From Tessaracoccus defluvii (GTDB lineage Bacteria > Actinomycetota > Actinomycetes > Propionibacteriales > Propionibacteriaceae): a stretch of DNA of 64,000 nucleotides. Under the pieces are notes generated by a model that saw only the letters and a program-made list of their open reading frames with translations, was not told the origin of the DNA and did no database searches. Shown here piece by piece: positions 1-64,000 of the stretch. The stretch is from assembly GCF_014489575.1 (NCBI RefSeq), contig NZ_CP060789.1:186001-250000 (forward strand). The letters run 5' to 3'. The translations under genes were made by a program, and so were the position numbers. Every line of letters starts with the position of its first letter. Within the stretch, counting starts at the first letter, position 1.

Positions 1-407
1 TGGCCGACGTCAGCCACGAGGAGGTGGACGGTGCCGCCGTGCTCGCCCTGGTGGGCGACGACCGGGCAGGCGCCGTCGTCACCTTCGCGGGCGTCGTGCG
101 TAACCACGATGACGGCAAGGCCGTGACCGGCATCGAGTACGTCGGGCATCCGTCGGCCTCCGAGACGATGGCCGAGGTGGTCGCCGAGTTCGCGGAGCGC
201 GACGGCGTGCACGCCATCGCGGCGCGACACAGGGTCGGGGTGCTGGGCATCGGAGGGGTCGCCCTCTATGTGGCGGTGGCCGCGTCGCACCGGAAGCAGG
301 CCTTCGACTGCGCCTCCGACCTGGTGGACACCGTCAAGGAGAGGCTCCCGATCTGGAAGAAGCAGCTCCTGGCCGACGGCACCCACGAATGGTCGCAGTG
401 CCCGTGA
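1..407 (+). CDS. moaE: Molybdopterin synthase catalytic subunit MoaE (5' end outside window)
   Basis: MoaE pairs with the sulfur carrier MoaD and inserts two sulfurs into cyclic pyranopterin monophosphate to give molybdopterin, in the cytoplasm. The reading frame is open to the window edge, and residues before the internal GTG at 24 (ADVSHEE) fit a MoaE N-terminus, so the true start lies upstream. Visible family marks are GAVVTFAGVVRNH near the N-terminus, the HRVGVLGIGGVA strand, and the C-terminal PIWKKQ segment with the catalytic lysine region, ending in HEW. The stop overlaps the next gene by 19 nt, so translation is probably coupled. moaD and moaA are not in the window and may lie just upstream. 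Assignment is firm; only the start is missing. Confidence 0.93.
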   Translation, partial: ADVSHEEVDGAAVLALVGDDRAGAVVTFAGVVRNHDDGKAVTGIEYVGHPSASETMAEVVAEFAERDGVHAIAARHRVGVLGIGGVALYVAVAASHRKQAFDCASDLVDTVKERLPIWKKQLLADGTHEWSQCP

Positions 408-1141
408 CGGGGCTCTCCGCCGAGCAGCGGGAGCGCTACGTCCGCAACCTCGACATCGTCGGCATGGGGGAGGCCGGGCAGCTCCGGCTGCTCGCGTCGT
501 CGGTCCTGGTGATCGGGGCCGGCGGGCTCGGCTCGGCCGCGCTGCCGTACCTGGCGGCGGCAGGGGTCGGCCGGATCGGCGTGGTCGACGGCGACGCCGT
601 CGAGCTGAAGAACATGCAGCGCCAGGTGCTGCACACGGACATCGGCCGCAACAAGGCCGAGTCGGGGGGCGAGCGGCTGCGGGCGCTGAACCCGGACGTC
701 GCCGTCGAGGTGTTTCCGGAGTACCTGACCCCGGAGCGGGCGAGGGAACTGTTCGCGGGCTACGACCTGGTGCTGGACTGCACCGACACGTTCGGCGCGA
801 AGTTCATGCTGTCCGATGCCGCCGAGGCGGTCGGTGCGCGCCTGGTGTGGGCGTCGGCCGTCGGCATGCAGGGCCAGTGCTCGGTCTTCGGTGTGCCCGA
901 CGCCGACGGCAACCGGCTCTACCTGCGCGACCTGATCCCCGACGAACCGGCCGACGGACACTATCCGAAGGCCACCGACATCGGGGTGCTCGGCGCCATG
1001 GTGGGCCAGGTCGGGGCGTTGGAGGCGGTCGAGGCCATCAAGCTCCTGGCGGGTTTCGGAACGCCCCTGGTGGGCCGGGTCGCGGTGCTGGACGCCAGGA
1101 CCTCGCGCTGGTCTGAGCTGCCGCTGCGGAGGGCCCGCTGA
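389..1141 (+). CDS. moeB: MoeB/ThiF/HesA-family adenylyltransferase
   Basis: E1-like enzyme of 250 aa, expected to adenylate the C-terminal glycine of MoaD (or ThiS) so that sulfur can be loaded. The Rossmann ATP-binding motif GAGGLGSA is at about residues 34-41. Asp at the end of the second strand (VVDGDAVE) and the NMQRQ segment correspond to the usual NLNRQ arginine finger. CTDTF follows, as in the family. The CxxC pairs that hold structural zinc in E. coli MoeB are not visible: where one pair would sit the protein reads CSVFGVPDADG. There is no C-terminal rhodanese domain. It lies between moaE (19-nt overlap) and moeA (TGATG, 1-nt overlap), which supports a MoaD-activating role over thiamine synthesis. 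Confidence 0.85.
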   Translation: MVAVPVTGLSAEQRERYVRNLDIVGMGEAGQLRLLASSVLVIGAGGLGSAALPYLAAAGVGRIGVVDGDAVELKNMQRQVLHTDIGRNKAESGGERLRALNPDVAVEVFPEYLTPERARELFAGYDLVLDCTDTFGAKFMLSDAAEAVGARLVWASAVGMQGQCSVFGVPDADGNRLYLRDLIPDEPADGHYPKATDIGVLGAMVGQVGALEAVEAIKLLAGFGTPLVGRVAVLDARTSRWSELPLRRAR

Positions 1142-2352
1142 TGCGCACGGTCGAGGAACACCTCGCGCGGGTACTGACGCTCGCGTCCCGGCTGCCGGTC
1201 GAGGAGGCGTCGGTGTCGGACGGCATCGGCCGCGTGCTGGGCGCCGACCTGGTCGCCGTCGTCGACGTGCCGCCCTTCGACAACTCCGCCATGGACGGGT
1301 TCGCCGTCCGTGCCGCCGACCTGTCGCCCGGCGCGCGGCTGGCTGTCGTCGGCGACATCCCCGCCGGCGCAACGACCGTGCCGACGGTGGGCGAGGGACA
1401 GGCCGCCCGCATCATGACGGGGGCCCCGTTGCCGCCCGGCGCCGACGCCGTCGTACCTGTCGAGCAGACCGACCAGCCGACGGGTGACGTGGCGCTGCCC
1501 GCGACGGTGCTGGTCGCCGAGCCGGTGTCGCAGGGCCGGCACGTGCGCCGTCGGGGGGAAGACATCCGGGCCGGGGAGACCGGGCTGCCAGCGGGCCTGC
1601 GGTGGACCGCGGCGGCGGCCTCCGCGGCTGTGTCGCTCGGCCATGGGAGCGTGCCGCTGGTGCGCCGGCCGCGGGTGGCCGTGCTGTCGACGGGCTCCGA
1701 GCTCGTCCCCGCCGGGGAGCCGCTCGGCTTCGGCCGGATCCCCGACTCCAACTCTGTGCTCCTGGCAGGGCTCTGTCGCGGCTGGGGCGCCGAGGTGATC
1801 TCGGCGACCGCCGTCGACGACGACCCCGACCACTTCCGGGCCGCGCTCGCCGCCGCGCTGTCGGCCGACCTGGTGCTGACGTCCGGGGGAGTGTCGGTGG
1901 GTGCGTTCGAGGTGGTGCGGCAGGTGGTCGAGGGCGACGTCTCTTTCGACAAGGTGGCCATGCAGCCCGGCAAGCCGCAGGCCTCCGGGACGCTGACCGC
2001 ACCGGACGGCCGCCGCGTGCCGATGCTCGGCCTGCCCGGAAACCCGGTGAGTGTGTTCGTGTCGGCCTGGGTCTACGCCCGGCCGCTCATCGCCCGCCTG
2101 GGCGGCTGGAGCGAGGCGTGGCCATCGGAGGGTCTGCCCGTGGTGGAGGGGTGGCGGGGGCCTGCCGGCCGCCGTCAGTTCACCCCGGTGCGGATCGGCG
2201 CCGAGGGCGTGTCGCCGGTGCACCGGCTGGGCTCGGGCTCGCACCTGGTGGTGTCGCTCGCGCTGGCGGACGGCTTGGCGGTGGTTCCGGAGGACGTGGA
2301 GTCGGTGGAACGGGGCGACGTCGTCGAGGTGCATCGGGTGACGGCTCGGTGA
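1141..2352 (+). CDS. moeA: Molybdopterin molybdenumtransferase MoeA
   Basis: MoeA inserts molybdate into adenylated molybdopterin, the last step of Mo-MPT formation. The 403-aa length is typical. Key motifs are PPFDNSAMDGFAV (about residues 42-54), TGAPLPPGADAVVPVE (about 97-112), the MoCF-biosynthesis domain with STGSEL and LTSGGVSVG, and LPGNPVS before the C-terminal domain IV. The ATG overlaps the preceding stop (TGATG), giving one transcriptional unit with moaE and the adenylyltransferase. Nothing is missing. About 540 bp of repeat-rich DNA follows before moaC. Confidence 0.95.
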   Translation: MRTVEEHLARVLTLASRLPVEEASVSDGIGRVLGADLVAVVDVPPFDNSAMDGFAVRAADLSPGARLAVVGDIPAGATTVPTVGEGQAARIMTGAPLPPGADAVVPVEQTDQPTGDVALPATVLVAEPVSQGRHVRRRGEDIRAGETGLPAGLRWTAAAASAAVSLGHGSVPLVRRPRVAVLSTGSELVPAGEPLGFGRIPDSNSVLLAGLCRGWGAEVISATAVDDDPDHFRAALAAALSADLVLTSGGVSVGAFEVVRQVVEGDVSFDKVAMQPGKPQASGTLTAPDGRRVPMLGLPGNPVSVFVSAWVYARPLIARLGGWSEAWPSEGLPVVEGWRGPAGRRQFTPVRIGAEGVSPVHRLGSGSHLVVSLALADGLAVVPEDVESVERGDVVEVHRVTAR

Positions 2353-2409
2353 TGGCAGGGGTCTGATCGAATGCTGGTCGATGGGTGCGGGGCGGGGCGT
2401 ACGCCGGTC

Positions 2410-2441
2410 GGATCGAACGCCGGGCGGATCGAACGCCGGGC
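2410..2441. repeat. Perfect 16-bp tandem duplication
   Basis: The 16-mer GGATCGAACGCCGGGC occurs twice head to tail, at 2410-2425 and 2426-2441, directly before the larger tandem array. A related partial copy (GGTCTGATCGAATGC) lies just upstream near 2359. No coding function is evident. Confidence 0.85.
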
Positions 2442-2444
2442 GGC

Positions 2445-2810
2445 GGACCGGTAAAAATCGGCCACTGGCCGATTGTGCGGGGCGGACCGGTCAAAATCGG
2501 CCACTGGTCGATTTGCGAGGGGGCCCAAGCAGTGCTTCTGCCGCTCCGTCGGGTGGGTAGTGGCCGCTAGTGCGGGGCGGACCGATCAGAATGGGCCACT
2601 GGCCGATTTTGCGAGGGGGCCCACGCAGTTCCCGCGGCTCCGTCGGGCGGGTAGTGGCCGATTGTGTGAGGTGGACCGGTCAGAATGGGCCACTGGTCGA
2701 TTTTGCGAGGGGGCCAACACCGTTCCCGCCGCCCCGTCGGGTGAGTAGTCGCCGATTGTGTGAGGTGGACCGGTCAGAATGGGCCACTGGTCGATTTTTC
2801 GAGGGTGTCC
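2445..2810. repeat. Tandem ~94-bp intergenic repeat array
   Basis: The core GGACCGGTCAGAATGGGCCA and variants begin at 2445, 2484, 2579, 2673 and 2767, so spacings are 39, 95, 94 and 94 bp. Each core is followed by CTGG(C/T)CGATTTTGCGAGGGG, a variable block ending in a CCGTCGGG-type motif, and a second shorter GGCCGATTGTG copy. The first copy carries an odd-length palindrome, ATCGGCCACTGGCCGAT. The array fills the moeA-moaC gap. Frames run open through it on both strands, but they only translate the repeat and have no recognisable domain. Nothing else was seen between 2353 and 2890. Confidence 0.85.
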
Positions 2811-2890
2811 ACGCAGGTGTTTCCGCCCGCTCCGTCGGGACGTTGCGCTGCCCACCGTCGGGGGGCTGCCCGCCTTGTAGGCTCAGCCTC

Positions 2891-3370
2891 ATGACGCGAT
2901 TCACTCACCTGGACGACGCCGGCAACGCCCGGATGGTCGACGTCACCGCGAAGACACCGACGGTCCGTTCCGCCTCGGCCGTGGCGTCGGTGCGGTGCAG
3001 CACCCAGGTGGTCGAGGCGCTGCGGGAAGGAACGGTGCCGAAGGGTGACGTGCTCGCCGTGGCACGGATCGCAGGCATCGCGGCCGCGAAGAAGGTGCCC
3101 GACCTGCTGCCGCTGGCGCACGTGATCGGCGTGCACGGCGTCGTCGTCGACCTGGAGATCGTCGACGACGGCCTGGAGATCGCGGCCACCGTTCGTACGG
3201 CCGACCGCACCGGCGTCGAGATGGAGGCGCTGACGGCCGTGACCGTGGCGGCGCTCGCCGTGGTCGACATGATCAAGGGCGTCGACAGGCTGAGCGAGAT
3301 CGTCTCGGCGAAGGTGGTCGCCAAGTCGGGCGGCCGCTCGGGCGACTGGGTCCGCGATCAGCACACCTAG
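2891..3370 (+). CDS. moaC: Cyclic pyranopterin monophosphate synthase MoaC
   Basis: MoaC converts the MoaA product 3',8-cyclo-GTP to cyclic pyranopterin monophosphate. Starting at ATG 2891 gives 159 aa, the standard length; upstream in-frame codons only read the repeat array, so the longer open frame is not used. The N-terminus MTRFTHLDDAGNARMVDVTAK is typical. The body has the KKVPDLLPLAHVIGVHG region (usual family form K..ELIPLCHP, here Ala for Cys) and GVEMEALTAVTVAALAVVDMIKGVD, which carries the conserved acidic and lysine residues of the active site. It is convergent with mogA, separated by about 120 bp. Confidence 0.95.
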   Translation: MTRFTHLDDAGNARMVDVTAKTPTVRSASAVASVRCSTQVVEALREGTVPKGDVLAVARIAGIAAAKKVPDLLPLAHVIGVHGVVVDLEIVDDGLEIAATVRTADRTGVEMEALTAVTVAALAVVDMIKGVDRLSEIVSAKVVAKSGGRSGDWVRDQHT

Positions 3371-3371
3371 G

Positions 3372-3387
3372 CCGGTGGGGTCACCGG
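3372..3387. terminator. Possible weak hairpin between convergent moaC and mogA
   Basis: CCGGTG-GGGT-CACCGG forms a 6-bp stem with a 4-nt loop immediately after the moaC stop. No T-run follows on either strand, so intrinsic termination is uncertain. Confidence 0.35.
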
Positions 3388-3493
3388 TCCTTCAACTGGT
3401 CGTGGAGATTGACTCGGGCGACCAGCAGAGCCGATCCGAACAGACAATGCGCCCCGGAGACAACACAGAATGTCCGCCGTCTCGGCGACGGCG

Positions 3494-4012
3494 TCACTCG
3501 CTGGGCGGTCGGTTCAGGTCGTGGTCTGCGCCGTCAAGCTGATCGACGATGTGACCCAGCAGCGGGCCAAGCACCGCCAGCGCGTCACGCGCGCCGCCGC
3601 GTGAGCCCGGGGCGTTGAAGACGAAGGCGCGTCTCCCGTCCGCGTCGATGACGCCCGCGACGCCGCGCGACAGGCTCGACAGCGGGGTCTTCACCAGCCC
3701 GGCCGCGCGCACGGCCTCCGCGATCCCCGGCACTTCGAAGGCCAGCAGCGGGTGCGTCGCCTCCACCGTCACATCCCGCGGGCCGACGCCGGTGCCGCCG
3801 GTGGTCAGCACAACGCGGGCCCCGCCCTCCACGGCCGCCTCGACGGCGGCGGCGATCAGGCCCGCCTCATCCGGCAGGATCACGGGGGCGGAGACCTCGA
3901 AGCCGAGTGCGGCCAGCCCGTCGCGCAGGATCGGGCCCGAGCGGTCCTCGTAGACGTCGGCTGCGGCACGGTCGGAGCAGGTGATCACACACGCGCGGTG
4001 GGGCATGGGCAC
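3494..4012 (-). CDS. mogA: Molybdopterin adenylyltransferase (MogA/MoaB family)
   Basis: The enzyme adenylates molybdopterin ahead of MoeA-dependent metal insertion. It is a 172-aa single-domain MoCF-biosynthesis protein. The N-terminus ACVITCSDRAA holds the SDR motif; the substrate loop LTTGGTGVGPRDVT is at about residues 87-100; APGSRGGARDAL corresponds to the family LPGSPKA..AL segment. It is convergent to moaC and divergent from the TOBE regulator, with about 80 bp between the two starts (start codon CAT in plus-strand view at 4010-4012). MogA and MoaB cannot be told apart from sequence alone, but both catalyse this step in bacteria. Confidence 0.9.
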   Translation of the reverse strand: MPMPHRACVITCSDRAAADVYEDRSGPILRDGLAALGFEVSAPVILPDEAGLIAAAVEAAVEGGARVVLTTGGTGVGPRDVTVEATHPLLAFEVPGIAEAVRAAGLVKTPLSSLSRGVAGVIDADGRRAFVFNAPGSRGGARDALAVLGPLLGHIVDQLDGADHDLNRPPSE

Positions 4013-4094
4013 AGCCTATCGGGACGGAACCGCCGGGCCGCCATTGCCCCGAACCCACTGGAGAAACCGCAGATGCGGCTGATATGGTTCGGTC

Positions 4095-4490
4095 ATGACG
4101 CAGATACGGATCCCCGTGGCGGCCGACCTGCTCGGCGTGAGCGACGACACCATGCGCCGCTGGGTCGACGGTGGACGCCTCGCAGGCAGTCTCGACGACG
4201 CTGGCAGGCACTGCGTCGACGGTGCCGAGCTGGCCGCCCTGGCGAAGGAGATCGCGGACGGCGACTCGCTGGGGGAGGGCAACCGCTCCGCGCGCAACCA
4301 CCTGACCGGGCTGGTCACGCGCGTCGTCTCGGACGCCGTCATGAGCCAGGTCGAGCTCCAGTGCGGCCGGTTCCGGATCGTGTCGCTCATCTCCACCGAG
4401 GCGGTCCACGAACTCGGCCTCGAGGTCGGGGTCGTCGCCACCGCCGTCATCAAGGCCACCAACGTCACCGTCGAGAGGCACCGCGCATGA
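4095..4490 (+). CDS. HTH (excisionase/MerR-like) plus TOBE molybdate-responsive regulator
   Basis: A 131-aa two-domain protein. Residues 1-50 form a small winged helix (IRIPVAADLLGVSDDTMRRWVDGGRL), the excisionase/MerR-type DNA-binding fold. Residues 63-128 form one TOBE/mop domain (SARNHLTGLVTRVVSDAVMSQVELQCG ... VGVVATAVIKATNVTVER), which binds molybdate or tungstate oxyanion. It starts the modABC operon and overlaps modA by ATGA, so it probably senses molybdate and controls uptake or cofactor genes. With one mop unit per chain, oligomerisation would be needed for the usual inter-subunit oxyanion sites. Actinobacteria use this small form in place of the larger ModE. Confidence 0.85.
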   Translation: MTQIRIPVAADLLGVSDDTMRRWVDGGRLAGSLDDAGRHCVDGAELAALAKEIADGDSLGEGNRSARNHLTGLVTRVVSDAVMSQVELQCGRFRIVSLISTEAVHELGLEVGVVATAVIKATNVTVERHRA

Positions 4491-5272
4491 GGCGCACTGC
4501 ACTGCTGGCACTCGCCGTGCCCCTGACGCTGCTCGCCGCCTGCACGGGAACCCCGCCGGAGGTCATCCCGACCCCAGCGCCCGTCCCGTCGGCGTCCTCG
4601 GCCACCCCCGGCGGCCCGGCGACCGACACGGCCGAGGCGATCGTCTTCGCGGCCGCCTCTCTCAGCACGGTGTTCCCCGACATCGCCGAGGCCCGTTACT
4701 CCTTCGACGGCTCCTCCGGGCTCGTCGACCAGCTCGAGGGAGGCGCCCCCGCCGACGTGTTCGCCTCGGCGGACAGGAAGAACATGGACAGGGCCGTCGA
4801 GGCCGGTCTCATCGACGGCGACCCCGTGATGTTCGCCACCAACTACCTCGTGCTCGTCACGCCCGCTGACAACCCGGCAGGGATCACGGGCTTCGACGGT
4901 TCCCTGGAGGGGACCAAGCTCGTGGTCTGCGCCCCGGACGTCCCGTGCGGGGCCGCCACAGTCAAGGTCGCCGACGCGAACGGGCTGACGCTGACCCCTG
5001 TCTCCGAGGAGACGAAGGTGACCGATGTCCTCGGCAAGGTCACCGCAGGCGAGGCAGACGCGGGACTCGTCTACGCGACCGATGCCGCCGGTGCCGGCGC
5101 CGCCGTCCTTGTCTTCGACGTTCCCGGTGCGGCGGACGACCCCAACACGTACTGGGTCGGCAAGGTCGCAGGCTCCAGGAACGCCGGGCAGGCCGACGCG
5201 TTCGTCGCGGCCGTCACCGGGACGGAGGGCCGGGCCCGCCTCGCCGGGTTCGGGTTCGGCGCCCCGAGGTGA
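4487..5272 (+). CDS. modA: Molybdate-binding lipoprotein ModA
   Basis: Extracytoplasmic solute-binding protein of the molybdate ABC importer, 261 aa. The ATG at 4487 overlaps the regulator stop (ATGA). A lipoprotein signal peptide is seen at residues 1-19 with lipobox LLAAC, followed by a Pro/Ser/Ala-rich linker. The mature domain has the ModA signatures VFAAASLSTVF, FDGSSGLVDQLEGGAPADVFASAD and GEADAGLVYATDA, which carry the oxyanion-binding serines. It would capture molybdate and deliver it to ModB. The intact lipobox predicts diacylglycerol anchoring to the membrane. Confidence 0.93.
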   Translation: MRRTALLALAVPLTLLAACTGTPPEVIPTPAPVPSASSATPGGPATDTAEAIVFAAASLSTVFPDIAEARYSFDGSSGLVDQLEGGAPADVFASADRKNMDRAVEAGLIDGDPVMFATNYLVLVTPADNPAGITGFDGSLEGTKLVVCAPDVPCGAATVKVADANGLTLTPVSEETKVTDVLGKVTAGEADAGLVYATDAAGAGAAVLVFDVPGAADDPNTYWVGKVAGSRNAGQADAFVAAVTGTEGRARLAGFGFGAPR

Positions 5273-6051
5273 CCCGGTACCCGCGCTGGGCGCTGGCGCC
5301 GACCGGCGTGGCCCTTGCCCTGCTGGGGGTCCCGCTGCTCGGGTTGGTGCTGCGGGCGAACTGGGCCGAGCTCCCCGCGCTCTTGGCCAGCGACCGGGCC
5401 GTCGACGCGCTGAGGCTCAGCCTGGTCACGTGCCTGATCTCCACGGTTCTCGTCCTGCTCCTCGGAGTGCCGACGGCGTTGGTGCTGGCCCGCTCGCGGG
5501 GGCGCTGGGCCACTGCCGCGCGCACGCTCGTGACGGTGCCGATGGTGCTCCCGCCCGTGGTCGCGGGCCTCGCGCTGCTGACGACGCTCGGGCGCCGCGG
5601 CCTGATCGGCAGCCACCTCGCCACGCTCGGGATCGAGATCGGTTTCACCACCGCCGCCGTCGTGATCGCGCAGACGTTCGTCTCGCTGCCGTTCCTCGTC
5701 ATCTCGCTCGAGGGGGCGTTGCGCTCTGCCGGGACCGACTACGAGGCGGCCGCAGGGTTCCTCGGCGCCGGCCCGTCGCGGGTGTTCTGGCGGGTGACGC
5801 TCCCGATGGCCGCGCCGGCCCTCGCGTCCGGCACGGCGCTCGCCTTCGCCCGCGCCCTCGGCGAGTTCGGTGCCACCCTGACCTTCGCCGGATCCCTGCA
5901 GGGCACCACGCGGACGCTTCCCCTGGAGATCTACCTCCTGCGCGAGACGGACAGCGATCTCGCGATGGCGCTCTCCGTCGTCCTGCTCGCGGTGGCCGGC
6001 CTGGTCGTCTGGCTCGCCACCCGTCTCCACGCCTGGGGGACCCATGCCTGA
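5269..6051 (+). CDS. modB: Molybdate ABC transporter permease ModB
   Basis: Membrane subunit of ModABC, 260 aa from GTG 5269; GTGA overlaps the modA stop, which decides this start over longer upstream frames. Several hydrophobic helices are visible (LALLGVPLLGLVL, LVTCLISTVLVLLLGVPTALVLA, VPMVLPPVVAGLALL, AMALSVVLLAVAGLVVWLA). The coupling-helix EAA motif reads DYEAAAGFLGAGPSRVFWRVTLP, and ALGEFGATLTFAG is the ModB signature near the C-terminus. Its 3' end overlaps modC by 8 nt. Confidence 0.93.
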   Translation: MTRYPRWALAPTGVALALLGVPLLGLVLRANWAELPALLASDRAVDALRLSLVTCLISTVLVLLLGVPTALVLARSRGRWATAARTLVTVPMVLPPVVAGLALLTTLGRRGLIGSHLATLGIEIGFTTAAVVIAQTFVSLPFLVISLEGALRSAGTDYEAAAGFLGAGPSRVFWRVTLPMAAPALASGTALAFARALGEFGATLTFAGSLQGTTRTLPLEIYLLRETDSDLAMALSVVLLAVAGLVVWLATRLHAWGTHA

Positions 6052-7114
6052 GCTCAGTGGCCCGGCCGTCCGCCTCGACGCCCGGGTCGACGCCCGCGAC
6101 GTGGAACTGGCCCTGACGGTGAGGGAGGGCGAGCTCCTCGCCGTCGTCGGGCCGAACGGGTCGGGCAAGTCGACGTGCATCCAGCTTCTCGCCGGGGCGC
6201 TGCGGCCCGACTCCGGAACCGTGACACTCGGCGGGGTGGTTGCTGCCGGGCCCGGCGTCTTCCTGCCGCCACACCGCCGCCGGATCGGCTACCTGGAGCA
6301 GCGGCCTCTGCTCTTCCCGCACCTTGGCGTTGTCGACAACGTGGCCTTCGGCCCCCGCTCGCGGGGCCTCCCAGCCGCCGCCGCGCGGCGCAGGGCGGGG
6401 GTGGAGCTGGAGGCAGTCGGCCTGGCCGGGTTCGGCGGCCGCCGCGTCCACGAGCTCTCCGGCGGGCAGGCGCAGCGGGTCGCGATCGCCCGCGCCCTCG
6501 CGATCGATCCGGACCTCGTCCTGCTCGACGAGCCCTTCGCTGCGCTCGATGCCGCCGCCACGCCCGAGCTGCGACGGCTGCTGCGCGAACGGCTGCGCGG
6601 CCTCACCACGGTGCTCGTCACCCACGATCCGCTCGACGTCCTCGCCCTGGCTGACGGTGTCGCCCACCTCGCCGCCGGGCGCGTGGTGCTGCGCGACGGG
6701 GTCGACGCCGTCTTCCAGTGGCCGCAGACCCGCTTCCTGGCGGACTTCGTGGGGTTGAACCTTCTCCATGGAACGGCGGAGGGTGCCTCCGCCGTCCGGC
6801 TCCCGTCCGGGGGCGTGGTGGCAGGGCTCGCCGAGGTCGACCTGCGCGGCGGCGGAGCCAGGGCCGTGTTCCCGCCGGGGGCCGTCTCGCTCTTCCGCGA
6901 CGCCCCGCACGGGAGCCCGCGCAACGAGCTGCCCGCCGTCGTCACCGGGGTCGAGGACCGCGGCCTCGTGCAGCGCGTCAGCCTCGACGTCGCCGGGCAG
7001 CGGATCCACGCCGACGTCACGCCGTCGGCGTTACGGGAGCTGTCCCTCGGGAACGGCGACGCGGTCGTCGCGGTGGTGAAGGCGACCCAGGTGACGCTCC
7101 ACCCGGCCTCCTGA
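6044..7114 (+). CDS. modC: Molybdate ABC transporter ATPase ModC
   Basis: Energy-coupling subunit of 356 aa. Walker A GPNGSGKST is at about residues 37-45, the Q-loop at YLEQRPLLFPHL, the signature LSGGQAQRVAIARAL at about 136-150, Walker B LVLLDEPFAALD, and the switch His in VLVTHDPLD. Residues beyond 240 form a C-terminal TOBE domain (HGTAEGASAVRLPSGGVV ... GNGDAVVAVVKATQVTL) that in ModC binds molybdate and can inhibit transport. It closes the regulator-modABC operon. Confidence 0.94.
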   Translation: MPELSGPAVRLDARVDARDVELALTVREGELLAVVGPNGSGKSTCIQLLAGALRPDSGTVTLGGVVAAGPGVFLPPHRRRIGYLEQRPLLFPHLGVVDNVAFGPRSRGLPAAAARRRAGVELEAVGLAGFGGRRVHELSGGQAQRVAIARALAIDPDLVLLDEPFAALDAAATPELRRLLRERLRGLTTVLVTHDPLDVLALADGVAHLAAGRVVLRDGVDAVFQWPQTRFLADFVGLNLLHGTAEGASAVRLPSGGVVAGLAEVDLRGGGARAVFPPGAVSLFRDAPHGSPRNELPAVVTGVEDRGLVQRVSLDVAGQRIHADVTPSALRELSLGNGDAVVAVVKATQVTLHPAS

Positions 7115-7157
7115 CCCCTCCTAGACTGGCGGGGCAGACCACGGAGAAGGAGTCGTC

Positions 7158-7582
7158 ATGCTCAAGTTCATCGCCCGGCTGGCCATCAGCTCGGTGCTCA
7201 TCTACGGCGGGCAGGCCGCGGCCAGGGAACCCGGGGCCGAGGCGTCGCCGTGCAGAAGCTGAGCGCCAAGGCCGGCATCACGCTGGACGACAAGGAGGCC
7301 GCCACCGTCGTCAAGCTCAACGGGGCGGCGATGGTGGGGGCGGGCGCGACGTTCGCGCTGGGGATCCTGCCGCGGCTCTCCGCGGTGGCGCTCATCGCGT
7401 CGCTGGTGCCGACGACGGTGGCCGGACACGCGTTCTGGGAGCAGGAGGATCCGGCGGCGCGGGCGAACCACCAGATCCATTTCCTGAAGAACCTCGGCGT
7501 CGTCGGCGGGCTGCTGATGTTCCTGGCCCAGGGTCCGCAGCCCAAGGCCGCGAAGCCGTCCAGGGTCAGGAAGGCTCGCTGA
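7158..7582 (+). pseudogene. DoxX-family membrane protein, frameshifted
   Basis: DoxX-like proteins are small four-helix membrane proteins linked to redox or thiol stress. The ATG at 7158 follows GGAG and gives MLKFIARLAISSVLIYGGQAAA, a good first helix, then runs into a stop near 7260. The rest (VQKLSAKAGITLDDKEAATVVKLNGAAMVGAG ... VVGGLLMFLAQG) continues in another frame to 7582. Codon phase moves in the sense of one lost base near 7225-7235, in the run ACCCGGGGCC. Adding one base restores an approximately 140-aa protein of normal family length. Sequencing error and true mutation cannot be separated here. Confidence 0.75.
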
Positions 7583-7920
7583 CGGCGCCGTCGAGCAGCC
7601 GCACGACCCGGTCGGCCCGCGCGATCAGCAGCGGGTCGTGGGTCGAGACGACAGACGCCAGGCCCCGCTCGTGGGTCAGTTCGACGATCAGGTCCATGAT
7701 CGTGGCGGCCGTGTCGGAGTCGAGTTGGCCCGTCGGTTCGTCGGCGATCAGGACCAGCACGGAGACGGGAACGACCCCGAAGGCATCGCCGCTGGCTGAC
7801 TGGCGCGCCGCCTGCTCCGCCGTCGGGCCCAGATCGCCGGTGACGAGGAGGCCGCGGCCCGTCAGGTCGGCGACCTCGGCCGCCTGTGCGGCCGTCCCGG
7901 CGCGTTCGGCGAGCCCCCCG
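7566..7920 (-). pseudogene. ABC exporter remnant: permease tail fused to ATPase C-terminus
   Basis: On the minus strand an open frame reads a permease-like stretch (AGTAAQAAEVADLTGRGLLVTGDLG ... DAFGVVPVSVLVLIA) straight into the Walker B end of an ATPase (DEPTGQLDSDTAATIMDLIVELTHERGLASVVSTHDPLLIARADRVVRLLDG). DEPTGQLDS and the STHD switch mark MacB/LolD-type ATPases. Walker A, the Q-loop and the LSGGQ signature are absent. The join sits near 7745-7755, inside codons that both parents could share (VLIA/LVLIADEP). The simplest reading is a deletion that removed most of the permease and the N-terminal two-thirds of the ATPase. The product would be non-functional. Confidence 0.72.
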
Positions 7921-8601
7921 TTACTGCTGCGGTGTGATCGAGGCGACCTCCGGTAGGGCGACCCACCGGATGAACGGTGACGAGGTGGCCTCGACGATGC
8001 TCCGGTCGACGACGAGGGGCCCGCTGCTGGAACCGTCAGTCCCCGCCGTCACGAGCGGGTCGCCGAGCCAGAGGGGCGCGGCCGGGTCCTTGGCGCGCCA
8101 CAGCGCCGACACCGTCACGGCGCGGTCGCCGACCGGCACTTCGGAGCCGGAAACGAGGCCGAGCCGGGCCGCCGCGTCGGCCTGGAGCGCGGCCTCCCCG
8201 GGGCCGGAAGGCCAGGCGCCCTCGACCAGCTCCAGGAACTCGGGGGAGTACCGCTCGCCGGAGTAGAGGACGACCCGGCCTCCGTCCAGGCGCACGGGCT
8301 CGGAGAGGACGGTGGTCCAGGTGGTGACGGCGACAGGGCTGAACGCGTCGGCAAGGGCCTGCCGGAGCAGGTCGTCCTGCTGGCCGCCGTCGTCGGCGAG
8401 GCGGGTCTGGAACTGGAGCCCCGCATCACCCGAGTCCGGGTTGGTGAAGGCCGCCTGAGCGGTGCGGGTGGCGAGGAGGTCTGCGTTGCCGAGTGAGCCT
8501 GCGAGGATGGCGGTGGTCAGCGCGACAACGGCCAGCAGGACGAGGGCAAGGGCCCGGCTGGCGACGAGATGCCGCGTTGCCCACCTCGTCCACGTAGTCA
8601 T
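7921..8601 (-). pseudogene. N-terminal fragment of an FtsX-like ABC permease
   Basis: A 226-aa frame opens with a cytosolic stub and one membrane helix (ALALVLLAVVALTTAILAG), then an extracytoplasmic domain as in FtsX/MacB permeases (FLELVEGAWPSGPGEAALQADAAARLGLVSGSEVPVGDRAVTVSALWRA). It stops at 7921 without the three C-terminal FtsX helices, so it is truncated; full-length relatives usually run to several hundred residues more. The downstream 7566-7920 frame looks like the decayed remainder of the same exporter. An ATG start at 8601 is assumed. Confidence 0.7.
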
Positions 8602-8616
8602 GGCCCCCCCATGCTA

Positions 8617-9503
8617 CTAGGCGGCGCGGCGGCGCAGCAACAGCCACACCCCGGCTGCCGCCAGGACGACTACGCCCGCTCCGATGCCCACGGCGCCCCA
8701 GATCCCCTCAGAGCTTTCGGAGGGCGCCTCCTCGGCCGCAGCATCGCCTGGTTCTGGTGCCTCCCCGGTCTCCATCGCATCAGTTCCGCCAACGACCCCG
8801 CGGATCCACTCAACTTGGTCGGCCACCGGCGCCACTGCGACGGCAGCATTGGAGGTCATTTCCTCCTCGGTCGGGTTGTCCGGGTCTTCGAATAGGCCGG
8901 CGGACATGATGGCGGCGACCTTGCCGTCGGCAAAGATCGCGCCTCCTGAATCGCCCGGCTGAATGCGTGCGCCGTCCTTCAGCGCGACCTCGAGGGCCGT
9001 GGGTGCCTCGTACAGTGCGAGCGGCGACTCCCCGCGGATCTCGGCCTGGGCAGAGGGCAGTTTGGTGGAGCCACCCGAACCGTCGGAGGACCAGCCATAG
9101 ATATTCACATCCCCGGTGGGCACCTCATCTGCCACCTCGGCGAATTTCTCCAGGACCATCTCCTGCTCGGTGTGCAGCAGGGCGATATCCCCCGAGGGGC
9201 GATCTCGTGGCGATCGACCTGGTATACCTTTTGCTGATCGCCCTGGCCGATGCGCACGGAGCCCCCTGGCTTGGCCGCAGCGTCGACACAGTGGCGGGCG
9301 GTGATTACCCAGTGGGGATCAATTGCGGTTCCGGTGCACACTCCGTCATCCGGGTCGGAATCATCGACACGCACGGAGACGACCGGCTTGGCCTCCTCGG
9401 TCTCCTCCGCGAAGGTTGTGCTCTGCAGTGCAGCAGCAGGCGCGGCGCCGAGCGCTCCTGCTGCGATCACTCCGGCGACGACGCTAACTACGAATTTTTT
9501 CAT
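8617..9503 (-). pseudogene. Secreted S1-family serine protease with C-terminal anchor, frameshifted
   Basis: Two frames join into one trypsin-like protease of about 295 aa. ATG 9503 follows GGAAAGGAAAAAA and gives a signal peptide (MKKFVVSVVAGVIAAGALGA). The catalytic His is in ITARHC, Asp in DIALLH (recovered only by reading across the break), and Ser in QPGDSGGAI. The C-terminus has a Glu/Ala-rich spacer, a helix (VGIGAGVVVLAAAGVWLLL) and RRRAA, so the enzyme would stay membrane-anchored. The break is near 9190-9200, where five G on the coding strand should be six. All three triad residues survive, so this is likely a live gene if the base loss is an error. It overlaps the acyltransferase gene 3' end. 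Confidence 0.78.
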
Positions 9504-10395
9504 TTTTTTCCTTTCCAACGACCGCGGTGATGCGGCGAAGCAGAGTTTCGATAGGGCCACGCGTAAAGATCGCGAGCCAGACATAAGAGATGACGATGGC
9601 GCCGGCTAGGCTGACCCAGATGCCGAACCATTTCGGCGCGAGCCAATCGGCCGTGAGCACGTGGATGCAGTACACGGTCAGTGGCATGCGACCTAGTGGC
9701 GCAAGCCAGCCGATCCAGCGTCGCAGCAGGCAGCACAGCGAGCAGACACCCACCGACGTGCCGATGCTGCCCATGACATCACCAAGCCCTCCGGTGTGGC
9801 CGTTGGCGTCAAAGAACTCAGGCAGCAGGACGTACCAGCGCAGCGCGAGATTCGCGACGAACAGCACCGTCCCGACGACGAAGCCGACAATGAGGCGCCT
9901 CGGGGCGATCATGTGCCTTTGGAACAGTATCCCGGTGACCATCAGCGTCGCCCACATCACTGGCGAGTAGGGCCAGAACGCGGCAATCAGCACCACTGAG
10001 CCGGAGGACAGCACCGCTGAGCCGAAGGCCAGAACACAGGCCAGCCACAGGAGTACGGGCGAGCTCCAGCGCGGCGCCCAGGCGAGCAACGCCATGCACA
10101 GTCCGATGGTGCCGAGTACTACAAACACTTGCCCGGTGAATGGGGCGAGAGCGAAATGCATGCCGATCAGGCACAGCCCGCGCACGATGAACTGGGCGGG
10201 GCGCGCCCGCATGTAGCCCATCGACACTCCGGAGATGAATGCGAAGAGCGCGGCTGGGAAGCCGTAAAACACCTGCACGGCCAGGCCGTCGAGGAAGGTC
10301 AGGTGCGCGACCATCATGCCGACCAGCGCCACGGCCCGCGCAACGTCGATACCAACGTTTCGGTCAACGTCGATACCAACGTTTCGGTTCTGCAT
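9484..10395 (-). CDS. Polytopic membrane protein, DUF418/DUF1624-like acyltransferase
   Basis: A 303-aa protein with about eight to ten hydrophobic helices. The N-terminal GIDVARAVALVGMMVAHL and FAFISGVSMGY pattern is that of the DUF418/heparan-alpha-glucosaminide acetyltransferase-like superfamily, which moves acyl groups across the membrane. The C-terminal LGRMPLTVYCIHVLTADWLA also fits. ATG 10395 is preferred over the GTG at 10413. The first residues are duplicated (NRNVGIDV/DRNVGIDV) by a 24-bp tandem repeat. It reads into the protease gene with about 20 nt overlap, suggesting one operon, divergent from the two-component genes. The substrate is unknown. Confidence 0.7.
   Translation of the reverse strand: MQNRNVGIDVDRNVGIDVARAVALVGMMVAHLTFLDGLAVQVFYGFPAALFAFISGVSMGYMRARPAQFIVRGLCLIGMHFALAPFTGQVFVVLGTIGLCMALLAWAPRWSSPVLLWLACVLAFGSAVLSSGSVVLIAAFWPYSPVMWATLMVTGILFQRHMIAPRRLIVGFVVGTVLFVANLALRWYVLLPEFFDANGHTGGLGDVMGSIGTSVGVCSLCCLLRRWIGWLAPLGRMPLTVYCIHVLTADWLAPKWFGIWVSLAGAIVISYVWLAIFTRGPIETLLRRITAVVGKEKNEKIRS
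10341..10388. repeat. Perfect 24-bp tandem repeat inside the acyltransferase-like gene
   Basis: Two identical 24-bp copies lie at 10341-10364 and 10365-10388. Being 8 codons long, the duplication keeps frame and doubles the peptide RNVGIDV at the N-terminus. It begins 84 bp from the start of the divergent response regulator gene, so it could also affect spacing in the shared promoter region. Confidence 0.9.
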
Positions 10396-10471
10396 GGCCA
10401 GGACGCTACGCACCCCGATGTTGCGAGAACGTTAACGTCGACGCGACAGGCAGTCGGTTACGATCGATGCC

Positions 10472-11146
10472 ATGACGATCCGTGTTCTCGTCGTCGACGA
10501 TGAAAGCTACCTCGCCGATGCCATTTGCACCGCGCTGAACGGCGCGAACATGGAATCCGCCGCGGCCTATGACGGTGCGGCTGCGCGTTCGCTGATCGAC
10601 GAGATCCGCCCCGACGTCCTCGTGCTGGACCGGGACCTGCCCGGTATCCACGGCGACGACATCTGCCGATGGGTCGTCGATACCCACCCGGCTACGAGGG
10701 TGATCATGCTGACCGCCTCGGGGACGCTCGACGACCGGCTGACGGGCTTTGACCTCGGCGCGGACGACTACCTTCCCAAGCCTTTTGAGCTCCCAGAGCT
10801 GATCGCGCGGGTTGCCGCGCTGTCCAAGCGCAACCTGCCGGTGCGCGGCGAGATCTACCGCTGCGGCGACGTGCGACTGGACACATCCCGCCGGGAGGTC
10901 ACCCGGGGCGGCGCACGCGTTTCACTCAGCCCGAAGGAGTTCGCGGTGCTGGAGGTGCTCATGGGGGCAGCTGGCGCGGTGATCTCCGCGGAGGACCTGC
11001 TCGCGCAGGCCTGGGATGAGAACGCCGACCCCTTCACGAACTCCCCGCGCGTGACGATCTCACACCTGCGCAAGAAGCTGGGCGAACCGCGCATCGTGCA
11101 CACCGCGGCAGGATCTGGCTACTACGTGGCGGAGGTGCCGCGATGA
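10472..11146 (+). CDS. OmpR/PhoB-family response regulator
   Basis: A 224-aa regulator. The receiver domain (1-118) has the acidic pair VVDDE, the phospho-acceptor Asp in VLDRDLPG (about residue 53), Thr in MLTASG and the conserved Lys in LPKPF. The C-terminal winged helix (130-222) ends in the usual VTISHLRKKLGEPRIVHTAAGSGYYV. It overlaps its kinase by ATGA and is divergent from the acyltransferase/protease pair, which is a reasonable candidate target. The short gap (10396-10471) contains AACGTTAACGT, a possible but unproven binding element. Confidence 0.92.
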   Translation: MTIRVLVVDDESYLADAICTALNGANMESAAAYDGAAARSLIDEIRPDVLVLDRDLPGIHGDDICRWVVDTHPATRVIMLTASGTLDDRLTGFDLGADDYLPKPFELPELIARVAALSKRNLPVRGEIYRCGDVRLDTSRREVTRGGARVSLSPKEFAVLEVLMGAAGAVISAEDLLAQAWDENADPFTNSPRVTISHLRKKLGEPRIVHTAAGSGYYVAEVPR

Positions 11147-12177
11147 AGCTGAGTCTGCGCGCGCGCATCACCGTGATGTTCGTGGCTACCGTCCTGGGTG
11201 TGGGCCTGGCGCTGATCGGGCTGGTATACGCCTATTTGAAGCTCACCCCGGTGCCGTTTCTGGCCAAGATCCCCACCCCGGATGACGGCCTGGTGATTGA
11301 CGGGGCAGTGCCCATCACCGATGAGATCCTGCGCCGCGTGCTGCTGGCTTCCGTGGTTGCTCTGGCGCTGCTGACCGCAGTCGCTGGGCTGATCGGTTGG
11401 TTCGTGGCCGGTCTGGTGATCAAACCGCTGCGGGAGATCGCACACGACGCTGCGACCGTGACGCGCGGTGACCTGGGCGCCCGTATCAGCCACGAGGGGC
11501 CTGCGGATGAGGTGGGCGAATTGGCGGCTGCGCTCAACGTGATGCTCGACGCTCTGGCGGGTGCCCTTGAGCGGCAACGCCGTTTCGCGTCGAATGCCTC
11601 TCATGAGTTGAAGACACCGATCGCGACGATTCAGACGATGGCAGATGTGGCGCTGGCCAGCGGTGACGGAGCGTCGCTGCGGGAGACTCTGGGCCGGGTT
11701 CGCGAGGTCAACGCGCGGGCCGCTCAGACCATAGCCGCGTTGTTGCAGCTGGCGAACGTGGACATCCGCGACAGGCAGGAGATGAATCTGGCTGCCCTGT
11801 GCCGTGACATCACGCACGGGCAGGACGTGCCGGTGGCGGCCGAGCCGGTCACGGTCGCAGCCTCCCCGACCCTGGTGCGCCAGGCGGTGGAGAATTTGGT
11901 GCGCAACGCGATCACCCACGGTGAGGACGCATCGTTGACCCTGACGAAGGTGGGGCAGAATGCGGAGATCATCGTGGAATCCGGTGGCCCTGCTTTGGAC
12001 ACGGCCGAGATCCGTACGTGGATCGAGCCTTTCGCCCGAGCGCAGCGGACCGCAGGTGCCGGCCACGGTCTGGGTCTGGCGCTCGTCGACGCAATTGCGA
12101 AAGCCCACGGCGGTTCGTTGGAACTCACGCCGCGGGCTGGAGGTGGGCTCGCGGCGACGCTACGCCTACCTGCTTAG
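11143..12177 (+). CDS. Membrane sensor histidine kinase
   Basis: A 344-aa kinase partner of the preceding regulator. A first helix (ITVMFVATVLGVGLALIGLVYAYL), a short extracytoplasmic loop of about 40 residues and a second helix (VVALALLTAVAGLIGWFVAGLVI) lead into a HAMP domain (KPLREIAHDAATVTRGDL). The H-box is SNASHELKTPIATIQ at about residues 150-164. N-box VENLVRNAITHG and G-boxes ending GAGHGLGLALVDAIAKAHGG complete the ATPase. The small sensor loop suggests sensing within or near the membrane; the signal is unknown. A GTTGCAC...GTGCAAC stem at 12192-12216 follows the stop and could be a weak terminator. Confidence 0.92.
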   Translation: MKLSLRARITVMFVATVLGVGLALIGLVYAYLKLTPVPFLAKIPTPDDGLVIDGAVPITDEILRRVLLASVVALALLTAVAGLIGWFVAGLVIKPLREIAHDAATVTRGDLGARISHEGPADEVGELAAALNVMLDALAGALERQRRFASNASHELKTPIATIQTMADVALASGDGASLRETLGRVREVNARAAQTIAALLQLANVDIRDRQEMNLAALCRDITHGQDVPVAAEPVTVAASPTLVRQAVENLVRNAITHGEDASLTLTKVGQNAEIIVESGGPALDTAEIRTWIEPFARAQRTAGAGHGLGLALVDAIAKAHGGSLELTPRAGGGLAATLRLPA

Positions 12178-12445
12178 ACAAGCGTCGGCGCGTTGCACTG
12201 GGCGGACGGGTGCAACCTGTGCAGTGGGGTTGGTGCACAGCTCGCACCTGCTCCGGCGTCGGTAGGGTCGAGGCATGGTGTTTAGCTGAGCGGTTTGATA
12301 CCGACTACGGTTCCAAACTCTTCACCTAACGCCCGCGAGGCGGTGCCCGCCGTCGTTGGGTGTGGGCTGACCCCGTTTCGTAGGTCCAGTCGTTATGAGA
12401 GTCGTCCTGTTGCCCGCGGTCGCGGGCAGGGAGACTGGTCAGATC

Positions 12446-12730
12446 ATGACGAACAGCAGGAAGCGTCACACCCCGGAGCAGGTCGTCCGTAAGCTCGGGC
12501 AGGCCGACAGGATGCTCACCGATGGTCAGGACGTCGCGGCGGTGTGCCGGGAGCTGGGGGTGTCCGAGCAGACGTACTACCGGTGGCGGAACCAGTACGG
12601 CGGCCTCAAGACCGACGACGCAAAGCGCCTGAAGGAGTTGGAGAAGCAGAACGCGACCCTGAAGCGTCTGCTCGCGGAAGCGGAGCTGGAGAAGGCCGCG
12701 CTCAAGGAGCTGGCTGAGGGAAACTTCTAA
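12446..12730 (+). CDS. IS3-family transposase OrfA
   Basis: A 94-aa HTH protein (RKRHTPEQVVRKLGQADRML ... ELGVSEQTYYRWRNQYGGL) followed by a leucine-zipper stretch (LKELEKQNATLKRLLAEAELEKAALKELAEGNF), the typical IS3 OrfA layout. ATG 12446 is chosen because it begins the conserved family sequence. It normally joins OrfB by a -1 frameshift near the stop; OrfB here is truncated. Confidence 0.88.
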   Translation: MTNSRKRHTPEQVVRKLGQADRMLTDGQDVAAVCRELGVSEQTYYRWRNQYGGLKTDDAKRLKELEKQNATLKRLLAEAELEKAALKELAEGNF

Positions 12731-12929
12731 GCCCGGACAGGCGCCGCGCCGCCGTCGATCACCTCAAGCGCAAGTTGCGGGTGAGCGAACGGATGGCGTG
12801 CCGTCTGGTCGGGCTGAGCCGCTCCGCGTACCGGCGACCGCTCAAGGGCGACACGGTCACGGACCCGGATCGGGCGCTCAGGGAGTGGCTGCGCGCCTGG
12901 GCGAAGGACCATCCCCGCTACGGGGAGGG
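12730..12929 (+). pseudogene. IS3-family transposase OrfB, N-terminal fragment
   Basis: Reading from 12730 in the -1 frame relative to OrfA gives SPDRRRAAVDHLKRKLRVSERMACRLVGLSRSAYRRP ... WAKDHPRYG, the normal HTH_21 start of OrfB. The DDE integrase core that should follow is replaced by unrelated sequence, so the gene is dead. Confidence 0.8.
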
Positions 12930-12932
12930 CAT

Positions 12933-13054
12933 CGCTCGTGTGACAAGCGCTAGGGTCAACACAGCCTTACGTCGTCACGGAGTTCGTCTGCTGATTGTCG
13001 ACGATGTGCACATGCTGCGACTGACCGAACGCTCTGGGCGGCAGGTTCTCGACT
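12933..13054 (+). pseudogene. tniB/tnsC-like transposition ATPase, fragment upstream of IS256 insertion
   Basis: The peptide SARVNTALRRHGVRLLIVDDVHMLRLTERSGRQVLD contains Walker B (LLIVDDVH) of TniB-like AAA ATPases, which in Tn7/Tn5053-type elements bridge target selection and transposase. Walker A is lost to the IS3 junction on the left. The right side is cut at TCTCGACT by the IS256-family insertion and resumes at 14514. Confidence 0.72.
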
Positions 13055-14513
13055 GAGCTTGTCAAGTTGTTTGTGTAAGGGGTTCGGTCTCCGGGTGGTT
13101 TAGAGGTAGGGGTTGATGCGGTCGGGGTAGGCGATGGCGAGTTGGGCCAGGGCCTGTTTCCAGTTGGTGGTGACTTGTCCTTCGACGAGGCGGCCTTCGG
13201 CGTTGCGTTTCTCTCCCTTCTTGCGTCCTTTCTCCTTGGCGCGGTCGCGGGCCCGCTTGTCCTCGATGTTGCAGATCGCCAGCCACAGCAGCTTGACCGC
13301 GGCCTCGTCGGAGGGGAAGTGGCCTCGGTTCTTGGTCACCTTCCGCAGCTGGTAGTTCAAGGATTCGATGGCGTTGGTGGTGTAGATCACGCGCCGCAGC
13401 ATCGGCGGGAACGCCAGGAACGGGATGAACTTGGTCCACGCATCGGTGAACACGCGCACCGTGTTCGGGTTCCCGCGACCGAGTTCGGAGGCGGCGAACT
13501 CCTCCAGCGCGGTCTTCGCGGCGTCGGCGTCAGCGGCCTGGTAGATCGGCTTCAACGCCGCCGCCACCTGCTTGCGGTCCTTGTAGTTGACGAATCGCAT
13601 CGCGGAGCGGATCAGGTGCACCACGCAGGTCTGGACGGTCGAGTCGGGCCAGGTCGCCTCGACGGCCTCGGGGAAACCGGTCAGCCCGTCGCAGCACACG
13701 ATCAGCACGTCGCGGACGCCGCGGTTGGCGAGCTGCGCGCAGACCCCGGCCCAGAACTTCGCTCCTTCCGTGGCCTGGATCCAGATCCCCAGCACGTGCT
13801 TGATGCCGTCGATGTCGACCCCGACCGCGATGTGAGCGGCCTTGTTCCGCACGTGGGCGCCGTCGCGGATCTTCACGATCAGCGCATCGAGGTAGATCAC
13901 CGGATAGAACGAATCCAGCGGCCGCTGCTGCCACACCATCACCTCATCGGCGACCTCGTCGGTGATCTTCGAGATCGTCTCGCGGCTGATCTCGGTACCG
14001 ATCGTGGAGACCAGGTGATGCTCGATGTCACGGACCGTCATCCCGCCCGCGTACAGCGAGATGATCATGTCATCGAGCCCTGACAGGCGCCTGGAGCCCT
14101 TCGGGACCAGCATCGGAGTAAACGACCCGTCCCGGTCTCGGGGGATCGCCAGATCGACGTCCCCGACGCTGGTGGCCACCGTCTTCGGATACGACCCGTT
14201 GCGGGAGTTGGGGAACATGTCGGCGTCCGGGTCGCCCTTGTCGTAGCCGAGGTGGTCGCTGAGCTCGGCCTGGAGGCCGCGCTCGAGGCCGGCCTTGATC
14301 AGCTGCTGGATCAGCCCGTCGCGGCCCTCCAGCTGGACCTCACCGGCATCGATGCGGGCATACAGGTCATCCAGCGCCCCGGAGGCCTCCAACGCGGACA
14401 CGCCCTCACGCTGAGCACGGCGCCGGTCCTCACGGTCCAATCTGTCTATCACGGTCATCATTCTGCTTTCGTGTCAGGAGCCCCACCCCTTACACACACC
14501 ATCTGACACCCTC
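13055..14513 (-). mobile_element. Complete IS256-family insertion sequence with 8-bp target duplication
   Basis: The 1459-bp element has imperfect ~28-bp terminal inverted repeats: the left end starts GAGCTTGTCAAGTTG and ends GTGTAAGGGG; the right end, reverse-complemented, starts GAGGGTGTCAGATGG and also ends GTGTAAGGGG. It is flanked by the direct repeat TCTCGACT at 13047-13054 and 14514-14521, matching the 8-9 bp duplications of the family. Removing the element plus one repeat restores the tniB frame (RQVLD-YLKTL), so orientation, ends and target are well defined. Confidence 0.93.
13100..14461 (-). CDS. IS256-family (mutator-type) transposase
   Basis: A 453-aa transposase with DDE catalytic residues in the family context: YLDALIVKIRD (first Asp), VCCDGLTGFPEAV (second Asp) and the C-terminal TTNAIESLNYQLRKVTKNRGHFPSDEA region with the Glu. 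Length and the start MMTVIDRLDREDRRR are normal and there is no internal break, so the element may be mobile. It is encoded opposite to the tniB gene it interrupts. Confidence 0.94.
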   Translation of the reverse strand: MMTVIDRLDREDRRRAQREGVSALEASGALDDLYARIDAGEVQLEGRDGLIQQLIKAGLERGLQAELSDHLGYDKGDPDADMFPNSRNGSYPKTVATSVGDVDLAIPRDRDGSFTPMLVPKGSRRLSGLDDMIISLYAGGMTVRDIEHHLVSTIGTEISRETISKITDEVADEVMVWQQRPLDSFYPVIYLDALIVKIRDGAHVRNKAAHIAVGVDIDGIKHVLGIWIQATEGAKFWAGVCAQLANRGVRDVLIVCCDGLTGFPEAVEATWPDSTVQTCVVHLIRSAMRFVNYKDRKQVAAALKPIYQAADADAAKTALEEFAASELGRGNPNTVRVFTDAWTKFIPFLAFPPMLRRVIYTTNAIESLNYQLRKVTKNRGHFPSDEAAVKLLWLAICNIEDKRARDRAKEKGRKKGEKRNAEGRLVEGQVTTNWKQALAQLAIAYPDRINPYL

Positions 14514-14970
14514 TCTCGACTACCTCAAGACCCTCAACAGTGAACTTGGCTTCCTGCACGGGACGATGATCTTCGTCGGGCCCGGCCTCGCTGCGGCCCC
14601 CATCTTCGAGGATCCACAGATCCGTAGCCGACTTCGCATCCACGATCTGACACCGCCGGAGATCGCGTCGGTGGAAGGCCGCCGCAGATGGCAGGCCTTT
14701 CTGTGCGGCTGTGAGGAGATCCTGCTGCCGTACCTTCCTGGAGCCCAGGAGGGGGTTCTCAGCCGACAACACGCCGGGTTCATCTGGCACCGCACCCAGG
14801 GCTTCATTGGCGATACTTCCGCCTTGCTGATCGGCGCTGTCATCGAAGCTCTGCGGTGTGGACGACGAACCATAACGCACCAAGACTTGGCCGCAGTCCC
14901 ACTCTCTGCCCGTGCCCACGATCAACAAGCCTCGCTGGAGCATCGACGAGGAAGGACGCGCGCATCGTGA
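14514..14970 (+). pseudogene. tniB/tnsC-like ATPase, fragment downstream of IS256 insertion
   Basis: The frame continues from the target duplication: LDYLKTLNSELGFLHGTMIFVGPGL ... RIHDLTPPEIASVEGRRRWQAFLCGCEEILLPYLP ... LSRQHAGFIWHRTQGFIGDTSALLIGAVIEALRCGRRTITHQDL. This is the C-terminal sensor-2 part of a TniB-like ATPase (HRTQGFIGDTSALL). It ends at 14970, overlapping the GTG of the tniQ-like gene (GTGA). Together with the 12933 fragment about 190 aa of the protein survive; the N-terminal half is missing. Confidence 0.75.
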
Positions 14971-16404
14971 CACTGCCGGTCGTCCCTATCCCCGAGCCGG
15001 GAGAATCACTGCGCTCCTACGTGAGCAGGCTCGAGGACCGTAACAACCAACGCCCGGGCACGCTGGCCAGAGTTCACGGGGGAGGAGTCTCGGCCGACTG
15101 GGCTCACTTATCCGAGCTGACCGGTCTCCCACAACAGCAGCTGCGTTGCCTTGGGTGGGGGGACTACCCCGGCTGCATCGTCGGAGCACGCGGATCAACA
15201 GGCTGGCGTCTCCGCCAGGCCCAATGGTGGTGTCCCACCTGCCAACTCCTGACCGGGGCATGGCAGCGTTCCTGGGAGCTGGCCTGCCTTCCGGTGTGTC
15301 TCTCCTGTGGCACAGCGTTGTCCACCTACCCCGCCGCAGAGCATGAGCCTGAACCAGTCACGGCCCAATCGGTATTCAAGGACATCTGGGCACGCGTAAG
15401 GCAATCGACAACGAGTCGGCGCGCACGCCAGTGGCTGGGGCGACTCCTACGTGTAACCCGGCTGCTGGCCGTCACCGCTGACACCTCCTGGCCCCAACCC
15501 ATGCCCGCAGCCATGGTCACAGACCTCAACACATGGGGCTACCACCCCCCTGATTCCCCTGCCGCGATAGCCCGCCTACTTCCCTTCGCTCACCGCCTCA
15601 TAGGAACCAGTGAAGAGCGGCCCATCCTTCAAAGTGCCTTCGCACGGCTTGAGAGGCGAGAGCCGCCCATCCCTCGTTCCCTGCTGCCCAAACCGCCCAG
15701 AGCCAACCCCACGACGACCTACCCTGTGCTGGCAACAGTTCCTTCTGCGATCGACGAGCAACGTCGTCGGCGTCCAAGACGATCTCGAAGGCTTCGATGT
15801 CAATCTCGTCCCAGCAATAGCCTCCGATGACAGGGGCCAGTTCCTGCCGGACCCAGACCAATGGTCCACGGCGCAAGAAGCGGCGCTTGCGATCCACATG
15901 CTGGCTAACCCCCGACGCGACGGCCAGGCCGGCTGGGCCACTGAGGCCCTCCAACACTTCCATCTGCCATACGGGTCAGCAGCCCAACGTCTGAAGCAGT
16001 TGGAGGCAGGATCCATCACAGCAGAGTTCGAGTCATGCATCAGGGCGGCGGCCGCCTTCGCGGTCACCGAAGGCATCGATTACCACCACAGGAGACACGT
16101 CCTCATCCAACTCTCGAAACCTCCTCGGGGGCCGAAGGGCCAGGTCCCCAACCACCTGGTCCGGGGATGGATGTGGGTGTACCTGACCCACGGCCTCATC
16201 GTGCCTTCAGGCCCACGCTGGATCTACATCGACAACCCGCTACCCACTCAAACGGTCGTTGACATGCACAACAACATGTCACTTGAAGCACGGTTCCAGC
16301 TCGCTGAACATGCGGAGACGCTGTGGACGATGTTGTCCAGCGATGACATTCGTGGTGAGCCCCAGACCCAACCGGCATGGCGGCAGCATGGACAATCGCT
16401 CTAG
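14967..16404 (+). pseudogene. TniQ-like transposition protein, apparent frameshift
   Basis: GTG 14967 overlaps tniB by GTGA. The N-terminus VPIPEPGESLRSYVSRLEDRN is the TniQ domain, followed by a likely zinc-binding cluster (WWCPTCQLLTG ... LPVCLSCGTAL). TniQ proteins guide target choice in Tn7/Tn5053-like elements. Coding quality moves to another frame near 15745-15760 and continues to 16404 (QDDLEGFDVNLVPAIASDD ... WSTAQEAALAIHMLANPRRDGQAGW ... HLVRGWMWVYLTHG). Combined length, about 478 aa, fits long actinobacterial TniQ proteins. Unlike other frameshifts in the window, this shift is +1 (or minus two bases). Alternatively two separate genes overlap here. Confidence 0.65.
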
Positions 16405-17032
16405 CCTCCCGTCTGGCTGGTCCTTGCCGTGTCGAGTGTCGCCCTCACCAGGGGAGTCGTGGACCTCATTGCTCCGGCGTAACGCTGCCCTCCTCGACAT
16501 CACGGTCAGCAAGCTCGCCGACGCAACCGGCTTGGTCAACGAGGACGCCTTGTCTCCCGCCCAGCAGCGGGCTGCTGCATCGCTCTTGGGGCTTCAGGCC
16601 AGCGACATTCATGAGTTGACCCTCAACAAGTGGGCTGGCGTCGCCTACTCCAACCAGCCCATCCCGGCCCGGAACAGGCCGGGGTCAGCTTGGACATGGC
16701 TGCCTCCCAGGTTCGAGTGCCCACATTGCGCCGAGTCAGGCATCGCTCACCTCGAATGGCGCCTCTCCTGGATCACGACATGCCTTGCCCACAAGGTCTT
16801 CTTGCACCCGCGCTCCACCCCGTCCCACGAGGAAGCACCGCCAGAGGACCTTGCCATCACCAAGCTCCATTCGGTGGCCTTGGCCAACTGCGACACGTCC
16901 CACTTCAAGAGATGGCGCGACTCCATTCGTATCTCAGGCGGCCTCCGGCACGGACCACGCAGCAGGGGCATTGAGCCGCCCAAGCAACGAGCAGAGACCC
17001 TACGCACAGCTGCGCCTCTAGCTAGGAGGTGA
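16388..17032 (+). CDS. Second, short TniQ-like protein
   Basis: A 214-aa protein from ATG 16388, overlapping the first tniQ by 17 nt. The N-terminal LPCRVSPSPGESWTSLLRRNAALLDITVSKLADATGL is again TniQ-like. A zinc-finger-like pair (FECPHCAESG ... WRLSWITTCLAHKVFL) is placed as in the first protein. Two different tniQ genes in a row occur in some Tn7-like transposons where each directs a different target class; here the tnsB/tniA transposase and the tniB N-terminus are missing, so it is a relic. No ends of the parent element were found in the flanks. Confidence 0.65.
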   Translation: MDNRSSLPSGWSLPCRVSPSPGESWTSLLRRNAALLDITVSKLADATGLVNEDALSPAQQRAAASLLGLQASDIHELTLNKWAGVAYSNQPIPARNRPGSAWTWLPPRFECPHCAESGIAHLEWRLSWITTCLAHKVFLHPRSTPSHEEAPPEDLAITKLHSVALANCDTSHFKRWRDSIRISGGLRHGPRSRGIEPPKQRAETLRTAAPLARR

Positions 17033-17219
17033 AGCACTGGCCGTGCAGGACTTCGAGGCCCTATCTGCGGCAGGCCTGACGTCTGGCTCTCCACCCGCCA
17101 CGCCCACCCGACCTCCTGAGGCGCACGAGGCGACAGGGTGTCCACATGATGGAGACATGGTGTACCGCATCTTGTGTCGGGCGGGATCTTTAGGCAATAC
17201 TCGCGTTAGTTAAAGCAAC

Positions 17220-17238
17220 TTAGGCATGGCTAACCTCA
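17220..17238. promoter_or_regulatory. DtxR/IdeR-type iron box upstream of heme oxygenase
   Basis: TTAGGCATGGCTAACCTCA resembles the 19-bp DtxR/IdeR consensus TTAGGTTAGGCTAACCTAA, keeping TTAGG and GGCTAACCT. It ends 21 bp before the heme oxygenase ATG, a position suited to iron-dependent repression. Judged by eye only. Confidence 0.65.
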
Positions 17239-17259
17239 TGCCGCGCGAAAGGACATCGG

Positions 17260-17808
17260 ATGACCGCCCAGCTTGCTGCCATCGCCACCCGTGCCCTGTC
17301 GGCACGGCTCCGCGAGGAGACGAGCGAGGTCCACCGCAGCGCCGAGGAGAGCCCGTTCATGGCCCGCCTCGTGAAGGGCAGCGTGACCCGCGAGGATCTG
17401 CGCAACCTCACTGCGCAGCTCGTCGTCGTCTACACGGCCCTCGAGGAGGTCTCGCGGTCGATGGGTGACGACCCGGTCTTCCGTCACTTCCACGATCCGG
17501 CGCTCGAGCGGCTCGACACGCTGAGGGCCGACCTTGCCGCGTTGACGCAGCCGGGGGAGTCCGAGGTCGCCGTCCACCCCGCCAGCGAGGCGTACGCCGC
17601 CCGCATCCGTGAGATCGGCGCCCCGGGAATCTCCTTCTACCGGTTCACCACGATCGAGAAGGTCAAGCCGTACAAGGACCGCTACCGCACCGCCCTCGAC
17701 GAGGCGCCCATGAGTGAGGCCGACCACGACGTCGCGGTGGCCGAGGCGGTGCGGGCCTTCGAGTACAACCAGGCCGTCTTCGCCGCGCTCGACGACCTCG
17801 GGCGCTGA
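17260..17808 (+). CDS. hmuO: Heme oxygenase homologue lacking the distal-helix segment
   Basis: Heme oxygenases open heme to biliverdin, CO and iron. This 182-aa protein matches bacterial HmuO at both ends: LREETSEVHRSAEESPFM with the proximal His (about residue 25), and GISFYRFTTIEKVKPYKDRYRTALDEAPMSEADHDVAVAEAVRAFEYNQAVFAAL. Between them, RIREIG joins directly to APGISFYRF, while family members have about 33 more residues here, including the distal-helix VAHHYVRYLGDLSGGQ motif that covers heme. The frame is intact, so this is a clean in-frame deletion near 17610-17627. Without the glycine-rich distal helix, normal catalysis is unlikely; heme binding alone may remain. Confidence 0.85.
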   Translation: MTAQLAAIATRALSARLREETSEVHRSAEESPFMARLVKGSVTREDLRNLTAQLVVVYTALEEVSRSMGDDPVFRHFHDPALERLDTLRADLAALTQPGESEVAVHPASEAYAARIREIGAPGISFYRFTTIEKVKPYKDRYRTALDEAPMSEADHDVAVAEAVRAFEYNQAVFAALDDLGR

Positions 17809-17871
17809 CCCGGGAACCGGTCGGTTTCGCAGGCCGGACGGCACGGACCACGGGGCGGTGGAACGGGCCCC

Positions 17872-19320
17872 GTGCACTACGCTGACCGGGTGGAGAACTT
17901 CGAAGGACCGAAGGAAGAGTGCGGCGTATTCGGGGTCTGGGCCCCGGACGAGGACGTCGCGCAGCTGACGTTCTTCGGGCTCTTCGCCCTGCAGCACCGC
18001 GGCCAGGAGTCGGCGGGAATCGCCGTCAGCAACGGCCAGCGGATCATGGTCTACAAGGACATGGGCCTTGTCAGCCAAGTGTTCGACGAGGCGACGCTGA
18101 AGTCGCTGCCGGGACGGCTCGCGATCGGGCACACCCGTTACTCGACCACGGGCGCCAGCGTCTGGCACAACGCGCAGCCCACGTTCAGGGCGACCAGCCG
18201 CGGCGGCCTCGCGCTCGCCCACAACGGCAACCTGACCAACACGCACGAGCTCGAGGCGTGGCTGGCGGAGCTCGCACCGTCGGAGCACGTGCCCGAGAAG
18301 AAGACCATGGACTCGACCAACGACACGTCGCTGGTCACCGCCCTGATGTCCAGCTTCGGCGACGAGTCCCTCGAGGACGTCGCCATGCAGGTGCTGCCGC
18401 GGCTGAAGGGCGCCTTCTGCCTCACGTTCCTGACAGAGCGGACGCTGTACGCGGCCCGCGATCCCCACGGCATCCGGCCACTCGTGCTCGGGCGCCTGTC
18501 GAATGGCTGGGTCGTCGCGTCAGAGACCGCAGCGCTCGACATCGTGGGCGCCAGCTTCGTCCGCGAGGTCGAGCCCGGCGAGTTCATCGCCGTCGACGAG
18601 CGGGGCCTGCGCACGCGCCGGTTCGCGGATGCGAACCCCAAGGGCTGCATTTTCGAGTACGTCTACCTCGCCCGCCCGGACACCACCATCGCCGGCCGCG
18701 GCGTGCACCAGGTGCGCGTGAACATCGGACGCAAGCTCGCCGAGGAGTACCCCGTCGACGCGGATCTGGTGATCCCGGTGCCGGAGTCCGGCACCCCATC
18801 GGCCATCGGCTACGCCCAGGGCTCCGGGCTGCCCTACGGCCAGGGCCTGGTCAAGAACTCCTACGTCGGGCGCACCTTCATCCAGCCGAGCCAGACCATC
18901 CGTCAGTTGGGCATCCGGCTGAAGCTCAACCCGCTGCGCGAGGTCATCGAGGGTAAGCGGCTCGTCGTCGTCGACGACTCCATCGTCCGCGGCAACACGC
19001 AGCGTGCCCTCGTGCGGATGCTCCGCGAGGCGGGAGCCAAGGAGGTCCATGTCCGGATCTCCTCGCCGCCGGTGCAGTGGCCGTGCTTCTACGGCATCGA
19101 CTTCGCCACCCGCGCCGAGCTCATCGCGCCCGGGCTGAGCGTGGACGAGATCTGCCGCTCGCTCGGCGCCGACTCGCTCGGCTACATCTCGCTCGAGGGG
19201 CTCACCGAGGCCACGCGCATCCCCGCCGACCGACTCTGCCGCGCCTGCTTCGACGGCAGGTACCCGATCGCCATCCCGCCTGCCCAGGCGGCACTGCTCA
19301 ACCTGGAGGACGTGTCATGA
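17872..19320 (+). CDS. purF: Amidophosphoribosyltransferase PurF
   Basis: First step of de novo purine synthesis: PRPP plus glutamine to phosphoribosylamine. The 482-aa length is normal. After a short propeptide comes EECGVFGVW, whose Cys becomes the N-terminal nucleophile of the Ntn glutaminase domain; HTRYSTTG and LAHNGNLTN follow. The phosphoribosyltransferase domain has the PRPP loop LVVVDDSIVRGNTQ. The C-terminal FDGRYPIAIP is also typical. The four-cysteine pattern suits the Fe-S or Bacillus-type enzyme. The GTG at 17872 is used; the stop overlaps purM by ATGA. Confidence 0.96.
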   Translation: MHYADRVENFEGPKEECGVFGVWAPDEDVAQLTFFGLFALQHRGQESAGIAVSNGQRIMVYKDMGLVSQVFDEATLKSLPGRLAIGHTRYSTTGASVWHNAQPTFRATSRGGLALAHNGNLTNTHELEAWLAELAPSEHVPEKKTMDSTNDTSLVTALMSSFGDESLEDVAMQVLPRLKGAFCLTFLTERTLYAARDPHGIRPLVLGRLSNGWVVASETAALDIVGASFVREVEPGEFIAVDERGLRTRRFADANPKGCIFEYVYLARPDTTIAGRGVHQVRVNIGRKLAEEYPVDADLVIPVPESGTPSAIGYAQGSGLPYGQGLVKNSYVGRTFIQPSQTIRQLGIRLKLNPLREVIEGKRLVVVDDSIVRGNTQRALVRMLREAGAKEVHVRISSPPVQWPCFYGIDFATRAELIAPGLSVDEICRSLGADSLGYISLEGLTEATRIPADRLCRACFDGRYPIAIPPAQAALLNLEDVS

Positions 19321-20357
19321 ACACCAGCGCCTACGCCGCGGCCGGCGTCGACATCGAGGCGGGCGACCGCGCCGTCGAACTGATGAAGGCGTCGGTGGCG
19401 CGTTCGCGCCGTCCCGAGGTCCTCGGCGGGCTGGGCGGGTTCGCCGGCTTCTTCGACGCCTCCGCTCTCAAGGGATACAGGCATCCGGTGTTGGCGACGT
19501 CCACCGACGGCGTCGGCACCAAGGTTGCCATCGCGCAGGCCATGGACAAGCACGACACCATCGGCTTCGACCTGATCGGCATGCTCGTCGATGACCTCGT
19601 CGTCTGCGGCGCCGAGCCCCTGTTCGTGACCGACTACATCGCCACCGGCAAGGTGGTGCCGGAGCGGGTCGCCGCGATCGTCGGCGGCATCGCCGACGCC
19701 TGCGTGGCGGCCGGCTGCTCCCTGGTCGGCGGTGAGACCGCCGAACACCCCGGCCTGCTCGGCCCGGATGAGTACGACATCGCCGGCGCCACGACCGGCG
19801 TCGTCGAGAAGAACGCGATCCTCGGCGCGCACCGCATCGAGGTGGGGGACGCCGTCATCGGCATGAAGGCGTCGGGCCTCCACTCCAACGGCTACTCGCT
19901 GGTGCGCCACGTGCTGCTCAACCAGGCCGGCTGGGCGCTCGATCGGCACGTCGACGAACTGGGCCGCACCCTGGGCGAGGAACTGCTCGAGCCCACCAAG
20001 GTCTACGCGCTGGACATCCTCGACCTGATCGCCAAGGCCCAGGTCCACGGGATGAGCCACATCACCGGCGGTGGCCTCGCCAACAACGTGGCCCGCGTCA
20101 TCCCGGACGGGATGACCGCCGTCCTCGAGCGCTCCAGCTGGACGCCTCCGGCGGTCTTCCAGCTCGTGCAGCAGGTCGGCAAGGTCTCACAGCCCGACAT
20201 CGACGCCACCCTCAACATGGGCGTGGGCATGGTCGCCATCCTGCCGCAGGACCAGGTGCCCGCGGCGCTGGCGGCCCTGCAGCAGCGCGAGGTGCACTCC
20301 TGGGTTCTCGGTGAGGTCGTCGCCGAGGAAGGCGCCGGGGCCGCCCGCCTCGTCTGA
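19317..20357 (+). CDS. purM: Phosphoribosylformylglycinamidine cyclo-ligase PurM
   Basis: Fifth step of purine synthesis: ATP-dependent ring closure of FGAM to AIR. It is 346 aa. Characteristic segments are YAAAGVDIEAGDRAVELMK at the start, LATSTDGVGTKVAIAQ, IGFDLIGMLVDDLVVCGAEPLFVTDYIA, GGETAEHPG, and HITGGGLANNVARVIPDG. ATGA overlap with purF shows translational coupling. Nothing is unusual. Confidence 0.96.
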   Translation: MNTSAYAAAGVDIEAGDRAVELMKASVARSRRPEVLGGLGGFAGFFDASALKGYRHPVLATSTDGVGTKVAIAQAMDKHDTIGFDLIGMLVDDLVVCGAEPLFVTDYIATGKVVPERVAAIVGGIADACVAAGCSLVGGETAEHPGLLGPDEYDIAGATTGVVEKNAILGAHRIEVGDAVIGMKASGLHSNGYSLVRHVLLNQAGWALDRHVDELGRTLGEELLEPTKVYALDILDLIAKAQVHGMSHITGGGLANNVARVIPDGMTAVLERSSWTPPAVFQLVQQVGKVSQPDIDATLNMGVGMVAILPQDQVPAALAALQQREVHSWVLGEVVAEEGAGAARLV

Positions 20358-20358
20358 G

Positions 20359-21561
20359 ATGCGCTCCTTCCTCCGGTCGTGGCTGCTGGCCACACTGGCC
20401 GGGGTCGTGGCCGGGCTCGCCGCCGTCCTCGTGGTGGCGCTGCTCGACGCCACCCAGTGGCTCGTAGCCGGCGAGAGCGCCAGCGCCCAGGAACCGGCGA
20501 CGGTCCGTCAGGCCCTGGTCGTCGGGGCCGCGGGATCGGTCGCCGCCTTCGCCTGGGTGGGGCTGCGGCACTGGCAGCGCAGGCGCAACGGACCCCTGGC
20601 CGAGGCCGCCGATGCGCTGTTGCAGACGGTGAGCGTCGGCATCGGCGCTCCCGTGGGTCGGGAACAGGCGCCACGCATCCTCGCCCGGCTGCTGACCCGT
20701 GGGCTGTTGGCCCGGCTCCGGGTGCCGGAGTCAGCGGTGACGGTCTTCGCCGGCGCCTCGATGGGGGCCGCGTTCGGCGCCGTCTACAACACGCCGCTGG
20801 CGGGCGTCGCGTTCGCCGTTGAGCGGGTGCTGCGGGGCCGTCGGCTCAGCGAGGTGCTCATCGCGGGCTGGGCCACCGCCATCGCCGTTCCCATCGGGTG
20901 GCTGGCGGTGCCCCGCAGTCCCGCCTTCGCCGTCGCGCCGTCCGTGGCGTGGCCCGACATGGCCTGGCTGATCGTCGTCGTGCCGCTGGCCTTCGTGCTC
21001 GGCACCCTGGTGCGGTGGGTGTGGAGCCGCGCCGCCCGCGTCAACCTGGGCGACCTGGCGGAGGCGGCGGGAGGGCTGCTGGCTTTCTGGCTGATGGCCG
21101 CCGCCGCGATCGTGCTACCGCAGATCCTCGGCAACGGGAAGGCGGTCGTCGCCGCCGGCCTCGCCGGAGAGCTCGGGCTGTGGGAGGCCGTGCTGCTGAC
21201 GGTGGTCAAGTTCGCGGCGGTCGCTCTGTTCTTCGCCGTCGGGATCCGCGGCGGTCAGATCATGCCGGCCGTGGCCGTCGGGATGGGCGCCGGCACGGTG
21301 CTGGCGCTGGTGGTCGAACCGCTCGTCGGGGCGCAGCACGCCTCCACGGTCGGATTCATGCTGGGGATTGCGGTGCTCGCCGTCTCCCAGCGGGCACCCG
21401 TGTTCGCGCTGTGCTTCGGCGTCGAACTGGTGCCGTTCTCGCCCGCGCTCGCAGCCGCGCTCGCGGTGACGGTGCTGCTCGTCGGGATCGGCCTGCGGGC
21501 CGGGCCGACTCCCTGGAAGCGGCGCTGGCCGGCCGCGGGAGAGCGGCCCTCAGGCGGCTGA
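20359..21561 (+). CDS. CLC-family chloride channel or Cl-/H+ antiporter
   Basis: A 400-aa membrane protein with about ten hydrophobic segments. The SVGIGAPVGREQAPR stretch corresponds to the CLC G(R/K)EGP selectivity loop with Gln-Ala for Gly-Pro; GAAFGAVYNTPLAGVAFAVE and GIRGGQIMPAVAVGMGAG match the later conserved loops. The altered GREQA loop and lack of the external gating Glu in that form put it in a divergent CLC branch, so ion choice is uncertain. Its ATG is one base after the purM stop, so it may share that transcript. The 3' end overlaps the convergent tetR remnant by 12 bp. Confidence 0.82.
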   Translation: MRSFLRSWLLATLAGVVAGLAAVLVVALLDATQWLVAGESASAQEPATVRQALVVGAAGSVAAFAWVGLRHWQRRRNGPLAEAADALLQTVSVGIGAPVGREQAPRILARLLTRGLLARLRVPESAVTVFAGASMGAAFGAVYNTPLAGVAFAVERVLRGRRLSEVLIAGWATAIAVPIGWLAVPRSPAFAVAPSVAWPDMAWLIVVVPLAFVLGTLVRWVWSRAARVNLGDLAEAAGGLLAFWLMAAAAIVLPQILGNGKAVVAAGLAGELGLWEAVLLTVVKFAAVALFFAVGIRGGQIMPAVAVGMGAGTVLALVVEPLVGAQHASTVGFMLGIAVLAVSQRAPVFALCFGVELVPFSPALAAALAVTVLLVGIGLRAGPTPWKRRWPAAGERPSGG

Positions 21562-21965
21562 GCCCAGCAGATGGTGGCCGAGGGCGACGATGCTGGAGCG
21601 GATCGCCTCCGCGCTGATCGTGCCCTCCTCCCGCAGCGTCGGCTGGGCCGGCGCGCTGCAGGCGGCCAGGAAGTAGGCGGCGGCCAGCCGCCGTTCGGCG
21701 TCCGGGTCGGGGCCGAGCAGGGCCTGTTCCATGCGGGCGAAGGTGGCTGCGGTGTGAGGGTCAGCGGCCAGCACGGGGCCGACCGCCGGGTCGCTCATCA
21801 TGATCGAGTAGCGGGGGCGGTGGTCGACCATGATGTCGGCGAGGCCGCGCACGACGATGTCGGCGCGGCGTGCGGGATCATCCACGGCGTGCGCCGCCGC
21901 GACGACGTCGTCCAGCTGCTCCAGGCCCGCACGCAGCACCTCCACGACAACCTCAGCCTCGGCGC
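21550..21965 (-). pseudogene. TetR-family regulator, C-terminal remnant
   Basis: The minus-strand frame ending at 21550 has a TetR ligand-binding half (VLRAGLEQLDDVVAAAHAVDDPARRADIVVRGLADIMVDHRPRYSIMMSDP ... AAYFLAACSAP ... IRSSIVALGHHLLG). The N-terminal HTH is absent: near 21940-21970 coding evidence passes to the oppositely oriented dehydrogenase fragment. It could not bind DNA. The junction position is approximate. Confidence 0.7.
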
Positions 21966-22706
21966 CGAGGGCAACACGGGCGACACGCTGGCGCTTGCCG
22001 AGGGAGTCGGCGCTGAGCTGGCGAACCTCGACCAGGCCTGGTGGTTCCCGGCCGTCGCGTCCGCCGCAGAGGGGCAGGCCCCGGCCGTCATGCTCGCGGA
22101 GCGTTCGCTGCCGGGCTCGCTGATCGTCCACCAGACCGGCAAGCGGTTCATCAACGAGGCCACCGACTACATGAGCTTCGGGCAGGAGGCGCTCCGCCGC
22201 GAGCGGGAGGGCGACCCGCTCAGCGACATCTGGCTGGTCTTCGACCAGCAGTACCGCAACTCGTACGTCTTCGCGGGCGGGATCTTCCCGCGGCAGCCCC
22301 TTCCGCAGGCATGGGCGTCGACCGGGCGGCCCTGACCGAGACGCTCGAGCGGTTCAACCCGACCGCCGCCGCCGGCGTCGATGAGGACTTCCAGCGTGGT
22401 CACAGCGCCTACGACCACTACTACGGCGATCCGACGCAGACCCCGAACCCGAACGTGCGTCCGCTCAGCGGCACGCTCTACGCGGTGAAGATGGTCGTCT
22501 CCGACCTCGGCACCTGTGGCGGCGTGATGACCGACGAGTTCGGTCGTGCAGTCACGGCCTCCGGTGACGTCATCGAGGGCCTCTACGCGCAGGGCAACGC
22601 GGCTGCCAACGTGTTCGGCCACAGCTACCCCGGCGCTGGCGCCACCATCAGCCAGGGGCTGGTGTACGGCTACATCATCGCGAAGCACGCCGCAGAGGCG
22701 CGCTGA
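21966..22706 (+). pseudogene. FAD-dependent 3-ketosteroid-dehydrogenase-like remnant
   Basis: The plus strand carries the C-terminal half of a fumarate-reductase/ketosteroid-Delta1-dehydrogenase flavoprotein: GNTGDTLALAEGVGAELANLDQAWWFPAV, GKRFINEATDYMSFGQEAL, LVFDQQYRNSYVFAGGIFPRQPLP, then in another frame MGVDRAALTETLERFNPTAAAGVDEDFQRGHSAYDHYYGDP ... NPNVRPLSGTLYAVKMVVSDLGTCGGVMTDEFGRAV ... EGLYAQGNAAANVFGHSYPGAGATISQGLVYGYI. The FAD-binding N-terminus is missing, and at about 22310 a short deletion with loss of frame removed the residues that usually separate these blocks. Confidence 0.75.
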
Positions 22707-22768
22707 GCCATCCCGACGGCAGCGGCCACCCGCCAGCCCCCGACGGCGCGGTGGTCGTAGCCTCAACA

Positions 22769-22814
22769 GAGACGGCCCCGGTCTCTCCCGCGAGGGAGAG
22801 ACCGGGGCCGTCTC
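22769..22814. terminator. Strong bidirectional hairpin terminator
   Basis: A perfect 21-bp stem (22769-22789 with 22794-22814) around the loop GCGA, starting GAGACGGCCCCGG and ending CCGGGGCCGTCTC. It sits between the dehydrogenase remnant and the 3' end of icd. It is 25 bp past the icd stop on the minus strand, so its main role is probably to end icd transcription. Confidence 0.9.
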
Positions 22815-22838
22815 GTTGTCCGGGCGCCGCCGGCCGGG

Positions 22839-25061
<2,223 letters not shown>

Positions 25062-25244
25062 TCAGGGTTGGATGGCCCACAGCTTAGTGGGCCGCGCCGG
25101 GACGCGGGCCGCTGCGAGCGGCGTCTCAGCCTGCCGGGCGGGTCTTTGGACTAACCGGGGGGATTGGGTAGCCTGTACCCCACGAGTTATTGATCAGATT
25201 CCGCGGCGAGACCGCGAGGGACAAGGCAAGGGGGTCGACCCGAT

Positions 25245-25475
25245 ATGGGGCGCGGCCGTGCAAAGGCAAAGCAGACGAAGGTGGCTCGCGATCTGAAGTA
25301 TCGCCCGGTGTCCACCGATTTCGCATCACTGGAGCGCGAGCTACGAGGAGACGGTCTGCCCGACCTCGATGACGTCACGGACGACTCCGCAGAGGAGTCG
25401 GACGAGTACGGCGGCTACGCAGACTACTCGCAGTATCTCGACGACGACGAGGACGACGAGCGCCGCTCGTCGTGA
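25245..25475 (+). CDS. DUF3073 small acidic protein
   Basis: A 76-aa actinobacterial protein. The basic N-terminus MGRGRAKAKQTKVARDLKYRP is the hallmark of DUF3073, followed by a strongly acidic tail (DDVTDDSAEESDEYGG, YLDDDEDDE). Function is unknown; the charge pattern suggests nucleic-acid or ribosome contact, which is inference. The gene stands alone, 197 bp from the divergent icd start, and is followed 6 bp later by a hydrolase gene that may be co-transcribed. Confidence 0.85.
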   Translation: MGRGRAKAKQTKVARDLKYRPVSTDFASLERELRGDGLPDLDDVTDDSAEESDEYGGYADYSQYLDDDEDDERRSS

Positions 25476-25481
25476 CCTGTC

Positions 25482-26447
25482 GTGCCCATCAGTATCTGGG
25501 CGCCTGACTCGGAACTTCCGGGTTACGAGCAACTCACGATCCCGCTTCCTGACGAGCCGACCTATGCGCTCGAGCAGTCCGGGACGCTCGTCGCCACCCT
25601 GGTGCGGCGCAATGCGCCCACCGGGCGGCGGGCGGTGCTCTACGTGCACGGCTGGAACGACTACTTCTTCCAGGCGCATCTGGCCGACGAGATGGCGCGG
25701 CTCGGGTACGACTTCTACGCGCTCGAGCTGCGCCGCTACGGTCGTTCGCTGCGGCCGAAGCAGTTGGCGGGCTACATCGCGAAGCTCGACGACTACTTCG
25801 TCGAGCTCGACCTCGCCGTCGACCTCATCCGCGGCGAGGGGCACGACGACCTCGTGCTGATGGCCCACTCGACAGGCGGGCTGATCTCGGTGCTGTACGC
25901 CAACGAGCGGCCGGGCACCTTCACGGGCATGATCCTGAACTCGCCGTGGCTGGAGCTGCAGGCGAACCCGATGCTCCGCTCGGCCACGCAGCCGATGTTC
26001 AGCGCGGCGGGCGCGGTGGCGCCGACGACCGCCGTCCCGATGGGCGACAACGGCATCTACCACCGGGCGATCGACATCGACCAGGACGGGGAGTGGGTCT
26101 ACAACCACAACCTGAAGGGCGATCCGGCGTTCCTGGTGCGGCTGGGGTGGCTGGCCGCCGTCCTGCAGGGGCATGCGCGCGTCGCCGCCGGCCTCGACAT
26201 CGACTGCCCGATCCTCGTGGCCATCTCCGAGGTGTCCGACTTCCGCCGCCGCTGGGACGAGGCGCTCCTGGGTGCCGACACCGTCCTCGACGTCGACCGC
26301 ATCGCCGAGCGGACCACGGCACTCGGGAACCTCGTGGTGTTGGCCAGGATCGAGGGTGGTCTGCATGATCTGGTGCTGTCACGCCCGGATGTCCGGGCCG
26401 CTGTGTTCGACCAGTACGCCCGCTTCCTCCGTGCCTACGCCACCTGA
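25482..26447 (+). CDS. Alpha/beta hydrolase (serine aminopeptidase/lysophospholipase-like)
   Basis: A 321-aa cytosolic hydrolase without a signal peptide. The oxyanion region is LYVHGWNDYF, the nucleophile elbow is MAHSTGG (Ser about residue 130), and the catalytic His is in GGLHDLVLS near the C-terminus; the acid is probably an Asp in the 230s (AISEVSDF). Hydrophobic residues after the elbow (GMILNSPWLEL) match the hydrolase_4/monoacylglycerol lipase group. The substrate cannot be inferred. An IS element lies directly downstream. Confidence 0.85.
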   Translation: MPISIWAPDSELPGYEQLTIPLPDEPTYALEQSGTLVATLVRRNAPTGRRAVLYVHGWNDYFFQAHLADEMARLGYDFYALELRRYGRSLRPKQLAGYIAKLDDYFVELDLAVDLIRGEGHDDLVLMAHSTGGLISVLYANERPGTFTGMILNSPWLELQANPMLRSATQPMFSAAGAVAPTTAVPMGDNGIYHRAIDIDQDGEWVYNHNLKGDPAFLVRLGWLAAVLQGHARVAAGLDIDCPILVAISEVSDFRRRWDEALLGADTVLDVDRIAERTTALGNLVVLARIEGGLHDLVLSRPDVRAAVFDQYARFLRAYAT

Positions 26448-26515
26448 CGCCGTCGTCCGGCGGACGCAGGAGTCGACCTTCGTCCTCATTTGAGCGACCC
26501 GGCGTGGTACCTCAC

Positions 26516-27933
26516 TGTCAAGTCCCCGCGTAGGTGGGGGCCTTACCTCAGATATTTTTCCCCGGGAAGCTGGGGGCTAGGCGGCTCGGGTTTTGAGGCC
26601 TGCGGGGTCGGGTGCTTTCCAGCTGATCTGGTCTTGGAGGCGGCGGGTCTTCCCGGCTGCGAGGCGGGTGAGTTCTTGTTGGATGAGGTTGATGCGGTGG
26701 GCCATGTCGGCTGGTCGGAGGTTGGCTTTTCGGGCGGCGAGTTCGGCCTGTTGGGTGGGGTTGAGGACGCCGGCGGCGAGGAGTCGCTGGTAGGGGGAGC
26801 TGGGCTTGTCGTAGAGCCGTTTGCGGCGGCCGACGGTGTCGGTGGACCAGCCGATGGGTTTCTTGGTAGGGGTGAAGAAGTTCAACCGGTCACAGACCAG
26901 TGTCCATAGCTGGTTGAGTAGCTCCAGCTCTAGCTTGGTGTCGTAGCGGTGGTAGAAGCCGTAGCGGCGGACGAGGTGGTTGTTCTTCGACTCGATGGTG
27001 GCCTGATCGTTCTTCTTGTAGGGCCGTGACCGGGTGAAGAACACGTCTCGCTGGCCGGCCCAGCCGACGAGGTCGTGGTTGATGAATTCTGACCCGTTGT
27101 CGCAGTCGATGCCGGTCACGGCGAACGGAACGTGCTCGATGAACGTGTCGAACGCGGCCAGGACATGGACCGCGGCGTTGTTGCGGATCGCGCGGGTGAA
27201 CACCCAGCCGGTGTGGATGTCGGTGAAGTTCACGGTGCGGGCGAACTCGCCCTTCAGGGTGGGGCCGCAGTGGGCGACGGTGTCGACCTCGAAGAACCCG
27301 GGTTCGGCTTCGACCTCATCGCCGGCTTTGCGGATACTGATCGAGTTGCGCAGCATCGTGCCCGGTCGGGTGGTGGTCTTGCCGCGGATCGGGTCTTTTG
27401 CTCTGGCGGGGGCCAGGTATCGGTCGATCGTGGCTGCTGACATCTGTTCCAACTCGGACCGTACTGCAGCGCTGTAGCGGTCTTCTCCCTGGATCAGAGC
27501 GCCTTCGGTTTCGAGGGCGTCGAGCCAGTCGGTCATGGCCGGGGCGAGGTACTGCCCGCAGCTGCCGCCCGAGGCCGCCCATACTCTCTGCAACACGATC
27601 AGCGCATCGTAGGAGTACTTCCGTGGCTTGGTGCGGCGGCGATCGATCACCGCGACCGTCGCGCTGGCCCGGCCGGGAGGCTGCCGGAGGCGGGCCACCA
27701 ACTGTTGGCGGGCATGGTCCCGGTTCCAGCCCGTGACCTCGACCACCTGGTCCAGGATCTGTGACTTGCCCTTCTTCGGTGCCGCCGCATACGCAGCCGC
27801 GTACTTCTTCGTGACCTCAAACCTGGCTGCCATCGACAGCTGCTCCTCAACCTCCACACCCCATCGTGGCCAGCCACACGTTCCCGGGGGAAAATACGTG
27901 AGGTACGGCCCCTACGTTCGCGGGGACTCCACA
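26516..27933 (-). mobile_element. Insertion sequence with ~48-bp terminal inverted repeats
   Basis: The left end from 26516 reads TGTCAAGTCCCCGCG; the reverse complement of the right end reads TGTGGAGTCCCCGCG. From AGTCCCCGCG inward (26521-26568 and 27881-27928) about 41 of 48 bases agree, including TACCTCA, TATTTT and CCCCGGGAA. One full transposase gene fills the element. No convincing target duplication is visible in the flanks (CTCAC and TGAGT). The right end is 65 bp from nrfH, so the insertion may replace or supply promoter sequence for the nrf operon. Confidence 0.85.
26577..27857 (-). CDS. DDE integrase-core (rve-type) transposase
   Basis: A 426-aa transposase. An N-terminal HTH region (KKYAAAYAAAPKKGKSQILDQVVEVTGWNRDHARQQLV) precedes an RNase-H-like core: first Asp in FFEVDTVAHCG, second in GIDCDNGSEFINHDL, and Glu in ATIESKNNHLVRRYGFY. 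The C-terminus is basic. The spacing is that of the rve group (IS3/IS481-like), but no specific family was recognised. The frame is intact, so the element may be active. Confidence 0.88.
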   Translation of the reverse strand: MEVEEQLSMAARFEVTKKYAAAYAAAPKKGKSQILDQVVEVTGWNRDHARQQLVARLRQPPGRASATVAVIDRRRTKPRKYSYDALIVLQRVWAASGGSCGQYLAPAMTDWLDALETEGALIQGEDRYSAAVRSELEQMSAATIDRYLAPARAKDPIRGKTTTRPGTMLRNSISIRKAGDEVEAEPGFFEVDTVAHCGPTLKGEFARTVNFTDIHTGWVFTRAIRNNAAVHVLAAFDTFIEHVPFAVTGIDCDNGSEFINHDLVGWAGQRDVFFTRSRPYKKNDQATIESKNNHLVRRYGFYHRYDTKLELELLNQLWTLVCDRLNFFTPTKKPIGWSTDTVGRRKRLYDKPSSPYQRLLAAGVLNPTQQAELAARKANLRPADMAHRINLIQQELTRLAAGKTRRLQDQISWKAPDPAGLKTRAA

Positions 27934-27997
27934 TGAGTGTCGTCGCCCGGTCGTCAGCCCCGCACCTCATCTACTACGCTCCGTCGTAGGAGGAGAG

Positions 27998-28483
27998 ATG
28001 ACACGGCTCAAGCGCATGTTGTCCCGCATTTCGAAGAAGAATCTTCTTGTCGCCGCGGGCGTCTTCGTCGTCGGTTCGTTGATCGGCGTCGGGCTCTTCA
28101 CGTTTGTCTACGCCAAGGGCATCTCCTACCTGGGTAACGACCCCGCCACGTGCGCGAACTGCCACGTGATGGAGGGGCACTACGACGCCTGGCTCGCCGG
28201 CAGCCACGCCAACGTGGCCACCTGCAACGACTGCCACGCGCCGCACGACAACATCGTCAGCAAGTACTACGTCAAGGCTGACAACGGGTTCTGGCACGGT
28301 CTGAAGTTCACGACCGGCCAGTACCCGGAGAACATCGAGATCCGTGATTCCAACCGGGCGGTGACGAACGAGGCCTGCCTCTACTGCCACTCCGAGTTCA
28401 CCAGCGATATGCGCATGACAGCAGGCAGCGACCAGATCAGCTGCACCCGTTGCCACTCCGACGTCGGTCACAGGAAAAGGTGA
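27998..28483 (+). CDS. nrfH: Cytochrome c nitrite reductase small subunit NrfH
   Basis: NrfH takes electrons from menaquinol and feeds NrfA for nitrite reduction to ammonium. The 161-aa protein has one N-terminal membrane anchor (NLLVAAGVFVVGSLIGVGLFTFVYA) and four CxxCH heme sites: CANCH, CNDCH, CLYCH and CTRCH, all facing the outside. The spacing and CANCHVMEGHYDAWLAGSHA fit the NapC/NirT/NrfH family. A strong ribosome site (AGGAGGAG) precedes ATG 27998. nrfA begins 6 bp downstream. Confidence 0.95.
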   Translation: MTRLKRMLSRISKKNLLVAAGVFVVGSLIGVGLFTFVYAKGISYLGNDPATCANCHVMEGHYDAWLAGSHANVATCNDCHAPHDNIVSKYYVKADNGFWHGLKFTTGQYPENIEIRDSNRAVTNEACLYCHSEFTSDMRMTAGSDQISCTRCHSDVGHRKR

Positions 28484-28489
28484 GTAGAC

Positions 28490-29989
28490 ATGGCTGACCC
28501 CGAGGCCACCCAGACACAGCCCGAGGGCGACGACGCCCCCGCGAAGGCTCCCCGCAGCCAGCGGACACGCAGGATCGGCATCGTCGTCGCGGCGATCGCC
28601 CTGACGGCGGTCGCGACGGCCGGTATCACCGCGTTGCTGGCCAACATCATCGAGCGCCAGGGCGAGGCCAGCGACTCGTACACCAAGGTCGTCGACCTGG
28701 ACGACACCATCGCCGACCCGGCGGTGTGGGGCCAGAACTTCCCGGCCCAGTACGAGGCGTTCCTGCGCACCAGCGAGATGACGGCGACCGTGCACGCCGG
28801 CTCCGTGCAGGAGGCCAGGACCCCCTCGGAGACCGACCCGCGCACCGTCATCTCCACCAGCCGGATCGAGGAGGATCCGCGGCTCGTGACCATGTGGGAT
28901 GGCTACCCGTTCTCGGTGGACTACCGGCACGCGCGGGGCCACGCCTACATGCTCGAGGACCAGCGGTACACGCTGCGGGTGCAGAACTTCAAGCAGCCCG
29001 GCGCCTGCCTCAACTGCCACGCCTCCACCGTCACGATCATGGACGAGTTGGGCAACGGCGATCGTGACGCCGGCTTCGCCGCGATGAACAAGATGTCGTA
29101 CGCGGACGCGAGCCAGCTCGCCGACCATCCCGTCTCGTGCATCGACTGCCACGACCCCCAGACGATGCAGCTGCGCATCACCCGCCCCGCGTTCGAGAAG
29201 GGCATCACCGCCCTCAAGAAGAGCGAGGGCGTGGAGGATTACGACGTCAACCGTGACGCCACCCGCCAGGAGATGCGCAGCTACGTGTGCGCCCAGTGCC
29301 ACGTCGAGTACTACTTCGAGAAGGAGACCAAGGAGCTCACGTTCCCGTGGACCAAGGGCCTGAACATCGACGACATCTGGGACTACTACCTGGAGGACGG
29401 GCACAAGGACTTCACGCACGCCACGACCGGCGCGGAGATCGTCAAGGCCCAGCACCCCGAGTTCGACATCTGGAGCCAGGGCATCCACGCCGACAACGGC
29501 GTCAGCTGCACCGACTGCCACATGCCGTACGAGGCCGAGGGTGCCAGGAAGGTCACCAACCACCAGATCCAGTCGCCGATGCTGAACGTCAACGCCTCGT
29601 GCATGACGTGCCACCACTCGACCGAGGACGAGATGAAGAACCGGGTCGTCAAGATCCAGGACCAGTTCATCGCCTCCCGTGACGTGGCGTTCGACTCGCT
29701 CGTCCAGCTGATCGCCGACCTGGAGAAGGCCCAGACCGACGGGACGCCGGCGGCCGCGATCGACGCCGCCCGCGAGTTCCAGAACAAGGCCAGCTTCTAC
29801 CTCGACTACGTGTACTCCGAGAACTCGTACGGCTTCCACGCGCCCGCCTACATCGAGCGGATCATCGCCGACTCGCTGGACGCGTCGCGGAAGGGGCAGC
29901 TCGTCCTGAAGGGCGTCGACCCGTCGACGTTCGCGCCGTCCGAGATCTCCCAGGCCAACAAGCAGAAGATCGAGGAACGTGAAGCCTGA
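28490..29989 (+). CDS. nrfA: Ammonia-forming cytochrome c nitrite reductase NrfA
   Basis: Catalytic subunit, 499 aa, with a membrane helix near the N-terminus (IGIVVAAIALTAVATAGITALLA). Five heme motifs are seen: CLNCH (~172), CIDCH (~217), CAQCH (~267), CTDCH (~340) and CMTCH (~371). The CAQCHVEYYF and TFPWTKG segments are specific to NrfA and hold the active-site Tyr and calcium region. The first heme, usually CxxCK with Lys ligation in NrfA, is CxxCH here. That variant exists in other bacteria and keeps activity there, so loss of function is not implied. The gene overlaps the next by 11 nt. Confidence 0.95.
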   Translation: MADPEATQTQPEGDDAPAKAPRSQRTRRIGIVVAAIALTAVATAGITALLANIIERQGEASDSYTKVVDLDDTIADPAVWGQNFPAQYEAFLRTSEMTATVHAGSVQEARTPSETDPRTVISTSRIEEDPRLVTMWDGYPFSVDYRHARGHAYMLEDQRYTLRVQNFKQPGACLNCHASTVTIMDELGNGDRDAGFAAMNKMSYADASQLADHPVSCIDCHDPQTMQLRITRPAFEKGITALKKSEGVEDYDVNRDATRQEMRSYVCAQCHVEYYFEKETKELTFPWTKGLNIDDIWDYYLEDGHKDFTHATTGAEIVKAQHPEFDIWSQGIHADNGVSCTDCHMPYEAEGARKVTNHQIQSPMLNVNASCMTCHHSTEDEMKNRVVKIQDQFIASRDVAFDSLVQLIADLEKAQTDGTPAAAIDAAREFQNKASFYLDYVYSENSYGFHAPAYIERIIADSLDASRKGQLVLKGVDPSTFAPSEISQANKQKIEEREA

Positions 29990-30737
29990 CGCGCCCGCAG
30001 CCGCGCCCGACCCCGAGGCCCTCGCGGAGTTCCTGAGGAACGCCCCCGAGGAGCTTCAGGAGTGGGCGGCCGCACAGCTCCCGCCGGAGGCCGGCGAGTC
30101 GGCACCCCCGGCAGAGCCGGTCGTCGAGCCCGTCGTCCTCACTGACGCCGACCTGGCGCTGGACGAGCTGGGCGAGGTCGACGACGAGCCCCGGCGCACG
30201 CCGAAGGTCCACACACCTCTGGACAAGGAGTCGACCCCCGTCGCCGCGCGGGCGGGCACGAGTCGCAGCCCACTCGCGCTGGTCCTCGGCGTCCTGCTGA
30301 TCGCTGGCCTCGTCTACGGGGTCTTCCGCATCGGCCTGCCCGACGCGCCCGTCGATCAGGCCGGCGGCCAACCGACGGCGACGGCGTCGCCCGAGTCGGG
30401 GGCCGCGAGGATGGCGGAGCTGGAGGCCAAGCTGCTGAGCAGCCCCGACGACGTCGCCGTCAACCTCGAACTCGGCGTCCTCCACTTCAACGCCGGTGAC
30501 GGCGAACGCGCCGAGGAACTCTGGAACCGGGTCACCGAGGTCGATCCCCGTAACCCGCAGGCCTGGTTCAACCTCGGCTTCATCCACCTCGCCCAGGACC
30601 CGCCGGACACCGAGGGTGCGCGGGCCGACTGGGACAAGGTGCTGGAGGTCGCGCCCGATTCCGACCTCGCCGCGACCGTCCGATCGCACCTCGACGCACT
30701 TGACGCCATGGGCACCCCGCCCCCGACGGAGGAGTAA
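29979..30737 (+). CDS. Membrane-anchored TPR protein of the nrf cluster (NrfG/CcmI-like)
   Basis: A 252-aa protein starting at GTG 29979 inside nrfA. A long Pro/Ala/Glu-rich cytosolic part (1-90), one helix (LALVLGVLLIAGLVYGVF), then extracytoplasmic TPR repeats (MAELEAKLLSSPDDVAVNLELGVLHFNAGDGERAEELWNRVTEVDPRNPQAWFNLGFIHL). TPR proteins in nrf operons (NrfG) and CcmI hold apocytochrome for heme ligation. Position between nrfA and resB supports this as an apocytochrome-handling factor. The role is inference from domain and location. Confidence 0.72.
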   Translation: MKPDAPAAAPDPEALAEFLRNAPEELQEWAAAQLPPEAGESAPPAEPVVEPVVLTDADLALDELGEVDDEPRRTPKVHTPLDKESTPVAARAGTSRSPLALVLGVLLIAGLVYGVFRIGLPDAPVDQAGGQPTATASPESGAARMAELEAKLLSSPDDVAVNLELGVLHFNAGDGERAEELWNRVTEVDPRNPQAWFNLGFIHLAQDPPDTEGARADWDKVLEVAPDSDLAATVRSHLDALDAMGTPPPTEE

Positions 30738-30742
30738 CGGCG

Positions 30743-32182
30743 ATGCGAGAACTGGCCGCCTGGGTCTACCGGATCCTGCGTTCGAAGGCGCTGGGAGCGC
30801 TCGTGATCATCGCGATGGCGGTGCTGACGCTCCTGGGCACCCTCATCACGCAGGAGCCGGCCGGCTCGGCCGGCGACCCCACGACCCACGCGCAGTTCCT
30901 GGAGTCGATGCAGGCCCGCTACGGGGGCTGGACCCTCGTCCTCGACGTGCTGGGCATCTTCAACCTCTGGGCGTCGCCGCTGTTCCTCGGCGTCACGGTG
31001 TTGCTGGCGCTGTCGATCATCGCCTGCACGGCGCACCGTGTGCCGCAACTCTGGCGGCGGGCCACACAGCCGCGGATCCACGTCACGGGCAAGTTCTTCG
31101 ACCGCGCCCAGTACCGCGCCTCGATGGTGCTGCCCCTGGCCCCGCAGGCCGCGCTCGACCATGTCGGGGGAGTGCTCGGCCGCAGCCTCTACCGGCGTCT
31201 GCCCGACGATCGTCTCGACGGCGGCGCCGTCGGCATGTACGCCGACCGGTTCCGCTGGGGCCCGTTCGGGACGGCGATCGCGCACGCCGCGATGGTCGTC
31301 ATCCTCGCCGCGTTCGGCGTCTCCGCCTTCACGGGTTTCGAGGAGAACCTCGACATCTCCGTCGGCCACACCGTCGAGGTGGGCCACGGCACCGGGCTGT
31401 CCGTGACGGCCGTCTCCTTCAAGGACTCCTACGACGAGGACGGCAGGCCGAGCGACTACGTCAGCCACCTCGTCGTCGAGCGCGACGGACAGATCGTCGG
31501 CGAGCAGGATGTGCGGGTCAACGAGCCGCTGCGCGTCGACGGCACCGCTCTGCATCAGGCGTCCTTCGGGGTCGCCGCCGCCCTGCGCATCACCGATCCC
31601 GCGGGCTCTGTGCTGTTCGAGGGGCCGGTGCCGCTGAAGTGGCAGAGCAACGACGGCCGCTACGCGATCGGCAAGATCACGCCAGAGGGGGCCGGCATCG
31701 AGGTGCTGGTCGTCACGCCCGCCTCCGGGGCGATGGACGCCAACATCGCGCCGGGAAGCGCCGTCTTCGAGCTCTACGACATCGCGACCGATGCGAAGCT
31801 CGACGTCGTCCCCGTCGAGCAGGGCGAGGAGGCCGAGTCCGCGGGCATGCTGCTCACCTTCGAGCGTGAGCTCCGCTACACCGGCATCATCGCCCGCCAG
31901 GATCCCGGCGCCGCCTGGATGTGGGTCGGCTCCACGCTGCTCGTGCTCGGCATGTGCATGACGTTCATGGCGCGGCACCGTCGGCTCTGGGTGCGGGTGA
32001 CCCCCGACGGCGACGGCTCGCTGGTGCAGATCGCGTCGGCCGAGAAGCTGGACACCACCTTCGAGCGGCACTTCCGCACGCTCATCGAGCGGATCGACGC
32101 GACCGCCCCCGGGGCGGAGACAACGCCCGCCGGGCCCTCCGCAGGCGGGACCACGCACGACAAGGAGCTGATCGATGCTTGA
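30743..32182 (+). CDS. resB: System II cytochrome c biogenesis protein ResB (CcsB)
   Basis: ResB and CcsA form the complex that moves heme outward and attaches it to CxxCH motifs. The 479-aa protein has paired N-terminal helices (ALVIIAMAVLTLLGTLITQEP and LWASPLFLGVTVLLALSIIACTAHR), a third near 190 (FGTAIAHAAMVVILAAFGVSAF), a large outer domain and a final helix (WMWVGSTLLVLGMCMTF), typical of ResB. A ribosome site (GGAGGAGTAACGG) precedes ATG 30743. It overlaps ccsA by 8 nt. Confidence 0.92.
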   Translation: MRELAAWVYRILRSKALGALVIIAMAVLTLLGTLITQEPAGSAGDPTTHAQFLESMQARYGGWTLVLDVLGIFNLWASPLFLGVTVLLALSIIACTAHRVPQLWRRATQPRIHVTGKFFDRAQYRASMVLPLAPQAALDHVGGVLGRSLYRRLPDDRLDGGAVGMYADRFRWGPFGTAIAHAAMVVILAAFGVSAFTGFEENLDISVGHTVEVGHGTGLSVTAVSFKDSYDEDGRPSDYVSHLVVERDGQIVGEQDVRVNEPLRVDGTALHQASFGVAAALRITDPAGSVLFEGPVPLKWQSNDGRYAIGKITPEGAGIEVLVVTPASGAMDANIAPGSAVFELYDIATDAKLDVVPVEQGEEAESAGMLLTFERELRYTGIIARQDPGAAWMWVGSTLLVLGMCMTFMARHRRLWVRVTPDGDGSLVQIASAEKLDTTFERHFRTLIERIDATAPGAETTPAGPSAGGTTHDKELIDA

Positions 32183-33074
32183 GATGGCCGAGTACCTGGT
32201 GACCGCGGCGACGGTGATCGTGCTGTTCGGCGTCGCGACGTGTTTCGCCGCCGTCACGCAGCGGCAGGGCGCCAAGGTGGAGACGCGGTCGAGGGCGCTG
32301 GTCGCCGTCGGTGACGGGCCCGCGGAGGCCGTGGCAGCCGGGGGCGGGGCGTCGCCGCAGCGACGCAGCTCGCTCGGATGGTGGGCGACCGCCTTCCAGA
32401 TCGCGGCCGTCGTCCTGCTGACCGCCTACATCGTCGTGCGCATGACCTACACGGGCCACGGGCCGTTCTCCAATCAGCACGAGTTCGCCATCGCGTTCGC
32501 GTGGGGGATCCTGCTGGTCAACCTCTTCTTCGACGTGCGGTACCGGATCCGGCTCATCTCGCTGATCGTGTTGCTGGTGACCGGCGGCATGCTCGTCTAC
32601 GCCATGTCGCTCGACACGAGCGTCAAACCGCTGATCCCCGCGCTGCAGAACAGCCTCATGCTGACGCTGCATGTGAGCTTCGCGGTCGTCGCCTATGGCG
32701 CGGCGTGCGTCTCGTTCGGTGCCGCGGTGCTCTATCTGCTGCAGCCGTCGATCCGGCGCGTGAAGCTGCCGCGCCTCGAGGTGCTCGACGACATCGGCTA
32801 CCGGGCCGCCGTCATCACCTTCCCGCTGCTGACGATCATGATCGTGCTCGGCTCGGTGTGGGCCAACACGGCGTGGGGCCGGTACTGGGGCTGGGATCCG
32901 AAGGAGACCGCCGCGCTGGTCACGTGGCTCGTCTACGGCGCGTTCCTGCACGTGCGGGTGGTGCGGGACTGGCGGGGCCGCAAGGCCGCCTGGATGCTCG
33001 TCCTCGGCTTCATTACGGTGCTGTTCGCCTACTTCGGCAACCACATCTTCGGCGGCCTGCACTCCTATGCGTGA
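32175..33074 (+). CDS. ccsA: System II cytochrome c synthase subunit CcsA (ResC)
   Basis: A 299-aa membrane protein with about eight helices. The tryptophan-rich heme-handling WWD signature is WGRYWGWDPKETAALVTWLVYG at about residues 232-253. Conserved histidines for external heme lie in the helices around TLHVSFAVVAYGAA and GNHIFGGLHSYA. It works with ResB to ligate heme to NrfH and NrfA. The gene overlaps resB and the thioredoxin gene by 8 nt each, so all are translationally coupled. Confidence 0.93.
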   Translation: MLEMAEYLVTAATVIVLFGVATCFAAVTQRQGAKVETRSRALVAVGDGPAEAVAAGGGASPQRRSSLGWWATAFQIAAVVLLTAYIVVRMTYTGHGPFSNQHEFAIAFAWGILLVNLFFDVRYRIRLISLIVLLVTGGMLVYAMSLDTSVKPLIPALQNSLMLTLHVSFAVVAYGAACVSFGAAVLYLLQPSIRRVKLPRLEVLDDIGYRAAVITFPLLTIMIVLGSVWANTAWGRYWGWDPKETAALVTWLVYGAFLHVRVVRDWRGRKAAWMLVLGFITVLFAYFGNHIFGGLHSYA

Positions 33075-33618
33075 GCGGGGGAGCGCGCTGGGTGTCGTCG
33101 CCCTTGTCGCGCTGGTGGCCTTGGTGCTCGGCGCCGTCTACCTGGTGAAGGGCGCCCCGGCAGGAGCGGACGAGCCGGTAGCGGCGGCGGGGGTGGCGAA
33201 GGTCGGCGAACCCGCGCCGGGCTTCCGGGCCATGGACATCGACGGCAATCCCGTCTCCCTCGACGACTACAGCGGAAAGCCCATCTGGCTGCTGTTCCAG
33301 GCCACGTGGTGCTCCATCTGTCGGGCGGAACTCCCGGACGTGGAGGCGGTGGCCGATCGGATCGACATCGTGTCGATCTACCTGCGCGAGGACCGGGACA
33401 CGGTGACCGACTACGCGCAGCGGCTGGACCTGGGCATCCGGAGCGTTCCCGACCCGATCGGTGAGATCTCGCTGAGCTACCTGGTGAACTCGGTGCCGAC
33501 CCACTACTTCATCGATGCGGACGGCAAGGTGGCGTCGATCCTGAAGGGTGCGGTGTCGGCGGACGAGATCGAGGCGCAGTTGGAGTCGCTGGGTGCGGGT
33601 ACGGGTGTCGAGGGCTGA
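33067..33618 (+). CDS. resA: Thioredoxin-like apocytochrome reductase (ResA/TlpA)
   Basis: A membrane-anchored thiol-disulfide oxidoreductase of 183 aa. An N-terminal helix (ALGVVALVALVALVLGAVYLV) is followed by a TlpA/AhpC-type fold (VGEPAPGFRAMDIDGNPVSLDDYSGKPIWLLFQATWCSICRAELPDVEAV). The CSIC active site (CxxC) reduces the disulfide of apocytochrome CxxCH motifs; cis-Pro is in NSVPTHYFID. No ccdA-type electron donor is in the cluster, so reductant must come from elsewhere. It is the last gene of the nrf unit. Confidence 0.9.
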   Translation: MRERGSALGVVALVALVALVLGAVYLVKGAPAGADEPVAAAGVAKVGEPAPGFRAMDIDGNPVSLDDYSGKPIWLLFQATWCSICRAELPDVEAVADRIDIVSIYLREDRDTVTDYAQRLDLGIRSVPDPIGEISLSYLVNSVPTHYFIDADGKVASILKGAVSADEIEAQLESLGAGTGVEG

Positions 33619-33652
33619 GGGCTAGCGAGCCGCAGGTCCCTGGGAGGTTGCG

Positions 33653-33697
33653 CCCTTCGACAAGCTCAGGATCCGGCACGAGCGGCGTCTCGAAGGG
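33653..33697. repeat. Palindromic CCCTTCGA/TCGAAGGG intergenic element
   Basis: CCCTTCGACAAGCTCAGG at 33653 pairs with TCGAAGGG at 33690-33697 across a 29-base spacer. CTTCGACAAGCTCAGG is a common dispersed intergenic motif in actinobacterial genomes. It may act as a transcript end for the nrf unit, but no T-run follows. Confidence 0.55.
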
Positions 33698-33773
33698 TCG
33701 ATCCGGACACATTCCTGAAGAAAAACAAACGACAAACTCTTGAACTCATAATCGTCCAGACGTACAATTAGTC

Positions 33774-34997
33774 ATGAGTTTGTCCGACCACACCAACACC
33801 CTGCTCCGCTGGGAGGAAGCAGCGGAACGTGCAGGTGTGATCGCCGGGCAGTTGGCCCAGTTGAACAACGAACTCATCGCTTTGACCGCAGAGGTTCTCG
33901 ACACATTCACCTGGGCGGAGAACGGCATCCAATCCCCGGAGCACTGGCTCAGCGTAATGTGCGCTACCTCCCCGGCGCGCGCCCGCGACATTGTCGCGAT
34001 CGCCCGCCGCCGCGGCGAGTTTCCCGTGTTGGAGGAGAAGATGGCGGCCGGCACCGTGAGCCTAGATCAGATGACGGTGGTGGCCCGGAATGTTCCCGCC
34101 TCCTACAGCGATGCGGTCTCGGTGTTTGTTGAGCATGCCACGGTGCAGCAGTTGCGTCGCGCGTTGCCGAAGTACGGCTTCGAGGAACCGCCCGACGAGT
34201 ACGAAACCCCGTGGCCCGGCCCGTCCGGTGATGAGGGGCCCACCCTGCAGATGGGCACGTTGGGGGGCCGGTTCCAGCTGCGCTACGAAGCCGACGCCCT
34301 CGAAGGTGCGTTGGTGGAGCAGGCGTTGCGGGAGGCGAAGGACGCGCTGTTCACGGCCGGTCACACCGAGGCCACGTTCGCTGACGCGATCCTCGAGGTC
34401 GCGTCCCGCTCCCTCAGCTCGGTCGAATCCGGGTCACGCCGGCAGCATTACAAGGTGCTGGTCCACCTCGAGGCCGATGGCAAGGGCTGGATCAACAAGC
34501 AGGGCGCTTTGCCGGCGCATCTGGTGGAGCGGATCACCTGCGACGGCAGCATCCGGCCGGTGTGGTTGAAGAACGCGTCGCCGGTGTCGGTGGGACGCTC
34601 GATGCGGATCGTCCCCGACCGGACCAGGAAGCTGGTGGAGGATCGTGACGGCGGCTGCCGGTATCCCGGCTGCCTGGTGACCCGGTTCCTCGAGAATCAT
34701 CACAAGCGTCACTGGAGCAAGGGTGGCTCGACGGATATCGATGAGTTGATCTCGTTGTGTACGCATCATCATCGGGAACATCACCAGGGTGAGTTCACGA
34801 TCGAGGGGAATCCGAACCGGCCCGACGGGTTGGTCTTCAAAGCGAGATATGGCTGGGAGATCGAGCCGCATATTCCGGATCCTGTGCCGCCGCCGCGTCA
34901 TGCTCCGCCGGATCAGCAACCCGTTCGGGGCTGGACCATGGACTCCACCTTGTATCTCCGCCCCAACAAGCCCCCGGCACCCGACCCCTCCTGGTAG
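33774..34997 (+). CDS. DUF222 / HNH endonuclease (13E12 repeat family)
   Basis: A 407-aa protein. Residues 1-290 form the DUF222 region (LNNELIALTAEVLDTFTWAENGIQSPEHWLSVMCATSPARARDIVAIARRRGEFPVLEEKMAAGTVSLDQM). The C-terminal HNH nuclease is DGGCRYPGCLVTRFLENHHKRHWSKGGSTDIDELISLCTHHHREHH, with zinc Cys and HH/N/H catalytic residues intact. These genes occur in many copies in actinobacteria and are sometimes tied to mobile introns or phage; function is not settled. The upstream 150 bp is AT-richer than surroundings. Confidence 0.9.
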   Translation: MSLSDHTNTLLRWEEAAERAGVIAGQLAQLNNELIALTAEVLDTFTWAENGIQSPEHWLSVMCATSPARARDIVAIARRRGEFPVLEEKMAAGTVSLDQMTVVARNVPASYSDAVSVFVEHATVQQLRRALPKYGFEEPPDEYETPWPGPSGDEGPTLQMGTLGGRFQLRYEADALEGALVEQALREAKDALFTAGHTEATFADAILEVASRSLSSVESGSRRQHYKVLVHLEADGKGWINKQGALPAHLVERITCDGSIRPVWLKNASPVSVGRSMRIVPDRTRKLVEDRDGGCRYPGCLVTRFLENHHKRHWSKGGSTDIDELISLCTHHHREHHQGEFTIEGNPNRPDGLVFKARYGWEIEPHIPDPVPPPRHAPPDQQPVRGWTMDSTLYLRPNKPPAPDPSW

Positions 34998-35377
34998 TCG
35001 TGCGCCCGCACACCGCTCTGTCGGTGGGCGTCGCTAGTCTCCTGGTGATGTCACCGGAGACAGGGGAATACCTTGAGGACCAACCACGCCCTGCGCACGG
35101 AGGATCTGCGCGTCCTGGAGGAGCTGCGCGCGGACCCGGCCACGTCCCCCCAATGAGGAAATAGCCGCAGCGGCACGGGTTGGAGCTGCGCCGGGGTCAG
35201 GACGGGCAGCGTCGGGGCGAGACCCCATCCGTTCCGCATGTAGGGGCTGGCGGAACCGGCGATGGGGGAGTAGCGTCGGTGCCCGACCCGCGATTCGGAA
35301 GGAGGTCGAAGACATGTCCCGTCACAGCTACACGCGCTGCCGTCCGGCGGCGCGTCCTTCGAACTCCCGGAGAACCC
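34998..35377 (+). other. 380-bp gap between the HNH gene and the RIO kinase
   Basis: Apart from the small candidate gene at 35314, no protein with a recognisable domain was found here. A short frame from TTG near 35073 (LRTNHALRTEDLRVLEELRADPATSPQ) follows AGGGGAATACC and has good codon use, but ends after 27 codons; it could be the stump of a lost gene. No strong hairpin was seen. Confidence 0.4.
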
Positions 35378-35412
35378 GTGTCAACACCTTCCCGCTCGGC
35401 CAGCACGCCTGA
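35314..35412 (+). CDS. Possible 32-aa peptide preceding the RIO kinase
   Basis: ATG 35314 stands 8 bases after a near-perfect ribosome site (GGAAGGAGGT), the best of this region, and reads MSRHSYTRCRPAARPSN ... FPLGQHA. It overlaps the start of the kinase gene in another frame. It could be a leader peptide that couples translation, or the true N-terminus of a longer protein disturbed by a lost base. No family is recognised. Confidence 0.4.
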   Translation: MSRHSYTRCRPAARPSNSRRTRVNTFPLGQHA

Positions 35413-36292
35413 GCGCAACCACGTCGATTCCGACGACGACGCCGTCGTCGCACCACGCCCAACTGGTCCCTCCGGGGTCCGCGCATCCTCCGCGGTCCAG
35501 TGGGACGTCACCGTCCTCGCGCCACCGGGCGGCGACCGCTGGACCACCTGGGATGAACTCGGAGTCTCCCACGGCCCTCAGCCGCGACCCAGCTGGGTGA
35601 TCACCTCGGGCGAGGCCTTCGACACCGAACTGGGCATCCTCAAGTCCGGCAAGGAAGCCGACGTCCACCTGATCGAGCGGACCGGTCCCGATGGCGCCTG
35701 CCTGCTCGCCGCGAAACGGTACCGAGGCGCCGACCACCGCCTCTTCCGCCGTGACGACGCCTACCAGGCGGGCCGCCGCCACCAGAAGTCCCGACAGCGG
35801 CGCGCGATCGCCAACCGCAGCACGTTCGGGCGCGGCCTGATCGCTGGGATGTGGGCAGAAGCCGAGTGGCTGGCGCTGTGCCGACTGTGGGGCTCCGGGG
35901 TGCGCGTGCCCTATCCCGTCAGCCACGACGGCGAGGAACTGCTCATGGAGTTCATCGACGACGGCCTCGGCCATGCCGCTCCCCGGCTCGCCCAGAGCCG
36001 CCCCGGCCCGGAGGCCCTGGCGGCACTCTGGGAGCAGTTCCGGCTGGTGGTGCTCACCCTCGCCGAGGACGGCTTCGCCCACGGCGACCTGTCGCCTTAC
36101 AACCTGCTCGTCACGGCGTCGAATGAGCTTGTCGTCATCGACCTGCCGCAACTGGTCGACGTCACCGTCAACCCGCAGGGGATCGAGTTCCTGCACCGCG
36201 ACGTGATGAACGTCTCACGTTGGTTTGTCGCCCGGGGTGCGGCGGAGGGAGGGGAAGAGCTGTTCGCTGAGGCGCTGGCGCGGCTGTACTGA
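35378..36292 (+). CDS. RIO-type serine/threonine kinase
   Basis: A 304-aa atypical kinase. The nucleotide loop ILKSGKEADVHLIER with the ATP-binding Lys in LAAKRYRG, the catalytic HGDLSPYNLLV, and VVIDLPQLVD as metal-binding loop are the RIO1 signatures. The cytosolic bacterial targets are unknown. The GTG at 35378 is a conservative start; the first 60 residues look disordered, and the upstream ribosome site at about 35299 suggests that start choice is uncertain. Confidence 0.85.
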   Translation: MSTPSRSASTPERNHVDSDDDAVVAPRPTGPSGVRASSAVQWDVTVLAPPGGDRWTTWDELGVSHGPQPRPSWVITSGEAFDTELGILKSGKEADVHLIERTGPDGACLLAAKRYRGADHRLFRRDDAYQAGRRHQKSRQRRAIANRSTFGRGLIAGMWAEAEWLALCRLWGSGVRVPYPVSHDGEELLMEFIDDGLGHAAPRLAQSRPGPEALAALWEQFRLVVLTLAEDGFAHGDLSPYNLLVTASNELVVIDLPQLVDVTVNPQGIEFLHRDVMNVSRWFVARGAAEGGEELFAEALARLY

Positions 36293-36297
36293 CGGTG

Positions 36298-36567
36298 TCA
36301 GCGGCCGTTGCGCTCCCGGTGGGCGCACCCCGGCCAGCAGCACGGACGGCGCTGCCCACCGGCGAGCTGGGAGACGGCGCGCTCGATGCGGCGCACCCTG
36401 GTCTCCGCCAACTTGCCCTCCGCCACGAAGCAGAGCCACTCGTTGCGGGCCAGCGGGGTGATGTCGAGCCAGGCGGCGAGTGCGGCCTCCTCATCGCGCA
36501 GGGCGGCGGCGAGGTCGGCGTGCATCTCGGTGTGGACGGTGCCCACGGGCAGCTCGGTGGTCTTCAC
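36298..36567 (-). CDS. YdeI/OmpD-associated (OmdA) family small protein
   Basis: An 89-aa protein with the OmdA core (DLAAALRDEEAALAAWLDITPLARNEWLCFVAEGKLAETRVRRIERAVSQLAGGQRRPCCWPG). Members are linked to bacteriocin or antimicrobial-peptide tolerance, with little biochemistry. The tail has CCWPGCAH, as in many relatives with short zinc-like ends. It is convergent with the RIO kinase gene, 5 bp apart. Confidence 0.72.
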   Translation of the reverse strand: MKTTELPVGTVHTEMHADLAAALRDEEAALAAWLDITPLARNEWLCFVAEGKLAETRVRRIERAVSQLAGGQRRPCCWPGCAHRERNGR

Positions 36568-36631
36568 CGGCCCAGCCTAACGCCGTCGGCGCGGCTGGCG
36601 AACCGGTGGAGACCACCGAGCGCAGCGTCGG

Positions 36632-38308
36632 TCAGACAGCTGGCGCGATCCAGACCGTCGTGTCGCCTGGAACCGTCGCCCCGGACGCCTCTCCGCTGGA
36701 GAGCACCACGACGCCGGCGATAGGGCCCAGCTCGAAGGGCTCCGAACCGAAGTTCGTGACCACCTCCCAGCCGTTGGGGCGGGCGTAGCGCAGCACATCG
36801 TCCCTGCCGGTGTCGATCCACCGCAGCTCCTCGTCGGCCTGCAGTTCGCCGCGCAGCTCGAGTGCGCGCCGGTACAGCGACAGGGTCGAGCCCTCGACGC
36901 CGTCCAGCGCGTCGACGGCGTGTGCGCCGAACCAGGCCGGCTGCGGCAGGTGCGCCCCGCCGCTGCCGAATCCGAACGAAGAACCGGACGCCGTCCACGG
37001 CAGCGGCACGCGGCATCCGTCACGGCCCAGGCCGTCGTAGTCGGCTCCGCGGAAGAACGCGGGATCCTGCCGCTGCTCGGGGGTGATGGCGGCGACCTCG
37101 TGCAGGCCGAGTTCCTCGCCCTGGTACAGGTACGTGCTGCCGGGGAGGCCCAGTAGCAGCAGGGTGGCCGCCCGGGCCCGGCGCAGGCCGAGCTCCCGGT
37201 CCAGCGCGTCCTCGGGGCCGCCGGCGGCGATCCACTCCGTGCCCTGCTTGACCGTGCGCCCGTTCAGCGGTGCGAGGCCGTAGCGGGTGGCGTGCCGGGT
37301 GACGTCGTGGTTCGAGAGCACCCACGTCGTTGACGAGCCGGTCGCCGCGGCCTGGGCGAGATTGTCGGTGATGATCGTGCGGAACTGGGCGGCATCGAAG
37401 TCGGCGACCAGCAGATCGAAGTTGAACGCCTGCCCGAGGCTGTCGGCCGAGGCGTACTTGGCGCGACGCTCGGGCGTCTCCACCCATGCCTCCGCGACGG
37501 CGGTCCGCGGTGGGTCGTAGGAGTTGAACACCTCGCGCCATCCCGCGTAGACCTCGTGCACATCGTCGCGGTCGAAGAGCGGATGGTTGCCGTCGCGGGG
37601 GATCTCCTCGAGCTGCGAGGTGGACGGCAGCGGCTCCGTGAGGTCCTTCGTCAGCATGTGGGCGACGTCGATGCGGAACCCGTCGACGCCGCGGTCGGAC
37701 CAGAAGCGCAGGGTCGTGAGGAAGTCGGCGCGGACCTCGGGGTGGGCCCAGTTCAGGTCAGGCTGCTCCACAGCGAAGTGGTGGTAGTACCACTGGCCGT
37801 CCTCGACGCGCTCCCACCCTGCGCCACCGAAGGTCGACTGCCAGTCGGTCGGCGGCAGTTCCCCGTCGACGCCGGTTCCCTCGCGGAAGATGTAGCGCTC
37901 GCGGGCGGCGGACCCGCGCCCGGCGGCCAGGGCCTCCTGGAACCAGGCGTGCTGGTCGGAGGTGTGGTTCGGGACGATGTCGACGACGACCTTGATTCCG
38001 CGGGAGTGAAGGGCGGCCACCATCGCGTCGAAGTCGGCCAACGTCCCCAGCCGGGGATCGACGTCGCGGTAGTCGGCGACGTCGTAGCCGCCGTCGGCCA
38101 GCGCCGACGGGTAGAAGGGGCTCAGCCAGACGGCGTCGATCCCGAGGGAGGCGAGGTAGTCGGCGCGCGACATGATGCCGGGGATGTCGCCGATGCCGTC
38201 ACCGTCCGAGTCGGCGAAGCTGCGGGGGTAGATCTGGTACACGACGGCCTGGCGCCACCACTGCGCGGCCTTCTGGTTTGCTATGTCGGGGACGAGGGCA
38301 TCAGTCAT
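36632..38308 (-). CDS. GH13 alpha-glucosidase (oligo-1,6-glucosidase type)
   Basis: A cytosolic 558-aa enzyme starting at ATG 38308, chosen because AAGGAG precedes it and the family sequence begins QWWRQAVVYQIYPRSFADSDGDGIGDIPGI. The GH13 conserved regions are visible: VVDIVPNHTS (region I), DGFRIDVAHM with the nucleophile Asp (II), VAEAWV with the acid/base Glu (III) and VLSNHDVTRH (IV). It releases glucose from alpha-linked oligosaccharides. No sugar transporter is next to it. The last ~70 residues form the usual beta domain C. Confidence 0.92.
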   Translation of the reverse strand: MTDALVPDIANQKAAQWWRQAVVYQIYPRSFADSDGDGIGDIPGIMSRADYLASLGIDAVWLSPFYPSALADGGYDVADYRDVDPRLGTLADFDAMVAALHSRGIKVVVDIVPNHTSDQHAWFQEALAAGRGSAARERYIFREGTGVDGELPPTDWQSTFGGAGWERVEDGQWYYHHFAVEQPDLNWAHPEVRADFLTTLRFWSDRGVDGFRIDVAHMLTKDLTEPLPSTSQLEEIPRDGNHPLFDRDDVHEVYAGWREVFNSYDPPRTAVAEAWVETPERRAKYASADSLGQAFNFDLLVADFDAAQFRTIITDNLAQAAATGSSTTWVLSNHDVTRHATRYGLAPLNGRTVKQGTEWIAAGGPEDALDRELGLRRARAATLLLLGLPGSTYLYQGEELGLHEVAAITPEQRQDPAFFRGADYDGLGRDGCRVPLPWTASGSSFGFGSGGAHLPQPAWFGAHAVDALDGVEGSTLSLYRRALELRGELQADEELRWIDTGRDDVLRYARPNGWEVVTNFGSEPFELGPIAGVVVLSSGEASGATVPGDTTVWIAPAV

Positions 38309-38445
38309 GCGGGGACTCCTTGAGTTCGTCATCGTCAGATTCTCCGGAGAGTCTGCCACGCGGACCTGTCGTCGATCCGGGTGATGCCATCGCAGCGGTA
38401 GCTGGCCTTCAGGGGTGACGCAGGGGAGCCCTGGAAATGAAAGAA

Positions 38446-38463
38446 CCCCTGGATAACCAGGGG
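38446..38463 (-). terminator. Intrinsic terminator of the tRNA cluster
   Basis: CCCCTGG-ATAA-CCAGGGG, followed on the minus strand by a T-rich run (TTCTTTC), just beyond the tRNA-Phe 3' end. Confidence 0.8.
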
Positions 38464-38469
38464 CTTCTG

Positions 38470-38543
38470 TGGCCAGGGCCGGGATCGAACCGGCGACCTT
38501 TCACTTTTCAGGCGAACGCTGCTACCAGCTGAGCTACCTGGCC
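38470..38543 (-). tRNA. tRNA-Phe (anticodon GAA)
   Basis: The minus strand folds into a 74-nt tRNA: acceptor GGCCAGG/CCTGGCC, anticodon loop CTGAAAA (GAA), T-arm CGGTTCGATCCCG and discriminator A. The D-arm has one unusual base (GGTAGCAGC). CCA is not encoded. Confidence 0.92.
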
Positions 38544-38569
38544 GGTGGCCTGGCTTTCGCCTGACCTAG

Positions 38570-38643
38570 CGACCCCGACGGGACTCGAACCCGCGACCTC
38601 CGCCGTGACAGGGCGGCGCGCTAACCAACTGCGCTACGGGGCC
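38570..38643 (-). tRNA. tRNA-Asp (anticodon GTC)
   Basis: Minus-strand 74-nt tRNA with acceptor GGCCCCG/CGGGGTC, anticodon loop CTGTCAC (GTC), T-loop GGTTCGAGTCC and discriminator G. CCA is not encoded. Confidence 0.93.
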
Positions 38644-38768
38644 AATTTCTTGACCTGCTGGCTGAGCCAGCCCGGTAACTATAGCGTGACTCTCGCCTCG
38701 CTGTCACATCAGGCAAAAGCCCTTGTGGCTACCGGTTTGGGCCACCTCCAAGGGAGGTGGACCCTTCG

Positions 38769-38841
38769 CATCCCCAACGGGATTCGAACCCGTGCTGCCG
38801 CCGTGAAAGGGCGGAGTCCTAGGCCGCTAGACGATGGGGAC
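38769..38841 (-). tRNA. tRNA-Glu (anticodon TTC)
   Basis: Minus-strand 73-nt tRNA with acceptor GTCCCCA/TGGGGAT, anticodon loop CTTTCAC (TTC), T-loop GGTTCGAATCC and discriminator G. It lies 50 bp from the 3' end of the secreted SH3 protein gene. Confidence 0.93.
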
Positions 38842-38891
38842 CTAGCGTGGACCAGCATAGGGGGTGCTGGTCCCCGGTTTCAAACGACGGT

Positions 38892-40268
38892 TTACCCGTA
38901 GGTGTTGATGTGGACGTGGTCCTTGTGGTTGGCCGTGTCGCCGCCCCGGGAGGCCATGGCGCGCCAGCCCTCCTTGTTGCGGGCGACGGACCAGATCTTC
39001 TGGTCGAAGATGATGTAGTTGATGCCGTACTGCTTGGCGTTCGCCTGGTAGTACTTCGCGATCTCCCAGCCCAGGGCCGAGTTGCTCTTGTAGCTCGGGA
39101 TCATCACGTCGACGGCGCGGCCGGCCGGGTGATCGGGGGTGACGTCGCGGCGCCAGCCGTACATCGTCTTGATCTGCGGGTAGCGGCTCCAGATGTCACG
39201 GACGATCGACTTCACGTTCTCGTTGGTCTGATCGAGGCCGCTGGAGTAGCCCTTGTTCAGGGACGAGCCCGAGCCGGACCCGGTCGAGCCGCCGGTCGAC
39301 GGCTTGCTGGCCGAGACGTACTTGGCGGTGACCCACTTGACCGCGCCGTTGTGGACGATCTCGGCGCGTCCGTTCTCCACCTTGCCGGTGGTGGCGAGCG
39401 TGCCGCCCTTCGGGATCTCGCCGCTGTAGGAGGTGCCCTTCGAGGCGGCCCAGATGTTGAGGACCGTGGTGGCGTACTTGGTCGTCGTCGCCGGGGCCTC
39501 GGGGACGGCGGGGCCGGTCGCCGAGTCGTCGACGGCCACGAGGTACTTGGCGTTGACCCAGCGGACGGCGTTGTTGTAGATGACCTGTGCCATCCCGTTC
39601 TCGGTCACGCCGGTCACGTCAAAGATCGTGCCCTTCGGGGCGTCGCCGAGGTTCGTGAAGCCGGTCGTGGACGTCGTGCGGACCATGAGGGCGGTGGTGC
39701 CGCGCTTCTTGCCGACGACCTTCGGGAGCGCCTCCTGATAGGCGTCCTCGGAGCTGCCGCTGAGGTAGCGGGTCGAGCCCCAGAGGGTCACGCCCTTGTA
39801 GGTCAACTGGGCGAAGTCGTTGTTCACCTTGCCGGTGAGCACGACCTGGGTGCCACGCTGGACGGTGTAGCGGATCGAGTCACGCGTCGACGGGCCGGTG
39901 CGGAGGTTGAGGTTGGCGGTCGTGTAGACGGCGCCGGTCGTCGACTCGGACGTTCCGTTGCCGGAGCTCGCGGAGCCGCTCTTCATCAGGTACGCGCTTG
40001 CCACGTAGGCGGTCTTGCCGTTCCAGGTCACCTTCGTCCAGCCGTTGCTCGAACCGGAGGCGGTGAGCTTGTCGCCCTTGTTCAGGACGGTGAGGCTTTT
40101 GTTGGAGGTCGAGGGGCCGGTACGGACATGCACGCGCGTCGTCGTGGTGACCTGTCCGTCGAGCGCATCCGCGCCGGGCGTCAGTGCGATCGTTCCGAGT
40201 CCCTGGACCAGGATGGCCAGACTGGTCGCTGCTGCGAAGCCGCGCAGTCCCCTGAGTGCCTTGTTCAC
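38892..40268 (-). CDS. Secreted multi-SH3b cell-wall protein with C-terminal peptidase-like domain
   Basis: A 458-aa exported protein. The signal peptide is residues 1-35 (ATSLAILVQGLGTIALTPGADA). Four bacterial SH3-like repeats follow (TRVHVRTGPSTSNKSLTVLNKGD; LNLRTGPSTRDSIRYTVQRGT; MVRTTSTTGFTNLGDAPKGT; LNIWAASKGTSYSGEIPKGG), then a Gly/Ser linker and a C-terminal domain (RYPQIKTMYGWRRDVTPDHPAGRAVDVMI ... HKDHVHI) with the HxxxxxxD and HxH zinc-ligand pattern of VanY/M15-like peptidases. It probably binds and trims peptidoglycan. The long 5' region contains a strong hairpin. Confidence 0.85.
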   Translation of the reverse strand: MNKALRGLRGFAAATSLAILVQGLGTIALTPGADALDGQVTTTTRVHVRTGPSTSNKSLTVLNKGDKLTASGSSNGWTKVTWNGKTAYVASAYLMKSGSASSGNGTSESTTGAVYTTANLNLRTGPSTRDSIRYTVQRGTQVVLTGKVNNDFAQLTYKGVTLWGSTRYLSGSSEDAYQEALPKVVGKKRGTTALMVRTTSTTGFTNLGDAPKGTIFDVTGVTENGMAQVIYNNAVRWVNAKYLVAVDDSATGPAVPEAPATTTKYATTVLNIWAASKGTSYSGEIPKGGTLATTGKVENGRAEIVHNGAVKWVTAKYVSASKPSTGGSTGSGSGSSLNKGYSSGLDQTNENVKSIVRDIWSRYPQIKTMYGWRRDVTPDHPAGRAVDVMIPSYKSNSALGWEIAKYYQANAKQYGINYIIFDQKIWSVARNKEGWRAMASRGGDTANHKDHVHINTYG

Positions 40269-40596
40269 GTCGTTCCTCCACGTTGGATGGTCGGACGTGT
40301 CGCCTCCTCAGGGCAGATGCCCTCGACACGTCCGGCCGCTGGAGGGGACGTTAAGAGGTGTGGGGGCCTCTGGCCAAGGGTGGTTGAGAGTTTGCTGAGA
40401 CGATCACAAGCCGACACGCCGCGCTGTGAGCAAGAACTACGACGGTGTGATTCCAGTGTGAAGCGTGGGGTTAAACCCTGGTTGACAAGGGAGTTTGCTC
40501 TCGGGGGTCACTGGGGTGGAACCCGGAGGGAGAGTTCGGAGGCCCAGAATTCTCAGGAACATGCTCAGGTCAAGTCGACCTTGAGGTTGACCCCCC
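40269..40596 (-). other. 328-bp upstream region of the secreted peptidase gene
   Basis: No protein-coding signal was found. The segment nearest the gene holds the hairpin described separately and a ribosome site (GTGGAGGAACGAC). The distal part has short imperfect repeats (TTGAGGTTGA, TTGAGGTTCG) around 40581-40612 next to a C7 run. A promoter is expected here but none is obvious. Confidence 0.5.
40292..40334 (-). promoter_or_regulatory. Strong stem-loop in the 5' leader of the secreted peptidase gene
   Basis: On the minus strand CGGACGTGTCG pairs perfectly with CGACACGTCCG (11 bp), enclosing a second stem AGGGCA/TGCCCT and an unpaired GAGGAGG. The element ends about 24 nt before the start codon. 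The GAGGAGG inside the structure resembles an anti-SD or decoy site. It does not match a riboswitch class I can name. Confidence 0.65.
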
Positions 40597-41253
40597 CTAG
40601 GTTGAGGTTCGTCCCTCCGGTTCAGGTTCGACCCAGGTACGGGCTCCGGTGCTCGACCAGTGCGCAGCCCTGCCCACCGCCGAGTCGGGAAGGTAGCCCG
40701 CCTGAAGATCGGCGGCCTCGAGCGATTCGATTCCCAGGAGTTCGGCGAGCCGTCGACGATCCTGCGTGGAGCCCGTCGCGGCCAGCACGGGGAGCCCCAC
40801 CGCGCGGCGGTTGGCGGCCAGCGTCGTCAGAACCTCGGGGTGCCACCCGGCCGCCACGATCGCCAGGGGATGCTCCGGGGTCGCGCCTGACAGGGGTCGG
40901 AGGAGTTCGCGCATGCTGGTGACGTCGCCGTCGACGACCAGCACCCGCGGTGTGTCGAGGGAGGCGCCGGCGCTGTTGGTGGCGAAGTCGGGATGCGCAT
41001 GCCCGAAGGCGAAACCTTCGCCTCGGCGTGGCAGGTCGCCGCCCTGGCCGCTCGACGGTGCGGGCATCGCGTCGATCTCGTCCTGCGTGACGTAGGTGGG
41101 GACGTTGCGGTCGACGGCCTCGACCCCGCGGGCCGGGGCCGGCTCGTCGGCGCCCGTCAGCCGCCGTCGTTCCCGACGGTCGAGCAGCAGCGCCCCTGCC
41201 AGCAGTGCTCCGCCAGCTAGCACGATCACGAGAAACCACGTCCAAGGGCCCAT
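40597..41253 (-). CDS. Membrane-anchored protein of unknown function
   Basis: A 218-aa protein with an N-terminal helix (WFLVIVLAGGALLAGALLL) then RRERRR, so the bulk is cytosolic. A low-complexity linker precedes a compact domain (TPRVLVVDGDVTSMRELLRPLSGATPEHPLAIVAAGWHPEVLTTLAANRRAVGLPVLAATGSTQDRRRLAELLGIESLEAADLQAGYLP). The alternation of strands and helices suggests an alpha/beta fold, faintly GroEL-apical-like. No family was recognised. It stands between the peptidase gene and tRNA-Lys. Confidence 0.7.
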   Translation of the reverse strand: MGPWTWFLVIVLAGGALLAGALLLDRRERRRLTGADEPAPARGVEAVDRNVPTYVTQDEIDAMPAPSSGQGGDLPRRGEGFAFGHAHPDFATNSAGASLDTPRVLVVDGDVTSMRELLRPLSGATPEHPLAIVAAGWHPEVLTTLAANRRAVGLPVLAATGSTQDRRRLAELLGIESLEAADLQAGYLPDSAVGRAAHWSSTGARTWVEPEPEGRTST

Positions 41254-41294
41254 GGGCTCAAGGGTGCCATGCGCGTCGCGCTAGACTGCCGAAC

Positions 41295-41367
41295 GCCCCT
41301 ATAGCTCAGTCGGTAGAGCAGTGGACTTTTAATCCATGGGTCGCGGGTTCGAGCCCCGCTGGGGGCA
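41295..41367 (+). tRNA. tRNA-Lys (anticodon TTT)
   Basis: 73-nt tRNA with acceptor GCCCCTA/TGGGGGC, D-arm GCTCAGTCGGTAGAGC, anticodon loop CTTTTAA (TTT), T-loop GGTTCGAGCCC and discriminator A. The sequence continues CCG, so CCA is not encoded. Confidence 0.95.
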
Positions 41368-41484
41368 CCGGTTGCGGGCCTAGTCAAAGTGGATGTGGGG
41401 CCGGATCGGTCGGATCGGGTCTGCGTGCCATGACAGCCATGACAACAGCCATCTATCTCCGCCATGTGGCCCGTCGGGGCGGCG

Positions 41485-42423
41485 TCACGCGAAGGAGCGC
41501 TGGCCCGCCGTCGCGGTGGCCCGGTAGCGGCGCGGCGTCGTTCCCGTCTCGCTGCGGAACTGGCGGTTGAAGTTCGACAGGTTCCCGAAGCCGACCTCGT
41601 AACAGATCTCCGACACCGGGGCCGACGTCGTGGCCAGCAGGTGGCAGGCGCGAATGATGCGCAGCCGGCGGACCATCTCGGCGAAGCCCCGGCCCGCGGC
41701 CCGAGTGAAGAAGCGCGAGAACGCGGACGGCGACATGTCCACCAGCGCCGCGACCTCCGGCAGGCGGATCTCCTCGGTGAGGTGTTCGGTGATGAAGTCC
41801 AACGCCGTGTTGACGCGGGCCTGGACCGCCGGATCCGTGGCTGCGGCAGCGCCGACTCCTGACAGTTCGCGCCGCTCATGCGGTGGGCACCTCGACAGGA
41901 CGGCGAACAGGCCGAACAGGTGATGAAGGCGCTCCACGCCCGTGCTCGCGCCGATCCGCTCCAGCGCCCGGGCGCCGGCGGCGGCCGTCCCCCCGAAGTA
42001 CTCCAACCCGCGGGCCGCTGAGTCGACCAGCCGCACGGCCTCCAGGGCATCGGGTGCCAGCCGGGCCAACTCGCGGAGGCTGTCGGGGTGAACCTGCAGC
42101 ACGACGTCGCGCCCCGGGATCGACTCGCCGGGCGCGAGATTGCTGATCCAGTTGTGGGGCAGGTGTGAGCCAATCAGCGTGAGGTGGCCCGGGGCGAACG
42201 CGCCGACGTGGTCCCCAACGAACGCGAGCCCAGTGCCGGAGCGGATGAGGTGGATCTCCACCTCGGGATGCGTGTGCCAGCGGGCCAGCGGATGTGGGTA
42301 GGCGTGTTCGTGCCATCGCACCATGCTGTCCAGGTCGGGGACGACGATCTCGCGGCTCGGTGGTCGCAGGCCGGGGAGTGCGGCGTCGCCTGTACCGGCC
42401 GAGGCCGCTCCCAGCGTGGCCAT
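41485..42423 (-). CDS. AraC-family regulator with cupin sensor domain
   Basis: A 312-aa regulator. ATG 42423 follows GGAGGAGGGCGGC, better than the frame start at 42477. The N-terminal cupin (RWHTHPEVEIHLIRSGTGLAFVGDHVGAFAPGHLTLIGSHLPHNW) is typical of sugar-sensing AraC proteins. The C-terminal double HTH is at about residues 205-305 (RLPEVAALVDMSPSAFSRFFTRAAGRGFAEMVRRLRIIRACHLLATTSAPVSEICYEVGFGNLSNFNRQF). It is divergent from the zinc alcohol dehydrogenase gene, 160 bp away, and probably controls it. Confidence 0.88.
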   Translation of the reverse strand: MATLGAASAGTGDAALPGLRPPSREIVVPDLDSMVRWHEHAYPHPLARWHTHPEVEIHLIRSGTGLAFVGDHVGAFAPGHLTLIGSHLPHNWISNLAPGESIPGRDVVLQVHPDSLRELARLAPDALEAVRLVDSAARGLEYFGGTAAAGARALERIGASTGVERLHHLFGLFAVLSRCPPHERRELSGVGAAAATDPAVQARVNTALDFITEHLTEEIRLPEVAALVDMSPSAFSRFFTRAAGRGFAEMVRRLRIIRACHLLATTSAPVSEICYEVGFGNLSNFNRQFRSETGTTPRRYRATATAGQRSFA

Positions 42424-42582
42424 GCCGCCCTCCTCCGCGCCGTCATCGGCCGCAGGGTACGGCCGGGTGGATGGCAAAAAAGTATCAGTAGCGGGCCCTC
42501 CCGGGTGCTAGAGGGAACCGTCCGGGCGGGCGAGACTGGTCGTCAGCCCCGGAGACCGATGAAGGCCTCCCCGCAGTGACTG

Positions 42583-43679
42583 ATGGGAACCGCCATGACG
42601 CCGACCACACCGCACGACCGCACCACGCCGCGCCCCGACGCCTCCTCGACCGCCGTCATGCGGCGCGCGCTCGTCGAGCCACTCACGGGCGTGCGGCTCG
42701 AGGAGCATCCCGTCCCGACCCCTGCCGCCGGCGAGGCGCTGATCGCCAGCAGCCTGGTGGGGATCTGCGGGACCGACACCCACGCCGTCGCCGGCCACCA
42801 CCCCTTCCTGACAAGCACCTACGTTCCCGGCCACGAGGCGGTGGGTGTCGTGGCCGGCCTCGGCGAAGGCACCACCGGGCTCGAGGTCGGTCAACGGGTC
42901 CTGCTCAAGCCGAACGTCGCCTGCGGCGAATGCGTCAACTGCGCGGCGGGGCGCACCAACGCCTGCGAACACCTGGCCTGGATCGGGTGCGACCCCTCCC
43001 GGGCGCTCTCGGGCGGGATGGCCGACTACTTCGTTGCGCCGCTGACCAACCTCTTCCCCATCCCTGATGACGTCGACGACGAGACCGCGGCACTCGTCGA
43101 ATGCCTGGCGACCCCGGTCCACGCCGTCCGGATCGCCGGTGACCTGACCGGCGCGCGGGTCGTCGTCCTCGGGGCCGGCAGCATCGGCGCGCTGACACTG
43201 GTGGCGGCCCGCCGCGCCGGTGCGGCCACCGTCGTCGTCACCGACACCGAGCCCGGCAAGCTGGAGCGGGCGCGGCGCATGGGCGCCGACGGTGCCGTCG
43301 ACGCCACCGCCCCGACGCCGACGAGCAGATCCGCGCCGCTCTCGGAGGACCCGCTGACGCGGTGCTCGACTGCGTCGCCACCGAGCGGTCGCTGTGTCAG
43401 GGCGTTGGCGTGCTGCGCCGCGCCGGTACCCTGCTGGTCGTCGGCGTCCCACCGCGCGAGGCGACGTTGCCGATGCCGATCATCCAGGACTTCGAGATCC
43501 GCATCCAGGGGTGCGCCGCCTACACCGAGGCCGACGTCGAGGCCGCGCTCGGCATCGCCCGGGCCGGAGGCATCCCCGTCGACGAACTCGTCTCCGCCAC
43601 CTACCCGCTCGACGACCTCGCGACGGCGTTCGAGACCGCCGCGGCGACCAGCTCGGGCAAGGTGCTGGTCACGCCGTAG
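42583..43679 (+). pseudogene. Zinc-dependent MDR alcohol/polyol dehydrogenase, frameshifted
   Basis: Reconstructed as about 365 aa. Catalytic zinc ligands are in GICGTDTH and GHEAVG, structural zinc in CGECVNCAAGRTNACE, and the Rossmann NAD loop is VVLGAGSIGALTL. After GAVDATAP the frame is lost near 43310; the downstream frame gives AVLDCVATERSLCQGVGVLRRAGTLLVVGVPP ... ATYPLDDLATAFETAAATSSGKVLVTP. Adding one C to GCCCCGACG restores APDADEQIRAALGGPADAVLDC. The class (sorbitol or threonine dehydrogenase-like) suggests polyol oxidation under the neighbouring AraC regulator. Probably live if the missing base is an error. Confidence 0.78.
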
Positions 43680-43776
43680 CAGGGAACCGGCGAACCTCAC
43701 CCCTGAGGGTGGGGCGCCGGTGCCTCCCGGGTAGGGTGCCGCCAAACACATCGCTTGCGACCGTGGGGGAGACGGC

Positions 43777-44587
43777 ATGAAGAAGTGGGCCATCGGGATC
43801 ATCATCGGCGCGCTCGGCTTTGGCGGGCTGGTCGGCTGCGACGACCTGGAGAGCGCCGTCCCGCGGTGCTTCCGGTCGCGGAGGCGACGACTCCGAGCGC
43901 CGAGCCGACCCCATCCCCTGAGCCTTCGCCGGAGCCGTCGCCCGAGCCTTCCCCGACACCGGAGCCGACCCCGAGCCCGTCGAGCTGCTCCACCGGGTGA
44001 CCGGCGTCATCGACGGCGACACCATCGACGTCGAGATCGACGGCCGCGACCAGCGGATCCGGATCATCGGCATCGACACCCCGGAACGCGAGGAGTGCGG
44101 CTACCAGGAGGCGGCCAGCGCCATGCAGTCGCTCGTGCAGTCCCGCGAGGTCCGGCTCGAACCCGACCCGACGCAGGACGACGTCGACCAGTACGGCCGC
44201 CTGCTGCGCCACGTGTTCACCGTCGACGGCGTCAGCGTCGCGGAGGCGCTGATCGCCCAGGGGCTCGGCCGCGAGTACACCTACTCGGCGGCCTACACCT
44301 ACCTCGATCGCCACGTCGCAGCCGAGACGGCGGCGGCACAGGCCTCCCTCGGGGTGTGGGGCGGGGGCTGCGACCCGGAACCGATCGCCCCGCTGGTCTC
44401 CGGGGAGGAGGAGCCGGAGGGTGAATGCCTCATCAAGGGCAACATCAGCCGCAAGAAGGAGAAGATCTACCACGTCCCCGGCCAGCGTCACTACGAGGAG
44501 ACGCAGATCGACGAATACAACGGCGAGATGTGGTTCTGCACCGAGCAGGAGGCCCGCGACGCAGGCTGGCGCAAGTCGAAGCGCTAA
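43777..44587 (+). pseudogene. Lipoprotein thermonuclease (SNase) with two apparent frameshifts
   Basis: ATG 43777 gives a lipoprotein signal (MKKWAIGIIIGALGFGGLVGC). Frame changes near 43860 into a Pro/Glu/Ser linker (PTPSPEPSPEPSPEPSP), and again near 43975 into the nuclease domain: TGVIDGDTIDVEIDGRDQRIRIIGIDTPEREECGYQEAAS ... DQYGRLLRHVFTVDGVSVAEALIAQGLG. Both shifts are in the sense of one lost base. SNase catalytic features Asp/Arg/Glu (DGDT, RLIGIDTPE-like, RVEL-like VRLEPDPT) are present. A Cys-containing C-terminal extension (CLIKGNISRKKEKIYHVPGQRHYEETQID) resembles secreted actinobacterial nucleases. An anchored, secreted DNA/RNA nuclease is expected if frames are repaired. Confidence 0.7.
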
Positions 44588-44683
44588 TCCGCGACGGGCC
44601 CGGTCGGATCGATGGCGGGTCGGATGGGGGTTTCCAGCACGATGCGCCAGAATCGGAGGAAACGGCCGACGCGAGGGGGTTCC

Positions 44684-45697
44684 ATGGCCAAGGCAGCGGG
44701 CATCCGGGAGGTGGCCGAAGCAGCCGGCGTGTCGATCGGTACGGTCTCGAACGTCGTCAACAGGCCCGAGCTGGTCTCGGCGCAGATGTTGGCGCGCGTG
44801 CAGGCGACCATGGCGCAGCTCGGCTTCGTCCGCAACGACCTGGCCCGCCAGATGAAGATGGGCGGCGGCACCACGTTGGGAGCCATCGTCCTCAACATCG
44901 GCAACCCGTTCTTCGCCGACCTGGCCCACGCCCTCGAACTCGCCGCCGAGGAACGCGGCTACATCTCGGTTCTCGCCAGCAGCAACCAGTCGCCGGAGCG
45001 GGAGAACCGCTACATCGACCTGTTCGAGGGGCAGCGGGTGGAGGGCATGATCGTGGCGCCCATCGCCGGCATCACCGAGCGGATCCACCGGCTGCACCGC
45101 AGCGGCATGCCGTTCGTGCTCTTCGGGTACCCGAGCGACGAGGTGTCAGACTTCTGCACCGTCGAGATGGACGGCGACGTCGGCGCCTACCGGGGGATCG
45201 AGCACCTCATCGCCTGCGGCCGCCGCGATCTCGCCTTCGTCGGCGGCCCGCGGCGCCAGGTGCGTGACCGCTGGCAGGGCGCGCTCCGGGCCGCGGCCGA
45301 GAACGGCGTGCGGCTGCGGACCCTCGAGACGACAGACCAGACCATGCAGGAGGGGGCGCGGCTCGGCGACCATATCGCCTCGCTGCCGCCCGAGGAACGC
45401 CCCGACGGCATCTTTGCGGCCAACGACCTGCTCGCGATGGGGATCATGCAGTCGCTGCTGCTCGCCCGCGACATCTCGATCCCCGGCGACATCGCGCTCA
45501 TGGGCTACGACGACGTCAGCTACGCCCCTCATCTCAGCGTCGCGCTCACCACGATGCGCCAGGACGTCGATCAGATGGCCAGAGCCGCCGTCGATCTGCT
45601 GCTGACCGAGCGCGAGGAGGGCGTGCAGCACGAGCACCGCCGCGTGGTCCTCACCCCTGACCTCGTCCTCCGGGACAGCACGGGCCCGCTGGCCTGA
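44684..45697 (+). CDS. LacI-family transcriptional regulator
   Basis: A 337-aa repressor from ATG 44684; longer upstream codons do not match the family. HTH and hinge: AGIREVAEAAGVSIGTVSNVVNRPELVSAQMLARVQATMAQLGFVRNDLARQMKMGG. The periplasmic-binding-like sensor includes LGAIVLNIGNPFFADLAHALELAAEERGY and DGIFAANDLLAMGIMQSLLLARDISIPGDIALMGYDDVSYAPHLSVALTTM. The effector sugar is unknown, and no sugar genes sit beside it. It is convergent with tetR, 1 nt apart or touching. Confidence 0.92.
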   Translation: MAKAAGIREVAEAAGVSIGTVSNVVNRPELVSAQMLARVQATMAQLGFVRNDLARQMKMGGGTTLGAIVLNIGNPFFADLAHALELAAEERGYISVLASSNQSPERENRYIDLFEGQRVEGMIVAPIAGITERIHRLHRSGMPFVLFGYPSDEVSDFCTVEMDGDVGAYRGIEHLIACGRRDLAFVGGPRRQVRDRWQGALRAAAENGVRLRTLETTDQTMQEGARLGDHIASLPPEERPDGIFAANDLLAMGIMQSLLLARDISIPGDIALMGYDDVSYAPHLSVALTTMRQDVDQMARAAVDLLLTEREEGVQHEHRRVVLTPDLVLRDSTGPLA

Positions 45698-46249
45698 TCA
45701 GCCCGGGATCAGGCGTTCCAGCGCCGCGCGGGCTACCGCCGGATCCGCGGGTTCCACATCGAGGGCCGCGTGGAGCGTCAGGCCCTCCACCATGGCGTCG
45801 AGCAGCCGGGCGGTGACGGGATCGAAGTGTCGTTCGAGGGCCGCGCGGCTTCGCGTCATCCACCCGTTGGTGAGGGCCCGGTAGCGGGGTTCGCGGGCGG
45901 CCAGCGCGTACAGCTCAGTCGTCAGCACCAGGTCCCGGTGGGCCACGAACACGTCGGCGCCGATCGTCTCGGCCACCGCGGCCCTCGCCTCGGCCGGCGT
46001 CGTCGCCGCCGTCAGCCGCGCGGTGAACCGGTCGGCCACCGAGTCGGCGAACCGCCGCAGCGCCTCGTGGAGGAGGTCGTCCATGCCCTCGAAGTGGTAG
46101 CTGACGGAGCCCAGCGGCACCCCGGCCTCGGTGGCGACCCGTCTGGCCGACGTGCCCGCCACCCCGTGGGCGACGATGACGTCGAGGCAGGCGTCGATGA
46201 TCCGGTCGCGACGGGCGGGGTCGTGGCGGGGGTTGACCGGTGCGGTCAT
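45698..46249 (-). CDS. TetR-family regulator of the acetyltransferase/MFS locus
   Basis: A 183-aa repressor. The HTH is RDRIIDACLDVIVAHGVAGTSARRVATEAGVPLGSVSYHFEGMDDLL; the rest is the helical ligand domain. It begins one base after the stop of the acetyltransferase gene on the same strand, so the two form an operon. The perfect palindrome at 46605-46649, ahead of that operon and of the MFS gene, is the likely operator, giving auto-control and drug-induced export. Confidence 0.9.
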   Translation of the reverse strand: MTAPVNPRHDPARRDRIIDACLDVIVAHGVAGTSARRVATEAGVPLGSVSYHFEGMDDLLHEALRRFADSVADRFTARLTAATTPAEARAAVAETIGADVFVAHRDLVLTTELYALAAREPRYRALTNGWMTRSRAALERHFDPVTARLLDAMVEGLTLHAALDVEPADPAVARAALERLIPG

Positions 46250-46250
46250 G

Positions 46251-46607
46251 TCAGAGGCTCCGCAGCACCCGGGCAGGGTTGCCGACGGCGATGACGCCGG
46301 CCGGGATGTCGCGGGTCACGACGGACCCGGCGCCGATGACCGAGTCGTCGCCGATCGTGACGCCGGGGCAGACGATGACGCCGCCGCCCAGCCAGACGTT
46401 GTCGCCGAGCGAGCCGAGCAGGTCGACGAGGGTGGCGCGTGCGACGGCGTCGTCGCCGGCCAGGACCTCCTGCTCGAACCGGGCCGCGAGCTGTGCGGCA
46501 CGGTTAGTCGCCTCGAAGATGCGGGGGTCGTCGGCGATGTAGTCGTCGCCGTCGCGCATCCGGTCCCAGTTGGTGCGGGGATCGCCCGCGAAGTAGTCAG
46601 CAGCCAT
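46251..46607 (-). CDS. Sugar O-acetyltransferase (Maa-like) with central region missing
   Basis: A 118-aa protein starting at ATG 46607 ([47 protein letters not shown]). Maltose/galactoside acetyltransferases are about 185-200 aa. Here VDLLGSLG joins directly to [50 protein letters not shown], so about 70-75 residues are missing, including the early hexapeptide coils and the catalytic His in the usual NFGCVFLD...PTHP region. The frame is kept. Trimer assembly and catalysis are doubtful. The cut lies near 46403-46410. Confidence 0.8.
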
Positions 46608-46649
46608 GTGTACGAGCGTACACGAAGGGCGTGTACGCTCGTACACATG
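46605..46649. promoter_or_regulatory. Perfect 19-bp inverted repeat spanning both divergent start codons
   Basis: CATGTGTACGAGCGTACAC (46605-46623) and GTGTACGCTCGTACACATG (46631-46649) are exact reverse complements around GAAGGGC. Each arm is itself nearly palindromic (GTGTACG.GCGTACAC), so two TetR-type half-operators are stacked. The outer CAT/ATG of the arms are the start codons of the acetyltransferase (46605-46607) and the MFS gene (46647-46649), leaving 39 bp between them. Confidence 0.9.
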
Positions 46650-47646
46650 TCCTCCTCCGCCACCCTCACGGCGCCCCCGGCCGTCGACCGCCGTGCGCGC
46701 GGCGCCGTCGCCGCACTGTTCCTCACGAACGGCGCCCTGTTCGCGAACCTGCTGCCGCGCTACCCCGAGATCAAGCTCGCGCTCGGCCTCGACAACGCCA
46801 CCTACGGACTGGCCGTTGCCGCCTTCCCGGCGGGCGCGATCGTCGCCGGACTCGCGGCCGCAGGGCTGATCCGCCGGTTCGGGTCAGGCCGGGTGGCCGT
46901 CGCAGGCACGCTGCTGACCAGCCTCGCGGTGGTGGCGGCGGGGCTGGCACCCAGCGCGCTGCTCCTCGCGGTGGGCCTGCTGCTCGGCGGTGCCGTGGAC
47001 GCCATCACCGACGTCGCCCAGAATGCCCACGCGCTGCGGGTGCAGCGGCGCTACGGCCGTTCGATCATCAACTCCTTCCACGCGGTCTGGCGCGACGATG
47101 GCGGCGCTCGTGCTGATCGCCATCGGGGGCACCGTCGTCGAGGACGCGGGAAACTCGTGGGCCACCTTGTACCTCGGCACGCTGGGTGCCGCCCCGGCCC
47201 TGGCCGCACTCGGTTTCATCGCTCTGGTGGGTGCGCAGTTCGTGGGGCGCATGGTCGGCGACCGTCTGGTCGACCGCTTCGGTCAGCGCGCCGTCGCCCG
47301 GGCCGGGGGTCTCATCGCGGCCATCGGCATGGGTCTGGCTCTGGCCTTCCCGACCGTGCCCGGCACCCTCGTCGGGTTCGCCGCGGCCGGTTTCGGCGTC
47401 GCGACGCTCGTTCCGGCGGCGATGCACGCCGCCGACGAACTGCCGGGGCTCCGCCACGGCACTGGCCTCATGGTGGTCAGCTGGCTGATGCGGCTGGGGT
47501 TCCTGCTGTCGCCGCCCCTGGTCGGGCTGATCGCGGACCAGGCCGGGCTCCGGGTCGGGCTGCTCAGTATCCCCGTCGCCGGCCTCCTGGTCGCGCTCCT
47601 GGCCGGTGTCCTCGAGCGACGCCGTCGGCAGACCGTAGGGGGTTGA
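46647..47646 (+). pseudogene. MFS transporter with central deletion and frame loss
   Basis: From ATG 46647: [65 protein letters not shown] ... SFHAVW, i.e. helices 1-5 of a major facilitator (YfcJ/fucose-permease-like) protein. In another frame it resumes with ALVLIAIGGTVVEDAGNSWATLYLGTLGAAPALAALGFIALVGAQFVGRMVGDRLVDRFGQR ... to 47646. Relatives have roughly 85-95 residues between these blocks (end of helix 5, helix 6 and the central loop). So about 270 bp and the frame are lost near 47090-47100. The product cannot be a working transporter. Confidence 0.75.
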
Positions 47647-47649
47647 AGG

Positions 47650-49140
47650 TCAGCCGAGATCCTCGAGCCACGGCGGCGCCTCGGTCGGGGCGACCGCCCG
47701 CTTCTCCCAGGTGCGCCACCAGTCCTCGGCGCCGGGGGGCAGCGGGATGGAGGCCGCCGACCGGACGGCGTCGCGGACCTCGACCTTGGCGCTGCGCAGC
47801 GCCCGGATCAGGCGACGGTCCGGTTCGGGGTTCGCAAGGTACGCGTTCTCGTGTTGCAGGGCTCGGATGCGGGCCTCGATGATGCGCCGGTGGCGCGCCT
47901 CGGCGCCCTCGCTCAGGCCGAGGTGCTGCTCGGCGGCCCGGAGCCAGCCGTACGCCTCGTTGATCGCGATGAGCGCAGGGTCGACAGTCATCGCGTCGTG
48001 CACGCTGAGTTCGGGGAAGATCACGATCGAGCCGGCAGAGTGGGCGTAGGCCAGTTCGTCGCGCCCGGCCTCGTCGATGAGGATCTCGGTGGAGCGCATG
48101 ATGATGCTGAACAGGTCGGAGTCCGCCATGGAGGCCCGGCGGTGGACGCCGCTCGACTGGGAACTCACGATGTAGTTGCGCTCCGCGCCCAGGTGTCCGA
48201 TCGCCAGTTCGGCGGGGAGGTTCTCCCGCACGCCGCCGTCGACATACGTCTCGTCGCCGATCGGCACGGGGCGAAACACCGCCGGGATCGAGCAGGACGC
48301 GAGGATGCCGACCGTCAGGTTGCGAGCGGTGGGGCCGAGCGGCTCGTTGTTGCGGTCGACGAGCGTGCCCGCCTCCGTCATGTAGTGCAGTTCGCCCGAC
48401 TCGAGCGCGACCATGGCGATCCGCAGCGTCATTCCGGACGCGCGGACCCTGTCCGGGGCGAAGGTCTCCTCGTCCAGCAGCTTCACCAGCACCGGACCCG
48501 GACGGTACATCGACTTCGTGTGCTCGAGGCCGTGCGCGATGGTGTTGAGGTCGCTGCCCAGCCGGGGGAGGCGCCCCAGATGCGACGCGACCCCTGCCAG
48601 CGAGGCCAGCGACCACTCCGAACGGTGCTCCTCCTCACTGTCCGGCGTCAGCGCCAACTCGAGCGGGTCGAGGGCCCTGGGCGGGGTCTCCGGGCTGGCC
48701 GGTGACGGCTGGGCGGGGCGCAGGAACGGCAGGATCGGGGTCCGCGGCCGCGGCGGCGCGACCGGCTTCTGCTCGGGGCGGGCCGACTGGACGATCTCCA
48801 GCCATTCCGGCCCGTCGGTCGTCAGCCGGTCGTACCAAGGGCGGGGGGTGAACATGTCGTCGGGCCCGACCATGCCGTCCCACACCTCGCGGAGCCGGCC
48901 GAGGAACGCCTGCTGAGCGGCGGTGTCGCCGCCCTGCGCGAGGGCCGAGGCGAGGATTGAGCCGGCCGACGTGCCCACGAAGATCGTGGGAGTGAAGTGT
49001 TCGTCGTGCCGGTAGAGGTAGTCGAGGGCGCCCAGCTGGAAGCTGGCGCGGGAGCCGCCGCCGGAAAGGACGCAGGACACGACCTCAGGGCGCGGCGTCA
49101 GTGAGAAGAACGGGAGTCCAAACCAACCCTTGCCTGCCAT
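47650..49140 (-). CDS. Patatin-like phospholipase
   Basis: A 496-aa cytosolic acyl hydrolase from ATG 49140. The oxyanion loop is VLSGGGSRASFQLG (about residues 23-36), the nucleophile elbow is FVGTSAGSILAS (Ser about residue 54) and the dyad Asp is in YVDGGVREN. A Pro-rich insert (PRPRTPILPFLRPAQPSPASPETPPR) splits the domain. The C-terminal ~100 residues are helical. It probably hydrolyses membrane lipids; a role in defence or turnover is open. Its 3' end is 3 bp from the convergent MFS remnant. Confidence 0.9.
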   Translation of the reverse strand: MAGKGWFGLPFFSLTPRPEVVSCVLSGGGSRASFQLGALDYLYRHDEHFTPTIFVGTSAGSILASALAQGGDTAAQQAFLGRLREVWDGMVGPDDMFTPRPWYDRLTTDGPEWLEIVQSARPEQKPVAPPRPRTPILPFLRPAQPSPASPETPPRALDPLELALTPDSEEEHRSEWSLASLAGVASHLGRLPRLGSDLNTIAHGLEHTKSMYRPGPVLVKLLDEETFAPDRVRASGMTLRIAMVALESGELHYMTEAGTLVDRNNEPLGPTARNLTVGILASCSIPAVFRPVPIGDETYVDGGVRENLPAELAIGHLGAERNYIVSSQSSGVHRRASMADSDLFSIIMRSTEILIDEAGRDELAYAHSAGSIVIFPELSVHDAMTVDPALIAINEAYGWLRAAEQHLGLSEGAEARHRRIIEARIRALQHENAYLANPEPDRRLIRALRSAKVEVRDAVRSAASIPLPPGAEDWWRTWEKRAVAPTEAPPWLEDLG

Positions 49141-49216
49141 GGCGAACAGCGTAGCGACAGACGGGGACCGGGAGGATGCACCAGGGTCGCATTTGCGTGA
49201 CCGATAGCCTGGCCGG

Positions 49217-49825
49217 ATGGACATCGAGCTGCAGGACCTGCTGGAAGACGGAGACGGCTACATCGAGGGCGTCGATGCCGGTGGCGTCTCCTTCGGCGGG
49301 CCCGAGTGGCACGGGCTGCGGATCCTGGACAGCCGTTTCGTCGATGCCGATCTGGACGGCGCGAAGCTGACCGGCTGTGGGCTGGTCGACGTCCGCTTCG
49401 AGGGCGCACGGGCGAGCGAGGTGGCGATGGTCAAGTCGTCGCTGCAGGACGTCACGATCGCCGGTTCCCGGATCGGAGCGGCACAGGCCTATGGCGGCCG
49501 GTGGACCAGGGTGCGGATCGACGGCGGGAAGATCGACTACCTGAACCTCCGCGGCGCGAGCATCAACAGGCTGGAGATCGACCGGGCCGTCGTCGGGGAA
49601 CTCGACCTGTCCGAGGCGAAGGTCGAGGTGCTGAACTTCGTCGGGGCGACGGTGGGCAAGGTCATCCTCACGGGGGCTTCCATGAAGCGCGTCGACCTCC
49701 GGGGAGCCCAGTTGCAGGGTCTCGAGTCGGACCCGACCAGCCTGAAGGGCGTCATCCTGAGCGGGGAGCAGGTCACCGACCTCGCTCCCGTCCTGGCGGA
49801 CATCCTGGGGATCAAGGTGGTCTGA
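49217..49825 (+). CDS. Pentapeptide-repeat protein
   Basis: A 202-aa protein made mostly of A(D/N)LxG-type repeats (LDGAKLTGCGLVDVRFEGARASEVAMVKSSLQDVTIAGSRI ... LNLRGASINRLEIDRAVVGELDLSEAKVEVLNFVGATVGKVILTGASMKRVDLRGAQLQGLE) that fold as a right-handed quadrilateral helix. Some family members mimic DNA and protect gyrase (Qnr), but none of that specificity is visible here. It is divergent from the patatin gene. Confidence 0.88.
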   Translation: MDIELQDLLEDGDGYIEGVDAGGVSFGGPEWHGLRILDSRFVDADLDGAKLTGCGLVDVRFEGARASEVAMVKSSLQDVTIAGSRIGAAQAYGGRWTRVRIDGGKIDYLNLRGASINRLEIDRAVVGELDLSEAKVEVLNFVGATVGKVILTGASMKRVDLRGAQLQGLESDPTSLKGVILSGEQVTDLAPVLADILGIKVV

Positions 49826-49854
49826 GACCGGGCGGCTGGCGAGTGGGCTCCCGG

Positions 49855-52800
49855 CTAGCTCCTCGCGTGCAGGTGCTCGTACAGCATGGCGGGCAGCGCC
49901 CTCGACAGCTCGGCGAACAGGGCCTCGTCGTTGAAGATGTCGACGATGATCTGTGGGGTGTTGTCGTTGACGCTCAGCACAGCGTCCATGAACGCCTTCG
50001 GCAGGGCCGGTGACTCGCTGAACTGCTGCGGGGTGTTGGCCATGGCCTGGCTGGCGAGTGTCTCGTCGTGGGCGAGGTTGAACACGATGTTCGACATCGT
50101 GCCGGCGACGACACCCTTGCCGTACTTGTCTCCGAAGCGTTCGTTGAGCTTCTCGATGATCTCCTCGAGGGCGCTGCGGTGCTTCTCGTGGATGGCGCCG
50201 GATCCGATGGCGGTGATCGGATCAAGGCCCGGGCCCTGCTCGAGCGTGAGCTTCAGCGCGTCACCCTTGGTGATGCTGTAGCCGGTGAGGCTGACCTGGG
50301 AGACGTCGACGGGCTCCTCGAAGGTGGCGGTGCTGAGTTGCGGCAGGATCCGGCGGAGGAAGAAGTGCAGCCGGGGCAGGTCGGTGTCCTCAAGGTTCCT
50401 GGCCTGCGAGACGAAGTCGTAGAACTTCACGAAACCGCCAGCATCGGACTTGAACAGCTTCAGCTCGTCCGCCGCGGCGCCGTCGTCATCGACGAACGCC
50501 TGCTGCCAGCGTTTGGTGAAGCGGTCGACGGCGGGCGCGGTGGCTGCGGTCAGCGCACTGTTGGCGTTGGGGCCGCCGGTCAGCGCCGCGTCATAGGCCC
50601 GCTCGACCTCGGTCCAGTCGTAGATGCCGGCCGCCTCCAGCTTGCTCTTCAGGTCGTAGGCGAGGTTCGGGTCGGTCGTCGCTGTGAGGGTGGCCTGTCC
50701 GTAGTACGGCAGGAACGCGTCGAGGATCGCCTCCGGCTCGTTGACGAAGTCGAGCACGAACGTCTTGTCCTTGCCCGGGTGGGTCCGGTTCAGCCGCGAC
50801 AGCGTCTGGACGGCCTGGACTCCGCCGAGCTTCTTGTCGACGTACATCGCCACCAGACGAGGCTGGTCGAACCCGGTCTGGAACTTCTCGGCAACGATCA
50901 TCACGTTGTAGACCGACGGTCGGAACGCCTCAGCCAGGTCGGACGTCCACAGGTCCGGGTTCTGCGTCTTCTCCGTCAGGCCATCGCCGACGTCCTCAGG
51001 GTCGTCGACGGTGCCGGAGAACGCCACCAGCGACTTGATGCCGGCGATGTGGTCGTCGTCGAGGTAGCGGTCGAGGTACTTCTTCCATCGGACAGCCTCC
51101 TTGCGGGAGCCTGTGACCACCATGGCCTTGGCCTTGCCGTCGAGGAGGGGAGCCACGAAGGTGCGGAAGTGGTCGACGACGATCTTCGCCTTCTGCGAGA
51201 TGTTCGTCGGGTGGAGCCGGACGTAGCGCACCAGAGCCTTGACGGCCGTGGACTCGTCGACCTCGCCGGGCCCGTCGTAGTCCTGCCCGGGGTGCTGCAG
51301 CTGCCAGGCCACCTTGTAGGGGGTGTAGTTGGTCAGCACATCGAGGATGAACCCCTCCTCGATGGCCTGCTGCATCGAATACAGGTCGAACGGCTCCGGG
51401 AGGGTGCCGCCGTCGGGAATCCGTCCGAACAACTCGAGCGTCTTCGCCTTCGGGGTTGCCGTGAAGGCGAAGTAGGAGATGTTCGGGGCATGAGCGGTGA
51501 CTTCCATCGCCCACTGGAGGTACGCCTCGGCGTCCACCTCCGCGCCGTCGGCCACCGCGGCGAGCTCGTCGGGGAGAGGACCTTGGCCAGCGCACCGGCG
51601 GTGGAGCCGGTCTGCGAGGAGTGCGCCTCGTCGGCGATCACCGCGAAGCGTCGGCCGGACAGCTCCTTGGAGGTGTTGATGAGGGTGATCAGCGCCTCGA
51701 AGGTCTGGATGGTGACGATGACGATCTGCTTGCCGCCGGTCAGGGCGGCCGCCAGCTCGGCGGACTTGGAGCCGCCATCGGCGCGGGTGATGGACCTGAC
51801 CACGCCCCTGTGGTGCTCGAACTGGGCGATCGCGTCCTGCAGCTGCTTGTCGAGCACGGTGCGGTCGGTGACCACCACGACGGTGTCGAACACCTTCGCG
51901 TTGTCCTGGTCGTGGAGCTGGGAGAGCTGGTGGGCCAGCCAGGCGATCGAGTTGGTCTTGCCCGAGCCGGCCGAATGCTGGATCAGGTAGCGCTGGCCCT
52001 GGCCGTGAGCGCGGGCGTGCTCGACGAGACGGGTGACGGCGCGCCACTGGTGGTAGCGCGGGAACAGGATCTTCTTCTGGAGAGTCTTGGCGCCCGTGTC
52101 GTGGTCGACCTCGGTCTCGACCTGCGTGTGCATGAAGGATCCGAGGATCCGCAGCCAGTTGTCGCGCTGCAGGGTTTCCTCCCAGAAGTACGAGGCCGCC
52201 GAGCCGTCCGGGTTCAGCGGGTTGCCGCTGCCCTGACCGCTGCCACGGTTGAAAGGCAGGAACCGGGTCTTCGCGCCGGCGAGCCTCGTGGTCATCGCGA
52301 CCTCGGAGTTCGACACCGCGAAGTGCACGAGGGCTCGCTGACCGAGCGCGAACAGCGGCTCGCCCGCGGGGTTGCGGTCGAACTGGTACTGCTTCGTGGC
52401 GTTGGCAAGCGGCTGCGTGAAGTCGGTCTTCAGTTCCACTGTGGCGACGGGGATCCCGTTGATGAACAGGACCAGATCGAGAGCCTTGTGGGGATGCTTG
52501 GCGGAGTAGTGAACCTGGCGCATCACCCGCAGCCGCATCTTCGCGTAGGCGGCGAGGGTGTCCGGGTTGATCGACGTGGCCGGCCGGAACTGCGCCATCC
52601 GCAGCTTCACCGAACCACCCGTCGGGGGATGTAGCCGAACCCGCTGCGGAGAATCTCCAGCGTGCCGCCGTTCTTGAACGGATCGATGTCCAGCACCTTC
52701 GCCAGCCGCTGCAGCAGAAGCTTCTTCGCCGCTTCCTGCTGGGCCGGGCTGTCCGTGGGGTGTACGGCCTTGGCGTACTCATCCGGCTGTGTGTCGGCGA

Positions 52801-52950
52801 GCCAGCCGAACACGTCCTGTGGGAAGAGGGCCAGCTGCCTGTCGTAGCCGGCGTCGGTGGGGAGTAGAGCCAGCCGTTGGCGGCCAGGTGCTCGCAGATC
52901 TCGGTCTCCAGCACGGATTCGAGATGTGCCCCGGCTACTCCGCTGCTCAT
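49855..52950 (-). CDS. hsdR: Type I restriction enzyme R subunit HsdR (three apparent single-base losses)
   Basis: About 1030 aa once three breaks are closed: near 52870 (SP|TDAGYDRQLALFPQDVFGW), 52620 (GYIPRR|GSVKLRMAQFRPATS) and 51570 (AKVLS|PDELAAVADG). Each needs one added base, two of them in C runs. The nuclease domain has DLVLFINGIPVATVELK (D...ExK). Motor motifs are HSAGSGKTNSIAW (Walker A), VIADEAHSS (DEAH) and FAFTATP (III); QTGFDQPRLVAMYVDKKLGG and QTLSRLNR (VI) follow. HsdR translocates and cuts unmodified DNA with HsdM/HsdS. Start overlaps hsdS by ATGA. Confidence 0.85.
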   Translation of the reverse strand: MSSGVAGAHLESVLETEICEHLAANGWLYSPPTPATTGSWPSSHRTCSAGSPTHSRMSTPRPYTPRTARPSRKRRRSFCCSGWRRCWTSIRSRTAARWRFSAAGSATSPDGWFGEAADGAVPAGHVDQPGHPRRLREDAAAGDAPGSLLRQASPQGSRSGPVHQRDPRRHSGTEDRLHAAACQRHEAVPVRPQPRGRAAVRARSASPRALRGVELRGRDDHEARRREDPVPAFQPWQRSGQRQPAEPGRLGGLVLLGGNPAARQLAADPRILHAHAGRDRGRPRHGRQDSPEEDPVPALPPVARRHPSRRARPRSRPGPALPDPAFGRLGQDQLDRLAGPPALPAPRPGQREGVRHRRGGHRPHRARQAAAGRDRPVRAPQGRGQVHHPRRWRLQVRRAGGRPDRRQADRHRHHPDLRGADHPHQHLQGAVRPTLRGDRRRGALLADRLHRRCAGQGPLPDELAAVADGAEVDAEAYLQWAMEVTAHAPNISYFAFTATPKAKTLELFGRIPDGGTLPEPFDLYSMQQAIEEGFILDVLTNYTPYKVAWQLQHPGQDYDGPGEVDESTAVKALVRYVRLHPTNISQKAKIVVDHFRTFVAPLLDGKAKAMVVTGSRKEAVRWKKYLDRYLDDDHIAGIKSLVAFSGTVDDPEDVGDGLTEKTQNPDLWTSDLAEAFRPSVYNVMIVAEKFQTGFDQPRLVAMYVDKKLGGVQAVQTLSRLNRTHPGKDKTFVLDFVNEPEAILDAFLPYYGQATLTATTDPNLAYDLKSKLEAAGIYDWTEVERAYDAALTGGPNANSALTAATAPAVDRFTKRWQQAFVDDDGAAADELKLFKSDAGGFVKFYDFVSQARNLEDTDLPRLHFFLRRILPQLSTATFEEPVDVSQVSLTGYSITKGDALKLTLEQGPGLDPITAIGSGAIHEKHRSALEEIIEKLNERFGDKYGKGVVAGTMSNIVFNLAHDETLASQAMANTPQQFSESPALPKAFMDAVLSVNDNTPQIIVDIFNDEALFAELSRALPAMLYEHLHARS

Positions 52951-54155
52951 GCGTGTGCTCCTACGTCGATCTTTCCGGTGACGGCGGCTGAGATGAGGGC
53001 GGCTCGGCGCTCACGGGCGAGGTCGGTGGCGCGCCGGGCGGCAGCCATGGCTGCATCGATTTTGGCTGCAGCCTGCTCGATGTAATCGACGATCGCTCGC
53101 TGTTCTTGCAATGGAGGTATGAGAATGGGGGCTGATGCAAGTGTGTCGCGGTTCAACTTCGGTATCGCTACACGCATCGAGCGCTCTGCGGCCCACTCCG
53201 TGAACCATTTTGACAACATTTGCCATTTGAGAAAGCGGTTGTCGAGGGTCTTGGGGGATATTCCCTCGATTGCGTACATATCTGCGCTGCAGAGGCAATT
53301 CTCGGGTGCCACAATGACCTTCGCCAAGGCGGGGCGGATCTTCGAGTAAACTACTTGCCCCTTCCTGACCGGATATTTCCCGCTTATGGCTGACTGCTCG
53401 CTGGCGGCGACAATTTCTCGCAATCGACCGGTGTCCGATTCTACATGGTTGGGAGCGATGAGAGGCAGGTCATTGAAGCGTGGGTCACTCGGCGCCAGCA
53501 GACCGCCCGTCACCCGTGCAACTCGGGAGAATCGATCAACTGACCAATGTGACGGGAATATCGTGACGGGTAGGCTTTGGTCCTCGACCATCGCGGCCAA
53601 GGCATCGATCCCACGTGTCACGGAGCGCGAAACCGTGGCGGCGCGGCGCTCGGTGAGGAGGGCGATGAGTTCCTCGTTCTTCGCGATGAACGCGTCGATC
53701 TGCGCCGTCTCCCGATCCAGGAAGTCCGCAATCGCTCGCCGCTCAGGCAATGGGGGGAGGGAGATCGGCGCCGCCTTGATGGCCGCGGAGGTCATGCTTG
53801 GGAGAGCTGTGTCCGTGGCCCATGCCCCGTAGGGCAACGTGGTTGCCCAATAGAAGGCGAATCGGGGCAGGAGAGCTCGCTCGTTGATGTGGGAATAGAA
53901 CATTGTGTCGACGGTCCAGAAGCGGCCATTGACATAGAGCGGCTTGTCGACTGTCCCTTTCCGTCCGAAGAGCACCGACTCGCCATCGAAGAGGTAGTCG
54001 GATGCTCGTCGGAACTCTCCGCCAGATCCGAACACGGGATATCCGCCCGTTTCAACCTCAACGGCCGAGTAGTCGGCCCCGTTCATCACTCTCGCGAACC
54101 GCCCGAACGTTGTTTGCCGCCAGTGTGTGGGTTGCGAAGCGTGGCTGATGCTCAC
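52947..54155 (-). CDS. hsdS: Type I restriction-modification specificity subunit HsdS
   Basis: A 402-aa DNA-recognition subunit with two target domains. Each ends in a conserved coiled-coil spacer: LPPLPERRAIADFLDRETAQIDAFIAKNEELIALLTERRAA (about residues 133-173) and IPPLQEQRAIVDYIEQAAAKIDAAMAAARRATDLARERRAALIS at the C-terminus. Base composition is lower in GC than the rest of the window, especially in the second target domain (53080-53560), consistent with horizontal origin. It overlaps hsdM and hsdR by ATGA, so the gene order is hsdM-hsdS-hsdR. Confidence 0.92.
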   Translation of the reverse strand: MSISHASQPTHWRQTTFGRFARVMNGADYSAVEVETGGYPVFGSGGEFRRASDYLFDGESVLFGRKGTVDKPLYVNGRFWTVDTMFYSHINERALLPRFAFYWATTLPYGAWATDTALPSMTSAAIKAAPISLPPLPERRAIADFLDRETAQIDAFIAKNEELIALLTERRAATVSRSVTRGIDALAAMVEDQSLPVTIFPSHWSVDRFSRVARVTGGLLAPSDPRFNDLPLIAPNHVESDTGRLREIVAASEQSAISGKYPVRKGQVVYSKIRPALAKVIVAPENCLCSADMYAIEGISPKTLDNRFLKWQMLSKWFTEWAAERSMRVAIPKLNRDTLASAPILIPPLQEQRAIVDYIEQAAAKIDAAMAAARRATDLARERRAALISAAVTGKIDVGAHA

Positions 54156-54661
54156 CGCTCGACCTCATCGAGCATCCTGCGGAGGTCGTTCATGACCGCC
54201 TCGAGGTCGCGGTCGATCTCCTCCAAGCTCCTGGGCGGCACGTACTTGTAGAAGTGGCGCGTGAAGGGGATCTCCGCCCCCTCCTTCGTCTTGGTGTGCT
54301 CGATCCAGGCGTCCGGGGCGTAGGGGAGGACCTCGCGGGTCAGGTAGTCGTCGACATCCTCATCCCAGGGCACGTTCTCCGTGTCGCGCAGCGACGTGTC
54401 GGGCTCGGCGTTGCCCTTGGAATCGGTGCAGACGTCCGCCTCGTCGTCGTGTTCGCCGAGCGCGGCGGTCAGGGCCTTGAGGATCGGCGCCGCGAGCTTC
54501 AGGCCCTGCTCAGCTGCAGAGGCCTTCAGCGCCTTGTGGAAGGCACTTCGGTTGGTCCAAGAAGTCTCGCTGAGCGCCTCGAGCGTGGACCGCAATCGGG
54601 CTGCATCGTCGTCGCCCAGCTTCTGCACTGGCTTCGTTTCGAGTACAGCCTCGATTGCGGG
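54152..54661 (-). pseudogene. hsdM: HsdM methyltransferase, C-terminal remnant
   Basis: About 168 codons of the HsdM tail remain (AIEAVLETKPVQKLGDDDAARLRSTLEALSETSWTNRSAFHKALKASAAEQGLKLAAPILKALTAALGEHDDEADVCTDSKGNAEPDTSLRDTENVPWDEDVDDYLTREVLPYAPDAWI ...). The N6-adenine methylase core (motif I FxGxG, NPPF/Y) is absent, cut at the IS110-like boundary next to a G10 run (54659-54668). With no methyltransferase the locus cannot modify DNA, and restriction would be expected to be lost or repressed as well. Confidence 0.85.
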
Positions 54662-54685
54662 GGGGGGGTGTCCCTATGGTGTCTG

Positions 54686-55485
54686 TCAAGCTGCGACGGC
54701 TGGTCTTGGCTGGTAGTAGGTCCCGTTGCGGAGCATGGCGTGGAGGACATCGACGCGTCGTCGGGCTAGGCAGATGATCGCGGCGTTGTGTTTCTTCCCA
54801 GCGGCGCGTTTCCGGTCGTAGTAGGCGCGTGAATCAGGATCGTGGAGGGCTGCGAAGGCCGAGAGGAACAGTGCTCGTTTGAGGTGTTTGTTCCCGTCGC
54901 GTGAGGGATGCTCTCCGCGGATGCTGGATCCGGATCGCCGGGTGACCGGGGCCAGGCCGGCGTAGGCCGCGAGATGGCCTGCGGTGGGGAATGCTGTGCC
55001 GTCGCCGATGTCGAGGAGGAGTCTGGCTGCGGTCCTGATGCCGACTCCGGGCATTGACATCAGGAGCTGGGAAAGAGGGTTCGCATCGAGGGCCTCCTCG
55101 ACTTGTTTGGCGGCCTCAGCGCGCTGCGTGAGCAGGCCCTGGAGTTGGGCTGCGAGCTGGGGCAAGACCAGCTCGGCTGGCCGGGTGCCGGGGACGGTCA
55201 CGGTTTGCTCTGTCAGGGCCTTCACGATGGCCTCGACAAGGCGCTCGTGCATGCGTGGCGCCAGCGCTTTGGCGGTGGTGGTGAGACGGCGCCTACCGGC
55301 GTCGGCGAGTCCGGTGGGGCCGCAGTACTTGGCCAGTAGGGCCAGCACTGCGGGGTGGCTGATGTTGCCGCCGATGGCGCGTTCGAGCGCGGGGTGGATC
55401 TGGGTCAGGAGGCCGCGGATCCGGTTGGAGACGCGGTTGACTTCGCCCGCGAGGTCGTCGTCGAACCCGACGATCACTTCTAGGT
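54686..55485 (-). pseudogene. IS110-family transposase, N-terminally truncated
   Basis: The C-terminal half of an IS110 recombinase is clear: LEVIVGFDDDLAGEVNRVSNRIRGLLTQIHPALERAIG ... LLMSMPGVGIRTAARLLLDIGDGTAFPTAGHLAAYAGLAPVTRRSGSSIRGEHPSRDGNKHLKRALFLSAFAALHDPDSRAYYDRKRAAGKKHNAAIICLARRRVDVLHAMLRNG, with the conserved catalytic Ser region (SGSSIRG). The DEDD RuvC-like N-terminal domain is missing. The cut at about 55485 joins it head to head with the sulfatase remnant, so the element is dead. Confidence 0.85.
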
Positions 55486-56110
55486 CAACCGCCTCATGGA
55501 GGTGCTGAGCGATTTCGGACTCCGCGAGAACACGGCGGTGCTCTTCGTCTCCGACCACGGCGACATGATGGGCGACCCCTATTTCTACCGCAAGACGGTC
55601 GGGTACGAGGGCAGCGCCCGCGTGCCGTTCCTCGTCCGCCTGCCCGGGGGCCGAGCGGTTCGTCCGAGGGTGGATGAGGTGGTCGAGTTACGAGACATCA
55701 TGCCCACGGTCCTCGACTTCGCTGGGGTGCCCATCCCTGCAGGCGTTGACGGCGTCAGCGTGCTGCCGCTGATGCAGGACGCAGAAGTGACGTGGCGCTC
55801 GGAAATCCACGGTGAACACGTCGCGGAGGTCTTAGGCAACCAGTCGATGCATTGGGTCACAGACGGCAGGAGGAAGTTCATCTGGTTCTCCGGCTCCGGC
55901 ATGGAGCAGTTCTTCGACCTGGACGGCGATCCCACGGAATCGCGGAACCTGATCCACCAGCCGGACCGGGCCGAAGAGGTCGCGGGCTGGAGGAACAGGC
56001 TCGTGGCGCATCTGGATGGCCGGGAGGAGGGGTTCGTCAGCGACGGCAGACTCGTCGCCGACCGGCCGGTCCAGACCGAGATGTCGTGGGTCCGGGCACT
56101 CCTGGGCTGA
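55486..56110 (+). pseudogene. Sulfatase, C-terminal remnant
   Basis: About 207 codons of a type I sulfatase remain: RLMEVLSDFGLRENTAVLFVSDHGDMMGDPYFYRKTVGYEGSARVPFLVRLPGGRAVRPRVDEVVELRDIMPTVLDFAGVPIPAGVDGVSVLPLM ... QFFDLDGDPTESRNLIHQP. SDHGD carries metal ligands of the active site, but the N-terminal half with the CxPSR formylglycine site is gone. It lies next to the fucosidase and probably belonged to the same glycan locus. Confidence 0.82.
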
Positions 56111-56121
56111 GGCGTCGGGGC

Positions 56122-58613
56122 TCAGGCCACAGTCCAGCCGTGCTCCCTCTTGGACGCGAACCTCTCTTCGAGCGATCTGCCTCCCACGGTGGGGGCTGCA
56201 CCCTGCCCCCAGGACTCCACGCGGATAGGTTGATCAGGCGTGCCGTATCCCCAGAGCACGACGTCGGCGTCGGGGGTGTCGGTGCCGGAGCGGAACCGCA
56301 GCACGGCGCCGGTTGCCAGTTCCACGTCCCGGAGCTGCTCCATCGAGGCGATCGGACGTTCAACCGAGCCGTCTCCCGCGTGGCTGACCGATCCGTCGAT
56401 GTGGACCTCCCGTGCCTTGCCCGGGTCTGATGCCAACTGCTCCCACAGGTGGATCGCCGCAATCGTGTAGCTGCCGCGCGACGATGTCACGCGGACCCGC
56501 CAGCGTTGGGCCGTCACGGGCTCGTCGAGTGTGACGATGCGGTGCGCCCCGATGGTGCCCCCCCGTGCCACCTCGCGCCAGCCGTCCCCCTCATCGCACT
56601 CCACGATGAACAGGCGCACCGTCTGTCCTGCCCCGAGGATCTCCTCGCTCAGCCCGACGCGGCTGATCTGTCTGGGCTCGCCGAGGTCGAGTTCGATCCA
56701 GGGGTGCTCGTCGGCCGTGAAGGAGTGGCCTTTCCTGAGGTTGCCGTTGGTCATCGTCGCGACCACGGAGCCCTCCACGATGGCGTCGCGACCCAACGCG
56801 TGGTCCAGCGTGAATGCCTTGCGCCGCTCCGCCGCGAAGCCCTCCACGCTCGCCACCACGTCGGCGGAGAACTGTCCCGAGACGGTTGGGGGCACGTTCA
56901 CCAGCATCACCGAATTGCGACCGTACGTCTGTTCGTAGTGCCGCAGCAACGTCAGTGGGGCCTTGGGGACGTCGTCGGGGTGCGCGAACCACCCGGCAGT
57001 GATGCGCATGTCGGACTCCGTCGGCCACCAGTGCAGCCTGTCAGCGCCGCCCGAGCGGACGGCGTCGACGAGTTGCTGGTCGGATCCGAGATCCGCGGAG
57101 AAGTGACCCTGCTGGACCGGCGAGATGGCCCCCCCGTCGCCGGCGTCGGTGATCGCGACGCTGGCCCATTCGTCCTGGCGTGCCACCCCGCTCTCGTTGC
57201 CGACCCAGCGGATGGCGCGCCCTCCGACGGCGATGTTGGCGCCCGGCTGGAGTTGGTGGATCATGTCGTAGAACGCGGCGTAGTCGTAGTGTTCGGTAGC
57301 GCCTGTGTTGCCTTGGCGCCATCGAACCAGACCTCGTGCACAGTGCCGTACTCGGTGAGGATCTCGTAGAGGGTGTTGAGGAAAAGCGCGCCGTAGTCGG
57401 TGGCATGGTACTCGAACGTCTGCAACTCCTGACCGGCCCGGTCGTCGTCGGCCGTGAGCGTGGGGATGGTCCGAGGACTGCGCTGCGACCCGTTGCCGAA
57501 CGTGCCCTGCAACTCCGCGTTGGAGTCGGCGGGGGACAGGTAGAAGCCCACCTTCATGCCGTAACGATGGGCCGCTTCGACGAACAGGCGCGCGATGTCG
57601 CCGCCACCGGAGGCCCAGGAGCTCGCCTTTACGGAGTGGTCGGTGTATCGGCTCGGCCACAGGCAGAAGCCGTCATGGTGCTTGAGCGTGATCACTGTGG
57701 TGCGGAAGCCCGCGTCACGCAGCACCCTTACCCAGGCGTCGGGGTCGATGTCGGAGGGGAGGAACCGGCCCGGGTCCTCGGTGCCGTGGCCCCACTCCTG
57801 GTCGTAGAACGCGTTGATGCCGAAGTGGATGAAGGCGGTCAGACCCTCCTGTTGCCAGACGGCCTGCTCGGGTGTCGGTCTCAGCAGTGATGCCTTGTGG
57901 ATGATGGCGGCGGGGGAGTCGCTCGGGCTCACGTTCTGGTAGTTGGCCGGGTGGAGTCCGGCAAGGTCGGCGGCCTCCGTGGCAGTGAGCTCGGTCTCGA
58001 CGTCGATAACCGGAGTCGTAGGTTGCCAGCGCCACTCGGAGGACGCGACGGCCACGCGTACACCGTGGACCTCGCCGACGAGCCCTGAAGCGCCCTCGAA
58101 GTCGCTGCCGAAGCTGAACAGCGCCTGATCCGAAACCGGGCCGAACTCCAGGTACCCCATGTCCCGGCCGTCGAGACGGGCCTCCATCTGCACGGAACCT
58201 TCGTCGCTCCGGATGATCCGCACCGACAGCGTGTGGTGGGTATCGACGCCGAACACGTCCTCGCCGCCGGGCCAGCCGTGCCATTCGCCGCGGGCCCACA
58301 GCATCAGGTTCAGGTGATGCACACCCAGCGTCACTCCGGAGCTTGTGATCAGGACCGCAGGGCTGACCGTCGGCTGGTCAAGTGCGAAGCGCAGTTCAAC
58401 GGTCGAACCCTCGGGCTGCGCAGCGGCAGGCTCAAAAAGCAGACCCCCGTCGCCGGCCAGCCTCACGCCGGACACGGACTGCTCCTCGGCTCCGGTGATG
58501 GGGCGCAGCGTGCCCCGCATCACCTCCCCGGCCTGGGTGGTGTATTGCTTGCCCTTCACCAGCGAACCGGCGAACTCCACCTGCAACAGGTCCGGCTGTT
58601 CCCGTCTTTCCAT
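56122..58613 (-). CDS. GH29 alpha-L-fucosidase with LamG-like and F5/8C domains (one apparent frameshift)
   Basis: Removes terminal alpha-L-fucose. Reconstructed length is about 830 aa: residues 1-195 a LamG/concanavalin-like domain, 215-560 the GH29 barrel (FIHFGINAFYDQEWGHGTEDPGRFLPSDIDPDAWVRVLRDAGFRTTVITLKHHDGFCLWPSRYTDHSV; nucleophile in EVWFDGAKA), then an F5/8 type C carbohydrate-binding region (HPWIELDLGEPRQISRVGLSEEI). No signal peptide, so action is cytosolic on imported sugars. The frame breaks near 57295; one added base gives GAKATGATEHYDY. ATG 58613 follows AAGGAG. It is divergent from the sugar importer. Confidence 0.85.
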
Positions 58614-58695
58614 CTCGGCTCCTTCGGTTTTGGGGCTTCCTCGGCCTCTTGAAGCGGACTATAGTGGGCCCGTTGGCGAGACGTCACACCATTTG

Positions 58696-58709
58696 TGTTA
58701 GCGTTAGCA
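58696..58709. promoter_or_regulatory. LacI/CcpA-type operator between fucosidase and importer
   Basis: TGTTAGCGTTAGCA fits the LacI-family cre pattern TG..A.CG.T..CA with the central CG. It lies 83 bp upstream of the fucosidase start and about 100 bp upstream of the first permease, well placed to control both directions. A related half-site (GTGCTAACAC) occurs at 62593-62602, just before the second sulfatase. Confidence 0.7.
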
Positions 58710-58810
58710 CCATTGGCCGCAGGCCTCGCCGGGACGACCGAAGTTGTGAGTCCCGAAGAACGATCGATGACGGTGGGTCAAGGGCCAGCCCCGCCGGGAG
58801 AGGAGTCGAG

Positions 58811-59727
58811 TTGGCCGCCAAGAGCCGAACGGCAAACCGCATCACCGAGACCAGAGGGGACAAGCGCCTCAACGTCACGCTTCTGGTAGTCCTCGGGCAT
58901 TCTCGGTGTCGGTGTTGTACCCGCTGATCTACGTCATAAGCGCGTCCCTGTCGGAGACGTCGGCGGTCACCTCTGGCGAGGTCTGGCTGTTCCCAATCGG
59001 ATTCTCGACGAACGCGTACACGGCGGTCTTCGAGTCGCCGCTGCTGTTTCGTAGCATCCTGAACTCGTTGTTTTACGCCGGGATGGTGATCGCCATCGGC
59101 ACGTTCGCGACGATGGCGGGGGGCTACGCGCTGTCGCGGCGCGACCTGCCTGGCAGGAACCTCCTCACGTTCGCGTTCATGATCACCATGCTGTTCAGCG
59201 GCGGCATGATTCCCACCTACTTGGTCGTGCGCGATCTCGGGCTGCTCAACACCGTGTGGTCCATGATCCTTCCGGGCGCGGTCAGCGTGTGGCAGTTGAT
59301 CATCTCGCGTGCGTTCTTCTCCCAGACCATCCCGCATGAGCTCTTGGAGAGCGCCAAGATGGACGGCGCCTCCGACTTCACGTTCTTCTTCAAGGTCGTG
59401 TTGCCGCTCTCGGTGCCAGTCCTTGCCGTCAACATGCTGCTCTACGGCGTCACCACCTGGAACGCCTTCTTTAACGGCCTGATCTACTTGACCGACGAGG
59501 AGTTGTACCCGCTGCAGCTGGCCATGCGAAACATCCTCGTCCAGAACACCTTCGACCCGGCGAAGATGGCGGGCGTGGACCCGACGAAGATCGCCGAGAT
59601 GCAGGCCATCGCCGGCAAGCTCAAGTACGCGCTGATCGTGATCGCGTCGATCCCGCCGCTGTTGGCATACCCGTTCGTCCAGAAGCACTTCGTCAAGGGC
59701 ATGATGATCGGCTCGGTGAAGGGATGA
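58811..59727 (+). pseudogene. Sugar ABC transporter permease (LplC-like), one apparent frameshift
   Basis: TTG 58811 follows GGGAGAGGAG and reads AAKSRTANRITETRGDKRLNVTLLVVLG, then the frame moves by one lost base near 58893, and continues VSVLYPLIYVISASLSETSAVTSGEVWLFPIGFSTNAYTAVFE ... to 59727. The EAA loop is ELLESAKMDGASDFTFFFKVVLPLS. It forms the CUT1/LplC class of permeases for complex oligosaccharides (compare alginate and polysaccharide importers). It pairs with the downstream permease, overlapping it by ATGA. Likely live if the base loss is an error. Confidence 0.8.
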
Positions 59728-60731
59728 CCCAGATGTTAAACACCAACGACGGCACCGCATCCACGGACAGTGCGCACAAGGGAGGAGCCGCCTCCGGGAG
59801 CACCATCCGGAGCAACAGGCCGGTTCCCCTCCTGAAGCGGATGGCCAGAAGCTGGCAGCTGTACGTCCTGTTGCTGCCGAGCCTGATCTGGCTCGTCCTG
59901 TTTGCCTACCTGCCGATGTACGGCCTGCAGATCGCCTTCAGGGAGTTCAACCCCATGCAGGGCATCATCGACAGCCCATGGGTGGGCCTTGCCCAGTTCG
60001 AGAGGTTCTTCGAGTCCAACAACTTCGTGCCGCTGTTGTGGAACACGATCGCGCTGGCGCTCTACGAACTGATCGCGGGATTCCCGATTCCGATCGTCCT
60101 GGCACTCGCACTGAACGCCCTTCGCCAGAAGTACCTCAGCCGTTCAGTGCAGCTGATCACCTATGCACCGAACTTCCTGTCCGTGGTCGTCGTGGTCGGC
60201 ATCCTCATGATGATCCTGGACCCCCAGATCGGCGTGGTGCACCAAGTGGCTGGCGCGCTCGGGATCGATGCGCCGCAGTTCCTCACGGATCCGGGATGGT
60301 TCCGCCACATCTTCGTCTGGTCCGGCATCTGGCAGACCGCCGGGTTCTCCGCCATCATGTACCTCGCCGCTCTCAGTTCCGTACCCCCGGAACTCCACGA
60401 GGCCGCCAAGGTCGACGGCGCGTCCCTGTTCCGCCGCATGATCCACATCGACCTGCCGTCGATCATGCCGATCGCCGTGATCCTGTTGATCCTCAGTGTC
60501 GGCAACATCCTGAACACCGGTTTCGAGAAGGTCCTGCTCCTGCAGAACCCCCTGAACCTCACCGTGTCGCAGGTGATCGACACCTACGTCTACGAGGTGG
60601 GCCTCAAGTCACCGATACCCCAGTTCAGCTATGCCACCGCGATCGGGCTGTTCAAGTCGGTTGTCGGCCTCATCCTCTTGTTGGCGGTCAACTTCTTCGC
60701 CAACAAGACCACCAAGAGCGGTCTCTTCTGA
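59724..60731 (+). CDS. Sugar ABC transporter permease (LplB-like)
   Basis: A 335-aa membrane protein: helices include LYVLLLPSLIWLVLFAYLPMYGLQIAF, LWNTIALALYELIAGFPIPIVLALALNAL, LSVVVVVGILMMIL, and the EAA loop ELHEAAKVDGASLFRRMIHIDLPSI. This is the LplB/YtcP class that works with an LplC-type partner and a large lipoprotein receptor for oligosaccharides. It overlaps the upstream permease and is followed by the receptor gene; the ATPase is not in the cluster and is probably a shared MsmK-type protein. Confidence 0.93.
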   Translation: MTQMLNTNDGTASTDSAHKGGAASGSTIRSNRPVPLLKRMARSWQLYVLLLPSLIWLVLFAYLPMYGLQIAFREFNPMQGIIDSPWVGLAQFERFFESNNFVPLLWNTIALALYELIAGFPIPIVLALALNALRQKYLSRSVQLITYAPNFLSVVVVVGILMMILDPQIGVVHQVAGALGIDAPQFLTDPGWFRHIFVWSGIWQTAGFSAIMYLAALSSVPPELHEAAKVDGASLFRRMIHIDLPSIMPIAVILLILSVGNILNTGFEKVLLLQNPLNLTVSQVIDTYVYEVGLKSPIPQFSYATAIGLFKSVVGLILLLAVNFFANKTTKSGLF

Positions 60732-60787
60732 GTCGGCGCACCATTCCAGCTCCCAAGTCTGTATCCCCAATGAAAGGTTCGAAGTCT

Positions 60788-62542
60788 ATGTCCGAGCACA
60801 TCCTGCCGAAGGCGGCAGTTTCCAGGCGCTCCCTCCTGACGGGCGGGCTTGGCGTCACAGCCATGGTCGGCCTGTCCGCCTGTGGTGCAAGCGGCTCCAA
60901 CACGCCCACCACCGCGGCGTCCACTGCTGGTGGTTACGTCCCGGGGAGCGCGCAACTGAAGGTCGAACTCGGCAAGGAGTTGACCGGTGTCCTCTATCCC
61001 GACGGCTACGTCGGGCCCAGGGCCCGCGCTGCCGAGAAGTTCGCTGACGGCCAGACCACATACAGGGTGGTCGCGCGTAGCTTCGTCGGTCAGGACGTCG
61101 CCGGGGTCAACGCCTTCTCCAAGCATCTGGAGGAGGCCACCGGCGTCAAGGTGCAATACGAGATCGTTCCCGCAGGCGACGACGGCGCACCCAAGCTGAA
61201 CGCCATGATGTCCTCGGGTGACCTTCCTGATGCGTTCATGACGGGTGCCCCGTGGATGGGCGGCTTCACCCGCTCCCAGCTCTGGACGTACGGGCAGCAG
61301 GGGATGTTTCTACCCCTGGATGAGCTGATCGACCAGTATGCCCCAGAGTTGGTGAACCTCTTCAGTCAGTTCCCGGAATTGCGCAAGGTCATGACCGCCC
61401 CCGACGGGAAGATGTATGCGTTCCCATCGATCAACCAGTGCTTCCACTGCGCTTCGAGCGGGCAGCGCACCTGGATCCACACCCCCTCGGCCGAGGCCGT
61501 CGGTGTCACGGGGGAGAGCGTCTCCACTCTTGAGGATTTCGAGGCGTTGCTCAGGGAGTTCAAGACCATGGGCATGATCCCCATGAGCGGTTACATCGAT
61601 TTCCCCCCGATGTCGCTCATCGAGGCGGCCTACCTCAACGTCGGCGAAGATCGGCTGCGGCGCAAGGACGGCCAGATCTCATACACCCCGATCGAGGAGG
61701 CGTGGCGCGAGGCGATGATCACCACGAACCGGCTGGTCAAGGAGGGTTTGCTGGATCGCAACGGCTTCAGCCAGACCAAGGAACAGTTCACGCGGCTGGC
61801 GATGGACCCGGCGGGCACCCGGGTGGCCGTCCTGCCCGGTGGGTCCCAAGGCGAGTTCGCCGAGGTCAACTTCAGCGACCCCAACGCCAGGTTCCGCGAG
61901 TTCGAGCCGCTGAAGCCCTTCACCGGACCTGATGGCAACGCCTACATCGCCTGGAGGTACAATCCCGGTCACAACGTCGGTCTCGTCCTGACCAGCAAGA
62001 CGCGCAACCCAGAGGAACTCATCCGCTGGGCCGACTACCAGACGGGCCTAGTCTCGACGCTCACCATGCGGCTGGGCGCACTCGACGAACACTGGGTATG
62101 GGCGGCCGAGGGCGACACGGGCATTGACGACCGCCAGGCTGTCTACAAGAAGACCGCAACCCCAAGCGACGAGAACGACGTCTGGTGGGAGATGGGTCCC
62201 TACAACTTGGTGATGGACGTCCGCCATGGGGAGTTGGTCGACGAGGCGACCTCGATCGAGCCCGCCCTCTACCGTGCCGGCAAGATGTACGAGCCCTTCG
62301 CCGCACCGGAGGAGGAGTACTTCCTGGAGCCGTTCTTCACGGTCGAGCAGGCCGCCCAGGTGGGCGAGTTGAAGGTGAACCTCGACAACGCGTTCAAACA
62401 GGGCCGGGCCAACCTCGCCCTCGGCAACGCTGACCCGACCAACGACAAGGACTGGGAGAACTACGTGAACTCGATGAAGAGTGCGGGTCTGGACCGCTAC
62501 CTTGAGATCCTCAAGGCCGCGGACGACGCCGCCAACGGCTGA
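60788..62542 (+). CDS. Oligosaccharide-binding lipoprotein (LplA/LipO-type)
   Basis: A 584-aa extracellular receptor. The ATG at 60788 is preferred over 60770 because AAAGG precedes it and a twin-Arg-like lipoprotein signal follows ([21 protein letters not shown], lipobox LSAC). The mature protein is an extracellular type 1 solute-binding fold ([65 protein letters not shown] ... YWGLYNPDK-like [13 protein letters not shown]). The size places it with receptors for large or charged glycans. It probably captures sulfated fucosylated oligosaccharides, by context. Confidence 0.88.
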
Positions 62543-62634
62543 TCCGGCACGCACTCACCCTGCACCCACAGGCGCCACGCGGGCGTCTGTGGGTGCTAAC
62601 ACTTCCAACGCCGACCGCGTCACAAGGAGTCACC

Positions 62635-64000
62635 GTGTCCATCGCCACCGCCAGGCCCAACCTGCTGTTCGTGATGTCCGACGACCATGCGGCCCACGCG
62701 ATCAGCGCCTACGGCAGCGCGGTGAACCAGACGCCCAACATCGATCGGATTGCCCAGGAGGGTGCGCGTCTCGACAGGGTGTTCTGCACCAACTCAATCT
62801 GCACGCCGTCGAGAGCGACCATCTCACCGGCACCTACAGCCACGTCAACGGCGCCTGCTCCATCTACTCGGAGCTGGACTACCGGGTGCCGCCGTACTCC
62901 CAGGTGCTGCGGGCTGCGGGGTACCAGACCGCGATCTTCGGGAAGTGGCACCTGGGCGTCTCGCCGCAGGCCAGACCTCGGGGGTTCGATGACTGGCGCA
63001 TCTTTCCTGGTCAGGGGGCCTACGTGGACCCCGTCATGTACGGTCCGGACGGCTAGGGTGTTGTCGAGGGCTATGCCACCGACATCATCACCGACCTGAG
63101 CCTCGAGTGGCTCCAGGTCAGGAACCGGGACCGGGCCTTCTGCCTCATGGTGCACCACAAGGCTCCGCACCGCCCATGGGTGCCGCATGAGCGACACCGG
63201 GACCTCTACCCCGCCGGCTCGATCCCCGAGCCTCTGACCATGTGGGACGACCACAGCGGTCGTGCAAGCGTTGTGCAAGCGGTTCGGATGACGATCGCCG
63301 ACGACCTGACCGATGCCGACATCAAGGAGACCGTTCCGGCGGAGTTGTTGGGAGCCGAGAACACACGGGAGCGGGCAGCGTGGAAGTACCAGCGCTACAT
63401 GCGTGATTACCTGCAGACCGTCCAGGCCGTCGACGACGGGTCGGCCGACTTCTCGACTGGCTCGATGCTGAAGGCTTGGCCGAGAACACCATCGTGGTCT
63501 ACACCTCGGACCAAGGCTTCTTCCTCGGAGACCACGGCTGGTTCGACAAGCGCCTGATGTACGAGCAGTCCCTTGGCATGCCGCTGGTCATCAGGTGGCC
63601 CGCGGAGATCACCGCCGGAACCCGGTGCCAGGAGATGATCATCAACGTGGACTTCGCGGCCACGTTCCTGGACATGTGCGGGCTGGACCCCGACGTTGCG
63701 CTGCCCCACCAGCAGGGCCGGAGCTTCCGTGTCCTCCTTCGGGGAACGGACGTGCCCGACTGGCCATCAGCTGTCTACTACCGCTACTGGGAGCACGACG
63801 ACCCGGAGCACCACGCCCCAGCGCACTACGGCGTCCGCAGCGAGGACTTCAAGTACATCGTCTACTACAACGACGGACTGGGGACGCCCGGGTCGTCCGA
63901 GCGGGTCCTGCCGACCGAGTACGAACTGTTCGACCTCCGCAGGGATCCCGCCGAACTGCACAACGTCGTCGATGACCCGGACTACGCCGCCGTGAGGCTG
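62635..64000 (+). pseudogene. Type I (formylglycine) sulfatase, broken, 3' end outside window
   Basis: GTG 62635 follows [60 protein letters not shown] carries metal ligands (SDDH) and the CxPSR formylglycine motif. Frame is lost near 62828 (one base; repaired reading [47 protein letters not shown]). An in-frame TAG follows at 63054-63056 ([13 protein letters not shown]). A second base is lost near 63428 before LLDWLDAEGLAENTIVVYTSDQGFFLGDHGWFDKRLMYEQSLGMPLVIRWP. The gene runs past 64000. It would desulfate host or algal glycans. Two base losses may be errors, but the stop codon needs separate proof. Confidence 0.78.

Follow-up and report, generated by a model that had tools for sequence, protein, structure and literature searches.

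The window analysed here, a stretch of 64,000 nucleotides from the Tessaracoccus defluvii genome (G000), ends inside a locus which, judged from its gene content and flanks, was in our assessment likely acquired horizontally and would serve the use of fucosylated, α-galactose-capped, 6-sulfated host-type glycans. A near-identical copy is present in a second species (G019), the two sharing 98.2% DNA identity over 20.5 kb; for glyS the value is 84%. The block carries genes for a GH29 protein, two permeases, a lipoprotein receptor, a single sulfatase that has the catalytic Cys motif, GH110, GH95, GH2 and GH20 proteins and a Gfo/Idh protein (Table 1). The original prediction had confined the locus to 55486-64000; the window in fact halves it, as the last five of these enzyme genes (GH110, GH95, GH2, GH20 and Gfo/Idh) all lie past the window end at 64000, on to G000:C1:261961. 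An account of this locus was not found among the open-licence matches listed, as excerpted.

Table 1. Features of the locus and its flanks. Plain numbers are window positions; G000:C1 numbers are contig positions.
Feature	Position	Strand	Basis or remark
hsdR (not in one frame)	49855-52950	-	ORF; name by inspection, without family search
hsdS	52947-54155	-	ORF; name by inspection, without family search
hsdM 3' part	54152-54659 (ORF 54152-54628)	-	homology to unbroken relatives reaches 54659
IS110-family 3' remnant	54660-55475	-	left boundary of inserted segment
Shared block, 20.5 kb	55476 to G000:C1:261961		edges by comparison with G019
S1-type sulfatase C-terminal fragment, without catalytic Cys motif	55476-56110 (ORF 55496-56110)	+	Pfam Sulfatase and SGSH_C
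GH29 α-L-fucosidase, C-terminal F5/8-type-C domain	56122-58613	-	Pfam; two frames here, 829 aa in G019
LacI-family operator TGTTAGCGTTAGCA	58696-58709		between divergent GH29 and permease genes; same site in G019
Permease C, BPD_transp_1	58906-59727	+	Pfam; NCBIfam sugar-permease models below cut-off
Permease B, BPD_transp_1	59724-60731	+	Pfam
Divergent tract, 2.3 kb	60249-62531		covers permease B 3' half and receptor
Solute-binding receptor lipoprotein, 584 aa	60788-62542	+	Pfam SBP_bac_1; lipobox LSACG by inspection
S1 sulfatase 2 with SICTPSR	62593-64000, on to G000:C1:250093	+	several frames here, one ORF in G019
hsdM N-terminal part	G000:C1:263395-265014		HsdM_N and N6_Mtase

Two formylglycine sulfatases had been proposed for the locus. 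Sulfatase 2 bears this out, whereas the frame at 55496-56110 covers only positions 225-301 of the 301 in the Sulfatase profile (Pfam) and misses the catalytic-Cys part, so that the block holds one Cys-motif sulfatase and not two. The nearest PDB relative of sulfatase 2 is the N-acetylglucosamine-6-sulfatase 5g2v (E 7e-122), followed by 9s03 and 7p24, a mucin-desulfating sulfatase (E 7e-108); 5g2v and 7p24 are, we take it, S1_11 members. The alignment to 5g2v reveals the motifs GWFDKR and HYG in common, which presumably hold the S1_11 recognition triad of His and Asp/Arg. The nearest characterised relatives, together with CTPSR (C-x-P-S-R), tentatively place sulfatase 2 with the S1_11 GlcNAc-6-sulfatases, the subfamily being assigned from PDB similarity. 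As for the sulfatase-maturating enzyme that the original prediction had proposed to look for, candidates of FGE type and anSME type are encoded elsewhere in G000, the latter above the NCBIfam cut-off.

The GH29 enzyme combines PF01120 with a carbohydrate-binding domain, as had been described, and its nearest PDB relative is 4zrx, followed by the α-1,3/4-fucosidases 3mo4 and 3ues. The GH95 protein is nearest to the α-1,2-fucosidase FucOB and the GH20 protein to hexosaminidases. The GH110 protein matches GLAA-B (PF23764) at 33.5 bits (cut-off 28) and has nine PDB relatives named α-galactosidase, α-1,3-galactosidase or GH110, of which the α-galactosidase 8yk1-8yk3 ranks first (best E 7e-109) and α-1,3-galactosidases follow. 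An HDD pair, a candidate for the catalytic Asp residues, is kept in the alignment to 8yk1. An assignment of the Gfo/Idh protein to GH109 was rejected, since 6t2b (E 5e-6) and 2ixa (E 6e-5) fall far behind the 'probable dehydrogenase' 3moi (E 7e-21). As judged by homology only, exo-enzymes for α-1,3-Gal, α-1,2-Fuc, α-1,3/4-Fuc, β-Gal and β-GlcNAc are thus found together, as a kit for histo-blood-group or mucin glycans would have them. This gene content fits blood-group/Lewis-type sulfated host glycans as the substrate, and not fucoidan. The island revealed no sialidase, no GH109 and no enzyme of endo type, and larger glycans would therefore need outside help.

The original prediction of an actinobacterial import-and-degrade locus for fucosylated, sulfated sugars stands, and sulfated mucin O-glycans suit it; the sulfated algal fucans or fucoidan fragments that it named first do not, on gene content. 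The GH29 and GH95 fucosidases and the sulfatase do occur with the importer, as a fucan locus would have it, but GH110, GH2 and GH20 would serve no purpose on a fucan. Moreover, GlcNAc-6-sulfatase is the closest relative of the sulfatase, the importer has its nearest named relatives in Arachnia propionica strains, and the Pfam search of the island's 11 genes, the island being its scope, revealed neither an endo-fucanase, nor fucan sulfatases, nor a further glycosidase family. A role in fucan use is consequently regarded as extremely improbable.

Sulfated galactans of the λ-carrageenan or agar/porphyran type, for which GH110 would serve as the α-1,3-galactosidase while the sulfatase would desulfate galactose residues, are only slightly less improbable. 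A galactan would require neither the two fucosidase families nor GH20. The GH110 protein is closer to 8yk1 than to 7jw4 (E 2e-36), which is presumably the marine PdGH110B, and 5g2v outranks the exo-L-galactose-6-sulfatase 7lha, although the presence of the latter among the sulfatase relatives (E 1e-95) agrees with a galactan. The link of a marine GH110 clade to λ-carrageenan, as given in the excerpted text of PMC7939477, speaks for this reading and against the preferred one. The wider range of S1_11 sulfatases, which also act on L-galactose-6-sulfate and heparan substrates (PMC10154612, in excerpt), likewise counts against the preferred reading.

For the preferred host-glycan reading, a route of degradation can be proposed, the glycans being histo-blood-group B/α-Gal and Lewis motifs on mucin-like chains. 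The receptor lipoprotein and the two permeases would import the oligosaccharide, with the ATPase presumably encoded elsewhere. In the cytoplasm, GH110 would cut α-1,3-Gal, and GH95 and GH29 would cut α-1,2- and α-1,3/4-fucose, respectively; the sulfatase would strip 6-sulfate from GlcNAc, while GH2 and GH20 would take β-Gal and β-GlcNAc. A cytoplasmic location is suggested by a rough hydropathy scan over the N-terminal 60 residues, in which a secretion signal is not evident for the island enzymes: the glycosidases and the sulfatase score 0.31-0.94 and the Gfo/Idh protein 1.27, as compared to 1.57 for the receptor.

The two-permease importer with its receptor lipoprotein agrees with what had been predicted, and the PDB relatives of the receptor are 5g5y/5g5z and AlgQ2. 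When genome contigs were searched with an alignment query, 82 receptor relatives were found and 80 kept, while a single-sequence query returned none. The best named are Arachnia propionica strains, in whose names 'COT' presumably stands for canine oral taxon. Among the 17 best named of the 80, GH29 lies within 10 kb of the importer in six loci, the nearest four included, and the other 11 importer loci have no GH29 nearby. The divergent tract displays 92.7% identity to G019 as compared to 99.1% for the remaining block, and the receptor gene differs between the two copies about eight times more than the remainder. It looks as if the receptor tract had been swapped.

The LacI-type operator predicted at 58696 was recovered exactly at that position, and none of 100 shuffled windows matches the pattern. 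Exact sites number two in the 3.86 Mb of G000, and the second is directly upstream of the fucI operon, whose L-fucose isomerase is above cut-off. In 27 of 39 genomes of the genus, the motif also occurs at the orthologous transporter gene of the fuc operon; fucI itself was seen close to a motif site in G000 and G062 only. The number of motifs is not enriched in G000 (three sites for the reversed control pattern against two). An operator common to the fuc operon and the island is what a FucR-like LacI regulon would display, LacI binding being predicted. The occurrence of this operator at both places and across the genus suggests that the locus is probably part of the host's fucose regulon. A LacI gene had been anticipated beyond 64000 and does occur at G000:C1:266717-267754; it lies, however, outside the insertion and has no exact operator, and the LacI of the fucI operon appears to be the better regulator candidate. 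Such a repressor, most likely from the host fucI operon, would act on the 58696 operator, and the acquired locus would thus be switched on together with fucose catabolism.

The present assembly breaks the reading frame of several enzymes, which counts against a working locus. GH29 and sulfatase 2 are not in one frame in G000, while both are single open frames in G019, and the fuc-operon LacI gene also looks frame-shifted. All 11 one-base losses in the block fall in G or C runs, and the two one-base gains are outside genes; one-base losses in homopolymer runs are a typical long-read error. Sequencing error is therefore a more likely cause of the broken frames than decay. It is considered unlikely that this is a decaying pseudogene island, with one of its sulfatases cut short and genuine frame breaks in GH29, permease C, sulfatase 2, GH95, GH2 and GH20. 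Decay would account for the 4.13 frame changes per aligned 10 kb in the island as compared to 1.72 elsewhere (binomial P 0.06). It would also explain why dN/dS between the two copies approaches or exceeds 1 in the sulfatase-1 fragment, permease C, sulfatase 2 and GH20, though this is based on only 4-9 changes each. It is at odds with the confinement of losses to G/C runs, with the low dN/dS of the receptor (0.19) and permease B (0.11), and with frame changes in other genes of this assembly (9 of 39 compared with genome G028); the reverse test, with 6 of 40 in G028, indicates that the frame test itself is noisy. At the nucleotide level, 68 one-base losses and 63 gains were counted against G028, a comparison noisy at about 82% identity, so protein frame tests were used instead.

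The block lies between two IS110 copies that point the same way; the IS110-to-IS110 segment of 22.75 kb is inserted in hsdM of a type I restriction-modification operon, the hsdR part of which displays 80-84% DNA identity to four relatives. In all four relatives fetched, the two hsdM parts adjoin and hsdM is unbroken. The outer ends match one insertion, with the IS 5' end against the N-terminal part and the IS 3' end against the C-terminal part, and the target at the island is C-rich, as for the other IS 3' ends found. Transposase matches in G000 are confined to the two flanking copies. These are not near-identical, as a fresh composite transposon would have them: the remnant displays 86% DNA identity to the full right-boundary copy, as compared to 96% for an IS110 copy of G019, and its 5' part is missing, with everything ahead of residue 132 (of 398) of the transposase. 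When the full IS110 was compared with the G019 copy for a mosaic, identity was 93-98% across the two leading 100-column windows, which are 5' non-coding, and 74-92% thereafter. Folding gave no evidence for a bridge RNA in the 5' non-coding region (z -2.0, where 200 bases taken arbitrarily from the window gave -2.5), and L023 and L024 have no Rfam match.

The remnant abuts the sulfatase fragment, which starts at the left edge of the shared block, 55476. G019 has the same first base, and the edge was considered as a mobile-element end; this was rejected, because translation of the G019 DNA suggests that a frame resembling a sulfatase, interrupted by two stops, runs on upstream of that base, which the sulfatase 2 tblastn match spans. 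The cut at the left edge is therefore probably specific to G000.

Tentatively, an IS110 pair of the bridge-RNA type may have mobilised the whole locus, at the cost of a broken type I modification gene; the operator, matched to a genus-wide fucose repressor, would plug the cargo into the recipient's fucose regulon, and the receptor gene, swapped separately by recombination, could retune the choice of glycan. A little under an even chance is given to a route in which an older IS110 resided in hsdM and the island came by homologous recombination with that copy or by another element, the flanking IS110 being incidental. The 86% identity and the missing 5' part agree with this, as do the neighbours of the G019 block, which is not bounded by this IS110 but by a Mutator-family transposase and tyrosine recombinases; the single insertion in a C-rich target argues against it. 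Either route is compatible with the proposed function.

Import followed by intracellular GH95/GH29/GH2/GH20 digestion, as proposed here, is the strategy of another actinobacterium, Bifidobacterium longum subsp. infantis, in its HMO cluster, which to our knowledge is without GH110 or GlcNAc-6-sulfatase. The mucin set of Bifidobacterium bifidum is alike in its enzymes (AfcA GH95, AfcB GH29, GH2, GH20 and a GH110 acting on blood group B), but these are surface-anchored and scattered in the genome, as excerpted from PMC7232152; here they form one block with importer and sulfatase. The pneumococcal ABC-type fucose locus (SPG2105-7) similarly joins α-L-fucosidase and other glycosidases to a CUT1 importer that lacks an ATPase of its own, and its receptor is reported to bind blood group A/B trisaccharides; it belongs to a Firmicute, GH110 and sulfatase are not named in the excerpt of that report (PMC3302838), and our receptor matches 5g5y/AlgQ2 types instead. 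The Bacteroides thetaiotaomicron PULs with the S1_11 sulfatases BT1628 and BT3177 likewise pair a 6S-GlcNAc-type sulfatase with mucin glycosidases (PMC10154612, in excerpt), though in a Gram-negative with a SusCD importer rather than an ABC importer. If the present reading is true, a complete host-glycan diet can be handed from one actinobacterium to another in a single event, already wired into the recipient's fucose regulon. The locus would also provide a compact clustered enzyme set acting on GlcNAc-6-sulfate and on Lewis and blood-group B and H structures. The segment also offers a natural case of IS110-family ends bounding 22.75 kb with non-resistance cargo. IS110-composite units with antibiotic resistance genes are described for pVP52-1 (22,778 bp) and pEC11-1b (29,626 bp), where, according to the excerpted PMC11322368, IS5075 and IS4321 are inverse and on a plasmid, whereas the present segment is chromosomal, carries catabolic cargo and has direct copies, of which one is truncated.

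A single 20.5-kb match of 98.2% DNA identity (55476-75961, window-based) is shared between Tessaracoccus defluvii (G000, one contig of 3.86 Mb, with the window at G000:C1:186001-250000) and G019, a separate species-level genome within the genus, from which two joined stretches were compared. The DNA on either side of the match is unrelated between the two genomes, and the control gene glyS is only 84% identical; the block would therefore have moved after the split of the two species, and its sequence is a clear indication of recent transfer. Among the 36 same-genus genomes searched, own included, a receptor of more than 90% identity occurs in G000 and G019 only, the relatives in G034 and G023 being 61% identical. 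GH110 matches are sporadic in the order, occurring in 14 of 293 genomes and in 2 of 37 genera (11 of the 14 matches below 1e-100). The G019 copy adjoins a Mutator-family transposase and tyrosine recombinases. Three such recombinases lie beside it at L047 14629-19881 (L047 being the fetched stretch of G019), a triplet which we take to resemble a recombinase-in-trio element.

The site of insertion in G000 has been elucidated by comparison of hsdM, the two parts of which are 22.75 kb apart in this genome. They adjoin in all four relatives fetched (G018, G030, G033 and G022; 86-87% for the N-terminal part), with 12, 133, 186 and 12 bases, respectively, between the aligned pieces. Both ends of the 22.75-kb stretch consist of IS110-family DNA, in the same orientation, and these two copies are the only matches to the IS110 transposase in the whole G000 genome. 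The 5' end of the full copy lies directly at the N-terminal part of hsdM, and the 3' end of the remnant directly at the C-terminal part, within a C-run; the other end of the full copy meets the island, again at a C-run, and a C-run likewise borders the 3' end of a G019 IS110 copy. This arrangement fits a composite-transposon-like insertion, by which an IS110-bounded segment would have entered hsdM. The full copy and the remnant are 86% identical, while the IS110 of G019 is 96% identical to the remnant and 87% to the full copy; the island may also have come by recombination with an IS110 already resident in hsdM. In PMC11208160, IS110 elements are described as being inserted, excised and inverted with the help of a bridge RNA; folding and Rfam analysis gave no evidence of such an RNA here.

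Features of the locus and its insertion site (G000:C1, contig positions; L024 and L047, fetched stretches of G000 beyond the window and of G019)
Feature	Position	Remarks
hsdM C-terminal part	window 54152-54659	
IS110 3' remnant		adjoins hsdM C-terminal part; transposase residues 132-397
Gfo/Idh protein	G000:C1:260542-261795	G019 counterpart L047 12744-13997
Full IS110 copy, 398 aa		adjoins hsdM N-terminal part; PF01548 and PF02371
hsdM N-terminal part	G000:C1:263395-265014	
Second, intact GH29; LacI gene	G000:C1:265141-267754 (L024 9141-11754)	between hsdM N-terminal part and glyS

The LacI gene sought beyond 64000 is present with the second GH29, outside the insertion. As hsdM is about 230 bases from glyS in G018 and G030, G000 differs from them at this site by the pair as well.

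The GH29 enzyme, two permeases, lipoprotein receptor and S1 sulfatase of the original prediction are all present in the window; however, the other of its two sulfatases (55496-56110) is a C-terminal fragment only (profile 225-301 of 301). The locus runs on 3' of the window with a GH110-type beta-helix enzyme, GH95, GH2 beta-galactosidase, GH20 and a Gfo/Idh protein, up to G000:C1:261961, the right limit of the block common to both genomes. The locus type, an importer with intracellular glycosidases, is known already, and the combination of GH110, GH95, GH29 and GlcNAc-6-sulfatase in one block is uncommon. Assignment of the Gfo/Idh protein to GH109 is not supported, its sequence not being close to that family; it may act in sugar oxidation or as an oxidative glycosidase. 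An ATPase gene was not found among the island genes, and a shared ATPase is assumed to serve the importer. A search for the sulfatase-maturating enzyme revealed anSME-type and FGE-type candidates elsewhere in G000 (G000:C1:375504-376574 and 474102-474989), whereas in G019 the FGE type alone passes the cut-off.

Coupling of importer and GH29 is often observed: among the best 17 of 80 named loci, GH29 lies within 10 kb of the importer in 6 and not in 11, and it is found in all four nearest loci (two Arachnia propionica, Brachybacterium timonense and Micrococcales 31B). When the N-termini of the longest ORFs of the island were scanned crudely for hydropathy, the receptor scored 1.57 and the Gfo/Idh protein 1.27; the glycosidases and sulfatase stayed at 0.31-0.94, and none of them looks signal-like. 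These N-termini, along with the lipobox of the receptor, make import first and digestion after the likelier order.

In G000, GH29, permease C (N-terminal part), the S1 sulfatase, GH95, GH2 and GH20 are not in one frame, while they are open in G019. All 11 one-base losses of G000 relative to G019 fall in G or C runs, and both one-base gains lie outside genes. Frame tests gave 8 changes in 5 of 10 island genes, as compared to 9 of 39 genes elsewhere in the assembly (4.13 against 1.72 changes per 10 kb; binomial P 0.06). The latter genes were compared with another genome, G028, in which 6 of 40 genes change frame in the reverse test; part of the changes is therefore test noise or G028 errors. The 9 of 39 suggest uncorrected long-read homopolymer errors in the G000 assembly, and the broken frames are more likely due to sequencing error. 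They may also reflect real decay of the island: dN/dS is near or above 1, with few substitutions, in the sulfatase fragment, permease C, the S1 sulfatase and GH20, which relaxed constraint could yield as well. Sequencing error does not explain the truncation of the sulfatase fragment, since this gene breaks off at the IS110 junction; its frame in G019 also seems to hold stops. ORF-based readings of G000 thus need care.

Divergence between the two copies is concentrated in a 2.28-kb tract (60249-62531), which takes in the 3' half of permease B along with the whole receptor and holds 167 of the 331 island substitutions. Identity is 92.7% inside it and 99.1% in the remaining block, an about eightfold greater divergence. 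In the receptor dS is 0.22 and in permease B 0.09, whereas the nine remaining island genes have values of 0.002-0.03; receptor dN/dS is 0.19. By this pattern, the receptor allele looks to have been replaced as a cassette, in one copy or the other, rather than altered by adaptive point changes. Substitutions also cluster, more weakly, just past the window, where 33 of them lie between the sulfatase end and the GH110 gene into which the cluster extends (64046-64805; G000:C1:250046-250805).

The operator pattern TGNTANCGNTANCA has two sites in G000, one between the divergent genes of the island and one at G000:C1:2479675, against three for the reversed control pattern. The site at G000:C1:2479675 immediately precedes an operon that holds RbsABC-like transporter genes, a LacI gene, an L-fucose isomerase above its NCBIfam cut-off and a rhamnulokinase/fuculokinase-like kinase below its own. 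At least one site occurs in 31 of 39 genus genomes, and in 27 of these 31 it is at the RbsA-like orthologue (17 of 30 first-fetched loci, one per genome; 9 genomes from 20 further loci; and G000); none was seen there for G011, G012, G003 and G035 among the fetched loci. As the fetched pieces are short, fucI was seen near a site in G000 and G062 only. The island loci of G000 and G019 lack an RbsA gene. No exact site occurs at the importer loci of G034 and G023; the one site in each of these genomes is at the RbsA-like gene. The LacI/GH29 pair beside hsdM in G000 also lacks an exact site. The island is linked to a fucose operator that most genomes of the genus retain, and we infer that the LacI protein of the fuc operon controls the island.

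The substrate of the locus is a prediction from enzyme relatives, and the fucoidan reading is to be dropped. The closest solved structures are alpha-galactosidases 8yk1-8yk3 for GH110, 4zrx followed by alpha-1,3/4-fucosidases for GH29, the alpha-1,2-fucosidase FucOB for GH95 and beta-N-acetylhexosaminidases for GH20; for the sulfatase they are, in order, N-acetylglucosamine-6-sulfatase 5g2v, 'putative sulfatase' 9s03 and mucin-desulfating sulfatase 7p24. Reported substrates of GH110 enzymes are blood group B and linear alpha-Gal or, for a marine clade, linear alpha-1,3-Gal of the kind found in lambda-carrageenan (PMC7939477). According to PMC10154612, the S1_11 sulfatases BT1628 and BT3177 desulfate the GlcNAc of mucin glycans at position 6, and other members of S1_11 have L-galactose or heparan substrates. 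Bifidobacterium bifidum, as described in PMC7232152, likewise has GH95, GH29, GH2, GH20 and GH110, there acting on mucin O-glycans; its genes, however, are distributed separately, unlike the single block of the island.
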